This document shows, piece after piece, positions 1 through 64,000 of a stretch of 64,000 nt of DNA. The stretch comes from Desulfovibrio piger. GTDB lineage: Bacteria; Desulfobacterota; Desulfovibrionia; Desulfovibrionales; Desulfovibrionaceae. Made by a program: the position numbers and the translations under genes. The notes below the pieces were generated by a model that was not told the DNA's origin, did not search any database, and saw nothing but the letters and a program-made list of their open reading frames with translations. The stretch is taken from positions 1-64,000 of the forward strand of contig NZ_JABAFY010000005.1 of assembly GCF_012843875.1 (NCBI RefSeq). Reading direction: 5' to 3'. Position 1 is the stretch's first letter. Each line of letters begins with the position of its first letter.

Positions 1-77
1 GGGCCGGAGGTCTTGCCGTGGGCCTTTCCGCGGCGGCCACGGTCTCCCTGGCGGCCTTGCTGGGCTCTCTGCTGGCC
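1..77 (+). pseudogene. Duplicated internal fragment of the btuC permease gene
   Basis: These 77 bases are identical to positions 1350-1426 inside the btuC gene downstream, and identity stops abruptly at position 78. In the same frame they encode a membrane stretch of a FecCD-type permease, and the frame then runs into unrelated sequence and ends near 248. The fragment may be the right end of a longer upstream copy that lies outside the window, a remnant of a tandem duplication, or an assembly join. It is not a functional gene as seen here. Confidence 0.75.
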
Positions 78-625
78 ATCCCCTTTCCAACGCGCTTTTT
101 TTTGAAGGATGGAACCTGTCCGGGCTACGGGGAGGCAGCCCCTGCCGCCGGTCCCCGAAAGATGGGGTATCAAAGCGGTGGAGGCAGTCTCTTCTGTTTA
201 TTGTATTTATGTAGGATAGTTGTATTTTTATTAAAATGCAGGGTGTGAGGAGCATGGTCTTTTCGTGCCGTCTTTATTCTCCGGCATGAGAGCCGTCGGG
301 GAGAGCACACTGCCCCTGCGAGACTGTAGCGCGAGATGGCAAGGGCAGCCTTTGGCTGTCTTTTTTGTGTGCCGGGGACGACGGGCGCCCACAGTCCCGA
401 TTGCCGTGATGCTGCGTGTTGAGGAAAAGACTTTTTTAGCGCGGGGAGCCGCTGCGGCACGGGATTGGGCTACAGCCCGCCAGGCAAGACCACCGTCCGC
501 GCTGTACTGCCGGGTATCGTCCCGGCCCTGCGGGAAGCGCCTGTCGCGAAGCTGAGGACATCGGCAGCAGCCACAAACGGTCTTTACTAGGTCTGTCTGT
601 CACATCTCCCTCTTTCCGTCACACG
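78..625. other. Gene-free stretch between the btuC fragment and the btu promoter
   Basis: I see no convincing gene here. The part around 190-240 is clearly more AT-rich than the surroundings and could hold a promoter. Positions 270-335 carry a CTGCCCCTGCGAGACTGTA-like string that resembles the core of a cobalamin riboswitch, but the diagnostic B12 box (GCCACTG...GGGAAGGC) is missing. A terminator-like hairpin follows at 343-366. The rest, 367-625, shows nothing recognisable. Confidence 0.5.
343..366 (+). terminator. Intrinsic terminator
   Basis: A seven-pair stem (GGCAGCC with GGCTGTC, one G-U pair) with a three-base loop is followed directly by six T. It would stop transcripts coming from the left edge of the window before the btu promoter. 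Confidence 0.6.
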
Positions 626-654
626 TTGACAAGCCGCAGCTCCCTGCCTAGAGT
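626..654 (+). promoter_or_regulatory. Sigma-70 promoter of the btuCDF leader
   Basis: A perfect TTGACA (626-631) is separated by exactly 17 bases from TAGAGT (649-654). The predicted start site lies just before the cobalamin riboswitch, which fits a riboswitch-controlled transcript. Confidence 0.75.
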
Positions 655-664
655 AGCGCGTCCA

Positions 665-812
665 TGGTCGCCGGAACCTGCCGGCGTCAAAAGGGAATCC
701 CGTGAGAATCGGGAGCGGACCCGCCGCCGTAAGGCCCGCATACCAGCTTCCTTCATGTGCCACTGGCAACGGGAAGGCCGGAAGCCGGGGGCCGAGCCGG
801 AATACCTGCCGT
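665..812 (+). promoter_or_regulatory. Cobalamin (B12) riboswitch
   Basis: The element carries the conserved blocks in order: AAAAGGGAATCCCGTGAGAA near 688, a GCGGACCCGCCGCCGTAA-type core at 715-732, the B12 box GCCACTG...GGGAAGGC at 759-778, and the closing GAGCCGGAATACCTGCC at about 794-810. It sits between a strong promoter and a terminator directly ahead of btuC. Binding of a cobalamin is expected to favour the terminator and so shut down corrinoid uptake when the vitamin is plentiful. Confidence 0.93.
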
Positions 813-878
813 GGACCGTGGCCGCTGGCCGCGACCGGTATCGGCACGGGTCTTGCCGAGGGGAGCAAGGGAATACGG

Positions 879-909
879 GCCTCTTCCATTGGTGGAAGGG
901 GCTTTTTTT
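879..909 (+). terminator. Riboswitch-controlled intrinsic terminator
   Basis: A ten-pair stem (879-888 with 893-902, one G-U pair) with a TTGG loop is followed by seven T. It lies 28 bases before the btuC start and is the likely expression platform of the cobalamin riboswitch. A second small hairpin at 841-859 between aptamer and terminator may take part in the switch. Confidence 0.8.
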
Positions 910-937
910 GTTTCCGGGCCAGTGAGCCCGGCCACTG

Positions 938-2026
938 ATGGCCATGACAGGACGGATCATGCCGGAGAACACCCCCACTGCCAAGGATGCCCGGAGCGCG
1001 CGCCGCTGGTGCTGCTGCGTGCTGCTGGCCATCCTCTGGTGTGCTTCGTTGCCGCTGGCCTGTCTGCCCGGACCCGTACCTGTGGCTGTGGCCGATGTCT
1101 GGCAGGCGCTGGGGGCCGTGGTGGGGCTGTGCCCCCCGGCGGACGGCAGCGTGCAGCTGGTGGTGGGACAGATCCGTCTGGCCCGCGTGCTGCTGGGCCT
1201 GCTGTGCGGCGGTGCGCTGGCCGTGGCCGGTGTGGCCCTGCAGGGCGTGCTGCGCAATCCGCTGGCGGACCCCTTTACCCTGGGCATCTCCGCCGGAGCT
1301 GCCTGCGGCGCCAGCATGGCCATCGCACTGGGCGGTAGCCTGGGCATCTGGGCCGGAGGTCTTGCCGTGGGCCTTTCCGCGGCGGCCACGGTCTCCCTGG
1401 CGGCCTTGCTGGGCTCTCTGCTGGCCCTGGGCGGCGCACTCTGGCTGGGCAGCGGGCAGGGGAGCTTTAGGCGCGAGACCGTCATCCTGGCCGGTATCGC
1501 CGTGGCGGCCTTTCTGGGCGCCGTGGTGGCCCTGGTCAAAGCCCTCAACGAAGAATCCGTCACCAGCATCGTTTTCTGGATCATGGGCAGCCTGCAAGGC
1601 CGTGGCTGGGACAGCGTTCCGCTCCTGCTGGCCACCTTGCTGCCGGGGCTGCTGGTGGTGCTGCCGGGCTGGCGCAAGCTGGACATGCTGGCCCTTGGCG
1701 ATGAACAGGCCGCGCATCTGGGCCTTGCCGTGGGCCGCACCCGCTTCTGGCTGCTGGCCGGCGCCAGCTGCATGACGGCCGGTTGCGTGGCCGTGGCCGG
1801 GGTCATCGGCTTCGTGGGCCTGGTGGTGCCGCATGTCCTGCGCATGCTGCTGGGCAGCGCGCATGGCCCCTTGCTGTACGGTGCGTTCCTGGGCGGTGGC
1901 ATCCTGCTGGTCTGGGCGGACGTGCTGGCCCGCTGTGTGCTTTCCGGCGGGCAGGAATTGCCCGTGGGCGTGGTGACGGCCCTGCTGGGCGGTCCCTTTT
2001 TCGCTTTTCTGGTGCGGAGGCGCTGA
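938..2026 (+). CDS. btuC: Corrinoid ABC transporter permease, FecCD/BtuC family
   Basis: This is the inner-membrane permease of a class II ABC importer. The protein (362 residues from this start) has a basic N-terminus and about ten hydrophobic segments, and contains the FecCD-family stretch around LRNPLADPFTLGISAGAA. Family members such as FecD, FhuB and BtuC carry either iron chelates or vitamin B12. The cobalamin riboswitch just upstream is what points to a corrinoid. An ATG at 959 with AGGACG ahead of it is a possible alternative start. The gene overlaps btuD by one base (TGATG), so the two are translationally coupled. A 77-bp piece of this gene is repeated at the left end of the window. 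Confidence 0.88.
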   Translation: MAMTGRIMPENTPTAKDARSARRWCCCVLLAILWCASLPLACLPGPVPVAVADVWQALGAVVGLCPPADGSVQLVVGQIRLARVLLGLLCGGALAVAGVALQGVLRNPLADPFTLGISAGAACGASMAIALGGSLGIWAGGLAVGLSAAATVSLAALLGSLLALGGALWLGSGQGSFRRETVILAGIAVAAFLGAVVALVKALNEESVTSIVFWIMGSLQGRGWDSVPLLLATLLPGLLVVLPGWRKLDMLALGDEQAAHLGLAVGRTRFWLLAGASCMTAGCVAVAGVIGFVGLVVPHVLRMLLGSAHGPLLYGAFLGGGILLVWADVLARCVLSGGQELPVGVVTALLGGPFFAFLVRRR

Positions 2027-2835
2027 TGCTGCGGGCAGAAGGCATCCGGGCGGCCTACGGCACGGACGAGATATTGCATGGTGTGGACATCGACCTCCAT
2101 CCCGGTGAGGCCGTGGCCCTGCTGGGGCCCAACGGCAGCGGCAAGACCACGCTGCTGCGGGTTCTGGCGGGCAGCCTGATGCCGACGGCGGGCATGGTGC
2201 AGGTACAAGGCGCGGACATCCGCCGTCTTTCCCCCCGGGAGCGGGCCCGCCGGGTGGCCGTACTTTCCCAGCGCAGTGCCGCACCGCAGGGCATGACCGC
2301 CCTGCAGCTGGTCCTGCTGGGCCGCTACCCCTGGCTGGGCTGGTGGGGCAGCTACAGCGCCGAAGACCGCCGCATCGCCCACGAGGCCCTGGAGGAGACC
2401 GGTGCCTTGCCGCTGGCCGGGCGGCAGGTGAGCGAGCTTTCCGGCGGTGAATTGCAGCGTGTGGCCCTGGCCCGGACGCTGGCCCAGCAAAGCCCCGTGC
2501 TGCTGCTGGACGAGCTGGCCGCCGGTCTGGATCTGGCCCGGATGCTGGAACTTTTCGACCTCTTGGAGCGCCGTCGCCGGGCAGGTGCCGCGCTGCTCTT
2601 GGTGATGCATGACTGTAATCTGGCGGCCCAGTATGCCACCCGCCTGCTGGGCCTGCGCGAGGGCCGTGTGTTGTTCGACGGCCCGGTGCGCCGCTGCTTC
2701 ACGGCGGAGAACCTGCGCGCTCTCTATGCCGTGGACTTGCATATCGTCCCGCATCCCCGCAACGGTCTGCCCCAGGCCCTGCCCCTGCGGCCTCGTGGCC
2801 CTGAATACCGGGAGGACTCTCCGCATGAAGCCTGA
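2026..2835 (+). CDS. btuD: Corrinoid ABC transporter ATP-binding protein
   Basis: The 269-residue protein is the cytoplasmic ATPase of the importer. It shows the Walker A motif GPNGSGKTT, a Q-loop region, the ABC signature LSGGE, a Walker B LLLDE and a D-loop (AGLD), and the switch histidine in VMHD. The residue after the Walker B glutamate is Leu, where Pro is usual in this family. The start overlaps the btuC stop, and the end overlaps the btuF start by 11 bases. As for btuC, substrate assignment to corrinoids rests on the riboswitch. Confidence 0.88.
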
Positions 2836-3766
2836 TCTTTGTCGTCTGGGGCAGCGCATTGCCGTTTGGGGCTTTCGCCCTGGCCTGTGGCTGGGGCTCT
2901 GCCTCTGCCTGTTCTGCTGCTCCGTACTGCCTGCCCGGGCACTGGAGCTGGTGGACAGCCGGGGCGTGACCGTGCGCCTGGAACAGCCCGCACAGCGGAT
3001 CATCGCTCTGTACGGCGCGTTCAACGAGATACTGCTGGCGCTGGATGCCCGCGAGACCCTCGTGGCCCGCACGGCGGCCGATGCGGCCATCCCCGGCCTG
3101 CAAGACCTGCCTGCCGTGGGTACGCACATGCGCCCCAATGCGGAGCTGGTGGCGGCCCGGCAGCCTGATGTGGTGCTGCAACTGGCCGGGCGGCAGGAAG
3201 TGCTGACCCAGACCGAGGCCCTGGAAGCCGTGGGCATCCCGGTGCTGGTTTACGAGATGCAGTCCTTTGAACAGCTTTTTGCCGTGACCCGCGCTCTGGG
3301 GCGGCTCACCGGACGCGAGACGTGCGCCGAAGCCCTGGTGGCGGACTGGCAGCGGCGTCTGGCGGTCCTGGAGCAGCGCTATGCGGGGCAGCCGCCTGTG
3401 CGCGTGTTCTATGAGGTGCGCTATCCCAACCTGCTGGCTGCCGGACGCGCCAGCATCGTGGACGAGATCATCCGCCATGCCGGTGGCCGCAATGTGCTGG
3501 ACGCGCCGCAAAAGCTGGTGCGTTGCAACGAAGAGATGCTGGTGGCGCTGGACCCGGAAGCCTACATCCTGCAACAGGGGCCCATGAACCCCGCGCCGCA
3601 GGCTCCGGCGGAGCGTCCGCATTACCGGGGCCTCAGTGCCGTGCGCTCCGGGCGCGTGCTGCTGGTGGACGAGCATCTGTTCGCCCGTCCCGGTCCCCGT
3701 TCCGTGGAGGCCGCCGAACGGCTGGCCCGCTGGCTGCATGGCGAGGAGCAGGGCAGCGGGGAGTGA
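2825..3766 (+). CDS. btuF: Periplasmic corrinoid-binding protein of the ABC importer
   Basis: The protein (313 residues) begins with a long basic-hydrophobic signal sequence ending near PARA, followed by a two-lobed class III periplasmic binding fold: the N-lobe begins with a RIIAL strand and contains PDVVLQ near residue 120, the long connecting helix lies around residues 150-185. It belongs to the BtuF/FepB/FhuD-like group. Its position as the third gene of the riboswitch operon, overlapping btuD, supports corrinoid delivery to BtuC. A large inverted repeat follows 15 bases after the stop. Confidence 0.83.
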   Translation: MKPDLCRLGQRIAVWGFRPGLWLGLCLCLFCCSVLPARALELVDSRGVTVRLEQPAQRIIALYGAFNEILLALDARETLVARTAADAAIPGLQDLPAVGTHMRPNAELVAARQPDVVLQLAGRQEVLTQTEALEAVGIPVLVYEMQSFEQLFAVTRALGRLTGRETCAEALVADWQRRLAVLEQRYAGQPPVRVFYEVRYPNLLAAGRASIVDEIIRHAGGRNVLDAPQKLVRCNEEMLVALDPEAYILQQGPMNPAPQAPAERPHYRGLSAVRSGRVLLVDEHLFARPGPRSVEAAERLARWLHGEEQGSGE

Positions 3767-3780
3767 GCCGGGTATTTTGT

Positions 3781-3863
3781 TGAGGGGGGGAAGGCCCCTT
3801 TGGCCAGAGCTCAAAGGGGCCTTCCCCCCTCAAACTCCCCCCATCCTCCAAAAGCTCTTTTTT
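3781..3863 (+). terminator. Long G/C-rich hairpin with pyrimidine tail at the end of btuCDF
   Basis: Two arms of about 21 bases (3781-3802 and 3811-3832) match except for one extra G. They are followed by a C-rich tail and the string CCAAAAGCTCTTTTTT ending at 3863. It probably ends the btu transcript. The same type of hairpin plus tail recurs at 5177-5246, 42604-42672 and 42825-42908, so it is a member of a dispersed repeat family. Confidence 0.6.
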
Positions 3864-4299
3864 CTGGTCTGTGGAAGGCAACGGGGGTGCGCCGGGCGTT
3901 GCCGTGCCGTCGGTCTCCGGGAGGAGAGGGCAGGGGCTGATCGGGGCTGCGGTCTCAGGACAGCAAACGCTGCTCTCCGCGAGGAGAGGCAAAAAGGCGG
4001 AGGGGCGGTCTCCAGGAGAAGGGGATGGAGGGCGATGTATCTCAGTCTCCGGGGAGAAATCCAGGACGGCGGCAAGCCTTCTGGGACCAGACAGCTGGAT
4101 TCTGGGGAGCGAGGCGGGCCGGATTTTTGAGGGGCTGTATCACGGACAGGCATTTTTTTGCCGGACGGTATGCCGCCTTTGAAGGGAGAAACGATGGAGC
4201 GTTGCCATGCTCTCATGCAATGGCGGCCGGCCCCGTTTGTCCTTGTGGAGAGATGAAAGAAACAGTCTGTAACCGGGCATGAGCCCGCAACGATACGAG
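3864..4299. other. Gene-free spacer with repeated small CTCC/GGAG hairpins before cbiL
   Basis: I see no gene here. Four short units of the form TCTCC(n)GAGGAGA or TCTCC(n)GGAGAA occur near 3914, 3974, 4009 and 4046. Each can fold into a small hairpin. They are spaced 35 to 60 bases apart. No known riboswitch consensus was recognised, and the purpose of the repeats is unknown. A further GGCA-T7-TGCC hairpin-like string lies at about 4149-4163. Confidence 0.4.
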
Positions 4300-5013
4300 A
4301 TGACCATGACAGGAACCCTGTACGCTGTGGGCGTGGGCCCCGGCGCTCCCGATCTGCTGACCCTGCGTGCCGTGGAGGCCCTGCGCCGGGTGGACGTGAT
4401 CCTGGCGGCGGCCTCGCCGCGCAACGACTATTCACGGGCGCTGGAAACGGCCCGTCCCCATCTGCGCCCGGACGTGCGCCTGCAGCGGCTGGAATTCCCC
4501 ATGACGCACGACAAGGCCACCTTGCGCGCGGCCTGGGAAAAGGCGGCGGGCATCACGCGCGACGTGCTGCGCGGCGGCGAGAACGCGGCCTTCCTGACCA
4601 TCGGCGACCCCCTGGTCTACAGCACGTTCGGCTATCTGCTGAAAACGCTCCGGCAACTGGATGATTCGTTGCCGGTGGAGATCATACCGGGCATCACGTC
4701 GTTCCAGGCGGCGGCCGCGCGTACCCGCACCATTTTGTGCGAGAGCCACGAGACCCTGTGCATCATCCCCGGTATCCGTGACGAAGAGAGCCTGACCCAA
4801 ACGCTGGAGCAGGCCGACTCCGCCGTCATCCTCAAGGCTTATCGCAACTTCCCGGCCATCGTGTCATCCTTGCGCCGTAGCGGGCGCCTTGAGAGCGGCC
4901 TTATGGCCAGCCATGTGGAGCAGCCCGAAGAGCGTCTGGCTCCCGTGACCACGGTGGCTGCCGAAGAGGGGACCCCACCGTACATGTCCCTGATCTTGAG
5001 CCGTAAAAAATAA
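4300..5013 (+). CDS. cbiL: Precorrin-2/cobalt-factor II C20-methyltransferase
   Basis: The enzyme transfers a methyl group from S-adenosylmethionine to C-20 of the corrin precursor (cobalt-factor II in the anaerobic route). The protein is of normal length (237 residues) and carries the tetrapyrrole methylase motifs: the N-terminal GVGPGAPDLLTLRA, a GDPLVYSTFGYL block near residue 105, and PGITSFQAAAA near residue 133. The ATG at 4300 is preferred because the homologous part begins right after it. ATGs at 4279 and 4306 are alternatives. It is a lone corrin-synthesis gene, separated from btuCDF by a hairpin and spacer, so its own promoter is likely. The anaerobic route is inferred from the type of organism. 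Confidence 0.85.
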   Translation: MTMTGTLYAVGVGPGAPDLLTLRAVEALRRVDVILAAASPRNDYSRALETARPHLRPDVRLQRLEFPMTHDKATLRAAWEKAAGITRDVLRGGENAAFLTIGDPLVYSTFGYLLKTLRQLDDSLPVEIIPGITSFQAAAARTRTILCESHETLCIIPGIRDEESLTQTLEQADSAVILKAYRNFPAIVSSLRRSGRLESGLMASHVEQPEERLAPVTTVAAEEGTPPYMSLILSRKK

Positions 5014-5034
5014 CCTCTCCCAGCCCCATGCACA

Positions 5035-5067
5035 CAAAAAAAGGACGCCCTCTGGCGTCCTTTTTTC
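5035..5067. terminator. Bidirectional intrinsic terminator after cbiL
   Basis: A stem GGACGCC / GGCGTCC is flanked by seven A on the left and six T on the right, so it can act on both strands. The same stem with the same flanks occurs at 42789-42817. Confidence 0.85.
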
Positions 5068-5176
5068 GTCATCTGTCCCCAACGACCATACGGCCTTCAG
5101 CCGGAGACCTCTCCCGGTACGGGCACGAAGTCCCTTCCCGTTGGTCAGCGACGGGGACCGGCCATCCGGACCGGAG

Positions 5177-5246
5177 CAAAGTTTTTTGGAAGGGAGGGGG
5201 TACGGGGGAGGGAGAACCTTTTGTTCACAAAAGGTTTCCTTCCCCC
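5177..5246 (-). terminator. Long hairpin with pyrimidine tail at the end of hypE
   Basis: An inverted repeat (GAACCTTTTG with CAAAAGGTTT plus flanking G/C runs, about 5206-5246) lies 34 bases beyond the hypE stop. On the minus strand it continues into CCCCCTCCCTTCCAAAAAAC. It is another copy of the family also seen at 3781, 42604 and 42825. There is no classical U-run directly after the stem, so termination is a guess. Confidence 0.45.
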
Positions 5247-5279
5247 GCATCCTGCTTTCTTCTCCTCCCAATAGTTTGC

Positions 5280-6287
5280 CTAACAGATGCGCGGCAGCTG
5301 GGCGCCTTCGAGCATGCCCAGCAGGCGCTGGCCGCCGATGCGGGTACGCAGGCGCACCTGGCCGGGCTTGCCGTCCTCGGCCACGCGGCCGATGATGGCG
5401 GCTTCCTTACCGTAGGGGCTGGCCTGCATGGCGCGCAGGGCGGCTTCGGCCCTGTCTTGGGGCAGGATACAGATGCACTTGCCCTCATTGGCCAGATAGA
5501 GCGGATCGAGACCGAGGAAGGAACAGCCGTTGCGCACGCTCTCGTGCACGGGCAGCAGGCTTTCTTCGATGTCGATGCAGACGGAAGACTGTTCGGCGAT
5601 CTCGTTGAGGGTGGTGGCCAGACCGCCGCGGGTGGGGTCGCGCAGGACGTGGACCTCGCCGCAGGCGGTGATGATGTCGGCGATCATGTGGTTGAGGGGC
5701 GCGGAGTCCGAGGCCACGTCGGTGAGGAAGGACAGGCCTTCGCGGCTGCCCATGACGGTGAGGCCGTGATCGCCCAGAGCGCCGCTGACCAGCACGGCAT
5801 CGCCGGGACGGGCGGCATGGCCGGAGGGCACGGGGGAGGCGAAGATCTCGCCCACGCCGGTGGTGTTGATGAAGATCTTGTCGCACATGCCGCGCGGCAC
5901 CACCTTGGTGTCACCGGTGACGATGTGCACGCCGGCGGTCTGCGCGGCCGCGGCCATGTCGGCCACCACGCGGTCGAGGATGGAGAGCTCCAGACCTTCC
6001 TCGATGATGCAGGCGCAGCTCAGGTAGCGGGGCCGGGCGCCCAGCATGGCCACGTCGTTGACCGTGCCGTGCACGGCCAGGGTGCCGATGCTGCCCCCGG
6101 CGAAAAAGAGGGGCGTGACGGTGTAGGAGTCCGTGCTCATGGCCAGCGGGCCCTTGATGTCCAGCAGGGCGGCGTCGTCCATGCGGTCTAGCAGGGGGTT
6201 GGAGAAATGGCGCATGAAGCACTGGGAGATGAGCCGTTGCGAGGCGCGTCCGCCGCTGCCTGCATCCAGCAGAATGCGATCGTCCAT
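5280..6287 (-). CDS. hypE: Hydrogenase maturation protein, carbamoyl dehydratase
   Basis: HypE dehydrates the carbamoyl group that HypF places on its C-terminal cysteine, giving the thiocyanate that becomes the CN ligand of the NiFe-hydrogenase active site. The 335-residue protein has the PurM-like ATP-binding fold, with GSGGRAS at the N-terminus, STDSYTVTPLFFAGGSIG near residue 55, and DPTRGGLATTLNE near residue 220. It ends in PRIC, exactly the terminal cysteine the chemistry needs. It lies 163 bases downstream of hypD, with a terminator between them. A GGAT sequence gives only a weak ribosome site. hypA, hypB, hypC and hypF are not in the window. Confidence 0.96.
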   Translation of the reverse strand: MDDRILLDAGSGGRASQRLISQCFMRHFSNPLLDRMDDAALLDIKGPLAMSTDSYTVTPLFFAGGSIGTLAVHGTVNDVAMLGARPRYLSCACIIEEGLELSILDRVVADMAAAAQTAGVHIVTGDTKVVPRGMCDKIFINTTGVGEIFASPVPSGHAARPGDAVLVSGALGDHGLTVMGSREGLSFLTDVASDSAPLNHMIADIITACGEVHVLRDPTRGGLATTLNEIAEQSSVCIDIEESLLPVHESVRNGCSFLGLDPLYLANEGKCICILPQDRAEAALRAMQASPYGKEAAIIGRVAEDGKPGQVRLRTRIGGQRLLGMLEGAQLPRIC

Positions 6288-6340
6288 GATGATCCCGGGA
6301 GTCTTGGGGTTACGGCCGGGCGTCGCTGCGGCGCGGGCCG

Positions 6341-6370
6341 GAAAAAACGGGGAAGGTGCCCCTTCCCCGT
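6341..6370 (-). terminator. Intrinsic terminator between hypD and hypE
   Basis: On the minus strand a perfect ten-pair stem (ACGGGGAAGG with CCTTCCCCGT) and four-base loop is followed by a run of T. It should lower or stop read-through from hypD into hypE, so hypE may have its own promoter in the remaining spacer. Confidence 0.8.
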
Positions 6371-6450
6371 CTGTCCAGAGGCAGGATGCTGCGGCTGTCC
6401 ATGCCGGCGTTCAGGATGTGGCGGCATGGGCAGCCGGAGAGATCCCGCTC

Positions 6451-7542
6451 CTAAGTCATATACTTGAAGTAGGCCGCGCAGCTGCCTTCGGTGGAGACCA
6501 TGCAGGGCCCCACGGGGCTGGCCGGGGTACAGGCCTTGCCGAACAGGGGGCATTGCGGCGGCGTGATGCGTCCCTTGAGCACCTGCCCGCAGCGGCAGCC
6601 CGGCAGGGGCGGCACGTCCGGCAGGGTGATGTCGAGGCGCTTCATGGCATCGAAGCGCTCATAGGCGGGCCGCAGGGCCAGGCCGCTGTGCGGGATGGGG
6701 CCCAGGCCGCGCCACAGGGCGTCGGACGGCATGAAGTAGGTCTCCAGCAGGGCGCGGGCGCGGGGATTGCCCTGGTCGCTGACGGCGCGCTGGTAGGCAT
6801 TGACCACGGCCGGGGCGTCATCGCGGCGTTGTTCGGCCATGATGCAGAGGGCCTGCAGGATGTCCACGGGCTCGAAGCCGCCCACCACGGCGGGGACGCG
6901 GTATTCCGAGGCCAGGAAGCCGTAGGGCTCCAGACCGAGGATGGTGGAGACGTGCCCCGGCAGCAAAAAGGCCTGGACACCGCAGCCGTCCTTGTCGTCC
7001 AGCAGGGCGCGCAGCACGGGCGGCACCAGCTTGTGCAGGGAAAGCACGCAGAAATTGTCCAGCTTGCGCTGCTCGGCCATCATGAGGGTGGCGGCCACGG
7101 TGGGCGCGGTGGTCTCGAAGCCGATGCCCAGGAAGACCACGGTGTCACCGGGGTTGGCGGCGGCGATGTTCAGGGCGTCCAGCGGAGAGTAGACGATCTC
7201 GATGCGGGCCCCCTGGGCCTGGGCGTGCTTGAGGCTGCGGCCGCCGGGGCCGGGCACGCGCAGCAGGTCGCCGAAGGTGGCGATGATGACGCCGTCACGA
7301 CCGGCCAGATCGAGGAAGGCGGCCACTTCGGCGTCGTGGGTGACGCAGACGGGGCAGCCCGGCCCGGACAGGTGCGTGACTTCCTTGGGCAGCAGGGAAC
7401 GCAGGCCGCTCTGGAAGATGGACACGGTGTGCGTGCCGCAGACTTCCATGAAGCGCAGCTCACGGCCGTCCAGGGCCGTTTGCAGGCGGTCCAGCAGGGC
7501 GCGGCAGAGCGCGGGGTCCTGATAGGGAGAGCTCAGGGACAT
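6451..7542 (-). CDS. hypD: Hydrogenase maturation Fe-S protein
   Basis: HypD is the scaffold on which, together with HypC, the Fe(CN)2CO unit of NiFe-hydrogenases is assembled. The 363-residue protein has the conserved blocks MEVCGTHT (around residue 32), GPGCPVC (around 60), GFETTAPT (around 143) and PGHVSTI (around 200), and a C-terminal set of cysteines (CRCGQ, CPLFGKAC, GPC, GSC) that bind the 4Fe-4S cluster. It begins 12 bases after argC ends, so it is probably read from the upstream amino-acid/housekeeping transcript. The weak GAGG site precedes the ATG. Confidence 0.96.
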   Translation of the reverse strand: MSLSSPYQDPALCRALLDRLQTALDGRELRFMEVCGTHTVSIFQSGLRSLLPKEVTHLSGPGCPVCVTHDAEVAAFLDLAGRDGVIIATFGDLLRVPGPGGRSLKHAQAQGARIEIVYSPLDALNIAAANPGDTVVFLGIGFETTAPTVAATLMMAEQRKLDNFCVLSLHKLVPPVLRALLDDKDGCGVQAFLLPGHVSTILGLEPYGFLASEYRVPAVVGGFEPVDILQALCIMAEQRRDDAPAVVNAYQRAVSDQGNPRARALLETYFMPSDALWRGLGPIPHSGLALRPAYERFDAMKRLDITLPDVPPLPGCRCGQVLKGRITPPQCPLFGKACTPASPVGPCMVSTEGSCAAYFKYMT

Positions 7543-7554
7543 GGCAGGCCTCGG

Positions 7555-8607
7555 CTAGGGCAGCATGGGCGCGGCGTTGAGGCCGCAGTCCACGGGCAGG
7601 CCGCACATAAGGTTGGCATTGGCCAGGGCCTGGCCGGAGGCGCCGCGGCAGAGGTTGTCGATGGCCGAGACCACGATGAGGCGGTTGGTACGCGGGTCCA
7701 CCACCAGGCCGAGGTCGCAGAACATGCTGCCGCGCACGAAGCGGGTCTCGGGCAGCTTGCCCTTGGGCAGCACGCGGACCCAGGGGCTCTGGGCCCAGGT
7801 CTCGCAGTAGGCGGCGTGGACTTCGTCCAGGGTGGTGCCGGGCTTGCGCAGGGTGGTGTAGATGGTGGACAGGATGCCGCGCACCATGGGCACCAGATGC
7901 GGGTTGAAGGAGACGCGCACGTCGCAACCGGCGGCGCGGCTGTATTCCTGCTCGATCTCGGGGGTATGGCGGTGCTTGCCCAGACCGTAGGCGCGGAAGG
8001 TGTCGTAGACTTCGCAGAACAGGGAGGGCACCACGGGCTTGCGGCCCGCGCCGGAGGTACCGGACTTGGAGTCGATGACGATGTTGTCCGGCGAGATCAG
8101 GCCATGCTTGAAGGCTGCGTACAGGCCCAGGATGGCCGACGAGGGATAACAGCCGGGGTTGGCCACCAGGCGGGCCTTGGCGGTCTCGGCGGCGTAGAGC
8201 TCGGGCAGGCCGTAGACGGCCTCGGGCAGCAGCTCGCGACGGGTGTGGGGCACATACCAGTCTTCATAGACATTGACGTCACGCAGGCGGAAGTCGGCGG
8301 AAAGGTCGATGACACGGGTCCCGGCCTCCAGCAGTTCGCCGGCCATCTCCATGGCCTTGCCGTGGGGCACGGCCAGGAAGACCAGGTCGCAGCGGCGGGC
8401 GGCTTCCTTGGCATCGAAGATGCTGATGACCACGTCAGAACCGGGCAGACCTTCGAGGAAGGGATAGAACTCGCCCAGGCGCAGGCCGGATTCGGTACGG
8501 GAACAGGCCATCTCCAGTTTCATGCGGGGGTGGCTGGCCAGCAGCCGGGCCAGTTCCATGCCGGTGTACCCGGTGACGCCCACAAGACCCACTTTGAATA
8601 TCTTCAT
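7555..8607 (-). CDS. argC: N-acetyl-gamma-glutamyl-phosphate reductase
   Basis: ArgC reduces N-acetylglutamyl phosphate to the semialdehyde with NADPH, the third step of arginine synthesis. The 350-residue protein starts with the nucleotide-binding VGLVGVTGYTGMEL, and contains the catalytic cysteine in ANPGCYPSS and DSKSGTSGAGR just after it. The ATG at 8607 is chosen because GGAGAGGG lies directly before it. An ATG 33 bases further upstream lacks this. It lies between the DUF1844 gene and hypD with gaps of about 12 bases, so it is co-transcribed with them. Confidence 0.96.
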   Translation of the reverse strand: MKIFKVGLVGVTGYTGMELARLLASHPRMKLEMACSRTESGLRLGEFYPFLEGLPGSDVVISIFDAKEAARRCDLVFLAVPHGKAMEMAGELLEAGTRVIDLSADFRLRDVNVYEDWYVPHTRRELLPEAVYGLPELYAAETAKARLVANPGCYPSSAILGLYAAFKHGLISPDNIVIDSKSGTSGAGRKPVVPSLFCEVYDTFRAYGLGKHRHTPEIEQEYSRAAGCDVRVSFNPHLVPMVRGILSTIYTTLRKPGTTLDEVHAAYCETWAQSPWVRVLPKGKLPETRFVRGSMFCDLGLVVDPRTNRLIVVSAIDNLCRGASGQALANANLMCGLPVDCGLNAAPMLP

Positions 8608-8618
8608 CTCCCTCTCCT

Positions 8619-8915
8619 TTATTTGCTGTCCGGGCCGCATTTGATGACGTATTTCATGCGCAATTCGTAAAGGATGCTCTCCAGCATCTTGCGCTCCTGT
8701 TCGTCCAGCCCCTTGGTGGTCTTTTCATGCAGCATCTCCAGCATGCTGATGCTGTGCCGGGCAAGTTCCGGCTGCTGGCTGGTCTGGCCGGTCTCGGGGT
8801 CGGCCACCTCGCCCAGATGCACGAGGGCGGCGGACGCCAGGGAAAGGACGAAGGTGGAGAAGGTCACTTCCGGCAGGGGGCCCTTGCCGCCGCAACCGCA
8901 TTGGTTCTGACTCAT
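8619..8915 (-). CDS. DUF1844 family small protein
   Basis: The 98-residue protein starts with a Cys/Gly motif (CGCGGKG) followed by the typical DUF1844 sequence: FSTFVLSLASAALVHLGE, a PETGQ turn, and a helical C-terminal part with KMLESILYELRMKYV. Function of the family is not known. A good AGGAG ribosome site lies before the ATG. It sits between an aminotransferase gene and argC on the minus strand. Confidence 0.85.
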   Translation of the reverse strand: MSQNQCGCGGKGPLPEVTFSTFVLSLASAALVHLGEVADPETGQTSQQPELARHSISMLEMLHEKTTKGLDEQERKMLESILYELRMKYVIKCGPDSK

Positions 8916-8997
8916 GCTGTTCTCCTGCTGATGCGTTCCGGGGGCCGTCCGGCAGCCCCGAAAGCGGTGCGGCCGCCGCAGCGGCCGCTGCTGTGAT

Positions 8998-10185
8998 CTA
9001 GCGGACGGCGGGGCAGCTCACGGGCGTGCCGGGCGTCACTTCGAGGGCGGCACGGTACACGGCCAGGCCCTGTTCGAGGTAGTTGCGCGCGCCGATGTAG
9101 CCGCCGGCGTCCACGATGCTGCGTTCCAGGGCGTAGAGGCCCGCGGCCACGTCGGCCCAGTCCACCCAGCCCATGTGGCCGATGCGCACGATGCGGCCCT
9201 TGAGCTGGTCCTGTCCGCCGGCCATGTAGATGCCGTGCTTTTCGGCAGCCAGGCGCAGGACCTCATTGCCGTCCACGCCTTCGGGCAGCAGCACGCTGGT
9301 GATGCCCCAGGCGAAGTCATCGGGCGCCAGCAGTTCCAGGCCCATGGCCTTGACGGCGGCACGGGTGAACATGGTCAGGGCCCACTGCTTGCGGTAGACG
9401 GCATCCAGGCCGCCGGCCAGCAGCATCTTCAGGCTCACGTCCAGGCCCACGATGAGGTTCACGGGCGTGGTGAAACGGGTCTGGTTCTTGAGCACGTTGT
9501 CGCGTTCGCGGCACAGGTCGAAATAGAAGCAGCCGGTACCGGTCTTTTCGGCCTTGTCCCAGGCGCGGGCGGAAAGGGCCAGCAGGGCCAGGCCGGGGGG
9601 CAGCATCAGGCCTTTCTGGGAGCCGGTGACCAGGCAGTCCACGCCCCACTGGTCCATGGGGCAGGGAGAGAGGCTGACACCGGAGATGCCGTCCACCACG
9701 CAGAGCACGTTGCGGGTGCGGGTGATGGCCGCCACCTCGCGCACGGGATGGAGCACGCCGGTGGAGGTCTCGGACATCTGGATCAGCACGCCGCGGATGT
9801 CGGGATCGGCGTCCAGGGCGGCGGCCACGTCCCCGGCCTTGACGGCCTGTCCCCAGGGGGCGGACAGCACGGTGCATTCCAGACCGCGGGAGCGGGCGAT
9901 CTCCACCCAGCGCTCGCCGAACTTGCCGGCTTCGGCCACCAGCACTTTCTCACCGGGGGCGAACAGGTTGTAGACGGCGGCGGTCATGGCGCCGCTACCG
10001 GAGCAGGACAGGGGCAGGACGGGCTGCGTGGTGCCGAAAAGCTCGCGCAGGTGGCCCTGTACGCGCTGCATGATTTCCTTGAACTGGCCCTTGCGGTGGT
10101 GGATCATGTCCTGGGCCAGAGCAAGGCGGACTTCTTCGGGCAGGGGCGTGGGGCCGGGGGTCAGGAGGCGTTTTTTGTTGAGCAT
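8998..10185 (-). CDS. Class V (AGXT-type) aminotransferase
   Basis: The 395-residue protein is a pyridoxal-phosphate enzyme of the alanine/serine-glyoxylate aminotransferase group. It shows the N-terminal TPGPTPLPEEV, the Gly-rich SCSGSGAMTAA phosphate site near residue 65, VVDGISG with the cofactor Asp near 168, and the Schiff-base lysine in GSQKGLMLPPG near 196. Exact substrates cannot be told; alanine, serine or phosphoserine-like roles are all possible. A GC-rich hairpin (8969-8988) without a T-run follows the stop. AAGGA precedes the ATG. It is 21 bases downstream of the methyltransferase gene. Confidence 0.88.
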   Translation of the reverse strand: MLNKKRLLTPGPTPLPEEVRLALAQDMIHHRKGQFKEIMQRVQGHLRELFGTTQPVLPLSCSGSGAMTAAVYNLFAPGEKVLVAEAGKFGERWVEIARSRGLECTVLSAPWGQAVKAGDVAAALDADPDIRGVLIQMSETSTGVLHPVREVAAITRTRNVLCVVDGISGVSLSPCPMDQWGVDCLVTGSQKGLMLPPGLALLALSARAWDKAEKTGTGCFYFDLCRERDNVLKNQTRFTTPVNLIVGLDVSLKMLLAGGLDAVYRKQWALTMFTRAAVKAMGLELLAPDDFAWGITSVLLPEGVDGNEVLRLAAEKHGIYMAGGQDQLKGRIVRIGHMGWVDWADVAAGLYALERSIVDAGGYIGARNYLEQGLAVYRAALEVTPGTPVSCPAVR

Positions 10186-10206
10186 GATGCGTCCTTTATG
10201 CGCCGC

Positions 10207-11400
10207 TTACGGCAGCAGATGCGCGATGAAACATTTGAGATAGGCTGTCTCGGGCATGGCAGCATGCACGGGATGGTCCGCACCCTGTCCGCCCGCATAG
10301 AGGATGCGGGCCTGCCACTTGCGGCGGGCGGCGGCCTGCTGCACGCAGGAACGCAGGGACTCGGCGGGCAGGTGGTGTGAACAGGAACAGCTTACAAAGA
10401 CACCGCCCGGCGTCAAGAGCTGCATGGCCAGGGCATTGATCTTGCGGTAGGCGGCCAGGCCCTGGGCAAAGTCCTTGCGGCGCTTGATGAAGGCGGGCGG
10501 ATCCAGGCAGATGAGCGAGAAGCGGCGGCCCTGGGCGTCCAGCTCGGCCAGACGTTCGAAGGCATCGCCGCACAGGCCTTCGATGGCCTTGGTGCGGGCC
10601 AGTTCGGGCGCGTTGCGGGCCGCGTTCTCCGTGGCCAGGGCCAGGGCCTGCGGCGAGGCGTCCAGGAAGGTCACGGAACGGGCACCGGCAGCGGCGGCCG
10701 TCCCGCCGAAGCCGCCGGCGTAGCAGAAGATGTCCAGCACGTCGGCGCCTGCGGCGTAGCGGGCGGCCTCGCGGCGGTTGCGGCGCTGGTCATAGAACCA
10801 GCCGGTCTTCTGGCCGCCCTGCAGGGGGGCCCGGAAGATGCAGCCGTTTTCCGGCACTTCCAGCACGTCGGGCACCGGGCCCTCGCTCTCGTTCTCGCGG
10901 GGCAGGCCTTCCAGCGAACGGGCGGCGATATCATTGTCCCAAAGGATGGAGCGGGGCTGCAAAAGTTCGCCCAGCACTTCGCGCAGTTCTTCCTTGCGGG
11001 CTTCCATGCCCCAGGTGCCGACCTGCACGGTGAGGTGGTCGCCGAAACGGTCCATGACCAGGCCGGGCAGCAGATCGCCCTCGCCGTGGCACAGGCGGTA
11101 CCAGGGCTGGTTGTAGAGGCGCTGGCGCAGGCCCAGGGCGCTTTGCAGACGCTGGCGCAGCAGGTCCGCGTCCAGGGGCAGGTCGGCCTTGCGGCTGTAG
11201 AGGCGGGCGCAGATGAGCGAATGCGGGTTGACGAAGACGCTGCCCAGCACGGCCCCGCGCGCGTCGCGCAGGGTGGCGTTCTCGCCGGGCTCAAAGTCGG
11301 GCAGGGGACTTTTGGCGCTGTCTATCTCGTTGCTGAAAATCCACAGGTGGCCGGCACGGATGCGGCGGTCTTCCCCTTTTTTCAGCCAAAGTGTCTTCAT
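10207..11400 (-). CDS. Class I SAM-dependent rRNA methyltransferase, RlmI-like
   Basis: The protein (397 residues) begins with a PUA-type RNA-binding domain (VWLKKG-like start, HLWIFSNEI) followed by a middle EEHAD-type region and a Rossmann methyltransferase domain with DIFCYAGGFG (SAM motif I), CLDPPAF (motif IV) and SCSCSHH. This matches the RlmI/RlmK family that makes 5-methylcytosine in 23S rRNA. Start at 11400 is chosen because GGGAG lies seven bases before it. It is the first gene of the minus-strand run down to hypD. Confidence 0.88.
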   Translation of the reverse strand: MKTLWLKKGEDRRIRAGHLWIFSNEIDSAKSPLPDFEPGENATLRDARGAVLGSVFVNPHSLICARLYSRKADLPLDADLLRQRLQSALGLRQRLYNQPWYRLCHGEGDLLPGLVMDRFGDHLTVQVGTWGMEARKEELREVLGELLQPRSILWDNDIAARSLEGLPRENESEGPVPDVLEVPENGCIFRAPLQGGQKTGWFYDQRRNRREAARYAAGADVLDIFCYAGGFGGTAAAAGARSVTFLDASPQALALATENAARNAPELARTKAIEGLCGDAFERLAELDAQGRRFSLICLDPPAFIKRRKDFAQGLAAYRKINALAMQLLTPGGVFVSCSCSHHLPAESLRSCVQQAAARRKWQARILYAGGQGADHPVHAAMPETAYLKCFIAHLLP

Positions 11401-11579
11401 GGTAACTCCCGATGGGCAAAAAAGTTTGGCAGCGCGGGCAGGAGGCATCCTGTCCGATGCCGCACAGATGACTATGGCTGAAAAATGGATTTTTCGCCAG
11501 CACCATGATGCCCCCGAGCCCTGCGGGAGGGAGCGCCTTGCCGGCACCGGACGATCCTGCGCCTTCTGCTGCAGGGACG

Positions 11580-11610
11580 AAAAAAAGAACGCTCCCCGAA
11601 GGGAGCGTTC
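11580..11610 (-). terminator. Intrinsic terminator after the AsmA-like gene
   Basis: A perfect ten-pair stem (GAACGCTCCC with GGGAGCGTTC) and CGAA/TTCG loop is followed on the minus strand by T-rich sequence. It lies 55 bases beyond the stop of the 11665-13206 gene. Confidence 0.85.
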
Positions 11611-11664
11611 CTGTCAGTCAGGGCAGGGCCCAGGGAGCGGCGGGCCCCTGCGGCCGGTGAGGGC

Positions 11665-13206
11665 CTAGCGGGCCATAAGGGCCTTCATCTGCTCCGGCAG
11701 GGACTTTTCACCGGGCGTTGCCGTGATCGCCAGCATGCGGCCCAGGGCGGCGGGATCGAGGAACTGGATCCAGGGCATGAGCTGGGCCGGGTCCTCGCTG
11801 CGGATGGACAGGCTGCCGGGGCGGGCCAGGAAGGTCTGGATGGCTTCCGCATCAGCGGGATCACCGAGGTCTCTGCTCAAAGAGGCCCCCAGCAGGGGCA
11901 TCATGGCTTCCATGGCCTCGGGACGGGGATCGATATTGTAGGCCAGGACAGCCATCAGACCATGATCGTGCAGATCCAGCGACAGGTCGGAGACGGCGGC
12001 ATCCATCATGCTCGGGTCTTCACTGAAGAAGTCGTAGGCATAGTCCAGATCGGCCAGGCCTTCCAGGCTCAGGCGGCCCGTCTGGCGCAGGAGGTCCTTA
12101 CCGGCAGCGCCCGTCTTTCCCAGGGTATCGTCCTGCCACTTGAGGGCGATGCGCTCCTTGCCCGGGATGGCGAACATCTCGCGGAAGGGCCTGGTGGAAA
12201 AGTCGCAGGTCAGGCTGCTCTTGAAATGATGGGGGGCGAGCCCCAGCCAGTCGAACTGCATATCGCTGGCATGGAACAGGTTCTCGTTCGTCCTGCCGGG
12301 CGATTCGATAATGTCGACATCCCTGATGGCCAGCTGACCGAAGAGGGGCCGGGTCATCATCTGCTTGCCGGCGGCATCCTTCCGGGGCCGCGCGGCTTCC
12401 AGGATCAGGACTTCGAGCTGGGGTTCGAATGCCTCGACGGAGAGATCGTCGGCACGGCGGACCAGGCTGAGGAAACGCCCGAACCAGTCAGCGCTGGGCA
12501 GGAAGATGTCGCGGATCTCCAGCTTGCCCATCTTGAACGCGCCTTCGGACCGGATGATGACCTCGGTGGCATCCATAGTCATCCGCTTCCAGGTACGGCG
12601 GTCCACGCCTTCGATGCTGACGGCGGCGACGGAGCTCTGCATCGGCGTTTCGGGGGCCGTGCTGCTGATGTGGACGGGCCCGTAGGTGACCTTCTCCGCG
12701 ATGATGGAGATCATGAATTCACCCTCGGGCACCTGCTGCCCGTTCAGCAGACGCTTGAGCACAGCGGCGTCCATGGCCACAGGGCCGGAGGTGAGGGCCT
12801 CCACCGTGCAGGTCATGGGCTCTCCCGGTATCAAAGATTTCTCGATAAGATCACGTCCTGTGGCGCTGGAGAACAGGGGCGCGTCCCCTGCGGCGGGCAG
12901 GATGCTGTCCCGCAGGAAGGGCACGCAGGCCAGGACGAAGCGGGGGCTGAGCGTCATGGTGGCTTCTTTCAGGACCGTGTCGTACGTGCGCTGGTCGGAG
13001 ATACGGATGTTGCCGAGTTTCAGGGTGAAGCTCAGGGGATTGATGTCCACCGTATCGATACTGCAGATGGTGGCGTCGGGATTGACATTGCGCAGGGCAT
13101 CCCGGACGGCCTGTTCCACCAGAGGCTTGCAGGCGAACAATCCCCCCACGACGGCGAGGACACAGATGATGAGTGCGGCCGACAGGCCTTTCGCTGTTTT
13201 CGACAT
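11665..13206 (-). CDS. Membrane-anchored protein of unknown function, AsmA/DUF748-like
   Basis: The 513-residue protein has one N-terminal hydrophobic segment (about residues 9-26) acting as signal anchor, then a large domain expected in the periplasm. The part SIDTVDINPLSFTLKLGNIRISD shortly after the anchor resembles the start of AsmA/DUF748-type proteins that span the periplasm, but similarity is weak and is my impression only. A short string LFAC at the end of the anchor is not a good lipobox. AAGGAA before the ATG at 13206 sets the start. It has its own terminator and follows the nad operon on the same strand. Confidence 0.6.
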   Translation of the reverse strand: MSKTAKGLSAALIICVLAVVGGLFACKPLVEQAVRDALRNVNPDATICSIDTVDINPLSFTLKLGNIRISDQRTYDTVLKEATMTLSPRFVLACVPFLRDSILPAAGDAPLFSSATGRDLIEKSLIPGEPMTCTVEALTSGPVAMDAAVLKRLLNGQQVPEGEFMISIIAEKVTYGPVHISSTAPETPMQSSVAAVSIEGVDRRTWKRMTMDATEVIIRSEGAFKMGKLEIRDIFLPSADWFGRFLSLVRRADDLSVEAFEPQLEVLILEAARPRKDAAGKQMMTRPLFGQLAIRDVDIIESPGRTNENLFHASDMQFDWLGLAPHHFKSSLTCDFSTRPFREMFAIPGKERIALKWQDDTLGKTGAAGKDLLRQTGRLSLEGLADLDYAYDFFSEDPSMMDAAVSDLSLDLHDHGLMAVLAYNIDPRPEAMEAMMPLLGASLSRDLGDPADAEAIQTFLARPGSLSIRSEDPAQLMPWIQFLDPAALGRMLAITATPGEKSLPEQMKALMAR

Positions 13207-13325
13207 GGCAGTAGTTCCTTGGAAAAAAGGATGGATGGCCCCTGTTGAGAGTGGGGCTTTTTTCAAAATAGCCGGGCTTCGGCTGCTTGTACAGAAAAAA
13301 AGCCTGGAGGACGCGGAAACGGAAA

Positions 13326-13351
13326 GCGCCGTGGCCCGAAGACCACGGCGC
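13326..13351 (-). terminator. Hairpin at the end of the nad operon
   Basis: A nine-pair stem (GCGCCGTGG with CCACGGCGC) lies 24 bases beyond the nadB stop. The next T-run is some 30 bases further on the minus strand. Another small stem at 13270-13284 is followed by ATTTTG. One of the two probably ends the nad transcript. Confidence 0.5.
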
Positions 13352-13374
13352 GTTGTCGCTGGGAGGGGGAAAGG

Positions 13375-14973
13375 CTAGTCCACGCGATGGTGGCAGCCGA
13401 TGCTGTTCTTGTTGCGCATGGCGGCCTGGGTGATGACGTAGGCCGTCTGGGAGCCGTGGAAAAGATCCACCAGCGGCTTGGAGATGCGCGTGCCCTTGTA
13501 GAAGTCGTGGATATGACGCACCAGGTCGCGCATGTCTTCGAAAGCCCGGCGCAGGCGGGCCTTGGAGCGCGAGATGCCCACGTAGTTCCACATGGTGTTG
13601 CGGATGTTGGCCCAGTCCTGGGCCACCAGGGCCGGGTCGTCATGGTGTTCGTTACCTTCGTGGCGCCAGTCGGGGATGGCGGCTGCCAGGGCGCGGGGGA
13701 TGGCTTCGCGGCCGGAGGCCGTGATGCGCGCCAGGTGCTGGCCGCAGCTCTGGCCCCAGACGGCGGCTTCCAGCAGGGAAGTGCTGGCCAGACGGTTGGC
13801 GCCGTGCAGGCCGGTGCAGGCGCACTCACCGATGGCGTACAGGCCGGGCATGGACGTACGGCCGAAGGTGTCGGTGAGGATGCCGCCGCAGAAGTAGTGG
13901 GCCGCGGGCACCACGGGGATGGGCTCCTTGCGGATGTCGATGCCGATCTCAAGGCACTGGTTGAAGACCGTGGGGAAGCGCGTGGGCAGATCCTGCTTGA
14001 CGCCGCTCACATCAAGGTACAGGCAGGGCACGCCCCGGCGCAGCATCTCTTCCACCATGGCCTGGGCCACCACGTCACGGGGGGCCAGGTCGCCGCGCTT
14101 GTCGTGGCGGAGCATGAAGGCCTCGCCGCGGTCGTCCAGCAGACGGGCGCCCTCACCGCGCATGGCCTCGGTGATGAGCGGACGGCGGTAGCTGCGTTCC
14201 TCATACAGGGCCGTGGGATGGAACTGCATGAATTCCAGGTTGGCCAGTTCCACACCGGCGCGGAAGGCCATGGAGATGCCCGCCCCCACACAGCCGGGAG
14301 CGTTGGTGGAGTGCAGGAAGACCTGCCCCACGCCGCCGGTGGCCAGGACGGTCCAGTCGGCCAGGATGGTCTCGGGCTCGCCGGTCTCGGCATTGAGCAC
14401 GTAGGCGCCCAGGCAGCGGTTGGTGACGCTGTAGCGGTACTGGGAGTTCTTGGCGTGGTGGTGGGTGGTCAGCAGGTCGATGGCCGAATGGTTGTGCAGG
14501 CAGGTGATGCGCGGATGGATCTTCACCTGGGCGGCCAGGCCGTCCATGAGGGCGCGGCCGGAATAGTCGGCCTTGTGGAGGATGCGGTGGGCACCGTGAC
14601 CGCCTTCGCGGGTGAGGTTGTAGGTGCCGTCCTCGTTGCGGTCAAAATCGACCCCGGCGCGCTCGATGAGCATATTGTCCACGCAGTCGGGGCCCTGACG
14701 GCAGAGGAAGCGCACGGCGCGGTTGTTGTTGTAGCGGTGGCCCGCCACGAGGATGTCGTGCTCCAGGGCGCGGGCTTCGGCGTCACGGGGGGTATCTGCG
14801 GCCTTGTAGATGATGCCGCCCTGGGCCAGAGGGGTGTTGCCGTCGTCCAGGTCGGGACCGGCGTTGATGAGCAGCACGTCACGCCCGGCATCGGCCAGGG
14901 TAAGGGCGGCAGTACAACCGGCGATGCCGGAACCGATGATCAGGATGGTGACGTGACGACGTGTCGAGCTCAT
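13375..14973 (-). CDS. nadB: L-aspartate oxidase
   Basis: NadB oxidises L-aspartate to iminoaspartate, the first step of NAD synthesis. In anaerobes fumarate is the likely electron acceptor. The 532-residue flavoprotein shows the FAD dinucleotide motif IIGSGIAGCTAALTLADAG, PLAQGGI near residue 53, the flavin-binding ATGGVGQVF, and the conserved HPTALYEE and GEGARLL blocks near residues 245 and 270. The C-terminal helical domain is complete. It is the last gene of the operon nadC-nadA-nadB. Confidence 0.96.
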   Translation of the reverse strand: MSSTRRHVTILIIGSGIAGCTAALTLADAGRDVLLINAGPDLDDGNTPLAQGGIIYKAADTPRDAEARALEHDILVAGHRYNNNRAVRFLCRQGPDCVDNMLIERAGVDFDRNEDGTYNLTREGGHGAHRILHKADYSGRALMDGLAAQVKIHPRITCLHNHSAIDLLTTHHHAKNSQYRYSVTNRCLGAYVLNAETGEPETILADWTVLATGGVGQVFLHSTNAPGCVGAGISMAFRAGVELANLEFMQFHPTALYEERSYRRPLITEAMRGEGARLLDDRGEAFMLRHDKRGDLAPRDVVAQAMVEEMLRRGVPCLYLDVSGVKQDLPTRFPTVFNQCLEIGIDIRKEPIPVVPAAHYFCGGILTDTFGRTSMPGLYAIGECACTGLHGANRLASTSLLEAAVWGQSCGQHLARITASGREAIPRALAAAIPDWRHEGNEHHDDPALVAQDWANIRNTMWNYVGISRSKARLRRAFEDMRDLVRHIHDFYKGTRISKPLVDLFHGSQTAYVITQAAMRNKNSIGCHHRVD

Positions 14974-14994
14974 CTTGACTCCTTGTTTCTTGCG

Positions 14995-16065
14995 CTAGCG
15001 TTGGGCCGCGCATACCTGGAGCATGCGGGTCAGGGATGCCCGGGCGGGCGCCAGCTGCTCGTCCTGCAATGTCATGATGGGGGCTGTGCCGGCAGCGACG
15101 CCTTGCAGGCAGGCCAGCAGGTTTTCTTCGGTGACCTTGGCCATGTCGGGGCAGATGGCGGGCGCCAGAGGCTCGATCCGGCAGCGTCCGGCAAAGCGGT
15201 CACGCAGGCGGTGGACGAGGTTGGTCTCCGTGCCGATGATCAGGGTGCCGCCTTCGCCGGCGGCCTTTTCCGCTTCCTTGATGAGGTAGGAGGTGGAGCC
15301 GGAGCCGTCGCACAGGCCGATGAGCTCGGGACGGCATTCGGGATGGGCCAGCACGCGGCAGCCGGGATAGGCGGCCCGGGCGGCCTGCACGCTTTCGGGA
15401 CGCAGGTGGCCGTGGATGGCGCAGCAGCCCGGCCAGAGCAGCAGGCGGCGGCAGGCGGCGGCACTGCCGGGCCGGCGTTCGCTCTCGGCCAGGCCGTTTT
15501 TGCCGCTCAGGCGCAGCACGTGCCAGTCATCGGGGCCCAGGCCAAGCTGCAGGCCCGTGTTGCGGCCCAGGTGCTTGTCGGGCATGAAGAGCACGGCGCC
15601 GTCGGGCCCGGCTTCTTCCAGGGCCCAGGCCAGCATGGTGCGGGCATTGGCCGAGGTGCAGACAGCCCCGCCGAATTCGCCCACCACGGCCTTGAGGGCC
15701 AGGGTGGTGTTCACATAGGCCAGGGGCACGATCTTGCGGCCTGTGGCCTGCAACTGCAGCAGCACGGTACGGGCGAGCCCGGCCGGCGTCATGAGCGACA
15801 TCATGCAGTTGGCGTCCCAGGCGGGCATATGCACGCTCTGGCCCGGTTTGGCCAGCAGGGCCGCGGATTCGCCCATGAAGTACACGCCGCAGAACACGAT
15901 GTGCTCGGCATCGATGCCTTCGATGCGGCGGGCCAGTTCCAGGGAGTCCCCGGTCACATCACAATGCCGCACCACATCATCATGCTGGTAATGGTGCCCC
16001 ATGATGCACAGGCGGTCGCCCAGTCCTTGCTTGATGGCCGTAATGGCGTCGGAGAATCGAGACAT
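14995..16065 (-). CDS. nadA: Quinolinate synthase
   Basis: NadA condenses iminoaspartate with dihydroxyacetone phosphate to quinolinate, using a 4Fe-4S cluster. The 356-residue protein has the substrate motif MGHHYQHDDV and three cluster cysteines spaced as in the family: AVCTSANA (near residue 139), WPGCCAIHGH (near 215) and PAICPDM (near 310). ATG at 16065 has AAAGGA before it and begins the homologous part. It lies between nadC and nadB with gaps of about 22 bases. Confidence 0.95.
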   Translation of the reverse strand: MSRFSDAITAIKQGLGDRLCIMGHHYQHDDVVRHCDVTGDSLELARRIEGIDAEHIVFCGVYFMGESAALLAKPGQSVHMPAWDANCMMSLMTPAGLARTVLLQLQATGRKIVPLAYVNTTLALKAVVGEFGGAVCTSANARTMLAWALEEAGPDGAVLFMPDKHLGRNTGLQLGLGPDDWHVLRLSGKNGLAESERRPGSAAACRRLLLWPGCCAIHGHLRPESVQAARAAYPGCRVLAHPECRPELIGLCDGSGSTSYLIKEAEKAAGEGGTLIIGTETNLVHRLRDRFAGRCRIEPLAPAICPDMAKVTEENLLACLQGVAAGTAPIMTLQDEQLAPARASLTRMLQVCAAQR

Positions 16066-16088
16066 GGTTTCCTTTGGGTTGGGGATGA

Positions 16089-16988
16089 TCAGGCGTTGGC
16101 CAGGGTCATGCTGAAGTCGGCAGCCACGGCGGAATGCGTCAGGCGGCCCACGGAAATGAAATCGGGATGGCGGGGACCGGTGAGGGCGATGCCGCGGATG
16201 GTCTCCAGGGTCACGCCGCCGCTCACTTCGGCCTCGATGTGGGCGGGCACCAGCTCCAGGGCCTGGCCCAGCAGGGGCGCGCCCATGTTGTCCATCATGA
16301 TGCGGTCGGCCCCGGCGGCCACGGCTTCGCGCACATGGTCGAGGGTGCGGCATTCCACCTCGATGGGCGGGCAGGGGGAGTAGGTCTCACGCAGGCGGGC
16401 CACGGCGCGGGTGATGGAACCGGCGGCATCGATGTGGTTGTCCTTGAGCATGAGCATCTCCACCAGGTTCTTGCGGTGGTTGCAGCCGCCACCGGCCTGG
16501 ACGGCGTATTTTTCGGGCCAGCGCAGGCAGGGCGTGGTCTTGCGGGTATCCAGCAGGCGGACCCCGGTGCCTTCCAGCTCGCGCACATAGCGGGCCGTGA
16601 GGTTGGCGATGCCCGAAAGGTGGGTGATGAAATTGAGGATGACCCGCTCGGCCTTGAGCAGGACGATGGCCGGGCCCTCCATGCGGACGACCTCGGTCAT
16701 GGCCGGGACGGTGGAGGCCTCCTCCACCAGCATCTCCACGTGCGGGTCGGCGCCCATGACCTCGAAGACCTCGTGGATGACGGGCAGGCCCACCACGTGG
16801 GTGTCTTCCTTGGCGCGGATGACGGCATGCATGGGTGCGTCAGCGGCAAAAAGGCCTTGGGCGGTCAGGTCGGGGCCGTCCTCATCCAGGGCCAGTTCTA
16901 TGGAACGACGCAGATAGCGTCGGCCTTCGTCGGAAAAAAACGTGCTCCAGGGTGTGAACATTCTTCTTGTCCCGTCTATGGTGTGCAT
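16089..16988 (-). CDS. nadC: Nicotinate-nucleotide pyrophosphorylase (quinolinate phosphoribosyltransferase)
   Basis: NadC turns quinolinate and PRPP into nicotinate mononucleotide with loss of CO2. The protein shows the N-terminal ALDEDGPDLT block, the PRPP/quinolinate site LDTRKTTPCLR, GGGCNHRKNL, LKDNHI and VECRTLDHV, and the C-terminal EVSGGV. The start is uncertain. The ATG at 16988 (299 residues) fits family length. In-frame ATGs at 17015 and 16961 are alternatives. None has a strong ribosome site. First gene of the nad operon, divergent from mgtE. Confidence 0.94.
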   Translation of the reverse strand: MHTIDGTRRMFTPWSTFFSDEGRRYLRRSIELALDEDGPDLTAQGLFAADAPMHAVIRAKEDTHVVGLPVIHEVFEVMGADPHVEMLVEEASTVPAMTEVVRMEGPAIVLLKAERVILNFITHLSGIANLTARYVRELEGTGVRLLDTRKTTPCLRWPEKYAVQAGGGCNHRKNLVEMLMLKDNHIDAAGSITRAVARLRETYSPCPPIEVECRTLDHVREAVAAGADRIMMDNMGAPLLGQALELVPAHIEAEVSGGVTLETIRGIALTGPRHPDFISVGRLTHSAVAADFSMTLANA

Positions 16989-17191
16989 GGTAAGCCCTGC
17001 GCATAAGCACGGCATTACATAGTGATAAATGGCCCGTTGGGGCGCGTCAAGTTTGAGAGCTTTTTCACAACAGCGCAGCAAAAAAGCATTCTTTTTGTCA
17101 CCAAGATGCTGTATGATACCGCCGTGTTGTGGGAGAAGTCCGTCGGGCAGGCAGAGGCCCGGCACGCGTACAGACGAGGGAGCTGATTGCC

Positions 17192-18589
17192 ATGAGTGAA
17201 CAAGAGAAGATCCAGACCGCAGACGACCGGCCGCAGATGGCGAACCCGATCCCCGAAGACGACGGGATGGCGGAAGGACATGGCATAAGCATACCCGAGG
17301 CCTGCCGCGAGCTGGGGGACGAGGCGGAATTCGTCCATCCCGCCGACCTTGCCGACCATCTGGAGAACCTGAGTCTGGAAAAGCAGGTCTGCGCCCTGCG
17401 CCACATGCCCACGGAGGACGCCGCCGAGGCCCTGGCCGAACTGGAAGGCAGCGTGGCCGTGGACGTGCTGGAGAACCTGGATGCCGACGTGGCCGCCCAG
17501 ATCATCGCCGAGATGGAGCCCGACGACGCCGCCGACGTGCTGGACGAGCTGGACGAGGAACACCGCGACGTCCTGCTGGGCAAGCTGACGCGCGAAGATT
17601 CCGAAGAGCTGCGCAACCTGCTGAACTTCGACCCCGACTCCGCGGCCGGTGTCATGAACACCGAGCTGATCCTGCTGGAAGAGAACATGACGGCCGACGA
17701 GGCCATCACTCACATCCGCAGCGAGATGGAGGACAAGGAAAGCCCCTACTACGCCTATGTGGTGGACAAGAACGACAAACTGGTGGGGGTGCTTTCGCTG
17801 CGCGACCTGATGCTGGCGCGCCCCGGGACCATCGTGGGCGATGCCGTGTCGGGCCAGAGCGTGGTCTCCGTGCCCTATGACATGGACAAGGGCGAAGTGG
17901 CCAACCTGCTGTCGCACTACAATTATCTTGCCATGCCCGTCGTGGACTACGAGGGGCACATCATGGGCGTGGTGACCTACGACGACATCATGGACATCAT
18001 GCACGAAGAGGCCAGCGCCGACATGCTGGGCATGGTGGGCGCCGACCCCGAAGAAAGCGTGGACACCCCCTGGAAGGAGAGCGTGCGCAAGCGCCTGCCC
18101 TGGCTGGTGGTGAACATGGTCAATTCGGCGCTCTCGGCATCGGTGGTCTACATGTTCGAGGGCTCCATCGCCCAGATGGCCGCCTTGGCCGTGCTCATGC
18201 CCATGGTGGCCAACCAGGCCGGGAACACCGGCCAGCAGGCTCTGGCCGTCATGATCCGGCAGCTGGCCACGGACCGCTTCGAGACCAAAAAGGCCTGGAT
18301 GGCCGTGCTGCGCGAGGCCAAGATCGGCCTGGTCACGGGTCTTTTCATGGCCATGCTGGCGCTGTGCGGCGCCTGGGGCTTCACAGGCAACCCGCTGGTG
18401 GGTATGGTCATGGCTGGTGCGCTGCTGTGCGACATGATGCTGGGCGCGGTGGCCGGCGGTTCCATCCCCCTCATCTTCCGGGCCCTGGGACGCGACCCGG
18501 CCCAGGCTTCCAGCATCTTCCTGACCACCATCACAGACGGCGCGGGCTTCTTCATCTTTCTCGGGCTGGCCACCATGTTCCTCTTCTAG
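17192..18589 (+). CDS. mgtE: MgtE family magnesium transporter
   Basis: The 465-residue protein has the MgtE order: an acidic helical N-domain with repeats such as LADHLENLS and ALAELEGSVAVDVLENLD (about 45-155), two CBS domains (about 155-280, with YAYVVDKNDKLVGVLSLRDL and MPVVDYEGHIMGVVTYDDI), and five membrane segments at the C-terminus with MPMVANQAGNTGQQ, which lines the Mg pore in this family. The acidic N-domain senses Mg2+ and closes the channel. The start has GAGGGAG before it. I saw no Mg riboswitch in the 200-base leader. Confidence 0.93.
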   Translation: MSEQEKIQTADDRPQMANPIPEDDGMAEGHGISIPEACRELGDEAEFVHPADLADHLENLSLEKQVCALRHMPTEDAAEALAELEGSVAVDVLENLDADVAAQIIAEMEPDDAADVLDELDEEHRDVLLGKLTREDSEELRNLLNFDPDSAAGVMNTELILLEENMTADEAITHIRSEMEDKESPYYAYVVDKNDKLVGVLSLRDLMLARPGTIVGDAVSGQSVVSVPYDMDKGEVANLLSHYNYLAMPVVDYEGHIMGVVTYDDIMDIMHEEASADMLGMVGADPEESVDTPWKESVRKRLPWLVVNMVNSALSASVVYMFEGSIAQMAALAVLMPMVANQAGNTGQQALAVMIRQLATDRFETKKAWMAVLREAKIGLVTGLFMAMLALCGAWGFTGNPLVGMVMAGALLCDMMLGAVAGGSIPLIFRALGRDPAQASSIFLTTITDGAGFFIFLGLATMFLF

Positions 18590-18622
18590 GCCTGCCCGGA
18601 CATAACGCAAAGGCAGGTAGCC

Positions 18623-19291
18623 ATGCACGACGTTTGCCGCATTTTGCTGGTGGACGATCACAAATTGCTCATGGAGGGCATCCGCAGCCTGCTGGCCCCC
18701 CACAGCCATTTGCGCGTGGCCGGCATGGCCCCCGACGGCAAGGAAGCCGTGGGCCTGGCCGCCACCCTGTCGCCCGATCTGGTCATCATGGACATCTCCA
18801 TGCCGGGCATGAACGGCGTGGAAGCCAGCCGCGCCATCCTCCAGATCCGGCCCGAGACGCGCATCCTCATCTATACCGGTCACGAGGACCAGCGGCATCT
18901 GCTGGAGCTCATCCAGCTGGGCATCATGGGCCACGTCTGCAAAAGCGATCCGCCGTCCGTCCTGCTCCAGGCCATCGATGCCGTGCGGCAGGGGGAGGTC
19001 TTCCTCAGTTGTGCTGACCCCGGCGGCTGCATGGCGGCCCTCATGCGCCAGAACCGCCAGCGCCTCAGCCCCGCCGAGGGCGGGCCGGACATCGGCATGC
19101 TCTCGCCGCGCGAGAAGGAGATCTTCCGCCTGCTGGCCGACGGCTACAGCGTCCGCCAGATAGGGGACGCCCTCAACATCAGCCCCAAGACCGTGGAGAC
19201 CCACAAGTACAGCGTGCTGACCAAGTTGCGCGCCGGCTCCATCAACGAGCTGACCAAGATGGCCATCCGCCTGGGCCTGGTCTCCCTGTAG
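18623..19291 (+). CDS. NarL/FixJ-type response regulator
   Basis: The 222-residue protein has an N-terminal receiver domain with VDDH for Mg binding, the phospho-acceptor Asp in LVIMDISMPGMNG (about residue 57), a YTG switch residue, and Lys in VCKSD. A C-terminal LuxR-type helix-turn-helix follows (LSPREKEIFRLLADGYSVRQIGDALNIS, split here by eye, residues about 156-215). No histidine kinase is encoded nearby, so partner and targets are unknown. It follows mgtE by 33 bases and may share its transcript. Confidence 0.88.
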   Translation: MHDVCRILLVDDHKLLMEGIRSLLAPHSHLRVAGMAPDGKEAVGLAATLSPDLVIMDISMPGMNGVEASRAILQIRPETRILIYTGHEDQRHLLELIQLGIMGHVCKSDPPSVLLQAIDAVRQGEVFLSCADPGGCMAALMRQNRQRLSPAEGGPDIGMLSPREKEIFRLLADGYSVRQIGDALNISPKTVETHKYSVLTKLRAGSINELTKMAIRLGLVSL

Positions 19292-19656
19292 TCCGCATTC
19301 GGGCCTGTCCTTCAGAGCGTTTCCGTACGCTTCCTGCCTGCTGTCCCTGCGGCGGTGCCGGCGGGGGAGCGTGTCCTTTCGGGCGGGGCTTGTGTTTCGA
19401 AGGCCTCCCTGTGCGGCAGTGAGGCCTGTCGTTCCCGCAGGCGGCCCGTTCTTCCTCCCATCTCCCTCCAAATCAGCGCATATCAGTTCGCCTCTGGCTG
19501 CCCTGGGGCCTCCTGTGGCATCCCCGTCCTGTACGGGATGGGGATGGTCTGCCATCCTGCGCCATGATGGCAGCGGTCCTGGTGCCGTACCCGTCTTCCG
19601 GGCAGACGGGATGAACAGGCACGGCCGTCTGTGGGCCCAAGCCTGTGCGAGCAGGC
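19292..19656. other. Gene-free spacer between convergent genes
   Basis: I see no gene, no clear terminator and no repeat in this 365-base GC-rich stretch. It separates the plus-strand regulator from the end of the minus-strand LysR gene. Confidence 0.4.
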
Positions 19657-20598
19657 CTATGCCGTGGCGGGGTCGTCTTGTGGCGTCCCTGTCGCTGATG
19701 CTCCTTCCGCGACGGGCCCGCCCCAGAGCGAGGCCTTCAGATAGTCCAGAAAGACCCTGGCCGGTTTGGAGAAGAGCTGCTGCTTTTTCCAGGCCACGTT
19801 CAGGCCCACTTCCATGGCCGGATGCAGGGGCCGGAAGCAGAGCGGGCCGTCTTCCGGCAGGCGGATGATCCTGTCCAGGCAAAGGGCATAGCCCATGCCT
19901 TCCTCGACCATGATCGAGGCACTGTAAAGCAGGTTGTAGGTGGCCACCACCTGCAGGGCATCGTGCGTTTCCCCCAGCCAGCCTGCGACTTCGTTGTTGA
20001 CCATGTTCTGCCGGGAGACCAGCAGGGGCAGGCCGCGCAGGTCCGCAGGGGCGACGGACGGCCGGGCTGCCAGCGGCGCGTCCTTGCGCATCAGGACGCC
20101 CCAGCGGTCCTTGACCGGCAGACGGAAGAACTCGTAGCCCGAAAGATCCACGGGCTCGATGAAGAGGCCGAAATCCACCAGATCCCGGTCTATCTTTTCC
20201 ATGACGTCCTCGGCATTGCCGCTGAAGATGTGGAAGGTCACATGCGGGTGATCCTGCCGCATGCGGCGCGCGGCCCGGGCGATGAGGCGTATGGCGTCGG
20301 TCTCGCCGCCGCCGATGTGGATGTCACCGCTCAGCAGCTCGTCCGGTGCCTTGAGCTCCGCCGTGGTCTTTTCCAGCAGGCTGACGACCTCCTGCGCCCG
20401 CTTGCGGAAAAACGTACCTTCCTCCGTCAGGGTGATGCTCCGTTTGCCGCGCAGGAAAAGCGTCTTGCCCAGCTCTTCTTCCAGCTCCTGCATCTGCCGG
20501 GACAGGGTGGGCTGGGTCACGTGCAGGGCCTCGGCGGCAGCGGAGATGGTCTTTGCCTGCGCGACCACCAGAAAATAGCGGAGGGTCCTCAATTCCAT
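19657..20598 (-). CDS. LysR family transcriptional regulator
   Basis: The 313-residue protein has the LysR winged helix-turn-helix at residues 1-60 (RYFLVVAQAKTISAAAEAL, HVTQPTLSRQ) followed by the two-lobed effector domain. It lies next to and on the same strand as the dicarboxylate symporter gene, separated by that gene's terminator. The symporter is a likely target, given gene order, but no direct evidence is seen. Confidence 0.92.
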   Translation of the reverse strand: MELRTLRYFLVVAQAKTISAAAEALHVTQPTLSRQMQELEEELGKTLFLRGKRSITLTEEGTFFRKRAQEVVSLLEKTTAELKAPDELLSGDIHIGGGETDAIRLIARAARRMRQDHPHVTFHIFSGNAEDVMEKIDRDLVDFGLFIEPVDLSGYEFFRLPVKDRWGVLMRKDAPLAARPSVAPADLRGLPLLVSRQNMVNNEVAGWLGETHDALQVVATYNLLYSASIMVEEGMGYALCLDRIIRLPEDGPLCFRPLHPAMEVGLNVAWKKQQLFSKPARVFLDYLKASLWGGPVAEGASATGTPQDDPATA

Positions 20599-20720
20599 AC
20601 GATGCTCCTTTGCCGGGATGCGGGGCGTTGACGCCTGCCGTTGGTGCCGCCGGCCGTCAGGGGCGGTCAGCGGCGGCAGAAGGTCTGCGGCTCTGGCCCC
20701 ATGGCCTGCGCAGCGGGTAC

Positions 20721-20742
20721 AAAAAATCCCCGCCGGGCGGGG
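20721..20742 (-). terminator. Intrinsic terminator after the dicarboxylate symporter gene
   Basis: On the minus strand a CCCCGC / GCGGGG stem is followed by ATTTTTT. It lies about 165 bases beyond the stop at 20907 and ahead of the LysR gene, so the two genes are probably separate transcripts. Confidence 0.7.
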
Positions 20743-20906
20743 CTGGGAACGGCAGGGACACTGAGCGGGGACGAGGCGGAGGCCTCCTGCCGCTGTCTGT
20801 GCCCCTGTCGGAAAAGAACGTTGCCGGAAAAGGGATATCCGGGAGAGGGGCCCCGCATGGCACGGGGCCTGCCTCTTCCCGAAACGTCCTTGTGCGGTGA
20901 CGGGAC

Positions 20907-22142
20907 TTATTCGTCCTGCAGGGCGGCGCCCCGCTGGGGATCGAAGTCGTTCTCCGTGCGGGAGATGAAGATGGCCGCGGTGGCGTCGCCCAGCACGTTG
21001 ATAGTGGTACGGGCCATGTCCATGACACGGTCGATACCGGCCACCAGGGCGATGGCTTCCAGCGGGATGCCCACATGGGTGAAGATCATGGAGAGCATGA
21101 TCAGGGCCGCGCCGGGCACGCCCATGGTGCCCACGCTGGCCAGCAGGGCGATGAGCAGCACGGAGATCTGTTGGTCCAGGGGCAGGGGCATGCCGTAGAT
21201 CTCGGCGGCAAAGATGGTCACGATGCCCATGTAGATGGCCGTGCCGTCCATGTTGATGGTGTTGCCCAGCGGGATGGAGAAGCTGGAGACGCTGCGGGAG
21301 GCGCCCAGCTTCTGCACACAGGTCAGGTTGGTGGACAGGGCTGCGGCGCTGGAACAGGTGGTGAAGCTGGTGAGCAGCGGGGCGCTCAGGCCGCGGAAGA
21401 AGGTGCCGGGCTTGAGACCGGCGTAGCGGATACAGGGCAGGTAGGTGATGATGACGTGGATCAGGCAGCCCAGGTACATGATGCCGATGAGCTTGATGAG
21501 CGGCAGCAGCACTTCCAGCCCGTGGTTGGACACGGTGTAGGCCATAAGGGCAAAGACACCGATGGGCGCGTAGTGCATGACCATGCTGGTGACGCGGATC
21601 ATGACTTCGCTCATGGCGTCGAAGAAGGCGGCGGCAGGCTTGGCCTTGTCACCGCACAGGCTGATGGCCATGCCCACCAGCACGGCGAAGAAGATGATCT
21701 GCAGGATGTTGCCCTTGGCCAGGGCATCCACGGGGTTCAGGGGCACGATGCCCATGAGCACCTGCACCAGCGAGGGCGCGGCCACTTCCTTGGCGCTCAG
21801 GTTGGCGGTGGAAAGGTCGAGCCCCACACCGGGCTGGAAGATATTGCCCAGGATAAGGCCGATGGCCACGGCCAGGGCCGTGGTGGCGAAATAGAAGACC
21901 AGCGTCTTGGCGGCCACGCGGCCCAGACGGCCCACATCGCCCACGCTGGCGGCGCCGGAGACCAGGGTGGCCAGCACCAGCGGTACGACGACCATGCGGA
22001 CGAGATTGATGAACAGGTCGCCGAACGGCTTGAAGAAGGCGGCGCTGATGCCCAGCTTGGGGGCCAGCGTGCCCACCAGTATGCCCAAAACCATGCCGAT
22101 GCCCATTTGCAGGGGCAGGCCCATTTTCTTGCGTGCGCTCAT
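20907..22142 (-). CDS. Dicarboxylate/amino acid:cation symporter (DAACS family)
   Basis: The 411-residue inner-membrane protein is a member of the DctA/GltP family that takes up C4-dicarboxylates or acidic amino acids with Na+ or H+. It has eight hydrophobic segments, the serine-rich TCSSAAALSTN re-entrant loop (about 255-270), the NTINMDGTAIY motif (about 290), VGTMGVPGAA in the second hairpin, and DRVMDMARTTINVLGD with the substrate-contacting Asp and Arg (about 370). Length and motifs are normal. Which substrate it takes cannot be told. A perfect 8-1-8 palindrome lies 34 bases upstream of the start. Confidence 0.92.
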   Translation of the reverse strand: MSARKKMGLPLQMGIGMVLGILVGTLAPKLGISAAFFKPFGDLFINLVRMVVVPLVLATLVSGAASVGDVGRLGRVAAKTLVFYFATTALAVAIGLILGNIFQPGVGLDLSTANLSAKEVAAPSLVQVLMGIVPLNPVDALAKGNILQIIFFAVLVGMAISLCGDKAKPAAAFFDAMSEVMIRVTSMVMHYAPIGVFALMAYTVSNHGLEVLLPLIKLIGIMYLGCLIHVIITYLPCIRYAGLKPGTFFRGLSAPLLTSFTTCSSAAALSTNLTCVQKLGASRSVSSFSIPLGNTINMDGTAIYMGIVTIFAAEIYGMPLPLDQQISVLLIALLASVGTMGVPGAALIMLSMIFTHVGIPLEAIALVAGIDRVMDMARTTINVLGDATAAIFISRTENDFDPQRGAALQDE

Positions 22143-22175
22143 AGGAACCTCACTGCGTGTTGCGTAATGTCACGA

Positions 22176-22192
22176 TACTGTCGCCGACAGTA
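22176..22192 (-). promoter_or_regulatory. Perfect palindrome upstream of the symporter gene, possible operator
   Basis: TACTGTCG-C-CGACAGTA is a perfect inverted repeat with one central base, 34-50 bases before the symporter start. This is where a regulator would overlap a promoter. On the minus strand TTGCTT lies next to it as a possible -35. The protein that would bind is unknown. Confidence 0.4.
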
Positions 22193-22261
22193 AGCAAGAT
22201 TCGTTCCGCACGCAACGTTTTCCTTGCCGGGGAATATGGCGGGGGAGGGACCTCTGGGGCG

Positions 22262-22744
22262 TTACAGCGGGCAGCGCATGTCATACCAGCAGGCCTGGCC
22301 GTGCTGGCTGTCGGAGCGCCCCAGCAGCCGGAAGCCCAGTGAGCTGTAGAAGGGGATCAGCCGTTCCTTGCAGGTGAGGACCACATCTTCCTTGCCCCGC
22401 TGCCGGGCCACTTCCAGAAAATGGCGGACAAGGGCCGCGCCGATGCCCTGATGCTGCCGCTGCGGATCCACCACCAGCCCGAAGACGGCCTGATGCGGGG
22501 CCTCCTCACGGTGCAGTCCGGCATCGTGGTAGAGCTCGTCCCGGCAGGTATCGAAATCGGTCATGCAGCCGTTGATATGGCCCACGATGGCGCCGTCATC
22601 CTCGGCCACGAAAAAACAGTGGGGAAAGACGGCAAAACGGGCGGCAAAGCTTTCCGGCGATGCGGCTTCGGCAGGGGGAAAACCGCGCGCCTCCAGAGCG
22701 GCGATGGCGGGCAGGTCTTCGGGGCGGGCTTGTCTGATATGCAT
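22262..22744 (-). CDS. GNAT family N-acetyltransferase
   Basis: The 160-residue protein has the GNAT fold: IRQARPEDLPAIAALE at the N-terminus, VFGLVVDPQRQHQGIGAALV giving the acetyl-CoA pyrophosphate loop (QHQGIG, about residues 95-115), and YSSLGFRLLG near the C-terminus. This layout resembles AANAT-like small-molecule acetyltransferases. AGGAGC before the ATG at 22744 sets the start. Substrate is unknown. Confidence 0.88.
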   Translation of the reverse strand: MHIRQARPEDLPAIAALEARGFPPAEAASPESFAARFAVFPHCFFVAEDDGAIVGHINGCMTDFDTCRDELYHDAGLHREEAPHQAVFGLVVDPQRQHQGIGAALVRHFLEVARQRGKEDVVLTCKERLIPFYSSLGFRLLGRSDSQHGQACWYDMRCPL

Positions 22745-23026
22745 GGAAGCTCCTGGACGGGGCCCGCCGGAGCGGACCTTGAGGTTGATAACGGGCCGTC
22801 GCGGGACGGCATGACGGCTCGAAGGATGTCCGGCCGTCCAAGGGAAAAGGTTTTTCAGGGCGGGCAACAGGAGCACCTGTGCCCCTGTGTGTGCCGGTAG
22901 AGGAAACAATGTCTCTTTTCCGCCGTCCGTGACGGATGGGCCGCGGCGGTGTCCGCCAGTCCCCGGGGACTCACGGACACCGCCGGAAGAGAGAACAGGG
23001 GATGCTTCCCGCAAGGGCGGCACGCG

Positions 23027-26000
23027 TTACGCTGCCTTCTCCGTGAACAGGTTCCTGCGGGCGGCTTCGGACCGGATCTCCTTGCGGTAGCTGTCGTGCT
23101 GACGCAGGTAGAAGGCCAGCGCGTTGGCGAAGTTGTCGCCCAGCAGCCCGTCGAGGACCTGGCTGGAGATCTCGCGTTGCAGGCGCAGCAGGGAATGCAG
23201 GGCCAGGATGCCTTCCACTTCTTCCGTGGGCATGCTGCCCAGACGACGCCAGAAGATGTCGTGCGAACGGGGCAGATAGTACCACATGTACATCAGGTCG
23301 AGCAGATGGACGATGGCCTGCCGGGCGGCGTTGGGGTCCTTTTCCAAAAGCTGCTGCCAGAACTCGCGGGGCTGCTCCTGCATCAGGCGCCGGATGGTGG
23401 CCTGGGGGAAGAGCAGGGCCAGCTTCACGAGATTGTTGAATATCTGGCTGAACTTGCTGTCGTACTCCAGGGTGCGCATGCGCAGATACATGTTGCGGTC
23501 CGCAAAACCTTCGATGACGGCGGCCACGATGTCCGAGGAGCACTTGGAGACGATGGCGGCGCAGTTCTGCAGGGCGCCCACCGGGTCGGCGATGCCCAGC
23601 CAGACGAAGCAGACCAGCAGGCCCTTGCCCAGCACGATGGACAGGGGGATGGAGATGGCGCTGCGGAACAGGTTGCCCACGACAGCTTCCTTGGGCAGGC
23701 CGCGGAAGATGTTGTGCCCTGATATGTAGACGCTGTTGATCATGGCGATGACCGTATAGACCGCCAGCTCGTTGTTCTGGACCGTGATGCCGAGCCAGTC
23801 CTCCAGCAGCCACATGCGGACGACCACCTCCAGCAGGGGGACGGATATGCCCGTGTAGAGCAGGGAGTCCGCCATGCGGCTCCAGCTCACATAGCGGTTC
23901 CAGGGCAGGAGCATGGAGCGGCAGAAGGCCCCGCCGCCCACCATGGATTGCAGGACATTGCGCACGGCCGTGATGGCGAACCAGAGCAGAGCGCCGATCC
24001 AGGTCAGGATCCACCAGCTGTCCACGTACCAGAAGGCCCACTGCGCGGGGATGAAGCCCAGCAGCACCTTGAGCACGTTCACCAGATTGCTGTTGAAGTA
24101 GTGGACGTTCCAGGGGGTGGCGGCATCGCGCATCATGCTCACGGGATCGTGCTGTTCCGCGTTGATGCCGCGGGAGTCCACGCCGCCAAGGGTCACCAGG
24201 TTGCCGCCGTCGGGGCTGATGGTGGTGGTCTTTTTTTCCAGCTCCCAGCCACGGACCACGCGACAGCCCAGATGGTGCAGCAGGGGCAGGCGGCGCAGGG
24301 TCCGGAGCCAGCGCGGCAGGGTCGCGGGCTCGTGATAATGGGTGAAGCCGTAGATGTCGGTATGCACGGGCAGGGTCAGACGCTGGCCGCTCTTTTCATG
24401 GCGCAGGGCGGCCCGGGCCTGCGGGGGCAGGGTCTCGGTGAAGACCAGGCCCATGCCGTGCGTCATGTGCGAACGGCTGGTGGAGTCCGTGCCGATGCGC
24501 GAGCCGAGCCACGAGAGCTCGTAAAAACTCCGCAGCTGGGTCAGGTTGTCCTGCACTTCCAGCAGCAGGTCCCGGCGGGGCGAATCCGCGGGTTCGTCCT
24601 GCACGATCCGGCGGACAACCTGCTTGAGGCGCAGGGGGCTGCCCTCGTTGATGGCCCGCTGCAGCTCGTTGATGGCCTCGATATGCGGCAGCTGGCCCTT
24701 GGACCAGGTGCGCAGGTTGAACAGTTCCAGATGGGTGATGAGCCCCTTGCCGCGCCAGAGCAGTTCCAGCGTGTCCTGTACGTTCAGCCCTTCCAGGCCC
24801 AGGATCATCTGGCAGGGGTGCAGGGGCACCAGGGACTGCAAAAGGACTTCGGGATCGCGCAGCAGCACTGGGGGCAGATCCTTGTGGGGCGCCACGGGGA
24901 ACAGGATATCCGGGTTGGTCTGCGGTCCCAGCCATTCCTGGCGCAGGCTGTCGGGCATGAGGCTTTCCATGGCTTCCAGACGGGCGCGCAGGCGGGCGGC
25001 TTCTTCATCCGTGCCGTTCCGCCGGGGATCGTTGCGGAGCTCTTCCAGAGTCTGTTCCAGAACAGGCTGCCATTGCTGGAGGATGTATTCGGCCAGATGC
25101 AGGGACGAAGGCTGGCGCTGGCCCACGAAAGCCAGGAAGGCATCCGCATCCAGCGGGGGCGGGGGCGAGACTTCCAGCTTGCGGGCCAGGGTGGCCGCGT
25201 GCTTCTGGTTCCAGGCCTGGAGCAGGCGCAGGACATGCTGGCGCATCCACTGGTTCACCGTGGCGTATTCCTTGAGGATGGCCGCGATGTCCGGGCGCTG
25301 GAGCAATTTGATGAAAGCCCGGCTGCTGTGGACGTTGAGCGGCGACCAGGTGAGTTCGATGAGCTTGTCATGGAAGGTGGCCCGGAACTCGATGCCGATG
25401 CGCACGGTGATGCCCATGATGCGGGCCGCGCGCAGCAGTTCGCTGGCGGCTTCGGGGTCCACGGTATTGTAGTAGACCACCGTGATGAAGCGCAGGCCCT
25501 TGAGCCAGGCATCCATGACCAGATGCGTGGGGCTCTTGCGGCCCTTGGTGTTGGCATCATGGACGTGGTGGTCGAAGGCCTGCTGGTTCCAGGCTTCGGG
25601 CATCTCCAGCAGATGATAGCGGCGCAGCAGCGAGCGGATGACGTGGGGCGTGCCGCGCACCGCCTGGTAGAAATCGTGGGCCAGCGGCAGCTGGATATGG
25701 ACGTGCGGCGCGGCGCGGACCAGGTCTTTCATGATCTGGATCAGGACGCGGGCCGTATTCTTCTGCAGGCTGGAAAGGGCGGAGTAGAGGACCTCGTCAT
25801 GCAGACGGCGCAGGGCCTGCAGGCGCTCCTGCGGGCCGCGGGCCTCCAGGCTCTCCAGCAGGATGATGACGGCGCGGGCGATGCGCATGCCGGGGTCCGT
25901 GGTCAGCTTGATGATGCCGCGCGGATGCAGGCCTTCTTCAGGCTGGGCCAGGCTCATGGACATGTTGCGGGCGGCCACGAAACTGTTGACCAGCTGGATC

Positions 26001-26092
26001 AGCTGATGGTCCTGCAGGTCGAACAGCCAGGACGCTTGCTTGTCCGGGCCGGAAGTGGTGACGGCATTGGCCGAATGTCTGGTGGCGCACAT
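23027..26092 (-). CDS. Large membrane protein with degenerate PHP-type domain, function unknown
   Basis: I do not recognise this 1021-residue protein as a whole. Residues about 173-240 follow the plan of a PHP (polymerase/histidinol-phosphatase) metal-dependent domain: FDHHVHDANTKG at the start, SPTHLVMDAWLKGL, an ITVVYYNTV where PHP proteins have ITDHNT, and GITVRIGIEF. The HxH pair is kept but the second Asp-His pair is lost. IGTDSTSRSHMTHGMG at about 530 sits where PHP proteins carry their last GSDxH motif. Residues about 665-860 have four or more strong membrane segments (rich in Trp, for example QWAFWYVDSWWILTWIG). The rest is helical. AGAGGGAA precedes the ATG at 26092. It may be a phosphoesterase remnant fused to a membrane module. 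Function is open. Confidence 0.75.
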   Translation of the reverse strand: MCATRHSANAVTTSGPDKQASWLFDLQDHQLIQLVNSFVAARNMSMSLAQPEEGLHPRGIIKLTTDPGMRIARAVIILLESLEARGPQERLQALRRLHDEVLYSALSSLQKNTARVLIQIMKDLVRAAPHVHIQLPLAHDFYQAVRGTPHVIRSLLRRYHLLEMPEAWNQQAFDHHVHDANTKGRKSPTHLVMDAWLKGLRFITVVYYNTVDPEAASELLRAARIMGITVRIGIEFRATFHDKLIELTWSPLNVHSSRAFIKLLQRPDIAAILKEYATVNQWMRQHVLRLLQAWNQKHAATLARKLEVSPPPPLDADAFLAFVGQRQPSSLHLAEYILQQWQPVLEQTLEELRNDPRRNGTDEEAARLRARLEAMESLMPDSLRQEWLGPQTNPDILFPVAPHKDLPPVLLRDPEVLLQSLVPLHPCQMILGLEGLNVQDTLELLWRGKGLITHLELFNLRTWSKGQLPHIEAINELQRAINEGSPLRLKQVVRRIVQDEPADSPRRDLLLEVQDNLTQLRSFYELSWLGSRIGTDSTSRSHMTHGMGLVFTETLPPQARAALRHEKSGQRLTLPVHTDIYGFTHYHEPATLPRWLRTLRRLPLLHHLGCRVVRGWELEKKTTTISPDGGNLVTLGGVDSRGINAEQHDPVSMMRDAATPWNVHYFNSNLVNVLKVLLGFIPAQWAFWYVDSWWILTWIGALLWFAITAVRNVLQSMVGGGAFCRSMLLPWNRYVSWSRMADSLLYTGISVPLLEVVVRMWLLEDWLGITVQNNELAVYTVIAMINSVYISGHNIFRGLPKEAVVGNLFRSAISIPLSIVLGKGLLVCFVWLGIADPVGALQNCAAIVSKCSSDIVAAVIEGFADRNMYLRMRTLEYDSKFSQIFNNLVKLALLFPQATIRRLMQEQPREFWQQLLEKDPNAARQAIVHLLDLMYMWYYLPRSHDIFWRRLGSMPTEEVEGILALHSLLRLQREISSQVLDGLLGDNFANALAFYLRQHDSYRKEIRSEAARRNLFTEKAA

Positions 26093-26335
26093 GACGGTTC
26101 CCTCTATTGCTGGAGATGCGGGCGGCACTGGCGGCGGCCAGCGGTCGCACGGATATGCCGGGTCGTCCCCCTGTGTGAAAGAAGAAAATGTGACAAATAT
26201 CGTCGGGGATTGCAAACGGATGGGGAGGGGAAGACCGAAGGGCGAAGGTGAAAGGGCGGCCCGGGCGGATGCTGCACACGGGAAGGCGCGGAAAAAGGGC
26301 GGTCCGGGACACCTGCTCCGGCAACACCATAAACG

Positions 26336-26361
26336 AAAAAACCCGCTGATTGCTCAGCGGG
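26336..26361 (-). terminator. Intrinsic terminator after tRNA-Ser
   Basis: On the minus strand a perfect eight-pair stem (CCCGCTGA with TCAGCGGG) and GCAA loop is followed by six T, 13 bases beyond the tRNA 3' end. Confidence 0.9.
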
Positions 26362-26373
26362 CTATTTTCTCGG

Positions 26374-26465
26374 TGGCGGAGAGGAAGAGATTCGAACTCT
26401 TGGTACGCTTTTAACGTACACACGATTTCCAATCGTGCTCCTTCGACCAACTCGGACACCTCTCC
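26374..26465 (-). tRNA. tRNA-Ser (anticodon GGA)
   Basis: The minus strand reads GGAGAGG...CCTCTCC-G-CCA with a seven-pair acceptor stem, a D-arm typical of serine tRNAs, an anticodon stem CACGA/TCGTG enclosing loop TTGGAAA (anticodon GGA, codons UCC/UCU), a long variable arm (GTACG...CGTAC) and the TTCGAAT T-loop. CCA is encoded. Length is 92 bases with CCA. It has its own promoter and terminator. Confidence 0.97.
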
Positions 26466-26484
26466 GTGTCGTGAAGACCTGCTC

Positions 26485-26513
26485 TTTATAGGCAGAACCT
26501 TCGGCTTTGGCAA
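26485..26513 (-). promoter_or_regulatory. Promoter of tRNA-Ser
   Basis: On the minus strand TTGCCA (26513-26508) is 17 bases from TATAAA (26490-26485), about 20 bases before the mature tRNA 5' end. Confidence 0.7.
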
Positions 26514-26633
26514 GCAAAAAATCGCACTTTTCGCAAAAAAATTTTTTCTCTAAAAATTTAGCTGTTATTTCAGCTTGTTATCATCACTGTTTTTCGTCTC
26601 CATCTTCCGCCGGAGATGGTCACAGCTGCCCAC

Positions 26634-26729
26634 TCACGGGGCGTGATGACGAAAAGGCGTCCCGGCCCTGCCCCTGGACAGGGCCACGGCAAGGACGATG
26701 ACCAGCAGGACGAGCAGGGCTTGCCACAT
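26634..26729 (-). CDS. 31-residue membrane peptide
   Basis: A short frame begins three bases after the stop of the 39-residue gene upstream (TAGGCCATG). It encodes MWQALLVLLVIVLAVALSRG followed by a basic tail, so one membrane helix with a positively charged C-terminal side. I recognise no family. Coupled position behind a gene with a good ribosome site and the clean hydrophobic segment support it being real, but it could be chance. Confidence 0.5.
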   Translation of the reverse strand: MWQALLVLLVIVLAVALSRGRAGTPFRHHAP

Positions 26730-26732
26730 GGC

Positions 26733-26852
26733 CTAGTCCTTGCGGTCCCTGTCTTCTTCGCGCTTTTTTTTGCCCATCATGTAAAAAAAGCCCAGCACGG
26801 CCACACCGAAGGCCACGATGCCGGCCAGATTGAGCATGAAGATGGTATCCAT
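26733..26852 (-). CDS. 39-residue single-pass membrane protein
   Basis: The frame has a strong AGGAG site seven bases before its ATG. It encodes an N-terminal membrane helix (MDTIFMLNLAGIVAFGVAVL and on into GFFYMM) and a highly charged tail with KKKREEDRDRKD. The shape recalls small subunits of respiratory complexes such as CcoQ, but the sequence is too short to assign. It is followed directly by a second small membrane frame and lies downstream of fabI. Confidence 0.65.
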   Translation of the reverse strand: MDTIFMLNLAGIVAFGVAVLGFFYMMGKKKREEDRDRKD

Positions 26853-26908
26853 ACGATCTCCTGAAAGACTGTCCGGGGTGTCCCGGAGTTCGTCCGTTGC
26901 TACCGGAA

Positions 26909-26954
26909 GGCCCGGCAGGGGAGCGGGGTGGTCCCGCCCCGCCGTTGCCGGGCC
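26909..26954 (-). terminator. Large GC-rich stem-loop after fabI
   Basis: Nine-base arms (GGCCCGGCA and TGCCGGGCC) enclose a second GC-rich self-complementary loop, about 55 bases beyond the fabI stop. There is no T-run, so it may be a processing or stabilising hairpin that separates fabI from the two small membrane genes. Confidence 0.4.
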
Positions 26955-27005
26955 GTCAGCATCAAGAAAAGGCTTGGCCGCCGCGGCAGCCGCCTGATGG
27001 TCGTT

Positions 27006-27770
27006 TTAGATGCCCAGCTGGCTGAAGCCGCTGTCCACGTAGATGACTTCGCCGGTCACGCCGTGGGAGAGCTCGGAGGCTAGGAACACGGCGGCACCGC
27101 CCACATCGGCGGTGGTCACGTTACGGCGCAGGGGAGCGTGCTCTTCCACGCGGGTAAAGATGTTCTTCAGACCGGAGACGGCGGAAGCGGCCAGGGTCTT
27201 GATGGGGCCGGCGCTCAGGGCATTGACGCGCACGCCCTTTTCGCCCAGGTCGTAGGACAGGTAGCGCACGGAAGCTTCCAGAGCGGCCTTGGCCACGCCC
27301 ATGATGTTGTAGCCGGGGATGACCTTGGTGGAACCGTGGTAGGTCATGGTCAGCACCGAAGAACCGTCATGCAGCAGGGGCTCGAAAGCGCGGCAGACGC
27401 CGGTGAGGGAGTAGGCGGAGATGTCCAGGGCCAGATGGAAACCGGCGCGCGACGTATCCAGGAAGCGGCCGCTCAGGTCTTCACGGTTGGCAAAGGCCAC
27501 GGAGTGGACCAGGATGTCTACCTCGCCCCACTTTTCCTTGACCAGGTCGGCGGCGGCCTGGATCTGGGCGTCGTCGGTCACGTCACACTGGAAGGTGAAC
27601 TCGCCTCCCAGTTCTTCGCTCAGGGGCTCAACACGCTTTTTGATGGCGTCGCCCACATAGTTGAAAGCAAGGCGGGCGCCCTGTTCCTTGAAGGCATTGG
27701 CGATGCCGTAAGCGATGCTCTTGTTGTTGGCCAGGCCCAGGATCAGGGCTTTTTTTCCTTGAAGCAGCAT
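27006..27770 (-). CDS. fabI: Enoyl-[acyl-carrier-protein] reductase (NADH)
   Basis: FabI reduces the trans-2-enoyl-ACP in the last step of each fatty-acid elongation cycle. The 254-residue protein has the family's altered nucleotide loop (GLANNKSIAYGIA), catalytic Tyr144 in MTYHGS, and the Tyr154-x6-Lys161 pair in YNIMGVAK. It is the typical FabI type, as opposed to FabK, FabL or FabV. It follows purC by 44 bases on the minus strand. Confidence 0.96.
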   Translation of the reverse strand: MLLQGKKALILGLANNKSIAYGIANAFKEQGARLAFNYVGDAIKKRVEPLSEELGGEFTFQCDVTDDAQIQAAADLVKEKWGEVDILVHSVAFANREDLSGRFLDTSRAGFHLALDISAYSLTGVCRAFEPLLHDGSSVLTMTYHGSTKVIPGYNIMGVAKAALEASVRYLSYDLGEKGVRVNALSAGPIKTLAASAVSGLKNIFTRVEEHAPLRRNVTTADVGGAAVFLASELSHGVTGEVIYVDSGFSQLGI

Positions 27771-27814
27771 GTAATATCCTCCAGAAAAGTCGCCTTGGCG
27801 ACGGTGACCACAGG

Positions 27815-28711
27815 TTAGATGGTGAATTCTTTGCCCGTCAGGATGTGGTAGGCCTCACGGTAGCGCCGGGCCGTGGCGTCCACGACCTCGGCAGGCAGGG
27901 CAGGCGCGGGCGGCTGCATGTCCCAGGGCTGGGAGGTGAGCCAGTCGCGCAGGTACTGTTTGTCGAAGCTGGGCTGGCTGCGGCCGGGTTCGTACTGGTC
28001 CGCGGGCCAGAAGCGGGAAGAGTCGGGGGTCAGCACTTCGTCGATGAGGCGCAGTTCCCCGTCCACGAAACCGAATTCGAACTTGGTGTCGGCCACGATG
28101 ATGCCGCGGCTGGCGGCATAGGCACGTCCGGCTTCATAGATGGCCAGGGTGGTCTCCCGGACCTTGCGGGCCACGTCCTCGCCCAGCAGGCGGGAGGCCT
28201 CTTCCGGGCTGATGTTCTGGTCGTGCTGGCCCAGCTCGGCCTTGGTGGAAGGCGTGAAGAGGGCCGTTTCAAGCTTGTCCGATTCCCGCATGCCGGCAGG
28301 CAGCTGATAGCCGCAGAGCGTGCCGGTCTTCTGATAGTCTTTCCAGCCCGAGCCGGAAATGTAGCCGCGTACGATACATTCCACAGGCAGGGGCTTTGCC
28401 TTGCGGACCAGTACGGCACGCCCTTCAAGTTCGTCCTTCCAGGGGGCAAGGGCGGCGGGGAACCGGTCCACATCGCTTTCCACCAGATGATTGGGGATGA
28501 TGTCCTTGAACTTGTCCATCCAGAACAGGGTGATCTGGTTCAGGATCACGCCCTTGTAGGGGATGGGCTTGTCCATGATGACATCGAAGGCGGACATGCG
28601 GTCGGTTGTGACGATGAGCAGGGTCTTGTCGTCGATGTCATAGATGTCGCGGACCTTGCCGCGGGACAGCAGCGGGTAAGCGCTGATTTCAGTCTTGGTG
28701 GTGATGCGCAT
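27815..28711 (-). CDS. purC: Phosphoribosylaminoimidazole-succinocarboxamide synthase
   Basis: PurC couples aspartate to CAIR with ATP in purine synthesis. The 298-residue protein has SRGKVRDIYDID at the N-terminus (ATP site), TDRMSAFDV, ECIVRGYISGSGWKDY around residue 108 and DEVLTPDSSRFWP near residue 230. This is the longer form of the enzyme found in many bacteria and yeast. It lies between hisD (26-base gap) and fabI. Confidence 0.96.
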   Translation of the reverse strand: MRITTKTEISAYPLLSRGKVRDIYDIDDKTLLIVTTDRMSAFDVIMDKPIPYKGVILNQITLFWMDKFKDIIPNHLVESDVDRFPAALAPWKDELEGRAVLVRKAKPLPVECIVRGYISGSGWKDYQKTGTLCGYQLPAGMRESDKLETALFTPSTKAELGQHDQNISPEEASRLLGEDVARKVRETTLAIYEAGRAYAASRGIIVADTKFEFGFVDGELRLIDEVLTPDSSRFWPADQYEPGRSQPSFDKQYLRDWLTSQPWDMQPPAPALPAEVVDATARRYREAYHILTGKEFTI

Positions 28712-28737
28712 AGTCTTGATCCAGTTTGTTTAAGGCA

Positions 28738-30042
28738 CTAGCGCTTGCTGCGGATCTCCACGGAACGGGCGTGGGCCTCCAGCCCTTCCAGACGGGCCAG
28801 AGAAGCAATGGCAGGCGCGTTTTCCAGCAGGAAGGCCGGCGAAGTGGCCACGATGCTGGTTTTTTTGCAGAAGTTCTGGACGGAGAGCGCGGAAGAGAAG
28901 CGCGCGGTCCGCAGGGTGGGCAGCACATGGTTGGGGCCCGCGAAGTAGTCCCCCACGGGTTCGGGGCTGTGCTGGCCCATGAAGATGGCCCCGGCATGGC
29001 GGATGTGGGGCAGCAGGGCCCAGGGATCGCGCACGCACAGTTCCAGATGCTCGGGAGCCACGCGGTTGGCGATGGCCACGGCGGTCATGATGTTGGGCAC
29101 CACCACGATGGCGCCCCAGTCCATGAGGGACTTGCCCGCGATCTGGGCCTTGGGCAGCTGGCTGCACTGCTTTTCCAGTTCCTGCTGCACCTGTTCGGCC
29201 AAGGTGATGTCGTCGGTGAGCAGGATGGCGGAAGCCAGCATGTCGTGCTCGGCCTGGGAGAGCATGTCCGCGGCCAGCCAGTGCGGGCGGGCGGAGCTGT
29301 CGGCCACCACCAGCACTTCACTGGGGCCGGCCACCATGTCGATGCCCACCGTGCCCTGCACCAGACGCTTGGCCGTGGCCACATAGATGTTGCCGGGACC
29401 GGCGATGACGTCCACAGGGTCGATGCTCTGGGTGCCGTAGGCCATGGCGCCGATGGACCAGGCGCCGCCCACGCGGTAGATCTCGTCGATGTCCAGCAGG
29501 TGGGCCGCCGCCAGGATGTGCGGGTTGATGGTGCCGTCCTTGCGGGGCGGGGTGCACACGGCCACGCGGGGCACGCCGGCCACCAGGGCGGGGATGGCGT
29601 TCATGAGCATGCTGGAGAGCAGCGGGGTGTTGCCGCCCTGGCCGCCGGGCACATACAGGCCCACCCGGTCCACGGGCAGCACGCGCTGGCCCAGGATGCT
29701 GCCGTCAGGCCGGGTCTGGAACCAGGATTTTTCCAGCTGTTCTTTATGGAAGGTGCGGATGTTGTGGGCGGCTTCGCTGATCTGCTCGCGATGTTCGGGA
29801 GAGATGGAAGCGGCGGCCCAGGCGATGTCCTGCTCGCTGACGCGCAGGGGCGCGGCAAATTCGGGACAGTCGAAACGGCGGGTATAGTCGATCAGGGCCT
29901 CATCGCCCTTTTCACGTACATTGGCGAGGATCTCGCGCACGCTGCCTTCAACGCTGTCGCCGGGGTTGAAGCGGCCGTCGAGCCACTGCGAGGCCTTGAC
30001 CCATTCCTGCTCGGACTGCAGGTGCAAAATTCGGCAAATCAT
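28738..30042 (-). CDS. hisD: Histidinol dehydrogenase
   Basis: HisD oxidises histidinol to histidine in two NAD-dependent steps using a zinc ion. The 434-residue protein shows DRVGLYVPGGQGGNTPLLSS, VDVIAGPGNIYVA, AGPSEVLVVAD, SQAEHD with zinc ligands (near 255), APEHLEL with the catalytic Glu-His (near 325) and the C-terminal GPNHVLPT. The loop after YVPGG differs from the usual TAAYPSS. GAGGT precedes the ATG. It starts a minus-strand run hisD-purC-fabI and is divergent from grpE. Confidence 0.96.
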   Translation of the reverse strand: MICRILHLQSEQEWVKASQWLDGRFNPGDSVEGSVREILANVREKGDEALIDYTRRFDCPEFAAPLRVSEQDIAWAAASISPEHREQISEAAHNIRTFHKEQLEKSWFQTRPDGSILGQRVLPVDRVGLYVPGGQGGNTPLLSSMLMNAIPALVAGVPRVAVCTPPRKDGTINPHILAAAHLLDIDEIYRVGGAWSIGAMAYGTQSIDPVDVIAGPGNIYVATAKRLVQGTVGIDMVAGPSEVLVVADSSARPHWLAADMLSQAEHDMLASAILLTDDITLAEQVQQELEKQCSQLPKAQIAGKSLMDWGAIVVVPNIMTAVAIANRVAPEHLELCVRDPWALLPHIRHAGAIFMGQHSPEPVGDYFAGPNHVLPTLRTARFSSALSVQNFCKKTSIVATSPAFLLENAPAIASLARLEGLEAHARSVEIRSKR

Positions 30043-30176
30043 GGAATATACCTCAAGAAAAGAACGCCACCGGAGGGCGCGTGGACGCGCGGAATTGCGC
30101 GTCGGACGAATATAGCGAAGGCGTGCGCCAATGTCGAGACTTCCGTGCAGGAGGCCGTTGCCGGGGTGTCAGCCCC

Positions 30177-30205
30177 TTGACAGTACGGCAGTGCGTATTT
30201 ACTCA
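30177..30205 (+). promoter_or_regulatory. Possible promoter of grpE
   Basis: A perfect TTGACA (30177-30182) is present, but the best -10 at 17 bases is TACTCA, a weak match. No CIRCE element (TTAGCACTC repeat) and no clear heat-shock sigma site was seen. A small GCCGG/CCGGT hairpin lies just before the ribosome site GGGAGGA. Confidence 0.4.
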
Positions 30206-30246
30206 ATACTAGCCGGCACAACGCCGGTGCATTTCTGGGAGGAACC

Positions 30247-30843
30247 ATGGATCGTCACAACGAGAACGATGATATGCATATGAAGGACACGCAGAACACG
30301 GAAGCGCAGGAAGAGGCCTGTGCCGGTACCGAGGCCGGGGATGCCGGGGACGCCGTGCAGACCCTGCCGGAAAATCTGGAAAGCCTGTGCCACGAACATG
30401 TGTGCCCCAACTGCACCGAAAAGCGCGATGCCGATGACGCACGCCTGCGCGCGGCCGCGGAGATGGATAATTTCAAGAAGCGCCTGAAGCGCGAGCACGA
30501 GGAACAGATCCGCTATGCGGCGGAAAAGGTCATGAGCGACCTGCTGCCCACGCTGGACAACCTCGATCTGGCCCTGCAGTACGGCAGCAAGGACGAGGCC
30601 TGCAAGGACATGCTCCAGGGCGTGGCCATGACCCGCAAGCTGCTGCTGGAAGCCGTGGCGCGTCACGGTCTGACCCCCGTGGGCACGGCCGGTGAGGCCT
30701 TCACGCCCGAACTGCACGAAGCCGTGGGCTTTGATGCCGAGGCCGATGTGGAAGCCGGGGCCGTGGCCCGCGTTCTGCAGAGCGGCTACAAGCTGGGCGA
30801 GCGTCTGCTGCGCCCGGCCAAGGTCATGATCAAGCAGGGCTAA
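30247..30843 (+). CDS. grpE: Nucleotide exchange factor for DnaK
   Basis: GrpE releases ADP from DnaK in the heat-shock chaperone cycle. The 198-residue protein has an acidic disordered N-terminus, a long helix (AEMDNFKKRLKREHEEQ), LLPTLDNLDLAL and the C-terminal beta domain with HEAVGF and LQSGYKLGERLLRPAKVMI. Unusual is a CHEHVCPNC cluster (residues 48-56) just before the long helix, which could bind metal or be redox-sensitive. dnaK, dnaJ and hrcA are not adjacent. The start has GGGAGGA. Confidence 0.94.
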   Translation: MDRHNENDDMHMKDTQNTEAQEEACAGTEAGDAGDAVQTLPENLESLCHEHVCPNCTEKRDADDARLRAAAEMDNFKKRLKREHEEQIRYAAEKVMSDLLPTLDNLDLALQYGSKDEACKDMLQGVAMTRKLLLEAVARHGLTPVGTAGEAFTPELHEAVGFDAEADVEAGAVARVLQSGYKLGERLLRPAKVMIKQG

Positions 30844-30868
30844 GCGCCGTTATCCGCAAGACAGCCGG

Positions 30869-30902
30869 AAGGGCCTTCCCCATATGGGGAGGGCCCTTTT
30901 TT
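30869..30902 (+). terminator. Intrinsic terminator of grpE
   Basis: A 13-pair stem (AAGGGCC... with ...GGCCCTT, one G-U pair) around an ATAT loop is followed by a T-run, 26 bases after the stop. Confidence 0.9.
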
Positions 30903-31240
30903 GTATACAGACATACGGATCAGGGGACTCTCATCAGGGCCCGGGGAGCCCTCTCCTCTGGTCCGGCATCCTTATCAAAGGCTTTCATCCGACATAGCGG
31001 CGGTTCTCCGCCAGCGGCTTCAACCGGGACATCTTCGCGATACCGTGGTCCGGTATCCCCGGACAAGTACGGGGCCATGCCGCGTTGGCGTTCCCTGCGG
31101 TAGCGTCGGGAAGCCCGGCAAAACAGCTTGACTTTCAAAAGCGTTGCACTCTAGCGTAACAATAGACATCTGTATTGGTACTGCATGTTGCGGGGAAGGA
31201 ACTTTTGCTGCGCCCCGGACTATTTTTGTGGGGGATATCT
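30903..31240. other. Leader region of the FadL-like porin gene
   Basis: No gene is seen in this 338-base stretch. TTGACT (31128-31133) with TAGCGT 18 bases downstream (31152-31157) is a possible promoter. A GGGGGAT ribosome site lies just before the ATG at 31241. Confidence 0.4.
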
Positions 31241-32527
31241 ATGAAAAAATTGTATGTCGTGCTTGCCGTCTGCCTTCTGTGGGCATGCCAGGTGACGACG
31301 GCAGGGGCCGAAGGTTTCGCCCTGACGGAATGGAGCTCGCGAGGTCTTTCGCTGGCAGGCGGCATGGTGGGACGCGCGGACGATCCCTCGGCCATCGCCT
31401 ACAATGCGGCGGGCATCACCCAGCTGCCGGGCACGCACGTCATGGGCGGTTTTGCCGCCATCGCGCCCATGGGTACCATCGACCTGGATCTGGCCGACGG
31501 CAGCCACACGTCCACGACCACCAAGCCCCATATCTGGGCTGCCCCGCACGCCTACATCACCCATCAGCTGAACGACCGCTTCTGGCTGGGCCTGTTCTCG
31601 CGTTTCGGCCTCGGCAATGAATTTGCCGATAACTGGACGGGACGGTACAACCTGACCAACATCAATTTCCAGACCTTTTCCCTCGTGCCCACCGTGGCCC
31701 TGAAGGTCAACGATGTCCTCTCCCTTTCGGCGGGCGTGGAGATCATGCATGCCAGCTTTGCCATGGGACAGCAGATCCCCAGCATGCAGTATATCGGCTA
31801 CATCCCCAGCAGAGGGGAAGACAGCAAGATGACGCTCAACGGTACGGGCTGGGGCGTGGGGGCCCAGGTGGGGGCGCACTTGCGCATGACCGACGAGCTG
31901 TCGCTGGGCTTTTCCTACAAAAGTCCGGTCACGCTCAATATCGCCGGTTCGGCGGATTTTTCCCGGCATCAGAGCAATATGCTGGCCGACCAAGGACAGG
32001 TGCCGCACACCATCGATACCGATGTGCACAGCACGGTGCATCTGCCCGATTCCTTTGCCCTGGGCCTGGCCTACCGCCCGCTGGAGAATCTGATCTTCGA
32101 GGTGGGGACCGTCTTCACCCGCTGGTCCACCTACGATTCCATGAACATTTATTTCGATTCCGATTTCCAGTCCATCAATCATAAAAAGTGGCGTGACGGC
32201 TGGAACTTCAACGCCAGCGTGGAATATGAGCCCCTGGACTGGCTGGCCCTGCGTGTGGGCGTCTGGTACGAGACGCCGGTCACCAACGAGGCGCACGCGG
32301 ACTTCATGGTCCCCAGCCACGGCCGCACGGGCGTCAGTGTGGGCGCGGGCTTCCAGTGGGGCAACTGGACGCTCGATCTGGCTTATGCCCATCTTTGGGT
32401 GCACAGCCTGGACTATTCGGAGACCGATGCCTCCGGCATCCGTTCGTCCGTGGGGAATGTCAGCACGGGGAACAGCCGGAACACGGTGGCCAACATTTAT
32501 TCCGCCACCATCGGCTACACCTTCTAA
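31241..32527 (+). CDS. Outer-membrane protein, OmpP1/FadL/TodX family
   Basis: The 428-residue protein has a signal peptide (cleavage probably after AGA near residue 23), the FadL N-terminal plug motif (SRGLSLAGGMVGRADDPSAI with AYNAAG), alternating amphipathic beta strands and a C-terminal Phe, as needed for outer-membrane insertion. The family imports long-chain fatty acids or aromatic hydrocarbons. The natural substrate here is unknown. It forms a single transcription unit between terminators. Confidence 0.9.
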   Translation: MKKLYVVLAVCLLWACQVTTAGAEGFALTEWSSRGLSLAGGMVGRADDPSAIAYNAAGITQLPGTHVMGGFAAIAPMGTIDLDLADGSHTSTTTKPHIWAAPHAYITHQLNDRFWLGLFSRFGLGNEFADNWTGRYNLTNINFQTFSLVPTVALKVNDVLSLSAGVEIMHASFAMGQQIPSMQYIGYIPSRGEDSKMTLNGTGWGVGAQVGAHLRMTDELSLGFSYKSPVTLNIAGSADFSRHQSNMLADQGQVPHTIDTDVHSTVHLPDSFALGLAYRPLENLIFEVGTVFTRWSTYDSMNIYFDSDFQSINHKKWRDGWNFNASVEYEPLDWLALRVGVWYETPVTNEAHADFMVPSHGRTGVSVGAGFQWGNWTLDLAYAHLWVHSLDYSETDASGIRSSVGNVSTGNSRNTVANIYSATIGYTF

Positions 32528-32726
32528 GGTACGGAATGGCCCTTCGGGGATGCCGGCCATGGCGCTGCCGGAAGGCCGTGCCGGACCGGAAGGCAGACAT
32601 GCCCGGCAGCCGCTCTGGCTGCACGAAACCGGCCTTCTTCATGTGAAGGATAAAACGGCGGGAAGTGGGATGACACGGCCTGCGCGGGGCGGGCACCGGA
32701 ATGGGACACAATGCGATAAAAAGGAA

Positions 32727-32752
32727 AGGGAGGCTTGAGCCTCCCTTTTTTT
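32727..32752 (+). terminator. Intrinsic terminator after the FadL-like gene
   Basis: A perfect stem AGGGAGGC / GCCTCCCT with TTGA loop is followed by a run of T. It lies 200 bases after the stop. The 32528-32726 stretch before it contains nothing recognisable. Confidence 0.85.
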
Positions 32753-32877
32753 GTCCTGTGTATGGGTTTGGGGAGCCGTTTCCCGCAGGTTCCCGGCCTG
32801 TTCGTGCAACCGGCCCGGCGGTACGCATTTGCCGTTAGGTCCTGCGGGCGGCCAGATGATGGGAAAACGCGCTGTCG

Positions 32878-33474
32878 CTAGCGTCCGGCCTTGAGGCGGG
32901 GCAGCAGGCGTTCGGCCAGATGTTCGCCCAGTCCCTGCAACAGACGGCTCTGGGCCGCCACAAGACTGGCGCTGCTCATGCCGGCATCCTCGCTGGCTGC
33001 GTAGATGCCGCGATCCAGCGCCTCTCCGCCACGGGAAAGCTGCCAGCGGGCCTGCAGCCGGGCCGTGCCCGGCGTGTCGCCGTCCAGACGTTCCAAAGCC
33101 ACGGCCAGTTCCATGTCGCCCTGCCGGTCTCCGGCAGCGATCACGTCGATGCCCCGGGGCAGCAGGCGGGCGGCCAGCACTTCGCCCAGCACGCGCCGGG
33201 CGCCCTGTCCCAGCGGCTCGGCCCAGATGTCCAGTTCCGAGACCTCCAGGCGGGTCTGGCCGTCGCTGCGGCGCACCAGACCGTTGCGGTCCAGATAGTC
33301 AGGCACGCTCACCGGTGCGATGCTCAGACTGGCAGCGGGCAGGCTGTCGGCGGTCAGGGGGGGCTGGCCGCTGTCCAGCAGATAGAAGTGCGTGGGCGCG
33401 CTGCGGCCGCAAGCGGTCAACAGGAGCGTCAGCAGGGCCAGGAAAACGGTCGTATGGCGGAGGAGATGGTTCAT
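32878..33474 (-). CDS. PqiC/YmbA-type lipoprotein of the MCE transport operon
   Basis: The 198-residue protein has a signal sequence with lipobox LLTAC (Cys22), then an ABC_trans_aux-type domain starting with THFYLLDSG and containing SIAPVSVPDYLDRNGLV. Such lipoproteins sit in the outer membrane and dock to MCE-type lipid bridges (PqiABC, Let). The start overlaps the end of the MCE gene by four bases. It takes the place of the MlaC/MlaB partners seen in E. coli. Confidence 0.85.
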   Translation of the reverse strand: MNHLLRHTTVFLALLTLLLTACGRSAPTHFYLLDSGQPPLTADSLPAASLSIAPVSVPDYLDRNGLVRRSDGQTRLEVSELDIWAEPLGQGARRVLGEVLAARLLPRGIDVIAAGDRQGDMELAVALERLDGDTPGTARLQARWQLSRGGEALDRGIYAASEDAGMSSASLVAAQSRLLQGLGEHLAERLLPRLKAGR

Positions 33475-34424
33475 CGGCGACTTCCTTGTTTGCCGCGGAG
33501 CAGGGCTTCGGGATTGCGTTCCAGCACGTCCATGAACGCCCGCAGGGAGCGGACGGCAGCCGCGCTTTCCTGAATCAGGCGGCGCAGCTCCTGGGTGAGG
33601 GGGGCATTGCGTTCCACCACGGCCTTGGTGGCCAGGGAAACGGAGGAGACGTTGTTCATGGCGTCCCGGGTGCTTTGCAGGGCCTGGGGCAGATCGTGCT
33701 GGGCCGACGTGGCCGCCGCATTCAGCTTTTCCAGGGCCTGGGCCAGGGTCTTCTGGGATTCCTGCATGCCGGCCAGCAGGGCCTGCGCTTCTTCGAAGGA
33801 GGTGGCAAAGGCCTTGATGCCGCGTTCCAGCGCATCACCGGACAGGGCGGCGTTGAGCTTTTCCAGGATGCCCGCCGTGGTATGCGCCATCTCTTCCAGA
33901 GGCAGACTGGCCACGGTACGCTGCAGGGTATCGATGGGCGAGGGCAGGGTGGGGATCTCCCTGTCCGGCATGGGGGAACGGAAGTTGGCGGGCGTATTGG
34001 GCAAAAAGTCCAGCTCCACGCGGTACTGGCCGGTGATGAGGCTCTGGAGCTGCAGGCGGGCGCGCAGGCCGCGCTGGATCAGGCGGCGCAGGATCTCCTG
34101 CCGGAAATTGTCCGTGAGCTCGCCGGTGACCCCGGCCCGGACGATGCTGTTCTCGTCCAGCCGGATGTAGACCGGGATGGTGACGCTGGCGTCGCGCGGG
34201 TTGGCCTCCAGGCTGATGCGCGTCACCTGGCCCATGGGCACGCCGCGGAAGACCACGGGCGCCCCGATATTGAGGCCGCTCACCGAGCCGTCGAAGTACA
34301 GGACGTATTCGATGTCGTCACTGAACATGCGGCCGCCGCCCAGCAGGATGATGCCCGCCACCAGCAGCGCCAGTCCGCCGATGACGAAAGCCCCTACAGC
34401 GGTTTTGAATGATTGTTTTGCCAT
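33471..34424 (-). CDS. mlaD: MCE-domain lipid transport protein
   Basis: The 317-residue protein has one N-terminal membrane anchor (about 10-28), a single MCE domain (about 38-120, with YVLYFDGSVSGLNIGAPVVF and RGVPMGQV), and a long helical C-terminal part (about 150-310) with heptad character. MCE proteins form hexameric rings that pass phospholipids between the membranes. It is longer than E. coli MlaD because of the helical part, which may form a tube. Gap to mlaF is 16 bases. Confidence 0.92.
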   Translation of the reverse strand: MAKQSFKTAVGAFVIGGLALLVAGIILLGGGRMFSDDIEYVLYFDGSVSGLNIGAPVVFRGVPMGQVTRISLEANPRDASVTIPVYIRLDENSIVRAGVTGELTDNFRQEILRRLIQRGLRARLQLQSLITGQYRVELDFLPNTPANFRSPMPDREIPTLPSPIDTLQRTVASLPLEEMAHTTAGILEKLNAALSGDALERGIKAFATSFEEAQALLAGMQESQKTLAQALEKLNAAATSAQHDLPQALQSTRDAMNNVSSVSLATKAVVERNAPLTQELRRLIQESAAAVRSLRAFMDVLERNPEALLRGKQGSRR

Positions 34425-34440
34425 GCCGTATCCTGTGGGT

Positions 34441-35214
34441 TCAGTCCTGTTGTTGGGGGCCGCCCGCTTCGCCGCGCGTCAGGAAGCGCAGGGCCTGCAG
34501 CTCGGTGTGCGGGTCGCGCACCAGTTCGGAGGGGTTGCCCCGGGCAGTGACGCGCCGGGTCCGCACGTCGAGATAGATGCCGTTGCTGGCGATGGCGAAG
34601 ATGCTGGCCAGCTCGTGGGAGACGATGACGAAGGTCGTGCCCAGGGCGTCGCGCAGCTCCAGGATCAGGTCGTCCAGCATGCGGGCGCTCACCGGGTCCA
34701 GACCGGCGGAAGGTTCGTCCAGAAAAAGGATTTCGGGATCGAGGGCCAGGGCCCGGGCCAGACCGGCCCGCTTGCGCATGCCGCCGCTGATCTCCGAAGG
34801 ATAGTAGTCCTCGAAACCGGCCAGACCGGCCAGGGCCAGCTTGAGCGAGGCCTGCTCGCGGATCTCGTCGTCATCGAGGTCGGTGTACTGCTGCAGCGGC
34901 AGGCCCACGTTCTCGGCCAGGGTCATGGAGCTCCACAGGGCGCCGCCCTGGAAGAGGACGCCCGTACGCCGCAGGATGCGGCGGCGCTCTTTTTCGGTAC
35001 AGGCCCAGATGTCCGTATCGCCGTAAAGCACCTGGCCGCTCTGGGGCTGCTTGAGGCCCATGAGCGTGCGCAGGAGCGAGCTCTTGCCGCAGCCGGAACC
35101 GCCCATGATGAGGAAGATGTCATCGGCGGCCACATCGAAATTGACGTCACGCATGAGCACGAAGGAGCCGTAGCCCAGGGTCAGGTCGCGGACGCGCAGG
35201 CGGGGAGTGCTCAT
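34441..35214 (-). CDS. mlaF: MCE/Mla lipid transport ATP-binding protein
   Basis: The 257-residue ATPase has Walker A GGSGCGKSS, the signature ISGGMRKRAGLARAL typical for the MlaF/Ttg2A group, Walker B ILFLDEPSAGLDP and the switch histidine in IVSHE. It drives lipid movement through the MlaE permease. It is followed by the MCE gene and preceded by mlaE with a single base in between. Confidence 0.95.
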   Translation of the reverse strand: MSTPRLRVRDLTLGYGSFVLMRDVNFDVAADDIFLIMGGSGCGKSSLLRTLMGLKQPQSGQVLYGDTDIWACTEKERRRILRRTGVLFQGGALWSSMTLAENVGLPLQQYTDLDDDEIREQASLKLALAGLAGFEDYYPSEISGGMRKRAGLARALALDPEILFLDEPSAGLDPVSARMLDDLILELRDALGTTFVIVSHELASIFAIASNGIYLDVRTRRVTARGNPSELVRDPHTELQALRFLTRGEAGGPQQQD

Positions 35215-35215
35215 G

Positions 35216-36343
35216 TCAGATGCCCAGTACGTTGCAGATGATGGTGATGACGGCCGTGGCGATGATGATGCCCACGATGGACTGGACCACGGCCGTGGTG
35301 GTGGCCAGGCCCACGGCCTGGGCGCTGCGGCCGCAGCGGATGCCCTGATAGCAGCCCGCCAGGGCGATGATGATGCCGAACACCGTACCGTAGGCGATGC
35401 CGATGAGCCCGTGGACGAAGGAGACCATCTGCATGGTGGCGTTGAGGTATTCGGCGGAACTCAGCCCCAGCATGGAGACGCCCACCACATAGCCGCCCAG
35501 GATGCCCATGAGGTCGGCATAGACCGTGAGCAGGGGGACCATGAGCATCAGGGCCAGCATGCGCGGCAGCACCAGAAAATCTATGGGCGAGATGCCCAGG
35601 GTGGTCAGGGCGTCCACTTCCTCGTTGACCTGCATGGTGCCGATCATGGCCGCATAGGCGGCCCCCACGCGGCCGGACATGACCACGCCCACCATGACCG
35701 CGCCCATGACGCGCAGCATGCCGATGCCCACCAGCCCGGCCACATAGATCTGGGCGCCGAACTGCGTCAGCTGCACCGCGCCCACAAAGGCCAGGATCAG
35801 ACCGAACAGCAGGCTGGTGATGGAGATGATGGGCAAGGCGCGCACACCGCATTCGTACATGGCTTCTATAAAGTCCTGCATGCGCATGCCGGCGCGTCCC
35901 AGGATGAGACGCCAGATGGAAAGGGTCACATCGCCGAGGAATTCCAGAAAATCCGCACAGCGGGGCGGCAGGTCCATGACCGCTTCGCCCACCCGGGCGA
36001 AAAGCCCTTGCCGGTGGTCGCTGCGGGCGGCCCCTGCCTGGGCCGGGATGGCGAAGGCCAGGTGCAGCAGTCGTGCCAGTCCTGTGGGCAGGTCCTGGCT
36101 GATATCGATCTGCGCGGCGCGGGCGGCCTTGTGCAGCTGGACGAGGAAGACCAGGAGGCTGCTGTCCCAGGCGTCGAGGGAGGCCGCCGCGAGATGCAGC
36201 TGCCGGATGCCGGGGCCTCGCAGCTGCTGCAGGGCGTCGGCACACTGCGGCGGCCAGGGCGTATTGATGGCCCAGCTGCCGGAGACGGTGACCTGCAGGC
36301 GCTCTCCGGCCCTGTCCAGGTTTACTTGCGGACTTGTTTCCAT
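35216..36343 (-). CDS. mlaE: MCE/Mla lipid transport permease with N-terminal STAS-like domain
   Basis: The 375-residue protein fuses a STAS-like domain (about 10-100, LQVTVSGSWAINT at its start), comparable to the separate MlaB, to a MlaE permease domain (about 120-375) with the family blocks PIISITSLLFGLILAF, ARVGAAYAAMIGTM-like GRVGAAYAAMIGT, and VNEEVDALTTLGI. The fusion is common outside enterobacteria. The -10 box of its best promoter ends only six bases before the ATG, so the mRNA may have no leader. Confidence 0.92.
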   Translation of the reverse strand: METSPQVNLDRAGERLQVTVSGSWAINTPWPPQCADALQQLRGPGIRQLHLAAASLDAWDSSLLVFLVQLHKAARAAQIDISQDLPTGLARLLHLAFAIPAQAGAARSDHRQGLFARVGEAVMDLPPRCADFLEFLGDVTLSIWRLILGRAGMRMQDFIEAMYECGVRALPIISITSLLFGLILAFVGAVQLTQFGAQIYVAGLVGIGMLRVMGAVMVGVVMSGRVGAAYAAMIGTMQVNEEVDALTTLGISPIDFLVLPRMLALMLMVPLLTVYADLMGILGGYVVGVSMLGLSSAEYLNATMQMVSFVHGLIGIAYGTVFGIIIALAGCYQGIRCGRSAQAVGLATTTAVVQSIVGIIIATAVITIICNVLGI

Positions 36344-36349
36344 CTCTAT

Positions 36350-36378
36350 AGTATACGCGCAGGACAGAAGCTACGCAA
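36350..36378 (-). promoter_or_regulatory. Promoter of the mla operon, predicting a leaderless mRNA
   Basis: On the minus strand TTGCGT (36378-36373) is 17 bases from TATACT (36355-36350). The mlaE ATG is at 36343-36341, so transcription would begin at or next to the A of the start codon and no ribosome site is possible. Confidence 0.6.
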
Positions 36379-36443
36379 GGAGGGAGGCCGCTCCCCCGCA
36401 GGCTTTTTCCCCTTTTTTGCTTACCCTACAACCCCGGATTGCC

Positions 36444-39203
36444 ATGTCGCTGAAACAACGCCTCGGGCTTGCCGCAGAGCCCGTCTTTCTCATGGATGGC
36501 TCGGCCTTCATCTATCGCGGCTTTTTTGCCAACAGGAACATGCAGCGTTCCGACGGTTTCCCCACCAATTCCCTGGTAGTGGTCAGCCGCGTGCTGCTGC
36601 GCATCCTGCGCGAAGAGCGCCCCCGCTATTTCGCCTTTGTGCAGGACGGCAAGGGCCCCAACTTCCGGCACGAGATATTCCCCCTCTACAAGGCCAACCG
36701 CGATGCCACGCCCGAAGATCTGGTACGCCAGCTGGATCCCATCCACCGCATGGTGCGGGCCCTGGGCCTGCGGCTGGAAGTCTCGCAGGGCTGCGAGGCC
36801 GACGACTGCATCGCCTCGCTGGCGGCGCGCTTCGCGGCGGAACATCCCGTCATCATCGTCAGCGGCGACAAGGACCTGAAGCAGTGCCTGGGCCCCAACG
36901 TCTACATGTGGGACCCGGCCTCCAAGGAAGAAAAGCTGGTGAGCGAGGCCGACTTCACGGCAGAGAGCGGCGTGACGCCCGCCCAGTGGCCCGACGTGCA
37001 GGCCCTCATCGGGGATACCAGCGACAACATCCCCGGCGTGCCGGGCATCGGTCCCAAGACCGCGCGCCAGATCTTCTCCATCTGCCCCAGTCTTGAGGAC
37101 ATCCGCGACCATTTCGTCCTGCTGCCGCCCAAGATGCAGGCCAAACTGCAGGCGCATCTGGAAAACATGTTCACCTGGCGCGAGCTCACCACCCTGAGAC
37201 GCGATTTCTGCCCCGGCGTCACGCTGGAGGACCTGCGCGTGCGGCCGCTGGATGCCGCCACCTGCGCCTTGCTCACGGAAGAGTTCGAGCTCTTCGCCCT
37301 GCGGCGCGAGCTGGCCGCTCTGGACCGTCTGCAGGCCGCCGAGGCCGACCTGCCCGAGGAGTTCCTGGATGCGGGCAGCATCCGTGAGGACGTACAGCCT
37401 GCAGCCGGGAAGAAGACGGCTGCGGAACAGGCCTCCCTGCCGCTGGCCCAGCCTGCCCGCAGCGGTCGTGCCACCAGCCAGATGAGCCTTTTGGACGCCA
37501 TGCCGCAGGAATCCGCGCCCGCGCTGGATGACGTGTCGGCCCTGCCGGACTGCGGAGATGCCCGCGTGGCCCTGATCTGGGCCCACGGCGACCGCGAGGC
37601 CCCCTATCTTGCCGTGGAAGGCGCTGACGGCAGTTCTTTGGGAGAATGGCAGTGGAAAGGTCCTGTGGCGGAGCTGGCCCGGTGGCTGGCCCCTGCCCGC
37701 ACCCTGGTGACGGCGGACCTCAAGGGCCTACTGACCTCCGCGCCCTGCTGGCAGTTCCTGGCCGGGCGGGCGGGGGACTGCATCGATCTGGGCGTGGCCG
37801 CCTATCTGCTGAACCCCGAAGAGAACGATTACGGCTGGCCCCGTCTTTCGGCCCGCTGGGGCGCCGTGCTGCGCCATGAACTGGAGAGCAGGGGCGAGAC
37901 GGCCCCCGGCCCCGCGCGCCTGGGACTGGCCATGGCGCAGCTGTTCGAGCAGCGCATGGAAAAGGACGGCCTGCTGGAGCTGTTCCGGCGCCTGGAGATG
38001 CCCCTGCTGCCCGTGCTGGCAGGCATGGAACAGAGCGGGGTGGCCATCGACGCCGCGGCCTTCCGGGCCTTCCTCGACGATGTGCAGGGCCGGCTGGACC
38101 AGCTCACGGCCCATGTCTACGAGCTGGCGGGCACGCAGTTCAACATCCGTTCGGCCCAGCAGCTGGGCGATGTGCTGTTCAACGGGCTGGGCCTGCCCGC
38201 GCCGCGCAAGACCAAGGGCGGCCAGGCGTCCACCAGCCAGCAGACGCTGGAAAAACTGGCCGGGCAGCATCCGGTGGTGGACAGCATCCTGCAGTACCGC
38301 AAGCTGGAGAAGATGCGCTCCACCTATCTCGATCCCCTGCCGCGCCTGGTGGACCCGCAGGGCCGCATCCATACCACTTTCAACCAGAAGGCCACGGCTA
38401 CGGGACGGCTCTCCTCCAGCAATCCCAACCTGCAGAACATCCCCGTGCGCGGGCCGCTGGGCAAGCGCATGCGCTCCTGCTTCATCGCCGGGCCGGGCCG
38501 CCTGCTGGTCTCGGCCGACTATTCGCAGGTGGAGCTGCGCGTGCTGGCCCATGTCTCGCAGGATCCGGCACTGTTGGAAGCCTTCCGCAACGGCGAGGAC
38601 ATCCACGCCCGCACGGCGGCCCTGGTCTATGACCTGCCGCCCGACCAGGTGAGCCCGGACCAGCGCCGCAATGCCAAGACCATCAACTTCGGCCTCATCT
38701 ACGGCATGGGCGCCCAGAAACTGGCCCAGGAGCTCAAGATCAGCACCACGCAGGCCAAGGACTTCATCGCCCGTTACTTCGAGCGCCTGCAGGGCCTGAA
38801 GGAGTTTTACGAAGGCGTGGAGGCCTCGGCCCGCAAGCACGGCCTCGTGACCACTTTGGGCGGTCGCCGCCGTCTGCTGCCGGACATCAATTCCGCCAGC
38901 GGGCAGGCTGCGGCCCTGGCCCGCCGTCAGGCCATCAATACCGTGATCCAGGGCTCGGCGGCGGACATCATCAAGCTGGCCATGCTGGCCGTGGCCCGTG
39001 ACGAACGCCTGCGGGAGCTGGATGCCCGTCTGCTGCTGCAGGTACACGACGAGCTCTTGCTGGAAGTGCCCGCCGATGCCGCCGAAGAAGCCGGGGCCCT
39101 GGTGGCCCGCCTCATGCAGGATGTCTGCCCCGCAGGCAGGGAGCTTTCCGTGCCGCTGCTGGTGGACTGGGGCACCGGTCACGACTGGGGCGCGGCGCAT
39201 TAA
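36444..39203 (+). CDS. polA: DNA polymerase I
   Basis: The 919-residue protein has a complete 5'-3' exonuclease domain (about 10-290; VFLMDGSAFIYRGFF, EADDCIAS, VSGDKDLKQ, GDTSDNIPGVPGIG), a middle domain (about 360-560) and a full polymerase domain with motif A ADYSQVELR (Asp692), motif B RRNAKTINFGLIYG and motif C LQVHDELLLE (Asp869). The middle domain lacks the DxE proofreading motif and the usual NxKxD, so 3'-5' exonuclease activity is probably lost, as in Taq polymerase. An insert rich in Ala/Gln (about 310-355) separates the domains. Start at 36444 is the only one that leaves the N-terminus intact. Confidence 0.96.
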   Translation: MSLKQRLGLAAEPVFLMDGSAFIYRGFFANRNMQRSDGFPTNSLVVVSRVLLRILREERPRYFAFVQDGKGPNFRHEIFPLYKANRDATPEDLVRQLDPIHRMVRALGLRLEVSQGCEADDCIASLAARFAAEHPVIIVSGDKDLKQCLGPNVYMWDPASKEEKLVSEADFTAESGVTPAQWPDVQALIGDTSDNIPGVPGIGPKTARQIFSICPSLEDIRDHFVLLPPKMQAKLQAHLENMFTWRELTTLRRDFCPGVTLEDLRVRPLDAATCALLTEEFELFALRRELAALDRLQAAEADLPEEFLDAGSIREDVQPAAGKKTAAEQASLPLAQPARSGRATSQMSLLDAMPQESAPALDDVSALPDCGDARVALIWAHGDREAPYLAVEGADGSSLGEWQWKGPVAELARWLAPARTLVTADLKGLLTSAPCWQFLAGRAGDCIDLGVAAYLLNPEENDYGWPRLSARWGAVLRHELESRGETAPGPARLGLAMAQLFEQRMEKDGLLELFRRLEMPLLPVLAGMEQSGVAIDAAAFRAFLDDVQGRLDQLTAHVYELAGTQFNIRSAQQLGDVLFNGLGLPAPRKTKGGQASTSQQTLEKLAGQHPVVDSILQYRKLEKMRSTYLDPLPRLVDPQGRIHTTFNQKATATGRLSSSNPNLQNIPVRGPLGKRMRSCFIAGPGRLLVSADYSQVELRVLAHVSQDPALLEAFRNGEDIHARTAALVYDLPPDQVSPDQRRNAKTINFGLIYGMGAQKLAQELKISTTQAKDFIARYFERLQGLKEFYEGVEASARKHGLVTTLGGRRRLLPDINSASGQAAALARRQAINTVIQGSAADIIKLAMLAVARDERLRELDARLLLQVHDELLLEVPADAAEEAGALVARLMQDVCPAGRELSVPLLVDWGTGHDWGAAH

Positions 39204-39225
39204 GTTGCCGACATGGAGGCACCTG

Positions 39226-39278
39226 TTTGGGAGGAGGGGGACTCGTGTGGATCGGGGCCTCTTTCTCCCAAATTTTTT
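39226..39278 (+). terminator. Intrinsic terminator of polA
   Basis: TTTGGGAG and CTCCCAAA pair perfectly, with a further GAGG/CCTC inside, and six T follow directly. It lies 22 bases after the stop. Confidence 0.7.
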
Positions 39279-39575
39279 CTGCGTGAGCCTGGGAAAACGG
39301 CCGGAACATGCAGTTCTTTCCGCGTTTTTCCCCCTTCGTATCCGCGAGTCCAAAAGGGCAGGGGAGCGGTGCCTTTTTGGGGGGTAGCCTGTCCGCCTTT
39401 TGGGCAGCAGCTGCTGGCCCCGTAAAAGCGGGTCGCAAAATACCAATATTTTCAAATGGTTTTTGTCTTGGTACAAATTTTTGGCAAAAAAAGGATGACA
39501 GCCGGAGCATTTTGATATACACCAACCCGCAGCCGTCTGGAATACGGCACAAATTTGGCATTCCGTCGTGAATGC
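39279..39575. other. Gene-free AT-rich stretch upstream of the ribosomal protein promoter
   Basis: No gene is seen. Positions 39435-39520 are unusually AT-rich for this genome (TACCAATATTTTCAAATGG, ACAAATTTTTGGC) and could act as upstream activating DNA for the rplM promoter. ATTCCGTC/ATACGGC strings near 39540-39570 are partly repeated. Confidence 0.4.
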
Positions 39576-39604
39576 TTGACAAGTTGCGCACTTTGCGATA
39601 AAGA
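39576..39604 (+). promoter_or_regulatory. Promoter of rplM-rpsI
   Basis: A perfect TTGACA (39576-39581) is 17 bases from TAAAGA (39599-39604). It leaves a leader of about 100 bases before the rplM ATG, which could host autoregulation by L13, though I see no known structure. Confidence 0.75.
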
Positions 39605-39712
39605 GCGCTTTCTTTGTGAGCGATACTGTCGTCACCCGTTAGGCGGCACGTCGCAGACGGATTTTCCGCCGCTTGATGGCTACTGAGATAAGTAGATGAG
39701 GAGTTCATCCCG

Positions 39713-40147
39713 ATGAAGACGTTCAGCCCCACCCCGAAAGACATCAACCACGAATGGTTTGTGGTTGACGCCCAGGATCAGGTGCTGGGTCGTCTGGCCA
39801 GCCAGATCGCCCACCGCCTGCGCGGCAAGCATAAGCCCGAATTTGCCCGTCACATGGACAACGGCGACTTTATCGTCGTGGTCAACTGCGAAAAGATCAA
39901 GGTGACCGGCACCAAGATGGCCCACAAGAACTACTATCGCCACTCCGGTTGGGTGGGCGGTCTGAAGACCACCTCCCTGGGCGATATGCTGGCTTCCAAG
40001 CCCGAGCGCGTGCTCATGGCCGCTGTGCGTGGCATGCTGCCCAAGAACCGTCTGGGCCGCGTCATGCTGAAGAAGCTCAAGATTTACGCGGGTCCCGAAC
40101 ACCCGCACACGGCTCAGAACCCGCAGCCGCTGACCCTGCCTTACTAA
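39713..40147 (+). CDS. rplM: 50S ribosomal protein L13
   Basis: The 144-residue protein shows the L13 signature: [19 protein letters not shown] near the N-terminus, [20 protein letters not shown], and the conserved [12 protein letters not shown] near residue 105. GAGGAG lies before the ATG. It forms the usual pair with rpsI, 12 bases apart. Confidence 0.98.
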
Positions 40148-40159
40148 GGAGCGCACGTC

Positions 40160-40552
40160 ATGAGCGACAAATTCGAATACGGCACCGGCCGCCGCAAGAC
40201 CGCCACTGCCCGCACCCGCGTCTACGCTGGCTCCGGCAACATCACGGTGAACGGTCGTGCCTTTGAAGATTACTTCCCCCGCAAGACCCTGCAGATGATC
40301 ATCCGTCAGCCCCTCGTGCTGTCCAAGCTGGCTGAAAAGCTGGACGTGCGCGTCAACGTGGCTGGCGGCGGCGTGGCCGGTCAGGCCGAAGCCGTGCGTC
40401 ACGGTATTTCCCGCGCCCTGCTGCTGGTGGATCCCGCCCTTCGTCCTATCCTGAAGAAGGCCGGCTTCCTGACCCGCGATGCGCGTAAGAAGGAACGCAA
40501 AAAGTACGGTCTGCGCGCTGCCCGCGCTCGTTACCAGTACTCGAAGCGTTAA
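40160..40552 (+). CDS. rpsI: 30S ribosomal protein S9
   Basis: The 130-residue protein has [18 protein letters not shown] at the N-terminus, [19 protein letters not shown] in the middle and the basic C-terminal tail RARYQYSKR that reaches the P-site tRNA. It is the second gene of the rplM-rpsI operon. Confidence 0.98.
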
Positions 40553-40577
40553 TCCGCACTCCGGATTACGGAACCTC

Positions 40578-40609
40578 AAGGGGTGGGCCATTGTTGGCCC
40601 ACCCCTTTT
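40578..40609 (+). terminator. Intrinsic terminator of rplM-rpsI
   Basis: A perfect 13-pair stem (AAGGGGTGGGCCA with TGGCCCACCCCTT) around TTGT ends in TTTT, 25 bases after rpsI. Confidence 0.92.
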
Positions 40610-40841
40610 CTGTTATCTTCCGCCCGTCCTGTCCCGGGAAGAGGGGCGGCCGTGTCCGTTGCTTCACGGTCTTGCCGCCTCTGTCTCCTGCCGTTGTGTC
40701 CGTGCCCCTGTCTTCCTGCAGGGCCGTATCGGCATCCCCCATCCCGCCTTGCGGCGGATGACGGGCCGGTTGCGCCTCCGGCGTTGGGCCGCACGCCCCG
40801 GGATGTTGTCGCCATCTTTTTGCCATGAGGTTTTCCACGCC

Positions 40842-42593
40842 ATGCCCGTGATCCCCGAAGGCATCGCCTATGCCTATACCCACGAGACGACCCAGGCCAC
40901 GACCGGCTATTTTTCCTGCCAGCCGCCCGCATCCCTGACCCTGCCCCAGGCGCTGGCCCGTCTGGAGGCCACGCCCTTCGATGATTTTTTGCGCCAGCAT
41001 TGCCTGCGCCAGCTGAGCCGCCGTTCGCCGGAGGAGATCAAAAATCTGGCCGATGAACTGTACGACCGCGAGACCGACAGTTTCCGGCGCATGGGGCTTG
41101 CCGGCCTGCTGCTGGAGTGCTCGCTGCTGGTGCCCGAGCTGGCCCATTGCTGCGACGGCTTCCCCGAAGATGCCCTGCAGCGGCTGACGCTGTCCTCCTC
41201 CCTGATCTACCTGCGCGCTGCCAGCCGGAAGGACTTTGGCCTCATGCAGGCCTGGAGCGCCCATTTTGCCGACAACATCGCCCGGCACCACATGCTGCCG
41301 CACTGGGAAGAACTGGAGCTGGAGCTGCCCTACAGTGAAGAAGAGCTGGAGGTCTGCCGCGAAGGCCTGCGGGCCCGGGCCGGGATGCTGGAGCGGGAAC
41401 ACGCCCGCATGCAGGCGGAAGACCTGCCGCGCCTTGAGCGCCGTCCGGCACAGGAGACCTACGAGCAGGCCGTCAATGCTTTGCTGGAGAACGACGTTCT
41501 GGCCGGGCAGGAGATGCGTCATCAGGCTTCGCTGTCTCCCATCGCGCTGCTGCGCTCCTGGAAGGTGGACCTGGCCGTGGATTGCGGCCGTATGCGTCAC
41601 AGCCTGCGCGGCGAGGCCACGGCCTACGGGCGCGGTCTTTCCCTGGCTGCGGCCCGGGCCTCCTACGCCATGGAGATCGTGGAACGGGCCAGCAGCTATG
41701 TGAGCGTGGCCCGTACCGGCGAGCACACCTTCGAGGTGACGAACCGCCGCCGGCCCCTGCCGCTGATCCATGCTTCCTGCGCCAAGCTGCGGTCCCAGGG
41801 CAAGGATTTCCTGCCCCTGTCCTCCCTGCCGCTGGAAACGCCTTTCGAGGACTATGTGCCCCTGTACTGGCTGGAGGCCCGCGATCCCGAGGGCAAGACC
41901 GTGCTGGTGCCCGCGCAGGCGGTCTTCCTGTTCTGCAATCTGGACGAGCAGTCCCTGTTCCTGGCCGGTGGCTCCACGGGCCTGGCTTCCGGCAATACCG
42001 AGGCCGAAGCCCGGCTGGCGGCGCTCACGGAGATCGTGGAGCGTGACGCCGAGGCCACCACGCCCTTCAGCCGTGAGGGCTGCTTCGTGCTCAAGAGCCG
42101 TGACGAACGTTTGCAGGCCCTGCTGGACGATTACGCGGCCCGCGGCATCCAGATCCAGTTCCAGGACATCACCACGGAGCTGGGCGTGCCGGTCTACCGC
42201 TGCTTCGTCATGAGCCGTCGCGGCGAGGTGGCACAGGCCACGGGCGCCAACCTGTGCGGCAGCCGGGCCGCGCTGGCGGCCCTGACCGAAGTGCCCTGGC
42301 CCTATCCCTATGGCGAACCGACGGGGCCCGCTCTGGGCGGCCTGCCGGTGCGCTGGCTGGAAGATCTGCCCGACTACAGTTTGCCGTCGGCCGAAGCCTC
42401 CTGCAAGCTGCTGGAAAAGACGCTGTGCGCCCAGGGCCGTACGCCCCTGTATGTGGACATCTCCCGCAAGGACCTGGACATGCCTGTGGTGCGTGCCCTG
42501 GTCCCCGGTCTGGAGCTCACCGCCGACTTCGACCGCTTCTCCCGCCCCTCGCTGCGCCTTCTGGCCCGTTACACGGCCCGCTGGCAGAAGTAG
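40842..42593 (+). CDS. Stand-alone YcaO-domain protein
   Basis: YcaO enzymes activate a backbone amide with ATP, to make azolines, thioamides or amidines, or act with other partners. The 583-residue protein has an N-terminal helical region (about 1-240) and a YcaO domain (about 250-583) with two typical ATP/Mg motifs: SLAAARASYAMEIVERAS (about 266-283) and EARLAALTEIVERDAE (about 388-403). The C-terminus is RYTARWQK, not the PxPxP of azoline-forming cyclodehydratases. No precursor peptide, TfuA or E1-like partner is nearby. Position directly behind rplM-rpsI, although with a terminator between, is reminiscent of the E. coli YcaO link to ribosomal protein modification. Ribosome site is weak, so the start could differ. 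Confidence 0.82.
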   Translation: MPVIPEGIAYAYTHETTQATTGYFSCQPPASLTLPQALARLEATPFDDFLRQHCLRQLSRRSPEEIKNLADELYDRETDSFRRMGLAGLLLECSLLVPELAHCCDGFPEDALQRLTLSSSLIYLRAASRKDFGLMQAWSAHFADNIARHHMLPHWEELELELPYSEEELEVCREGLRARAGMLEREHARMQAEDLPRLERRPAQETYEQAVNALLENDVLAGQEMRHQASLSPIALLRSWKVDLAVDCGRMRHSLRGEATAYGRGLSLAAARASYAMEIVERASSYVSVARTGEHTFEVTNRRRPLPLIHASCAKLRSQGKDFLPLSSLPLETPFEDYVPLYWLEARDPEGKTVLVPAQAVFLFCNLDEQSLFLAGGSTGLASGNTEAEARLAALTEIVERDAEATTPFSREGCFVLKSRDERLQALLDDYAARGIQIQFQDITTELGVPVYRCFVMSRRGEVAQATGANLCGSRAALAALTEVPWPYPYGEPTGPALGGLPVRWLEDLPDYSLPSAEASCKLLEKTLCAQGRTPLYVDISRKDLDMPVVRALVPGLELTADFDRFSRPSLRLLARYTARWQK

Positions 42594-42672
42594 GAATCTG
42601 AACGGGGGAGGAGCCCCTTTTGCTTGCGGCAAAAAGTGGGTTCCTCCCCCATGCCCCCTCCTTCCCCAAAAC
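42594..42672 (+). terminator. Long hairpin with pyrimidine tail after the YcaO gene
   Basis: Arms of about 20 bases (from 42604, and up to 42650) with a few mismatches enclose a TTGC loop. The tail ATGCCCCCTCCTTCCCC-AAAA follows. It is a copy of the repeat family also at 3781, 5177 and 42825. Confidence 0.5.
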
Positions 42673-42788
42673 CCGCCATACGGGGAGGCACCGTATCCTG
42701 GAAACATGGTCCGCCTCCGGGGCGCGTGGTCCAAATGTGATTTTGAATAATGCGGAAAGCGGATGGCAGCGGCCACCCCGCGGCCATG

Positions 42789-42817
42789 AAAAAAGGACGC
42801 CTTGGCGTCCTTTTTTT
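42789..42817. terminator. Bidirectional intrinsic terminator between convergent genes
   Basis: Stem GGACGCC / GGCGTCC flanked by six A on the left and seven T on the right. It serves the convergent YcaO and LysR genes. The stem is identical to that at 5035-5067. Confidence 0.85.
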
Positions 42818-42824
42818 GTGGCCT

Positions 42825-42908
42825 GATAAAAGTTTTTGGGAGGAAAGAGGGGAGCGCGAGGGGGGAAAGGAGGACCTTTTTTCAAAAAGGTCTCCTTTCC
42901 CCCCTCGC
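42825..42908 (-). terminator. Long hairpin with pyrimidine tail after the LysR gene
   Basis: Arms of about 25 bases (42856-42881 and 42883-42908) match with one extra base. On the minus strand they continue into CTCCCCTCTTTCCTCCC-AAAAACTTTT. It is the best preserved copy of the family seen at 3781, 5177 and 42604, in the opposite direction to the copy at 42604. Confidence 0.55.
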
Positions 42909-42925
42909 TCAAATGTCTCTTCCTG

Positions 42926-43921
42926 CTAGGCGTGCATCAGGCGGGCAAGAGCCGCATTGCTCTGCTGGCCTTTTTCTTCCAGCCAGTCCAGGAAGCCCTG
43001 GAGCTTGGGGGAAGGATTGGTATGACGGGGCCAGGCGGCGTAGTAGGAGCGGAACGCCGTGGTGGGCGGCAGGTCGGGGAAGGGGGTGACCAGCTTTTGT
43101 TCCGCCAGCAGGGGAGCGATGAGGCTGCAGCGCCCCAGAGCCACACCCAGGCCGTGGCTGGCGGCCACGGAAGCCCCGTAGGTATGGTCGAAGGTGACGA
43201 AGTTCAGGCAGTTGGAGATGTCCACATGGTTCCTGTCGGCCCATTCCTGCCATTCGGCCGTGGTGGCGGCATAATGCCAGGCGGCGGAGTCATGGAGCAG
43301 GGTGCAGGCGGGCAGGTTCTCGGGATGGCCTATCAGGTCGTGCTTTTGCGCGTACTCGGGGGAGCAGACGGGCAGGGTGGCCTCGTCCATGAACTTGCGT
43401 GAGGTCAGGCCGCTGACGTGGCTCTCGGCATAATACAGGGCCACGTCCACCGTGGAGTCCCCGTGGAAATCTATGGGAGCGTTGCCGGTACGTACATGCA
43501 GCTGCATGGAGGGGTAGCGCTGCTGGAAGTCGCTCAGCTGGGGGATGAGCCAGGCCAGGGCCAGGCTGGGGGCGGCATAGATGGTCAGGGAGCTGAAGTC
43601 GTCCTGCAGCAGCTGGGTGATCTCTTCATAGATCTTCTGGAAAGCATTGAGGTAGACGTCGCGCAGGCGCTCGCCCTCCGGTGTCAGGGAGACGGCGCGG
43701 GTCAGGCGGTTGAACAGCGGGAAGCCCAGCTCCTTTTCCAGGCGGGCGATACGGTGGCTGACAGCGCCGGAGGTCAGACCAAGATGCCGGGCCGCGGCCT
43801 TGAAGCTCATGTAACGGGCCGCGATGGCGAAGGTCTTGATGTTGATGAGGCTGGCGTCATCGTTGAGGACGCGGGCGATGCTGCGGGAACGCTGACGGTT
43901 TTTGCTGTCGGGAAGCGTCAC
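42926..43921 (-). CDS. LysR family regulator, GcvA-like
   Basis: The 331-residue protein has a LysR helix-turn-helix (about 28-85; TFAIAARYMSFKAAARHLGLTSGAVSHR) and an effector domain ending in a short tail. The spacing TSGAVSHRIARLEKELG is close to GcvA/DsdC proteins. I choose the GTG at 43921 as start because AAGGAG lies five bases before it. The ATG at 44002 would add 27 residues without a ribosome site. It is divergent from livKHMGF and may regulate it. Confidence 0.88.
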   Translation of the reverse strand: MTLPDSKNRQRSRSIARVLNDDASLINIKTFAIAARYMSFKAAARHLGLTSGAVSHRIARLEKELGFPLFNRLTRAVSLTPEGERLRDVYLNAFQKIYEEITQLLQDDFSSLTIYAAPSLALAWLIPQLSDFQQRYPSMQLHVRTGNAPIDFHGDSTVDVALYYAESHVSGLTSRKFMDEATLPVCSPEYAQKHDLIGHPENLPACTLLHDSAAWHYAATTAEWQEWADRNHVDISNCLNFVTFDHTYGASVAASHGLGVALGRCSLIAPLLAEQKLVTPFPDLPPTTAFRSYYAAWPRHTNPSPKLQGFLDWLEEKGQQSNAALARLMHA

Positions 43922-44379
43922 ATTGTCTCCTTGGAGATCCCGCCCGCAAGGGCAGGGGATGCGGACAGATATATGTCGAGAAGGGGATATTCCTTTCTTC
44001 ATGGGCTTTCGTCAATACGGACAGGGCGGCCGGCGCAGGAGGATACGGGGCAGAGATGAGATTTATTCAACCATGGAGCACTATGGGGGATTGTTTAAAA
44101 AATAATGTTATTACAATATGTTATGTGTAATAAAAAATCAAAACGCAAATTATCGAAAAAAGGCCTTGGCGCTTGGCGTGAAAGAGGATAAATTTTTTCA
44201 ACTGCGGATGAACCATTTTGCATGAGGCCATGCGCAGGGATTTTTCGGCTTGGGGTTTATGGCCAAATTCAACCGGCAAATTGCGCAATGGGGGGATTTG
44301 GTGTATCTCAACAGGAATAGCCCTGGAAAAGGATCACCGGGGCGAGCTCTTTCACCCTCCAAGACCTGGGAGATGATTT
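43922..44379. other. Intergenic control region between the LysR gene and the liv operon
   Basis: This 458-base stretch has no gene. Its middle (about 44090-44160) is strikingly AT-rich and holds the inverted repeat listed separately. GGGAG lies eight bases before the livK ATG. I could not pick a convincing -35/-10 pair. Confidence 0.5.
44108..44133. promoter_or_regulatory. Inverted repeat, possible operator
   Basis: TTATTACA-N10-TGTAATAA is a perfect 8-bp inverted repeat in the AT-rich part of the spacer between the divergent LysR and livK genes. The adjacent LysR-type protein is the first candidate to bind it. Confidence 0.45.
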
Positions 44380-45516
44380 ATGAAACTGGGCAAATTCGTT
44401 GGCTTGGCGCTGATGGCTCTGACCCTGGGGCTGGCCGGCCAGTCCCTGGCTGCTGAACCCATCAAGATCGGCGTGTACCTGCCCCTGACCGGTCAGAATG
44501 CCTTTGGCGGCCAGCTCGAGCTGGAAGGTGTGCAGCTGGCTCTGAAGGACATGCCTGAAGTGCTGGGCCGCCCCATTGAACTGGTTGTGGTGGACAACAA
44601 GTCCGACAAGGTGGAAGCCGCCAACGCCGTCAAGCGCCTGGTGGAACGCGACAAGGTCGTGGCCCTGATCGGTACCTACGGTTCCTCTCTGGCCATGGCC
44701 GGTGCTGAAGTGGCCGAAAAGGCCAAGGTGCCCGGCGTGGGTACCTCCTGCACCAGCCCCCTGGTGACCCAGGGCAAGAAGTACTACTTCCGCGCCTGCT
44801 TCATCGACCCCTATCAGGGTGCCGCTGCCGCTACCTATGCCTATGAGAACCTGGGCCTGCGCAAGGCCGCCGTGCTCATGGACATGACCAACGACTACGC
44901 CGTGGGTCTGTCCAGCTTCTTCACCCGCTCCTTCAAGAAGCTGGGTGGCGAAGTGGTGGCCAACCTCAAGTACAGCTCCGGTGACCAGGACTTCACTGCC
45001 CAGCTCACCGAACTGATCGCCAAAAAGCCCGAGATCGTCTTCATGCCCGCCTACTTCGCTGAAGGCGCCATCATCATGAAGCAGGCCCGCGAACTGGGCG
45101 CCACCTTCCGCCTGATGGGCGCTGACGCCATGGACAACCCCGACACCGTGAAGCTGGCCGGCAAGGCTGCGGAAGGCTTCCTGCACACCACCTTCCCCTA
45201 TGATGCCAAGATGCCCAACATGAGCGCCGAAGCCAAAAAGTTCACCGAAGCCTGGAACAAGGCCTATCCTGAAAAGGAAACCAACGTGAACGGCGCCCTG
45301 GGTTACAACTGTCTGTTCCTGATCGTTGACGCCATCAAGCGCGCCAACTCCGCCGAACCCGCCGCCATCACCAAGGCCCTGGCCGCGACCAAGAACCTGG
45401 TGACCCCGCTGGGTACCCTGACCATCAATGCCAGCCACGACGCCGAAATGCCCGTGGGTATCATTGAGTACAAGGACGGCAAGCGCGTTTATCTGACCGA
45501 AGTCACTCCCAAGTAA
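44380..45516 (+). CDS. livK: Branched-chain amino acid ABC transporter, periplasmic binding protein
   Basis: The 378-residue protein has a signal peptide (cleavage after SLAA near residue 25) and a type I periplasmic binding fold (PIKIGVYLPLTGQNAFGGQLELEGV at its start, IGTYGSSLAMAGAEVAEKAKVP with the substrate-binding Ser-rich loop, ADAMDNP). It delivers leucine, isoleucine, valine or related compounds to LivHM. Codon use is strongly biased, as for an abundant protein. A stable hairpin after the stop may give it a higher level than the rest of the operon. Confidence 0.9.
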   Translation: MKLGKFVGLALMALTLGLAGQSLAAEPIKIGVYLPLTGQNAFGGQLELEGVQLALKDMPEVLGRPIELVVVDNKSDKVEAANAVKRLVERDKVVALIGTYGSSLAMAGAEVAEKAKVPGVGTSCTSPLVTQGKKYYFRACFIDPYQGAAAATYAYENLGLRKAAVLMDMTNDYAVGLSSFFTRSFKKLGGEVVANLKYSSGDQDFTAQLTELIAKKPEIVFMPAYFAEGAIIMKQARELGATFRLMGADAMDNPDTVKLAGKAAEGFLHTTFPYDAKMPNMSAEAKKFTEAWNKAYPEKETNVNGALGYNCLFLIVDAIKRANSAEPAAITKALAATKNLVTPLGTLTINASHDAEMPVGIIEYKDGKRVYLTEVTPK

Positions 45517-45532
45517 GGGAATCCGTCTGTTC

Positions 45533-45560
45533 ACGGCGGGGCTCCGACGGGCCCCGCCGT
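45533..45560 (+). terminator. Hairpin between livK and livH
   Basis: A perfect ten-pair stem ACGGCGGGGC / GCCCCGCCGT without a following T-run. It most likely protects the livK part of the mRNA or causes partial termination. Confidence 0.6.
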
Positions 45561-45611
45561 TCCGTCTTCGCGCCCCTTCGGGCGGGATAAAGCTTATTTC
45601 CAGGTGGCCCC

Positions 45612-46505
45612 ATGACCCTTGACATGTTTTTGCAGCACTGTTTCAACGCCTTGACGCTAGGCTCGCTCTACGCGCTGATCGCCATTGGCTATACCATGGT
45701 CTACGGCATTCTGCGCCTGATCAACTTTGCCCACGGCGATATCTTGATGGTCGGGGCTTACTTCGTCTTTTTCGGCACTTTCGCCTATGGCTGGCCCTGG
45801 GGTGTGGCCGCCATCATCGCCATCCTCGGCGCCAGCGTGCTGGGTGTGGTGGTGGAACGCGTGGCCTACCGGCCCTTGCGTGACGCGCCCAGAATTTCGG
45901 CGCTCATCAGCGCCATCGCCGTTTCCTTCTTCATCGAAAGTCTGGCCGTGGTGGTCTTCACCGGCCAGCCCCGGCCCGTGCTGCAGCCCGACTGGCTGCT
46001 CTCGGTCTGGCAGTTCGGTGATGTGCGCATCCTCAAACTCACGGCCTTCGTGCCGGTCATGACCATCGTGCTGGTGGCGCTCCTGCTCTACATCGTGCAC
46101 CACACCAAGCCCGGCCTGGCCATGCGCGCCATCTCCAAGGATATCGAGACCACGCGTCTTCTGGGGGTGCGGGTGGACAACATCATCGCCTTCACCTTCT
46201 TCATCGGTTCCGCCCTGGCTGCCGCGTCGGGCATCATGTGGGCCCTGCGCTATCCGCAGGTGCACCCCTACATGGGCATCATGCCCGGCCTCAAGGCCTT
46301 CATCGCGGCCGTGTTCGGCGGCATCGGCTCCATCCCCGGCGCCGTTATCGGTGGCGTGGCCCTGGGCTTTGTGGAAATCATGACCGTGGCCTTCATGCCG
46401 GAGCTTTCGGGCTTCCGTGATGCCTTCGCCTTCATCCTGCTGGTGCTGGTGCTTGTGTTCAAGCCCACGGGCCTGCTGGGCGAGCGCATGGAGGAGAAGA
46501 TCTAA
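45612..46505 (+). CDS. livH: Branched-chain amino acid ABC transporter permease LivH
   Basis: The 297-residue protein has about eight membrane segments and the LivH signatures SLYALIAIGYTMVYGILRLINFAHGD near the N-terminus and GIMPGLKAFIAAVFGGIGSIPGAVIGG near residue 220 (the cytoplasmic EAA-like loop). It overlaps livM by one base (TAATG), so the two are coupled. Confidence 0.94.
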   Translation: MTLDMFLQHCFNALTLGSLYALIAIGYTMVYGILRLINFAHGDILMVGAYFVFFGTFAYGWPWGVAAIIAILGASVLGVVVERVAYRPLRDAPRISALISAIAVSFFIESLAVVVFTGQPRPVLQPDWLLSVWQFGDVRILKLTAFVPVMTIVLVALLLYIVHHTKPGLAMRAISKDIETTRLLGVRVDNIIAFTFFIGSALAAASGIMWALRYPQVHPYMGIMPGLKAFIAAVFGGIGSIPGAVIGGVALGFVEIMTVAFMPELSGFRDAFAFILLVLVLVFKPTGLLGERMEEKI

Positions 46506-47539
46506 TGCGCTTCAATCAAACGACCCTGCTCAACATCGCGCTTATCGTCATCTTCGGTCTGGCCCTGACCCAGGCCGAGGCCTATATGGGCGACTATCAG
46601 ATCTACATCCTCAAACTGATCTTCATCAACGCCATCCTGGCCCTGTCGCTCAACCTGATCTATGGCTTCACCGGTCTGTTCTCGCTGGGCCATGCCGGCT
46701 TCATGGCCATCGGCGCCTATGTGGGCGCCCTGTGTACCCTGCTGCCGGAACAGAAAGAGATCATGTGGATCCTGGATCCCATCATCTGGCCTTTCTCCGT
46801 GCTGCACACGCCCTTCTGGGTGGCGGTCATCGCCGGCGGTCTGGTGGCCATGATCTTCGCCTTCATCATCGCCGTGCCCGTGCTGCGGCTGGGTGACGAC
46901 TACCTGGGTATCGCCACCCTGGGCTTCGCCGAGATCATCCGCGTGGTCATCGTCAACGCCACGTCCATCACCAACGGTTCGCTGGGCATCAAGGGCATCC
47001 CCGGCGAGGCGACCCTGCTGACCTGTTACATCTGGACAGTCATCACGCTGGTGGTGCTGTCACGGCTCATATTCAGCAATTTCGGCAACGTATTGCGCTG
47101 CATACGCGATAACGAGATCGCCGCGGGCGTCATGGGCATCAACGTGTTCCGCTACAAAGTGCTCTCCTTCTGCGTGGGGGCCTTCTTCGCGGGCGTGGGC
47201 GGCGCGCTGCTGGGCAGCCACCTGTCCACCATCGACCCCAAGATGTTCAACTTCCTGCTGACCTTCAACGTGCTGATGTTCGTGGTGGCCGGCGGCTTGG
47301 GCTCGCTGACCGGCAGCCTGCTGGGCGCCACCATCGTCACCATCCTGCTGGAATGGCTGCGCGCCATCGAGGAGCCCATGGACTTCGGCGTGTTCGAGAT
47401 CCCGGGCATCCCCGGCATGCGCATGGTGGTCTTCTCGCTCATTCTGCTGGCCATCATCCTGTTCCGGCGTGAGGGCATCATGGGCACCCGTGAGATCACC
47501 TGGAAAACCATCTTTTCGCTGGGGAGGCGCAAGGCATGA
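46505..47539 (+). CDS. livM: Branched-chain amino acid ABC transporter permease LivM
   Basis: The 344-residue protein has the LivM pattern: LSLNLIYGFTGLFSLGHAGFMAIGAY near residue 48, LRLGDDYLGIATLGFAEIIRVVI near 130 and VVAGGLGSLTGSLLGA near 260. It forms the membrane pore together with LivH. It overlaps livG by four bases (ATGA). Confidence 0.94.
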   Translation: MRFNQTTLLNIALIVIFGLALTQAEAYMGDYQIYILKLIFINAILALSLNLIYGFTGLFSLGHAGFMAIGAYVGALCTLLPEQKEIMWILDPIIWPFSVLHTPFWVAVIAGGLVAMIFAFIIAVPVLRLGDDYLGIATLGFAEIIRVVIVNATSITNGSLGIKGIPGEATLLTCYIWTVITLVVLSRLIFSNFGNVLRCIRDNEIAAGVMGINVFRYKVLSFCVGAFFAGVGGALLGSHLSTIDPKMFNFLLTFNVLMFVVAGGLGSLTGSLLGATIVTILLEWLRAIEEPMDFGVFEIPGIPGMRMVVFSLILLAIILFRREGIMGTREITWKTIFSLGRRKA

Positions 47540-48321
47540 GTGCAAGCAAAGTCCAGCCCATCCTGACGGCTGAAAACGTGACCATGCGCTTTGGCGGCGT
47601 GACGGCCGTCAGCGATCTTTCCCTGAAGGTGGACGAGGGCAGCATCGTGGGCGTCATCGGTCCCAACGGTGCGGGCAAGACCACCCTGTTCAACGTGCTG
47701 AGCGGTTTCTATACGCCGCAGGAAGGCGACGTGCGCTTTGCGGGCAAGAGCATCCGCGGCCGCAAGCCGTTCGAGATCTGTCGCATGGGCATGGCCCGTA
47801 CCTTCCAGAACATCCGTCTTTCGCCGCACATGAGCGTGCTGGAGAACGTGATGGTGGGCTGTCATGTGCGCCGCCGCTGCCCCTGGTGGATGGCGCCGCT
47901 GGGCCTGCCCACGTATTACAAGGAAGAAAAGGCCATCACGGACAAGGCCCGCGACCTGGTGGAGCATCTGAACCTGGCCGAATACATGGACGAGAAGGCG
48001 GGCAGCCTGCCTTACGGGGCGCAGCGCCGCCTGGAGATCGCCCGTGCCCTGGCCACGGAACCGCGTCTGCTCCTGCTGGACGAACCCGCCGCCGGCATGA
48101 ACCCGCAGGAAAGTATCGAGCTCATGCACTTCATCCAGGCCATCCGTGACCATTTCGACCTGACCATCCTGCTTATCGAACATGACATGAAGGTGGTCAT
48201 GGGCGTGTGCCAGTACATCTGGGTGATGGAATACGGTGCGCTTATCGCACACGGCGACCCGGACGCCATTCGCAGCAATCCCGAGGTCATCCGGGCCTAT
48301 CTGGGCGAGGACGTGGTGTAG
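47536..48321 (+). CDS. livG: Branched-chain amino acid ABC transporter ATPase LivG
   Basis: The 261-residue ATPase shows Walker A GPNGAGKTT, the LivG-typical ARTFQNIRLSPHMSVLENVMVG, signature LPYGAQRRLEIARALA and Walker B LLLLDEPAAGMNPQE. It pairs with LivF to drive uptake. Gap to livF is one base. Confidence 0.95.
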   Translation: MSASKVQPILTAENVTMRFGGVTAVSDLSLKVDEGSIVGVIGPNGAGKTTLFNVLSGFYTPQEGDVRFAGKSIRGRKPFEICRMGMARTFQNIRLSPHMSVLENVMVGCHVRRRCPWWMAPLGLPTYYKEEKAITDKARDLVEHLNLAEYMDEKAGSLPYGAQRRLEIARALATEPRLLLLDEPAAGMNPQESIELMHFIQAIRDHFDLTILLIEHDMKVVMGVCQYIWVMEYGALIAHGDPDAIRSNPEVIRAYLGEDVV

Positions 48322-48322
48322 T

Positions 48323-49045
48323 ATGCTGAAAATCAGGGATCTTTACGTTCGTTACGGCGGCATCGAAGCCGTGCAGGGTGTCAGCCTGGACATCAAGCGC
48401 GGCAGCATCGTCACGCTGGTGGGCGCCAACGGCGCCGGCAAGAGCAGTATCATCCGTTCCATCGCCGGCCTGAACAAGAATATCAGCGGCGAGATCTCGC
48501 TGACCCGCAAGGAAGGCGACGAACCTGTCTCCCTCATCGGTCTCAAGCCCGAGGAGATGGTGCGGCGGGGCATCTCGCTTTCGCCGGAAGGCCGTCGCAT
48601 CCTGCCTCATCTGACCGTGGTGGAGAACCTGCGCCTGGGCGCTTATTCGCGTACCGACAAGGACGGCATCAACGAGGATATCGAGCGTGTCTATGCGTTG
48701 TTCCCCCGCCTGAAGGAACGCCACTGGCAGAAGGGCGGCACGCTTTCGGGCGGCGAACAGCAGATGCTGGCCGTGGGCCGCGCGCTCATGAGCCGCCCGG
48801 ACATGATCATGCTCGACGAGCCCTCGCTGGGTCTGGCCCCGCTGCTGGTCAAGGAGATCTTCAACATCATCCGCCGCATCAACGAGGACGGCATGACCGT
48901 GCTGCTGGTGGAGCAGAACGCGTTCGCGGCCCTTTCCGTGGCCCATTACGCCTACATCCTCGAAGTGGGCCGCGTGGTGCTGGAGGGCACCGGCCAGGAA
49001 CTGCTGGAGAACCCCAAGGTCAAGGAAGCCTATCTGGGCGGCTAG
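48323..49045 (+). CDS. livF: Branched-chain amino acid ABC transporter ATPase LivF
   Basis: The 240-residue ATPase shows Walker A GANGAGKSS, the LivF-typical ISLSPEGRRILPHLTVVENL, signature LSGGEQQMLAVGRALM and Walker B MIMLDEPSLGLAP. It is the last gene of the operon, with a terminator 24 bases behind. Confidence 0.95.
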   Translation: MLKIRDLYVRYGGIEAVQGVSLDIKRGSIVTLVGANGAGKSSIIRSIAGLNKNISGEISLTRKEGDEPVSLIGLKPEEMVRRGISLSPEGRRILPHLTVVENLRLGAYSRTDKDGINEDIERVYALFPRLKERHWQKGGTLSGGEQQMLAVGRALMSRPDMIMLDEPSLGLAPLLVKEIFNIIRRINEDGMTVLLVEQNAFAALSVAHYAYILEVGRVVLEGTGQELLENPKVKEAYLGG

Positions 49046-49068
49046 TTCCGGCATCATCGACATGCAGG

Positions 49069-49108
49069 GGAGGGGATGTTTCCGCAAGGGACGCCCCTCC
49101 TTTTTTTT
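49069..49108 (+). terminator. Intrinsic terminator of the liv operon
   Basis: GGAGGGG and CCCCTCC pair across an 18-base loop that can pair further, and eight T follow. Confidence 0.85.
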
Positions 49109-49326
49109 ATGCATGGCGGCAGGGGAGCACGAATCCCGTCGCTTCGTCTTTCGTGCCCGTCATCACACAGGGGCTTCGGCTCTTGTCAGGCGGGCCTTCT
49201 GACATTACTGTCCGAAAACGGAGGATGCAGGACCGGCTGCCGTCAGGCAGGGGGACCGGTCCGTGCTGTTCCCCGGATGTCTTCGGAGGGGCCGGAGACG
49301 TCCGCAACCCTTCATAAGGAGTACCC

Positions 49327-51987
49327 ATGCTGCGCATTTCTCGCCATGCATTGCTCATCCTTCTGCTGGGGATCCTGCTTTTGCCGCAGCTCGCCGCTGC
49401 CGCGCCGCAGGCCGCCCCGGCCAATCCTTCAACCTCTGGTAACGACACCATGCTCGTCCGCCTCAAGAACGGCCTGACGGTCCATATCATCCGGGACAGC
49501 CGCTTCCCGCTGGTCTGCACGCGCCTGTTCGTAGGCACGGGTTCCGCCAACGAGACCGCCGAGCAGGCGGGCATCAGCCATGTGCTGGAGCATATGGTCT
49601 TCAAGGGTACGGAGAAGCGTCCCAAGGGGCAGGTGGCCCGGGATGTGGAATCCCTGGGCGGCTACCTCAACGCGGCCACCAGCTTCGACAAGACCTGGTT
49701 CATCACCGACATGCCCGCCAAGCACTGGAAGACGGGCATGGACGTGGTCAAGGACATGGCCTTCCATCCTTCGCTGGATCCGGCCGAGCTGGAAGCGGAA
49801 AAGAACGTCATCGTTTCCGAACTCAAGGGCGGTGACGACACGCCCACCCGCCGCCTGTTCGAGGACCTGCAGGTGGCCGGTCTGGCCCACACGGTCTACG
49901 GGCGCCCCATCATCGGCTTTGAAAAGACCATCCGGGCCGTGACCGCGGACGACCTGCGGGCCTATATCCGTACCTGGTACCAGCCGCAGAACATGATGCT
50001 GCTGGTGGCCGGCGACATCGATCCCAAGGCCGTGCTGGCCCACGCCGAAGAGCTGTTCGGCGACCTGAAGAACGACACCATCCTGCCCGAGCCCGCTCCC
50101 GTGCAGCTGGAAGGCGCCGCGGGCGGTCCCCGTGTCGAGGTGACGTACGGGCCGTGGAACAAGGTCTATCTGGGTATCGCCCTGCCTGCCCCCGCCCTGG
50201 GCGACCAGCGCTCCATCGACCTGGACGTGCTGGCCTATGCGCTGGGCGGCGACGGTACTTCGCAGTTCTATCGCAAGTACCGTTACGAAAAACAGCTGGT
50301 GGACAGCATCAGCGTCGGCAACATGAGCCTCAACCGCGCGGGCCTGTTCTATATGGTCGCCCAGCTGGATGCGGACAAGGTGGAGCCTTTCTGGCAGGAG
50401 TTCACCCGCGATCTGGCCGCGCTGGACGCCGGCAAGATCACGCCCGACGTCATCGAGCGGGCACGCTTCAATTACGAGGACGGCATGGACCGCGCCAGCG
50501 AGACCCTGGACGGCCTGACCTCGTGGAAGGCCACGGTACAGTTCGAGCTGGGCGGGCCGCGGGGTGAAGCCAATGTGCGTCATGCGCTGGCCGCCGTGGA
50601 CAGCGCGCGCCTGCGTCAGGCCCAGGATCTCTGGCTGCGCCCCGACCAGGTGCGCGTGCGCGTGCTGGCGCCCGAAAAGGCCAAGCTGCCCGATCTGGAT
50701 GCCATTTTGCAGCACAACTGGCCCGCGCCTGCCGTGGAGCGGCAAAAGGCCGCTGCTGCCGCGGAAAAGGTGGGCAAGCGCGAGATCGTCGATCTGGGGC
50801 AGGGCCGTACCGTGATCCTGCAGCCGGACCGCACCATCCCCTATGTCTCGCTGGAGATCCTGCGCCCCGGCGGCAATGCGCTGCTCAAGCCCGCCGACCA
50901 GGGCCTGGCCCAGCTCACGGCCGCCACCCTGACCGACGGTTGCGGCACGCGTGACCTGGATGCCATGGAACGTTTCGTGGCCGAACGCGCCGCTTCCCTG
51001 AGTGCCTCGGCGGGCGTGCAGAGCTTCACCGTTTCCCTGACGGGCCCGGCCCGCTTCAATGCCGATTACTTCGCCCTGCTGGGCGATCTGCTGCACAAGC
51101 CCACCTTTGCCGAAAAGGACGTGCGCCGTCAGGCCGATACGCTGAAGGCGGCCCTGGTGCGCCGTCAGGACAATCCCATGAGCTTCATGGGTTCCAAGAT
51201 CAACGGCTTCCTCTTCCCCGGCGGCCAGCCCTACGGCTTTGACGGCCTGGGCACGGCGGAGAACCAGGACCGTTTCGGTCCCGGGGACGTGCAGGCCTTC
51301 TGGAAGCAGCAGAATGCCCAGCCGTGGATCCTTTCCGTGGCCGGGGACTTCGACCGGGAAAAGGTGCTGGCTTTTGCCCGCAGCCTGCCCGTGCCCACCG
51401 CGCCTGCCGTGGATGTGCCCCAGCCGACCTGGGGCGCCGACAAGCGTCTGCCCCTGTCCCTGCCCGGTCGCCAGCAGGCCCATCTGCTGCTGGCCTTCCA
51501 TGCCGTGCCGCTGGATCATCCCGACGCTCCGGCGCTCATGCTGCTGGAATCGGTGCTTTCCGGCCAGAGCGGCCTGCTGTTCAACAAGCTGCGTGACGAG
51601 CAGGGCCTGGGCTACACGGTGACGGCCTTTTACCGCAGCCTGCCCGAAGCCGGTTTCATGGCCTTCTATATCGGGACCACGCCCCGCAATCTGGATGTGG
51701 CCCGGCAGGGCTTCAGCGGCATCATCAAGGACATCAAGACCGACCTGCTGCCCGCCGAGCTGCTGGCCAAGGGCCTGAACCGCATGGAAGGCAGCTATTA
51801 TCGTGGTCGCCAGAGCCTGGGCGCGCGGGCCGACGAGGCCGCCAGCGAACGTTTGCTGGGCCAGCCCCAGGACTTCCAGAAGCGTTTGCTGGAAAAGGCC
51901 GCCAAGGTGACGCCGGAGCAGCTGCGCGAGGTCGCCCGCAAGTACTTGCTGGTGGACAAGATGTATGAAGTGACCCTGCTGCCCTAG
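49327..51987 (+). CDS. Periplasmic zinc protease, M16 family, double-domain
   Basis: The 886-residue protein has a signal peptide (about 1-26), then two M16 halves. The first has the inverted zinc motif HVLEH (His85, Glu88, His89) and the third ligand Glu165 in EKNVIVSEL, so it is catalytic. The second half (about 480-880) lacks HxxEH and is the structural partner, as in pitrilysin and the PqqL-type proteases. Likely role is degradation of short peptides in the periplasm. AAGGAG precedes the ATG. It is alone in its transcription unit. Confidence 0.9.
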   Translation: MLRISRHALLILLLGILLLPQLAAAAPQAAPANPSTSGNDTMLVRLKNGLTVHIIRDSRFPLVCTRLFVGTGSANETAEQAGISHVLEHMVFKGTEKRPKGQVARDVESLGGYLNAATSFDKTWFITDMPAKHWKTGMDVVKDMAFHPSLDPAELEAEKNVIVSELKGGDDTPTRRLFEDLQVAGLAHTVYGRPIIGFEKTIRAVTADDLRAYIRTWYQPQNMMLLVAGDIDPKAVLAHAEELFGDLKNDTILPEPAPVQLEGAAGGPRVEVTYGPWNKVYLGIALPAPALGDQRSIDLDVLAYALGGDGTSQFYRKYRYEKQLVDSISVGNMSLNRAGLFYMVAQLDADKVEPFWQEFTRDLAALDAGKITPDVIERARFNYEDGMDRASETLDGLTSWKATVQFELGGPRGEANVRHALAAVDSARLRQAQDLWLRPDQVRVRVLAPEKAKLPDLDAILQHNWPAPAVERQKAAAAAEKVGKREIVDLGQGRTVILQPDRTIPYVSLEILRPGGNALLKPADQGLAQLTAATLTDGCGTRDLDAMERFVAERAASLSASAGVQSFTVSLTGPARFNADYFALLGDLLHKPTFAEKDVRRQADTLKAALVRRQDNPMSFMGSKINGFLFPGGQPYGFDGLGTAENQDRFGPGDVQAFWKQQNAQPWILSVAGDFDREKVLAFARSLPVPTAPAVDVPQPTWGADKRLPLSLPGRQQAHLLLAFHAVPLDHPDAPALMLLESVLSGQSGLLFNKLRDEQGLGYTVTAFYRSLPEAGFMAFYIGTTPRNLDVARQGFSGIIKDIKTDLLPAELLAKGLNRMEGSYYRGRQSLGARADEAASERLLGQPQDFQKRLLEKAAKVTPEQLREVARKYLLVDKMYEVTLLP

Positions 51988-52012
51988 ATCAAGGGTGACG
52001 GGGTGCAATGAC

Positions 52013-52054
52013 AGGGGAAGGGTTCCGGCCGAGGGCAGGGTCCCTTCCCCTTTT
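52013..52054 (+). terminator. Intrinsic terminator after the M16 protease gene
   Basis: AGGGGAAGGG pairs with CCCTTCCCCT, with TTTT at its end, about 26 bases after the stop. The following TTTTGCTTGCGG string is also found inside the hairpin at 42604. Confidence 0.7.
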
Positions 52055-52098
52055 GCTTGCGGCAGGGCATTTTTGCCGTGCCGGACAGGCCCGCCATC

Positions 52099-52126
52099 TT
52101 GACCGGCGTCCGGGCGGGCTTATCTC
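52099..52126 (+). promoter_or_regulatory. Possible promoter of the DUF2333 gene
   Basis: TTGACC is 16 bases from TATCTC, about 170 bases before the ATG. A GCCCGCC/GGCGGGC inverted repeat overlaps it. A second imperfect repeat ATATGTTTCC-N7-GGAAATAT lies near 52229-52252. Confidence 0.35.
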
Positions 52127-52297
52127 TGAATAAAGCATCCTGACGGCTGACTGACGCCTTTGCTGTTAGGCCAGAGGGGTGCGGCGACTGATGCGCCGGT
52201 GCTGCCGGTGTGGAAAGGTTGTCCGGGATATGTTTCCGTTTTGTGGAAATATGTCCTGTCATACGAAAAATGAAATTTTCAATCCTGCGAGGATGAC

Positions 52298-53215
52298 ATG
52301 AAACTGACGGACATGCATGTGTTTGACAAGGCCCGTGTGGTGGCCAAGACCCTGGGCATCCAGGTATGCCTTTTTGTGGGCCTGCTGGTGCTGGTCTGGG
52401 GCAGCCAGGCCTTCTACGGCGTCATCGATACCAAAAAATTCCCCCAGGCCTACAGTGTGGGCGAGACGGCGAACCTGAGCGAGAACGACAAGGGCAAGCT
52501 GCTGGTGGATTCCGTCACCAATCAGCTGCGTCGCGAGATGGGCTCCACCTTCGGCTGGACCATGAACGACATCGTGTTCAACCGCTTCGTGCTGGATAAC
52601 CGCGCCTATCGCCAGTACGGGGTCTACCACGCCACGCGCGTGCTCATGGACCTGTACTCCACCCAGATCGCCAAGCTGGGCTCCAATGACCGCGAAAGCG
52701 AGTTCCTGTACCAGGCCCGCCTCAACGGCTTTGCCGTGGACCCGCGCAGCTTCATGTTCCCCTCGGCGGAAGGCTCTTACAAAAAGGCCCTGAAGCAGGT
52801 GGAGGAATACAAGAAGTCCCTGGATACCGGCAAGGGCACCTACAATTGCCGTACTGACGACCTGTACGCGGCCCTGAACACGGTGGTGGGCGAGAACATG
52901 CTGGGCTATGCCCTGGGCCTGCTGGCCGATGCCCAGGACATCCCCTTCTATACCCTGGACAACCGCATCTACGAAGTGCAGGGCATGGTGCTGGTCATCC
53001 GTGACTTCGTGAAGGCCCTGTACGACCTGTATCCCGAGATCGCCCAGAAGAACAACGCCGAGAACATGGCCGCCGCCATGCAGTTCATGAACGACATCTG
53101 CACCTATGATCCCATGTACATCACCTCGTCGTTCAACTCCGGTGAGCTCATCATCTCCTACCTGATGTTCACCAAGAACCGTCTGGAAGACATCCGCGAC
53201 AGCCTGCGCATCTAG
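52298..53215 (+). CDS. DUF2333 family membrane-anchored protein
   Basis: The 305-residue protein has one membrane segment near the N-terminus (about 20-40, VCLFVGLLVLVWGSQAF), and then a mainly helical domain with LRREMGSTFGWTMNDIVFNRFVLDNRAYRQ (split over the domain), FPSAEGSYKKAL and YNCRTDDLYAALN. These features resemble DUF2333 proteins of proteobacteria. Function of the family is not known. A clean terminator follows the stop. Confidence 0.7.
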   Translation: MKLTDMHVFDKARVVAKTLGIQVCLFVGLLVLVWGSQAFYGVIDTKKFPQAYSVGETANLSENDKGKLLVDSVTNQLRREMGSTFGWTMNDIVFNRFVLDNRAYRQYGVYHATRVLMDLYSTQIAKLGSNDRESEFLYQARLNGFAVDPRSFMFPSAEGSYKKALKQVEEYKKSLDTGKGTYNCRTDDLYAALNTVVGENMLGYALGLLADAQDIPFYTLDNRIYEVQGMVLVIRDFVKALYDLYPEIAQKNNAENMAAAMQFMNDICTYDPMYITSSFNSGELIISYLMFTKNRLEDIRDSLRI

Positions 53216-53241
53216 CAGGACGTCCTTTCACATGCATCGGC

Positions 53242-53272
53242 AAGGCCGGAGCCCCAAAGGCTCCGGCCTTTT
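53242..53272 (+). terminator. Intrinsic terminator of the DUF2333 gene
   Basis: A perfect 12-pair stem (AAGGCCGGAGCC with GGCTCCGGCCTT) around CCAAA ends in TTTT, 26 bases after the stop. Confidence 0.92.
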
Positions 53273-53808
53273 CGTGTTTATGGGCAGGGCTGCGGAGGGG
53301 AGGGGACGGTGGTCATGCGGCCGTTCGTGCGTTTCCGGCCTGCGGCAGGTAGGGAGGGGATTTCGTTCCTTTCCCCGTGATCCTCTTTATGGTCCGGAGC
53401 CTCGTCCGTTCGCTTGGCCGGGCTCTTGGCGCCTGCGTATCTGTGCACGGACTGGCAGCCGGAGACGGTCGTCATGGTCGATCGGGCCGGGCTCCGGGCG
53501 ATCGGGAACAGTATCCCGGAAGGGGAGGGTGCCGCTTGGGATACGGACAGAGGACACTGCAAAAAATAATGGTGCAACGATGGGCAGGGAAGCAGTGACG
53601 ATTGTACTTGTTTTCACAATTAAAGGCTGCAAGGCGCACTTTTATCACCGGAAAAGCTCAAAGCGTGACATTCCCCCGGAAATCATTGGAAAAGCGTGCA
53701 TCATTCGCTGACACATCAAGCCATCTTATTTTATGAGGTTTTTCTTTGCACTTTTTATGAAAACTTGCTATTTCTTTTCCGTATCTCACAGTTTGTTCAG
53801 GAGAGACA
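53273..53808. other. Long control region ahead of the aldehyde oxidoreductase cluster
   Basis: This 536-base stretch holds no convincing gene. Its right half (53560-53808) is AT-rich. It contains a CRP/FNR-type site at 53602-53619 and a possible promoter with TTGCAC and TATTTC 17 bases apart at about 53746-53774. I saw no molybdenum-cofactor riboswitch. AGGAGA lies before the first ATG of the cluster. Confidence 0.5.
53602..53619 (+). promoter_or_regulatory. CRP/FNR-family (HcpR-like) binding site candidate
   Basis: TTGTAC-TTGTTT-TCACAA matches the TTGTGA-N6-TCACAA pattern known for HcpR regulators of Desulfovibrio in 10 of 12 defined positions. The right half is perfect. It lies about 190 bases before the first gene of the mop cluster. 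Confidence 0.35.
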
Positions 53809-54849
53809 ATGAAAGCTGCTGCCATGAAAACCATTCACGTCAAGGACGCTGTCGGCAGCGTGCTCTGTCACGATATCACCCGCATCGTGCCCGGAGGGGA
53901 CAAAGGGCCCGTTTTCCGCAAGGGGCATATCGTGAGGGAGGAAGACATCCAAACCCTTCTGGAGGTGGGCAAGGAACATCTGTATGTGTACGAGCCGCAG
54001 GAGGGCGTGCTGCATGAGAATGAAGCCGCCCGGCGCATCGCGGCCGCTACGGCCGGGGCCAACATCACGCTGAGCGAGCCCAAGGAAGGGCGCATCAACT
54101 ACTCGGCGTCCTGTATGGGCCTCTTGCGGGTGGATGTCCCCACGCTGACCCGCATCAATTTGTTGGGAGAGATCACCCTGGCCACGCTGCACAGCATGCA
54201 GCAGGTCAGGCCGGGACAGAACCTGGCGGGCACCCGCGTGGTGCCCCTGCTCATCGAGGAAAGCAAGATCGTCGCTCTCGAGCAGCTGGTTTCCCGTCCC
54301 GTGGTCGAGGTCCTGCCCCTGCAAAAGTTCAAGGTAGGCATTGTCACTACCGGCAGCGAAGTCTACACGGGCCGCATCAAGGATGCCTTCGGCCCTGTGC
54401 TTCGAGACAAGTTCGCCCGCCTTGAATGCACCGTCATGGATCAGGTCTTCACCAGCGACGAAGTGGAGATGACCTCGTCAGCCATCAGCGGCTTCATCCG
54501 ACAGGGAGCCGACATGGTGGTGGTGACGGGCGGCATGTCCGTGGATCCCGACGACAAGACCCCCGCTTCCATCCGTGCCGCTGGCGCGCAGGTGGTGAGC
54601 TATGGCGCACCGGTCTATCCCGGGGCCATGTTCCTGCTGGGCTATGTGCCCACGGAACGCGGCCGCGTCCCCGTACTGGGGCTGCCCGGCTGTGTCATGT
54701 ATTACAAGGCCAGCATCTTCGAACTCGTAGTCCCGCGCCTTCTGGCCGGACTGGAGGTGACAGCCGAGGATATCGCCGGCATGGGTCACGGGGGCTTCTG
54801 CGCCGGCTGTGGCGAATGCCGTTATCCCATCTGTCCGTTTGGAAAATAG
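53809..54849 (+). CDS. Molybdopterin-binding protein with C-terminal cysteine cluster
   Basis: The 346-residue protein has a MoCF/MoeA-type molybdopterin-binding domain (about 172-315) with VGIVTTGSEVYTGRIKD and VVVTGGMSVDPDDKTP. The N-terminal part resembles MoeA-like proteins but lacks a full MoeA layout. The end carries Cys331, Cys334, Cys337 and Cys342 (CxxCxxCx4C), enough to hold an Fe-S cluster or zinc. The start has AGGAGA. It lies 51 bases before mop, which suggests that it inserts or carries the molybdenum cofactor for that enzyme. Confidence 0.83.
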   Translation: MKAAAMKTIHVKDAVGSVLCHDITRIVPGGDKGPVFRKGHIVREEDIQTLLEVGKEHLYVYEPQEGVLHENEAARRIAAATAGANITLSEPKEGRINYSASCMGLLRVDVPTLTRINLLGEITLATLHSMQQVRPGQNLAGTRVVPLLIEESKIVALEQLVSRPVVEVLPLQKFKVGIVTTGSEVYTGRIKDAFGPVLRDKFARLECTVMDQVFTSDEVEMTSSAISGFIRQGADMVVVTGGMSVDPDDKTPASIRAAGAQVVSYGAPVYPGAMFLLGYVPTERGRVPVLGLPGCVMYYKASIFELVVPRLLAGLEVTAEDIAGMGHGGFCAGCGECRYPICPFGK

Positions 54850-54900
54850 ACGGCGCGACAGCGACCGTCTCAACTTGCAAGCCGTTTCTAGGAGTCGCAT

Positions 54901-57630
54901 ATGGAAACGAAAACGCTTGTGGTCAATGGTATTCCCCGTCAGGTCCTGGTGGATTCCGACACTCTTCTCGTTGACGTGCTGCGCAACCAGCTGCAGATCA
55001 CCAGCGTCAAGGTCGGTTGCGGTCAGGGCCAGTGTGGTGCCTGTTCCGTGATCCTCGACGGCAAGGTCACCCGCGCCTGCATCGTCAAGATGCGTCGCGT
55101 GCCCGATCAGGCCCAGATCACCACCCTCGAAGGCGTGGGCACCCCCGCCAAACTGCATCCCCTCCAGGAATCCTGGATGTTCCACGGTGCGGCCCAGTGC
55201 GGTTTCTGCACGCCCGGCTTCATCGTGTCCGCCAAGGCCCTGCTGGACTCCAATCCCGCCCCCAGCCGTGAAGAAGTGCGCGACTGGTTCCAGAAACATC
55301 ACAATATTTGCCGCTGCACCGGTTACAAGCCCCTGGTGGACGCCGTCATGGACGCCGCCGCCGTCATGCGCGGTGACAAGGACATCGAAGAGCTGCACTA
55401 CAAGCTGCCCGCCGACGGTCGCGCCTTCGGTTCGCGTCTGCCCCGTCCCAGCGCCCTGGTCAAGGTGACCGGTCTGGCCGAATACGGCGCCGACGCCGCC
55501 GTGCACATGCCGCCCGACACCCTGCACCTGGCCCTGGCCCAGGCCAAGGTCTCCCATGCCATCATCAAGGGCATCGACACCTCCGAAGCCGAAAAGATGC
55601 CCGGCGTGGTCCGCGTGCTGACCCACAAGGACGTCAAGGGCAAGAACCGCATCACCGGCCTCATCACCTTTGCCGACAACAAGGGCGATGGCTGGGATCG
55701 TCCCATCCTCAACGATACCAAGGTGTTCCAGTACGGTGACGCCCTGGCCATCGTCTGCGCCGACAGCGAGGCCCACGCCCGCGCCGCTGCCGACAAGGTC
55801 AAGTTCGACCTGGAACTGCTGCCCGAATACATGAGCGCGCCCGAAGCCATGGCTCCCGACGCCATCGAGATCCATCCCGGCACGCCCAACATCTACTATG
55901 AGCCCCACATCGAAAAGGGCGAGGACACCAAGCCCTTCTTCGACGATCCCGAAAACGTGGTGGTGGAAGACAGCTTCTACACCCAGCGTCAGCCGCACCT
56001 GAACATCGAGCCTGACGTGGGTTACGGCTACCTGAACGAGCAGGGACAGCTGGTGATCCACTCCAAGTCCATCGGCCTGCACCTGCATGCCCTGATGATC
56101 GCCCCCGGTCTGGGCGTGAAATTCCCCGAAGAGCTGGTCATGGTGCAGAACACCACCGGCGGCACCTTCGGCTACAAGTTCAGCCCCACCATGGAAGCCC
56201 TCATCGGCGTGGCCGTGCTGGCCACCGGCCGTCCCTGCCACCTGCGCTACAACTACCAGCAGCAACAGCAGTACACCGGCAAGCGTTCGCCCTTCTGGAC
56301 CAAGGTGCGCATGGCCGCCAACAAGAAGACCGGTAAGATCGTGGCCATGGAGACCGACTGGACCTGCGACCACGGCCCGTACTCCGAATTCGGCGACCTG
56401 CTGACCCTGCGCGGCGCCCAGTTCATCGGCGCCGGTTACGGCATCCCCAACATCCGTGGTGACGGCCGCACCGTGGCCACCAACCACGCCTGGGGCGCCG
56501 CTTTCCGCGGTTACGGCGGTCCCGAATCGGAATTCCCCTCCGAAGTGCTGATGGACGAACTGGCCGAAAAGCTGGGCATGGATCCCTTCGATCTGCGCGA
56601 GCTCAACTGCTACAAGGAAGGCGACACCACGCCTACCGGCCAGAAGCCCGAGGTCATGAACCTGCCCACCATGTTCAAGGCCCTGCGTCCCAAGTATGAG
56701 GCCGCCAAAGCCAAGGCCAAGGCGGAATCCACCGATGCCGTCAAGCGCGGCGTGGGCCTGGCCCTTGCCGTGTACGGTGCCGGTCTGGACGGCCCCGACT
56801 CCTCCGAAGCCTGGGCCGAACTGAACCCCGACGGCTCCGTGACCATCGGCAGCTCCTGGGAAGATCACGGCCAGGGCGCCGACTCCGGCGCGCAGTGCAC
56901 CGCCCATGAGGCCCTGCGTCCCATCGGCCTGCCTGTGGAAAAGATCCGCCTGGTCATGAACGACACCAGCAAGACCCCCAACTCCGGTCCTGCCGGCGGT
57001 TCCCGCTCCCAGGTGATGACCGGCAACGCCATCCGCGTGGCCTGCGAACAGCTGGTGGAAGCCATGCGCAAGCCTGACGGCGGCTTCTACACCTATGATG
57101 AAATGAAGGCCGAGGGCCGCGCCGTGCATCAGGACGGCAAGTGGACCGCTCCGGCCCGCGACTGCGGCAAGAATTGCCAGGGCGAACCCTTCTGCTGCTA
57201 CATGTACGGCCTGTTCATGGCCGAAGTGGCCGTGGAAGTGGCCACCGGCAAGACCAAGGTGGAAAAGATGACCATGGTGGCCGACATCGGCAAGGTGGTC
57301 AACCGCCTGCTCACCGACGGCCAGCTCTACGGCGGTATCGCCCAGGGCATCGGTCTGGCCCTCACCGAAGACTACGAGGACATCAAGAAGCACAGCACCA
57401 TGGCCGGCGCCGGTATCCCCACCATCAAGGATATCCCGGACGACCTCGAGCTCATCTACGTGGAGACCCCGCGTCCTGACGGCCCCTTCGGCGCCTCCGG
57501 CACGGGCGAGATCCCGCTGTGCGGCCCGCATCCGGCCATCATCAACGCCATCTACAACGCCTGCGGCGTTCGCGTGACCCATCTGCCCGCGTACCCCGAA
57601 AAGGTGTTGGCGGCCATGCCCAAGAAGTAA
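54901..57630 (+). CDS. mop: Molybdenum-containing aldehyde oxidoreductase
   Basis: Mop oxidises aldehydes to acids at a molybdopterin-cytosine-dinucleotide centre and passes electrons through two 2Fe-2S clusters. The 909-residue protein has a plant-type 2Fe-2S domain with Cys40, Cys45, Cys48 and Cys60, a helical 2Fe-2S domain with Cys100, Cys103, Cys137 and Cys139 (all at the numbers known for the D. gigas enzyme), then the large Mo-binding part with GGTFGYKFS, AFRGYGGPE and the catalytic Glu870 in GASGTGEIPLCG. There is no FAD domain, as expected for this single-chain type. Codon use is extremely biased, pointing to high expression. AGGAG lies before the ATG. Two hairpins follow the stop. 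Confidence 0.97.
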   Translation: METKTLVVNGIPRQVLVDSDTLLVDVLRNQLQITSVKVGCGQGQCGACSVILDGKVTRACIVKMRRVPDQAQITTLEGVGTPAKLHPLQESWMFHGAAQCGFCTPGFIVSAKALLDSNPAPSREEVRDWFQKHHNICRCTGYKPLVDAVMDAAAVMRGDKDIEELHYKLPADGRAFGSRLPRPSALVKVTGLAEYGADAAVHMPPDTLHLALAQAKVSHAIIKGIDTSEAEKMPGVVRVLTHKDVKGKNRITGLITFADNKGDGWDRPILNDTKVFQYGDALAIVCADSEAHARAAADKVKFDLELLPEYMSAPEAMAPDAIEIHPGTPNIYYEPHIEKGEDTKPFFDDPENVVVEDSFYTQRQPHLNIEPDVGYGYLNEQGQLVIHSKSIGLHLHALMIAPGLGVKFPEELVMVQNTTGGTFGYKFSPTMEALIGVAVLATGRPCHLRYNYQQQQQYTGKRSPFWTKVRMAANKKTGKIVAMETDWTCDHGPYSEFGDLLTLRGAQFIGAGYGIPNIRGDGRTVATNHAWGAAFRGYGGPESEFPSEVLMDELAEKLGMDPFDLRELNCYKEGDTTPTGQKPEVMNLPTMFKALRPKYEAAKAKAKAESTDAVKRGVGLALAVYGAGLDGPDSSEAWAELNPDGSVTIGSSWEDHGQGADSGAQCTAHEALRPIGLPVEKIRLVMNDTSKTPNSGPAGGSRSQVMTGNAIRVACEQLVEAMRKPDGGFYTYDEMKAEGRAVHQDGKWTAPARDCGKNCQGEPFCCYMYGLFMAEVAVEVATGKTKVEKMTMVADIGKVVNRLLTDGQLYGGIAQGIGLALTEDYEDIKKHSTMAGAGIPTIKDIPDDLELIYVETPRPDGPFGASGTGEIPLCGPHPAIINAIYNACGVRVTHLPAYPEKVLAAMPKK

Positions 57631-57648
57631 ATGGAACAATGACTGTCC

Positions 57649-57737
57649 GGGGGGCCGGTTCGCCGGTCCCCCGTCAGATGCAGACAAGGCTGACGGCATC
57701 CTGCTGGAGGGATGCCGTCTTGCCCTGCACCGTTTTT
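57649..57737 (+). terminator. Double hairpin after mop
   Basis: Two strong stems follow each other: GGGGGGCCGG-TTCG-CCGGTCCCCC (57649-57672) and GACGGCATCC / GGATGCCGTC (57692-57719). A T6 run is at 57732. They probably terminate part of the mop transcript, or protect it, so that the maturation genes behind are made at a lower level. Confidence 0.6.
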
Positions 57738-57841
57738 TCTTCCCTGCCCGCCGCAGGCGTGCCGTGTGCCGTATCCGTTGCCTGCCTCCTCATGGGGCAT
57801 GACGATGCGGGGCCCCTGCCCGCTGGCATCCCGAGGTCCCC

Positions 57842-60205
57842 ATGAGCATTTCCATGAACAGCCAGAGCGCGCTGCATGAAGTGGAGTCCCGCTGCACGCA
57901 GGAGCGCCCGCCCCGTTGCCAGTCCCTGTGTCCGCTGGGTCTGGATGCGCGCGCCTTCCTCGGCCATGCCGCCGAAGGCCGCTGGAGCGACGCCCGCAAA
58001 CAGCTGGAACGTTATCTGCCCCTGCCGGGCCTGCTGGCCCGCGTCTGCGACCATCCCTGCGAACAGGGCTGCCTGCGCGGCGATCTGGGGGGCGCCGTCA
58101 ACCTGCACGGGCTGGAGATCTTCTGCACGGAGCATCTGGGCGTGCAGACCCGTTCCCTGCCCATGCCGCGCAAACAAAAGCGCATCGCCGTCATCGGTGC
58201 CGGCCTGGCCGGTCTGGTCTGTGCCTGGGATCTGGCCGGCAAGGGCTATCCCGTGACTGTCTTCCATGAAGGCGATCCCAAAGCACAATTGCTGTCCTGC
58301 TGGCCCGTGCTGGCCGGGGCGGGGGCCGCGGCCCTGGATGCCGAATGGGAGGCCCTGGTCCGCCGGGGCGTGCGCTTTGAGCAAGCCTCCACGGATGCGG
58401 CCTGCCTGCAACAGGCTGCCGGGGAGTACGAGGGCGTCCTGCTGGATGCCGGGGCCCTGCCGGAGCTGGTGCCCGCCGAAGACGGCGTGGACGCGCAGAT
58501 CCTGCACTGGCGGGACAACATCTGCTGCGCGGGCTGGGCCAGCGTCACGCCCACGGGCCACCGTTTCGCGTCCGCGTCGCGGCAGGCCGGGCAGGGCAGG
58601 AGTGCGGCCCGGACCCTGGAACGCCTGGTGGCCGGCGTGTCCCTGACCGCGGCCCGCGATACGGACGAGCGCAGCCTGTACACCGAGCTGGACGGCATCG
58701 CACCGGTGGAGCGGGTCCTGCCCGTCGCGGAAGTCTATTCCGAGGCGGAGGCCCGGCAGGAGGCCGGACGCTGCCTGCAATGCCAGTGCCTTGTCTGCGT
58801 CAAGGCCTGCGTCTATCTGCAAAAATACAAGGGCTATCCTCGCGTCTATGCCCGCCAGATGTACAACAATGCGGCCATCGTCAAAGGCCTGCATCTGGCC
58901 AACAACCTCATCAACGGTTGCGCCTTGTGCGGGCAGTGCGAGGAACTGTGCCCCGAGAATTTCTCCATGGCCGAGCTTTGCCTGAGCGCGCGGCAGGACA
59001 TGGTGGAGCGCGGCGTCATGCCGCCTTCGGCCCATGAATTCGCGCTGGAGGACATGGAAGCCGCCAGCGGCCCGGAATGCGCCCTGAGCATCAGGGGAGG
59101 GGAGGGCGGCTGGCTGTTCTTCCCCGGCTGCCAGCTGGCGGCCTCGCGCGGGGAGCAGGTGGAAGCCCTCTATGCCTGGCTGCGTGACGCGCTGGCCGGG
59201 CAGGGCGAGTTCGCTCCCGGCCTGGAACGCGGGCCCGTGAGCCTGCTGCTGCGCTGTTGCGGCATCCCGGCACGCTGGGGCGGCCGCGAAGAACTTTTTG
59301 CCCGACAGGCGCAGGAATTGCGGCAGCAATGGGAAGGGCTGGGCAGGCCGCGGATCATGGCCGCCTGTTCGTCCTGCCTCTCCGTCCTGCGCGAGGTCCT
59401 GCCCGAGGCGCGGGCCCTCTCCCTCTGGGAGGTACTGGATGCCCTGCCGTGGCCCGAAGGCACTTCCGGCGGTGCGGACAGGGGCACCCTGCTGACCATG
59501 CAGGACCCCTGCACGGCCCGGCACGATACGGCATGGCAGGACGCCGTGCGTTCGCTGGCGCGCAAGGCCGGCATGATTCCGGAAGAGCCGCCGCAGGGGC
59601 GCGACAGGACGGCCTGCTGCGGGTACGGCGGTCTGGTCTGGTGTGCTCAGCCGGAACTGGCCGATGCCATGGCCGGTCACCGGGCCGGAGGATTGCCGCA
59701 TGCGGCCCTCAGTTCCTGCATCATGTGCCGTGACCGTCTGGCGGGCAGCGGCAAGCCCGGTCTGCATCTGCTGGACCTGCTGCCGCAGCTGGCCCCGCTG
59801 GCCCACGGTCTGGAGCCGGAAAAGGGGCCCGGCCTTTCGGAACGGCGCGCCCGTCGTGCGGCCTTGCGCCGTCGTCTGGCCCGTATCTGGCTGGGGCAGG
59901 AACTGGCCGAACCGGCCGCCGGGCGGCTGGACCTTGTCTCCGGCCTGCTGGAAGAGCTTGAGCGTCGCCATATCCTGCTGGAGGACGTGGACGGGGCCGT
60001 GGCGGCCGTGGAAGCGGAAAAGGCTTATTTCGTGGATGCGGAGAGCGGCCATCGCCTGGGCGCGTGGCGGCCGCGCAACGTGACCTTCTGGGTGGAATAC
60101 ACGGAAGAAGACGGGCGCTGGCTGTTGCATGATGCCTGGTGCCACCGGATGCGCGTGCCGGGCAGCGGCGGCGTGCAGGAAAACGGCTGCTGCGGGGAGG
60201 CGTAA
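57842..60205 (+). CDS. FAD / 4Fe-4S / CCG-domain fusion oxidoreductase
   Basis: The 787-residue protein joins three parts. Residues about 1-110 resemble the Fe-S helical domain of GltD-type subunits (Cys26, Cys30, Cys69, Cys73, Cys77). A dinucleotide motif IAVIGAGLAGLVCAWDLAGKG follows at 115-135, but the flavoprotein region is shortened compared with GltD. Around 310-380 come CLQCQCLVCVKAC and CALCGQCEELCPENF, two ferredoxin-like cysteine sets. The C-terminal half has two HdrB-like CCG segments (LLRCCGIPARWGG, and QDPCTARHD with ACCGYGG and SSCIMCRD). It likely moves electrons between an Fe-S carrier and a partner such as Mop or a pathway intermediate. It is coupled to the next gene (one base between). 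Confidence 0.82.
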   Translation: MSISMNSQSALHEVESRCTQERPPRCQSLCPLGLDARAFLGHAAEGRWSDARKQLERYLPLPGLLARVCDHPCEQGCLRGDLGGAVNLHGLEIFCTEHLGVQTRSLPMPRKQKRIAVIGAGLAGLVCAWDLAGKGYPVTVFHEGDPKAQLLSCWPVLAGAGAAALDAEWEALVRRGVRFEQASTDAACLQQAAGEYEGVLLDAGALPELVPAEDGVDAQILHWRDNICCAGWASVTPTGHRFASASRQAGQGRSAARTLERLVAGVSLTAARDTDERSLYTELDGIAPVERVLPVAEVYSEAEARQEAGRCLQCQCLVCVKACVYLQKYKGYPRVYARQMYNNAAIVKGLHLANNLINGCALCGQCEELCPENFSMAELCLSARQDMVERGVMPPSAHEFALEDMEAASGPECALSIRGGEGGWLFFPGCQLAASRGEQVEALYAWLRDALAGQGEFAPGLERGPVSLLLRCCGIPARWGGREELFARQAQELRQQWEGLGRPRIMAACSSCLSVLREVLPEARALSLWEVLDALPWPEGTSGGADRGTLLTMQDPCTARHDTAWQDAVRSLARKAGMIPEEPPQGRDRTACCGYGGLVWCAQPELADAMAGHRAGGLPHAALSSCIMCRDRLAGSGKPGLHLLDLLPQLAPLAHGLEPEKGPGLSERRARRAALRRRLARIWLGQELAEPAAGRLDLVSGLLEELERRHILLEDVDGAVAAVEAEKAYFVDAESGHRLGAWRPRNVTFWVEYTEEDGRWLLHDAWCHRMRVPGSGGVQENGCCGEA

Positions 60206-60206
60206 G

Positions 60207-60422
60207 ATGAGTATCGGTCCCAATTATGAACCGGATGGCGGCAGCTGGACGTGCGGCCGCTGTGGCTGCCCGCTGGAACAGGGCAAGGTGCAGGTCTTTT
60301 ACCTCAACAGCGCTTTTGACGTCATGCTGCCGCGCTGTCCGCAATGCGGGCTGACCATGGTGCCCAAGTCACTGGCCGAGGGCAAGATGCTGGAAGTGGA
60401 AGCCCTGCTGGAAGACAAGTGA
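60207..60422 (+). CDS. Small CxxC protein of the mop cluster
   Basis: The 71-residue protein has Cys16, Cys19 and Cys21 near the N-terminus and Cys44, Cys47 in the middle, an arrangement like a zinc ribbon or a small redox protein. GGGGAGG stands before the ATG, which follows the previous stop by one base. The next gene starts on a GTG that overlaps its stop. Similar small proteins accompany this type of cluster in other Desulfovibrio, as I remember it. Confidence 0.75.
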   Translation: MSIGPNYEPDGGSWTCGRCGCPLEQGKVQVFYLNSAFDVMLPRCPQCGLTMVPKSLAEGKMLEVEALLEDK

Positions 60423-61123
60423 GCCAGCTCTACACCCGGCCGGAATTCAGGCGCATCGCGGGCGAACACTGGCGGCCCGGCGGGACGGAGATCACGGACA
60501 GGCTGCTGGCCCTGGGGCGGCGCTGGCATGATGCCGGGGCGGAAGGCCGTATCCTGGACGTGGGCTGCGGGCCCGGCGGCAGTGTGCGCCATCTGCGGCA
60601 GCAGGGGCGGCAGGTCTGGGGCCTGGATACCGTGCTGCGTCCCCAGTGGCGGACGGAAGCTCCGCCTGTGACCGGGGAACGGCCGTATCTGGTGGCCGAT
60701 GCCTGCGCTGGCCTGCCCCTGCGGGACGGTGTGCTGGATATGATATTGTGTGAATGCGTGCTGTCCGTATTGCCGGACCCCGCCGCCTTTCTGCAGGAGG
60801 CCCGGCGCGTCTTGCGGCCGGGCGGTCTGCTGGCGTGCAGTGATCTGTACCGGCGTGGAGAAGAGAGCGTCCTTGCGCCGCAGCCCGCCGGCTGTGCGTC
60901 CGGGGCCCGTTCCCGTGCGGGCTGGACGGCGCTGTGCGAAGGGGCGGGCTTCACCGTCCGGCATTTCGAGGATGCCAGCCCGGCCCTGGCCCGTCTGGCC
61001 GCGGCGCTGGTCTGGTATGGCGACAAGCGGAGCCTGCGGGAATGGGGCCTGTGCGGGCCCGGTCGCGGCGGAGCGGCATCCCGGCCCGGTTATGCGCTCT
61101 GGATCGCGCAAAAGGAGGAATGA
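60419..61123 (+). CDS. Class I SAM-dependent methyltransferase of the mop cluster
   Basis: The 234-residue protein has motif I ILDVGCGPGGSVRHL (about residue 50), an acidic residue at the end of the second strand (WGLDTV), and VLDMILCECVLSVLPDP with RRVLRPGGLLACSDLY, typical for small-molecule methyltransferases (UbiE/COQ5-like). GTG at 60419 overlaps the preceding stop (GTGA) and begins the homologous region. The substrate is unknown. Placement next to the radical SAM gene suggests the same pathway. Confidence 0.82.
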   Translation: MSQLYTRPEFRRIAGEHWRPGGTEITDRLLALGRRWHDAGAEGRILDVGCGPGGSVRHLRQQGRQVWGLDTVLRPQWRTEAPPVTGERPYLVADACAGLPLRDGVLDMILCECVLSVLPDPAAFLQEARRVLRPGGLLACSDLYRRGEESVLAPQPAGCASGARSRAGWTALCEGAGFTVRHFEDASPALARLAAALVWYGDKRSLREWGLCGPGRGGAASRPGYALWIAQKEE

Positions 61124-61584
61124 TGCATCCCCTGATGATGGATCTTTTGCCGCTGGTGCGGCAGGGCTATTGCTGCAGCCAGCTGCTGGTGCAGCTTCTG
61201 GTGCAGGCCCAGGGCAGGGAAGTTCCGGATCTGGTGCGGGCCCTGCACGGTCTTTGTCACGGCATCGGCCAGTCCGGCGGGCCCTGCGGCCTGCTCACGG
61301 GCGGTGCCTGTGTGCTGGCCCTGCTGGCGGGCAAAGGCGCGGAAGGCGAGGAGCCCCATCCCATGCTGGCCCCCCTGCTCAATGATTACGCCAGCTGGTT
61401 TTACGAGCGCACGGCGGCCTACGGCGGCCACTCCTGCGAACAGGTGGCGCTGGGGCTGGGAGCGCGTACGGCGGCGGGCGCGGAGCCCGATCCCGTGGCC
61501 TGTGGCGACCTGCTGGCCGAATGCTGGGAAAAAATTTTGGAGCTGATCCAGAACTACGATCTGGATTTCATGGCCCATGCCTGA
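61123..61584 (+). CDS. C_GCAxxG_C_C family redox protein
   Basis: The 153-residue protein fits the pattern of this family: CC in GYCCSQ (about 18), GLCHGIGQSGGPCGLLTGGAC (split as CHG and GGPCG/TGGAC, about 47-65) and GHSC (about 106). Family members are thought to bind an Fe-S cluster or act in redox reactions. An ATG at 61120 is possible too, but 61123 has the better distance to AGGAGG. Its end overlaps the radical SAM gene by eight bases. Confidence 0.83.
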   Translation: MHPLMMDLLPLVRQGYCCSQLLVQLLVQAQGREVPDLVRALHGLCHGIGQSGGPCGLLTGGACVLALLAGKGAEGEEPHPMLAPLLNDYASWFYERTAAYGGHSCEQVALGLGARTAAGAEPDPVACGDLLAECWEKILELIQNYDLDFMAHA

Positions 61585-63037
61585 GGTGGACGTGGAGATA
61601 TTGCACGAGACCCAGAGCCTGTGCCCTGTCTGCCTGCGACGGCTGGATGCCCGGTATGTGCGGCGGGGGCAGAGCATCCTGCTGGAGCGTACCTGCCCGG
61701 AACACGGTACCTTTGCCGTGGACATCTGGCACGAACGGACGGAAGAGGACGTCACGCCGCCGCGTTTCGACGGCTGGTCACGGCCCAAAACGCCGTCGTA
61801 CCCGCGTGAACCGCGCACAGCTGTCCGGCACGGCTGCCCCTATGATTGCGGTCTGTGTCCGGCCCATGCCCAGCATACCTGCACGGGCCTGGTGGAAGTG
61901 ACCCTGCGCTGCAACATGGCCTGTCCCATCTGCTATGCGGCGGCCGGCGGGGCCGTGCCCGACGATCCTTCGCCGGAGATCGTGGCCTTCCAGCTGGACA
62001 GCCTGCGCCGGGCCTCGCCGGGCTGCAATGTCCAGCTTTCCGGCGGCGAGCCCACAGTGCGCGACGATCTGCCCGCCATCATCCGCATGGCGCGGGAACG
62101 GGGCTTCGGCCTGTTGCAGGTCAACAGCAACGGTCTGCGTCTGGGGCTGGAAGCGGGCTATGCCCGAACGCTGCGCGAGGCCGGGCTGGATTCCGTCTAC
62201 CTGCAATGGGACAGTCCCGATCTGGAGGGCTGTCTGCCTTTGCGGGGGACCGTGGCCCTGCCCGATGGGCTGGATCTGCTGGCGGTCAAGCGCCGGGCCG
62301 TGGAGCAGTGCACGGCCGCCGGTCTGGGCGTGGTGCTGGTGGCCACCGTGGCCCGGGGCGTCAATGATGACCGTCTGGGGGCCCTGCTGCGTCTGGCGCT
62401 GGAGCTGGGCCCCGGCGTGCGCGGCCTGCATATCCAGCCCGTGGCCCGTTTCGGCCGCTATCCCGGACGGCTGGAAGACGGCCTCCGCTTCACCCTCAGC
62501 GATGTGATGGCCGCCCTGTGCCGTCAGGTCCCGCAGTGGCTGCGCATGGAGCATTTCCACCCGCCGGGCTGCGAGCATTCCCTTTGCTCCTTTAGTTCGC
62601 TCTACGCGCGGGAAAAGGCGGCGGACGGCAGCCCGTCCCTGCGCTGGCTGCCTGATGCGGCCCGCTCCTGCTGCGGGCCTGCCGTGGACAAGGTGCCGGT
62701 CCCGGCGGCCGAAGGGGCGCGCAAGTCCCGGCAGTTCGTGGCCAGTCACTGGCGCGGTGACGACAGTCCCCGGGACGGGGGCAAGGCGGCGCTGGCCGAT
62801 GACTTCGGCCGCTTTCTGGCCCGTGCCGGGGCCGAACAGCGCTTCACCCTTTCCTGCATGGCTTTTCAGGACGCGCTCTCTCTGGACGTGGAGCGGGTGC
62901 GCGGCTGCTGCATCCATGTGGTGCGCCCCGATGGCCGCATGATCCCCTTCTGCCTCCACAACCTTACGTCCACGGAAGGCCGGATGCTCTATCCGCAGCG
63001 TCTGGCTTGCGGGGAGGAAGGCCATGACGGCATCTGA
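61577..63037 (+). CDS. Radical SAM protein with two tandem CX3CX2C motifs
   Basis: The 486-residue protein has an N-terminal CPVC/CPEHG zinc-ribbon-like part (Cys16, Cys19, Cys40), then CPYDCGLC (Cys87, Cys91, Cys94, followed by Cys102) and CNMACPIC (Cys112, Cys116, Cys119). The second set is followed by the radical SAM elements QLSGGEPTVRDDL and LLQVNSNGLRL. Two CX3CX2C sets in a row with PAHAQHTC between them is the layout of the MJ0619/tetraether-synthase group, which includes a pterin C-methylase in methanogens. A C-terminal part has further Cys (CGPAV, SCCG, GCCIH). It probably carries more than one 4Fe-4S cluster. Product is unknown. Confidence 0.85.
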   Translation: MPEVDVEILHETQSLCPVCLRRLDARYVRRGQSILLERTCPEHGTFAVDIWHERTEEDVTPPRFDGWSRPKTPSYPREPRTAVRHGCPYDCGLCPAHAQHTCTGLVEVTLRCNMACPICYAAAGGAVPDDPSPEIVAFQLDSLRRASPGCNVQLSGGEPTVRDDLPAIIRMARERGFGLLQVNSNGLRLGLEAGYARTLREAGLDSVYLQWDSPDLEGCLPLRGTVALPDGLDLLAVKRRAVEQCTAAGLGVVLVATVARGVNDDRLGALLRLALELGPGVRGLHIQPVARFGRYPGRLEDGLRFTLSDVMAALCRQVPQWLRMEHFHPPGCEHSLCSFSSLYAREKAADGSPSLRWLPDAARSCCGPAVDKVPVPAAEGARKSRQFVASHWRGDDSPRDGGKAALADDFGRFLARAGAEQRFTLSCMAFQDALSLDVERVRGCCIHVVRPDGRMIPFCLHNLTSTEGRMLYPQRLACGEEGHDGI

Positions 63038-64000
63038 TCCGCGTTCTCCGGCAAAGGCACGGAGTACGGGGCAAGCGCCGTCGCTCCTGCCCCCGGCCGT
63101 CCGGCAGGCCCTGGAACATCCCGGGCCTTTCGCGCTGGGGCTGGATGCCTGGCTGGCGGCGGAGTGCGGTGAGACGCACCCCAAAGGACTGGCCGCCGCC
63201 GTGCGGGCACGCCAGCTGGAGCTGCTCAATGCCGATCTTTGCCATATGGCGCTGCACAGTCCTTTGTACCGGCAACGTCTGGCCGGGGTCGGGCGCTGGT
63301 CCGCGGCAGGTCTTCGTCCTTTGCATGATCTTGCCGAACTGGCGGAACTGCCGTTCACCATGGCCGACGATCTGCGCCCCGGCGAGGCGCTGCTCTGTGT
63401 CTCGCGTGACGAGGTGGCGCGCATGGTCACGGTGAGCACCTCCGGCAGTACGGGCGTGCCCAAACGGCTGGCCTTCAGCGATGCCGAGCTGGCGCGCACA
63501 CGGGACTTCTTTGCCGTGGGCATGGCCCAGATGGTCACGGCAGGGCAGCACGTGGCCGTGCTGTTGCCGGGCGCCCACCGCCCGCGGGGCATCACGGATC
63601 TGCTGGCCGGGAGCCTGGCGCCGCAGGGCGTGAGCGTGACGGCCTGCATGGACCTGGCCGACCTGCTGCTGTGTGTGCCGGAGCAGGCCCCAGAAGGGGC
63701 GGCGGCCCGTCTGGCGGCTGTCCGTGCCGCCTGGCAGGCGCTTGCGGCCACCGCTCCCGCCGGTCTGGGGCTCGTGCTGCTGCCCCGCCAGATGGCGTGC
63801 CTGTGGCGGGCCTTTCCCCAGACGCCGCCGGGCCTGTGTGCCGCCCTGTGCGCTGCCGACTGGCTGGATCCCGGTCTGCGCCGTCAGGTGGAGCAGGGCT
63901 GGGATTGCCTTGTGCTGGATCATTACGGCTCCACGGAGAGCGCCTTTGCCGGGGCCGTGCAGTGCCGCTGCCGTGAAGGGCGGCATGTGCGGGCCCTGGA
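63024..64000 (+). CDS. Phenylacetate-CoA-ligase-like adenylate-forming protein (cut by window end)
   Basis: The frame starts with GGAGGAAGG ahead of the ATG, overlaps the radical SAM gene by 14 bases and is open to the last base of the window (325 codons visible). It shows the adenylate-forming P-loop TVSTSGSTGVPKR (residues 136-148) and a YGSTES motif (about 300), as in PaaK-type ligases. The N-terminal segment with HSPLYRQRL is typical for PaaK as well. It would activate a carboxylic acid with ATP. Substrate unknown. Confidence 0.85.
   Translation, partial: MTASDPRSPAKARSTGQAPSLLPPAVRQALEHPGPFALGLDAWLAAECGETHPKGLAAAVRARQLELLNADLCHMALHSPLYRQRLAGVGRWSAAGLRPLHDLAELAELPFTMADDLRPGEALLCVSRDEVARMVTVSTSGSTGVPKRLAFSDAELARTRDFFAVGMAQMVTAGQHVAVLLPGAHRPRGITDLLAGSLAPQGVSVTACMDLADLLLCVPEQAPEGAAARLAAVRAAWQALAATAPAGLGLVLLPRQMACLWRAFPQTPPGLCAALCAADWLDPGLRRQVEQGWDCLVLDHYGSTESAFAGAVQCRCREGRHVRAL

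Follow-up and report, generated by a model that had tools for sequence, protein, structure and literature searches.

Mop, a molybdopterin-dependent aldehyde oxidoreductase, is a well-studied molybdenum enzyme, yet its gene stands in an operon with genes for a radical SAM protein, a methyltransferase and a ligase, and this company lacks an explanation in the literature that we found; Haft and Tolstoy 2025, reportedly the source given for TrsS in a review, may already cover part of what follows. The question is what these additional enzymes do and whether they act on Mop at all. It was addressed with a 64,000-nucleotide stretch of Desulfovibrio piger DNA (hereafter the window), the sequence that follows it on the same contig, and counts in related and distant genomes.

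Gene content and limits of the operon

Gene calls combined with domain and profile searches located all eight genes of the preliminary description on the + strand within the window. The first (A, 53809–54849) encodes a MoeA-like molybdopterin-binding protein with a MoCF_biosynth domain (PF00994, E 2.5e-22) and a Cys-rich C-terminal tail, which reads GHGG(F/L)C..C..C..P.C.FGK or a near variant in 25 of the 25 rows listed, the window's own included. It is followed after 51 bp by mop (B, 54901–57630; NF045668, 1656 bits, cut-off 1100) and, 211 bp further, by gene C (57842–60205; NF045663, 832 bits, cut-off 530), whose product carries an FAD domain, a 4Fe-4S dicluster, a heterodisulfide-reductase-like CCG domain (matches to PF14691, PF13534 and PF02754) and a C-terminal domain called Cc. 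D (60207–60422; NF045645, 93 bits, cut-off 60; PF24292), only 1 bp behind C, encodes a small protein of the DVU_1557 family (DUF7479) with a CxxC..CxxC pattern and the C-terminus LEDK. The remaining genes overlap: E (60419–61123, GTG start; 4 bp overlap with D), a SAM-dependent methyltransferase of the DVU_1556 family (NF045667, 210 bits, cut-off 155); F (61120–61584; 4 bp), a C_GCAxxG_C_C protein of the DVU_1555 family (NF045669, 156 bits, cut-off 103); G (61577–63037; 8 bp), the radical SAM protein TrsS (NF045646, 536 bits, cut-off 490); and H (63024–64283; 14 bp), a PaaK-like adenylate-forming ligase of the DVU_1553 family (NF045666, cut-off 300), which scored 373 bits as a whole gene and 241 bits with the portion inside the window alone. 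The starts given for D, E and F are revised ones. Six genes, not the seven described earlier, thus follow mop inside the window, mostly overlapping or 1 bp apart from C on, and the run does not end at 64000. H itself passes the window end, and a MocA-like/HD gene lies directly 3′ of it (64265–65503 of the contig, 19 bp overlap), followed by a CobC-like phosphatase gene (65505–66218), so that the operon comprises ten genes from the MoeA-like gene to the phosphatase. Beyond them lie a recombinase-like/TOBE gene on the reverse strand and then modABC.

The gene run is not a chance assembly, because eight of its genes (mop, C, D, E, F, trsS, H read to its end and the MocA-like gene) exceed the curated cut-offs of the eight NCBIfam models for this set (NF045646 for TrsS, NF045645, NF045663 and NF045665–NF045669). 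Judged by these profiles, nothing sets the locus apart from other members of a curator-named gene set, to which the model names, however, assign no function. The comparable run that the preliminary description gives for D. vulgaris (about DVU1551–DVU1559) agrees, at the level of names and table entries, with the model names (DVU1551, DVU1553, DVU1555, DVU1556 and DVU1557) and with the data tables of two papers, where the available portions give DVU1559 as an aldehyde oxidoreductase. DVU1558 is mentioned once in the accessible text of PMC3114432.

The operon reads as two joined modules. One corresponds to the equipment expected of a molybdenum hydroxylase and known from the Desulfovibrio aldehyde oxidoreductases (1vlb, 1dgj), that is, Mop together with XdhC, MocA-like and mod genes. 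The nearest solved structures of Mop are 1dgj and 1sij/1vlb, and 1dgj and 1sij align with it end to end, as expected of the D. gigas-type architecture. The maturation genes for such an enzyme are represented in the operon by the MoeA-like and MocA-like/HD genes, with modABC beyond; xdhC belongs to the locus in many relatives and lies away from the operon, at C57, in this genome. The MoeA-like, XdhC and MocA-like genes fit a supply of molybdenum cofactor, and the module as a whole, including the phosphatase, would supply and insert the cofactor of Mop. The second module, the portable core, consists of TrsS, D, Cc and H, to which C and E are usually added, and F in most Mop operons; this Trs core would be independent of Mop.

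Occurrence of the Trs core with and without molybdenum hydroxylases

The extra enzymes had been thought to serve Mop, and Mop is indeed nearly always accompanied by the set. Among 296 genomes of the window's phylum, TrsS was found in 28 of the 29 Mop genomes, a count that includes split trsS genes in two genomes (G036, G294) and half a mop gene in a third (G092) added by hand; without these additions the numbers are 34 genomes with TrsS, 28 with Mop, 26 with both, 2 with Mop only and 8 with TrsS only. In the window's family (149 genomes) the figure was 91 of 95 by thresholds of our own (for Mop, E < 1e-100 against 309 residues of the D. gigas protein; for TrsS, E <= 1e-60, 90 of the 92 matches being over the curated cut-off). 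The phylum and order names used for the counted genomes are inferred ones, from D. gigas, a member of the window's family, and from the Methanomassiliicoccaceae label of L105. Conversely, 8 of the 36 TrsS genomes of the phylum have no Mop, including one (G201) whose TrsS lies on a 4.9 kb contig and groups with the Mop lineage in the tree, and where Mop may be missing from the assembly. D was present in all 36 TrsS genomes and in 2 of the other 260, thus TrsS tracks D more tightly than Mop. Most other molybdenum hydroxylases of the phylum occur without Trs: the Mop model matched 160 of the 296 genomes at E <= 0.001 (28 over the cut-off), and 128 of these 160 lack TrsS.

The earlier main idea, that Mop receives an additional modification from the set, either on its cofactor or on the protein, draws on the rarity of Mop without TrsS, on the single TrsS group of the Mop operons (see below), whose tested genomes all have a molybdenum hydroxylase (17/17), and on an operon order that is largely conserved across phyla in the loci listed (the contig scan has 80 of 295 confirmed loci among the matches listed, and tallies over them are not frequencies). 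The genome of D. gigas, however, carries the operon, while the crystal structures of its enzyme at 1.28 to 1.75 Å contain an ordinary pyranopterin cytidine dinucleotide according to the available portions of PMC3877041 and PMC10223205, which weakens both forms of the modification. Moreover, the core of the set is not confined to genomes with Mop. No molybdenum hydroxylase match was obtained in 10 of 31 chosen genomes or in any of the 38 archaeal TrsS genomes; the two sets share three archaeal genomes and together contain 40 distinct ones, all 40 without a match. On the bacterial side, TrsS with D or Cc-D but without such a match occurred in four genomes of the window's phylum and in one of Chloroflexi. 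The expectation that the Trs genes would be found only together with Mop-type enzymes was thus contradicted, a Mop-only function was rejected on the same grounds, and a modification of Mop appears very improbable. The Trs core probably makes a product of its own rather than finishing Mop. Of the 8 genomes tested from the Mop-free lineage, 3 have other molybdenum hydroxylases and, given the strict link in the Mop lineage, the Trs genes of the latter may still have a Mop-specific role.

The archaeal carriers belong to the Methanomassiliicoccales (order inferred), where TrsS was found in 38 of 61 genomes (completeness not stated) and was absent from 23; of the 38, 36 exceed the cut-off and two (G456, G477) have a partial gene. 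A protein joining Cc to a D-like domain (Cc-D) was present in 37 of these 38 genomes, and its gene adjoins trsS in 35 of the 37. Two genomes have one partner only: TrsS in G477, where Cc-D gave no match, and Cc-D in G474. H was found in all five archaeal loci read, and no C, E or F was seen nearby in them. In Mop-free bacteria, the neighbours include MaoC-like genes (L048, L087), a 2-hydroxyacyl-CoA dehydratase component with its activator (L049), and SdhA/B-like genes, a corrinoid protein and RACo (L051), which suggest acyl-CoA metabolism. Such neighbours, together with the PaaK-like nature of H, would suit a metabolic pathway around Mop, in which an aldehyde is oxidized to an acid, H forms its CoA ester, and the radical SAM protein and the methyltransferase act on the compound or its precursor. 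We know of no such catabolism in the Methanomassiliicoccales methanogens, however, although they keep TrsS and Cc-D, and H in the loci read; since C, D and F resemble redox parts as well, we regard this pathway as unlikely. The presence of the core without molybdenum hydroxylases and its tighter pairing with D direct the search away from the molybdenum cofactor and towards a small molecule, or a group bound to protein, of a new kind.

TrsS and tetraether synthase

In profile comparison, TrsS matched tetraether synthase (Tes, GDGT-MAS; 7tol, MJ0619) over 439 of 454 positions. The metal ligands of Tes, taken from the accessible text of PMC9433317, are kept at all four metal sites, including the rubredoxin motif, the ligands C, C, C and H of the N-terminal cluster, and CX3CX2C, and M403 of TrsS aligns with Met439 of Tes. 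This likeness over nearly the whole length raises the possibility that TrsS is a Tes-like lipid enzyme and that a membrane lipid of unusual type is the product of the set, the more so as bacterial homologues occur, according to the same part of that paper, in organisms not known for biphytanyl chains. Several differences speak against it. The position of Tes Tyr459, a residue that PMC9433317 (available portion) describes as fully conserved across 1000 archaeal homologues, holds no Tyr in any of the 25 TrsS rows of the alignment, and TrsS is without an insertion that Tes has near profile position 314, some 20 residues long. In a quick, unrooted tree, made without bootstraps or outgroup and silent on whether archaeal and bacterial TrsS unite apart from Tes, the 27 rows that we labelled Tes-type occupied one side of a branch with a support of 99, with no TrsS row among them; in the same tree the TrsS proteins of Mop operons formed one well-supported group. 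A further match of lower score, Tes-like by that score, is present in each of the 38 archaeal TrsS genomes. The identification of TrsS as a tetraether synthase was therefore rejected on its tree position and the absence of Tyr459, with the second archaeal match in support, and a lipid product, which would leave C, D and F without explanation, is very unlikely. TrsS also differs from Tes in its company, namely D, Cc and H.

Two minor observations concern the limits of the family. An in-frame TGA, of interest since the NCBIfam name says (seleno)protein, was seen in trsS only at or past the C-terminal end in the loci read through. The loci of lower-scoring radical SAM hits (L069–L072) and of archaeal and other hits (L129–L147, L149–L152) were rejected, as they contain no Trs core gene other than the radical SAM gene; methyltransferase matches were near it in L145, L147 and L150 only, and those of their rows included in the tree clustered apart from TrsS.

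Proteins C, D and F and a possible redox carrier

The Cc domain covers about residues 705–771 of C, with a match of only E 9.3e-4 in the window's copy. Its fold, predicted from an archaeal relative (pLDDT 77), is that of RelE, and all 50 rows listed in the structure comparison belong to toxins, toxin-antitoxin systems or RNases, the two best with Z 8.1 and 7.8, while in Foldseek no match reached E <= 0.001 (best E 0.023). In contrast to the RelE/BrnT (BECR) proteins, which it resembles in predicted fold, Cc accompanies redox protein C and D: it is found at the end of C in Mop operons, as a separate gene beside D in Mop-free bacteria, where the form of C tested (L048) has 4Fe-4S and CCG domains, and joined to a D-like domain in the Cc-D protein of archaea. 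These fusions point to C, Cc and D acting jointly.

D could also be the substrate of TrsS. A residue of D or Cc-D would then be modified to a protein-bound redox group, or a cofactor would be cut from a peptide as in the PQQ and mycofactocin systems, where a radical SAM protein is paired with one small precursor peptide. TrsS and D co-occur nearly one to one (36/36, and 37/38 for Cc-D in archaea), with no sign of processing of D. The small size of D and its well-kept C-terminus, with one Tyr in >90% of the aligned rows, are consistent with this. However, the cysteines of the bacterial CxxC..CxxC pattern are lost in the four archaeal rows, as would suit a protein with a structural or redox function, and the nearest characterized relative of TrsS works on lipids, not peptides; this role of D is quite unlikely.

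Of the three targets proposed in the preliminary description, a small electron carrier survives best, and our guess is that a novel one is the product of the Trs core. H would activate an acid, and E and TrsS would build a small group, TrsS by a Tes-type radical C–C bond formation; in archaea a URO-D-family protein perhaps stands in place of E. Cc and D, as partners of the iron-sulfur redox protein C, would carry this group or be the site of its synthesis, and the group would act as a redox carrier that links a dehydrogenase with C. In the Mop lineage this dehydrogenase would be Mop, the electrons of the aldehyde leaving via the carrier, and other enzymes would use the carrier elsewhere. An independent Trs pathway of this kind, coupled to Mop in one lineage, is the explanation that we prefer, although we put it at somewhat under an even chance. 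The domains of C and the split-Soret likeness of F indicate the redox setting that such a carrier needs. The acyl-CoA neighbours of the Mop-free loci count against it, and so does the reduction of flavodoxin by D. gigas Mop in vitro (PMC10223205, available portion), since no new carrier is then required for its activity. The archaeal loci read without C, E and F, the weak Cc match of the window's copy and the Foldseek searches also weigh on that side.

In its widest form, the proposal would be that Trs makes a new redox carrier by radical C–C coupling of the Tes type, either as a small molecule or held by a protein, that it is common to anaerobic bacteria and Methanomassiliicoccales, and that it is the natural acceptor of Mop-type enzymes; in archaea it might be identical or related to a membrane-soluble carrier that PMC4153887 calls chemically undetermined. 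We consider this doubtful. The occurrence of the core without molybdenum hydroxylases leaves a short list of genes for the search (trsS, Cc-D and the ligase), and hosts of two very different kinds.

As to F, four of its cysteines are invariant (alignment A3, 23 rows), and its predicted fold (pLDDT 90.8) resembles part of split-Soret cytochrome c (1h21; Z 8.6, rmsd 3.4, 136 residues aligned, next row Z 4.8). A weak profile match (E 6e-4) is in line with this, and Foldseek, which had no match at E <= 0.001 for F either, placed the cytochrome at E 0.068 with a probability of 0.99. F differs from it in being a stand-alone protein of 154 residues, compared with the cytochrome chain of 247.

The Mop operon and its two gene modules

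All eight genes named in the preliminary description were found in the order claimed, and that observation was right: the MoeA-like gene A (53809–54849), mop (B, 54901–57630), C, encoding an FAD/4Fe-4S/CCG protein (57842–60205), the DVU_1557-family small protein D (60207–60422), the methyltransferase E (60419–61123), the C_GCAxxG_C_C protein F (61120–61584), the radical SAM protein TrsS (G, 61577–63037) and the PaaK-like ligase H, which runs from 63024 to contig position 64283 (373 bits against a cut-off of 300). Between Mop and C lie 211 bases and between C and D a single base; from D to H, neighbouring genes share 4 to 14 bases. On the parent contig (103,048 bases of a 2.86 Mb genome, with the window as its positions 1–64000), H is followed by I, a MocA-like NTP transferase with an HD domain (64265–65503; 362 bits, cut-off 315), and by J, a CobC-like phosphatase (65505–66218). 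Downstream of J lie a minus-strand gene and then modA, modB and modC. This gene, which adjoins modABC outside the window (contig 66589–67695; L002:6590–7696 in the stretch reaching past the window end), fuses a recombinase-like Phage_integrase domain to a Mop/TOBE domain and is presumably similar to the regulators with which sulfate reducers respond to tungstate. XdhC of this genome is on a different contig from the operon. The Cys-rich tail of A (54784–54849) is conserved as GHGG(F/L)C..C..C..P.C.FGK or a similar sequence in all 25 rows listed and may bind a metal or cluster.

Mop and genes C to I each scored above the cut-off of their own NCBIfam model, and since these eight genes match near-consecutive models (NF045645, NF045646, NF045663 and NF045665 to NF045669), the set was evidently already known to the curators. 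TrsS has an entry in the 2026 selenoproteome review PMC13188914, which there cites Haft and Tolstoy 2025.

We mapped 41 regions (the own locus and 40 around TrsS, Mop or lower-scoring radical SAM genes) and further 80 of at least 295 loci from named records, so that tallies hold for these loci and are not frequencies. Allowing for gaps and rearrangements, the Mop operons repeat the order A-B-C-D-E-F-G-H-XdhC-I-J in Desulfobacterota, Desulfosporosinus, Sporomusa, Acetobacterium, Sulfurospirillum, Chloroflexi, Pleomorphomonas and Synergistaceae. Pfam identifies the approximately 350-residue gene close to H and I as XdhC (loci L080 and L077). Two modules can be distinguished: the molybdenum-cofactor genes (A, XdhC, I and mod), which are the expected needs of a molybdenum hydroxylase with a cytidine-dinucleotide cofactor, and the remaining genes, which travel separately. 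The module was followed in nine bacterial loci without Mop (L048, L049, L051, L053, L057, L063, L066, L087 and L094), L063 and L094 being one contig, which leaves eight distinct loci. Cc (the C-terminal domain of C), D, E and TrsS occurred together in all nine and, at our own thresholds, H in eight, C in seven and F in two. Their neighbours vary, including a 2-hydroxyacyl-CoA dehydratase component and its activator (L049), MaoC-like genes (L048, L087), and SdhA/B-like genes, a corrinoid protein and RACo (L051); a role of the set in acyl-CoA metabolism is possible. In three loci assigned to Oscillospiraceae by title or tree label (L117, L122, L124), a CobW-type GTPase gene precedes TrsS (PF02492 for L122; L117 and L124 by eye, from similar sequence), and in L117 and L124 mod and MoeA-like genes are found close to TrsS.

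TrsS with and without a molybdenum hydroxylase

The window's phylum was represented by 296 genomes. TrsS was detected in 36 of them (34 over the cut-off and two split genes) and Mop in 29 (28 over the cut-off and one half gene). Both were present in 28, TrsS without Mop in eight, and Mop without TrsS in one, G209, where a contig end interrupts the Mop gene. Of 149 genomes of the window's family, 95 had Mop, 92 TrsS and 91 both, the four Mop-only genomes being 54 to 93 percent complete and split into 170 to 820 contigs. TrsS tracks D more tightly than Mop, because D was found in 36/36 TrsS genomes and 2/260 others, namely G209 and G146 (a marginal match, E 4e-4). One genome of the family, G317, has two tandem TrsS matches (G317:C34:21840–24223) and lacks a Mop match.

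When 117 radical SAM proteins were placed in an unrooted tree, built by a quick method, four groups separated: rows that we labelled Tes-type (tetraether lipid synthase; 27 rows, support 99), archaeal TrsS (5 rows, support 100), Mop-free bacterial TrsS (10 rows, support 98, including L110, whose context is not known) and a large group holding the Mop operons (75 rows, support 99). The link of the accessory genes to molybdenum hydroxylases proved strict in the Mop-operon lineage, where PF02738 was present in 17/17 genomes tested, but it failed outside (Mop-free 3/8, archaeal 0/40). PF02738 was searched in 31 chosen genomes, in most of which the stretch read held TrsS but no Mop. Ten gave no match: five archaea, one Chloroflexi and, from the window's phylum, four genomes with a completeness of 90 to 100 percent. 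In the order of the archaeal locus L105, 38 of 61 genomes have TrsS (36 over the cut-off, two partial) and 38 have a Cc-D protein, which accompanies TrsS in 37 and adjoins it in 35 of these. A molybdenum hydroxylase match was found in 0/38 of these TrsS genomes, or 0/40 with two more from the 31-genome set. The same search detected the domain in 5/14 control genomes, two of them archaeal. These bacterial and archaeal genomes contradict the reading of the set as an accessory to Mop only.

TrsS and H occur together in five archaeal loci (L100, L104, L105, L112, L126). In four of them a gene containing Cc lies upstream; the L112 stretch begins inside TrsS. In the aligned loci this gene fuses Cc to a D-like domain (DUF7479 E 0.0012, below the family's cut-off), in which the CxxC pairs are absent. 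Directly upstream of the fusion lies a URO-D-family gene (L105:3915–5033, Pfam), and similar sequence precedes Cc-D in L100 and L126; this gene could take the place of methyltransferase E, which is missing there. Four stretches of the window's phylum (L069–L072; G286, G038, G130, G190) carry bacterial Tes-type homologues outside the TrsS groups, and Trs core genes were not found in the stretches read.

Clues to the chemistry

TrsS aligned with the GDGT/macrocyclic archaeol synthase 7tol over 439/454 positions, keeping the rubredoxin motif CX2C..CX2H, the N-terminal cluster ligands and CX3CX2C (7tol metal ligands from PMC9433317). M403 (window residue 428) aligns with the labile Met439, whose change to Ala leaves an active variant (PMC9433317), thus the kept equivalent is no proof of mechanism. 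Tyr459 of Tes, described as completely conserved in archaeal homologues (PMC9433317), is not conserved in TrsS. In 38/38 archaeal TrsS genomes, the search also gave a second, weaker match with a score like that of Tes; with the alignment and kept ligands, this suggests Tes-like radical C–C chemistry on a different substrate. A lipid is a possible product.

Cc has a predicted RelE/BrnT fold, and Foldseek returned no match for its model at E ≤ 0.001. In Mop operons it ends protein C, in Mop-free bacteria it has a gene of its own, and in archaea it is joined to the D-like domain; gene fusions of this kind are a usual sign of parts working together. The predicted fold of F resembles part of split-Soret cytochrome c, the structure entry of which mentions a novel iron centre in its title. 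We tentatively consider it most likely that Trs is a pathway in its own right, serving a redox carrier that is handled on C, Cc and D, and that it became coupled to Mop in one lineage; a modified D protein as the product is also possible. Three Methanomassiliicoccales genomes are described as holding genes for a liposoluble electron carrier, nature to be determined (PMC4153887), and a connection with Trs is only an idea.

The Mop cofactor in D. gigas

The preliminary description had also considered that the accessory enzymes modify the cofactor or the protein. Mop of genome G331 is identical over 309 residues to the crystallised D. gigas enzyme, and its locus reads A-B-C-D-E-F-G-H-XdhC-J, I not being found in the 20 kb stretch. 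The cofactor reported for the D. gigas enzyme, in structures at 1.28 to 1.75 Å, is pyranopterin cytidine dinucleotide, and an oxo takes the place of the sulfido ligand (PMC3877041, PMC10223205). A pterin modification, if present, should show in them. A subtle modification of Mop is still a possible role; the set might also alter a part beyond the visible chain or assist Mop during its assembly only. Another genome, G224, has a second Mop-like gene, interrupted by an in-frame TGA (G224:C11:56171–58696; 1056 bits, just below the cut-off of 1100).
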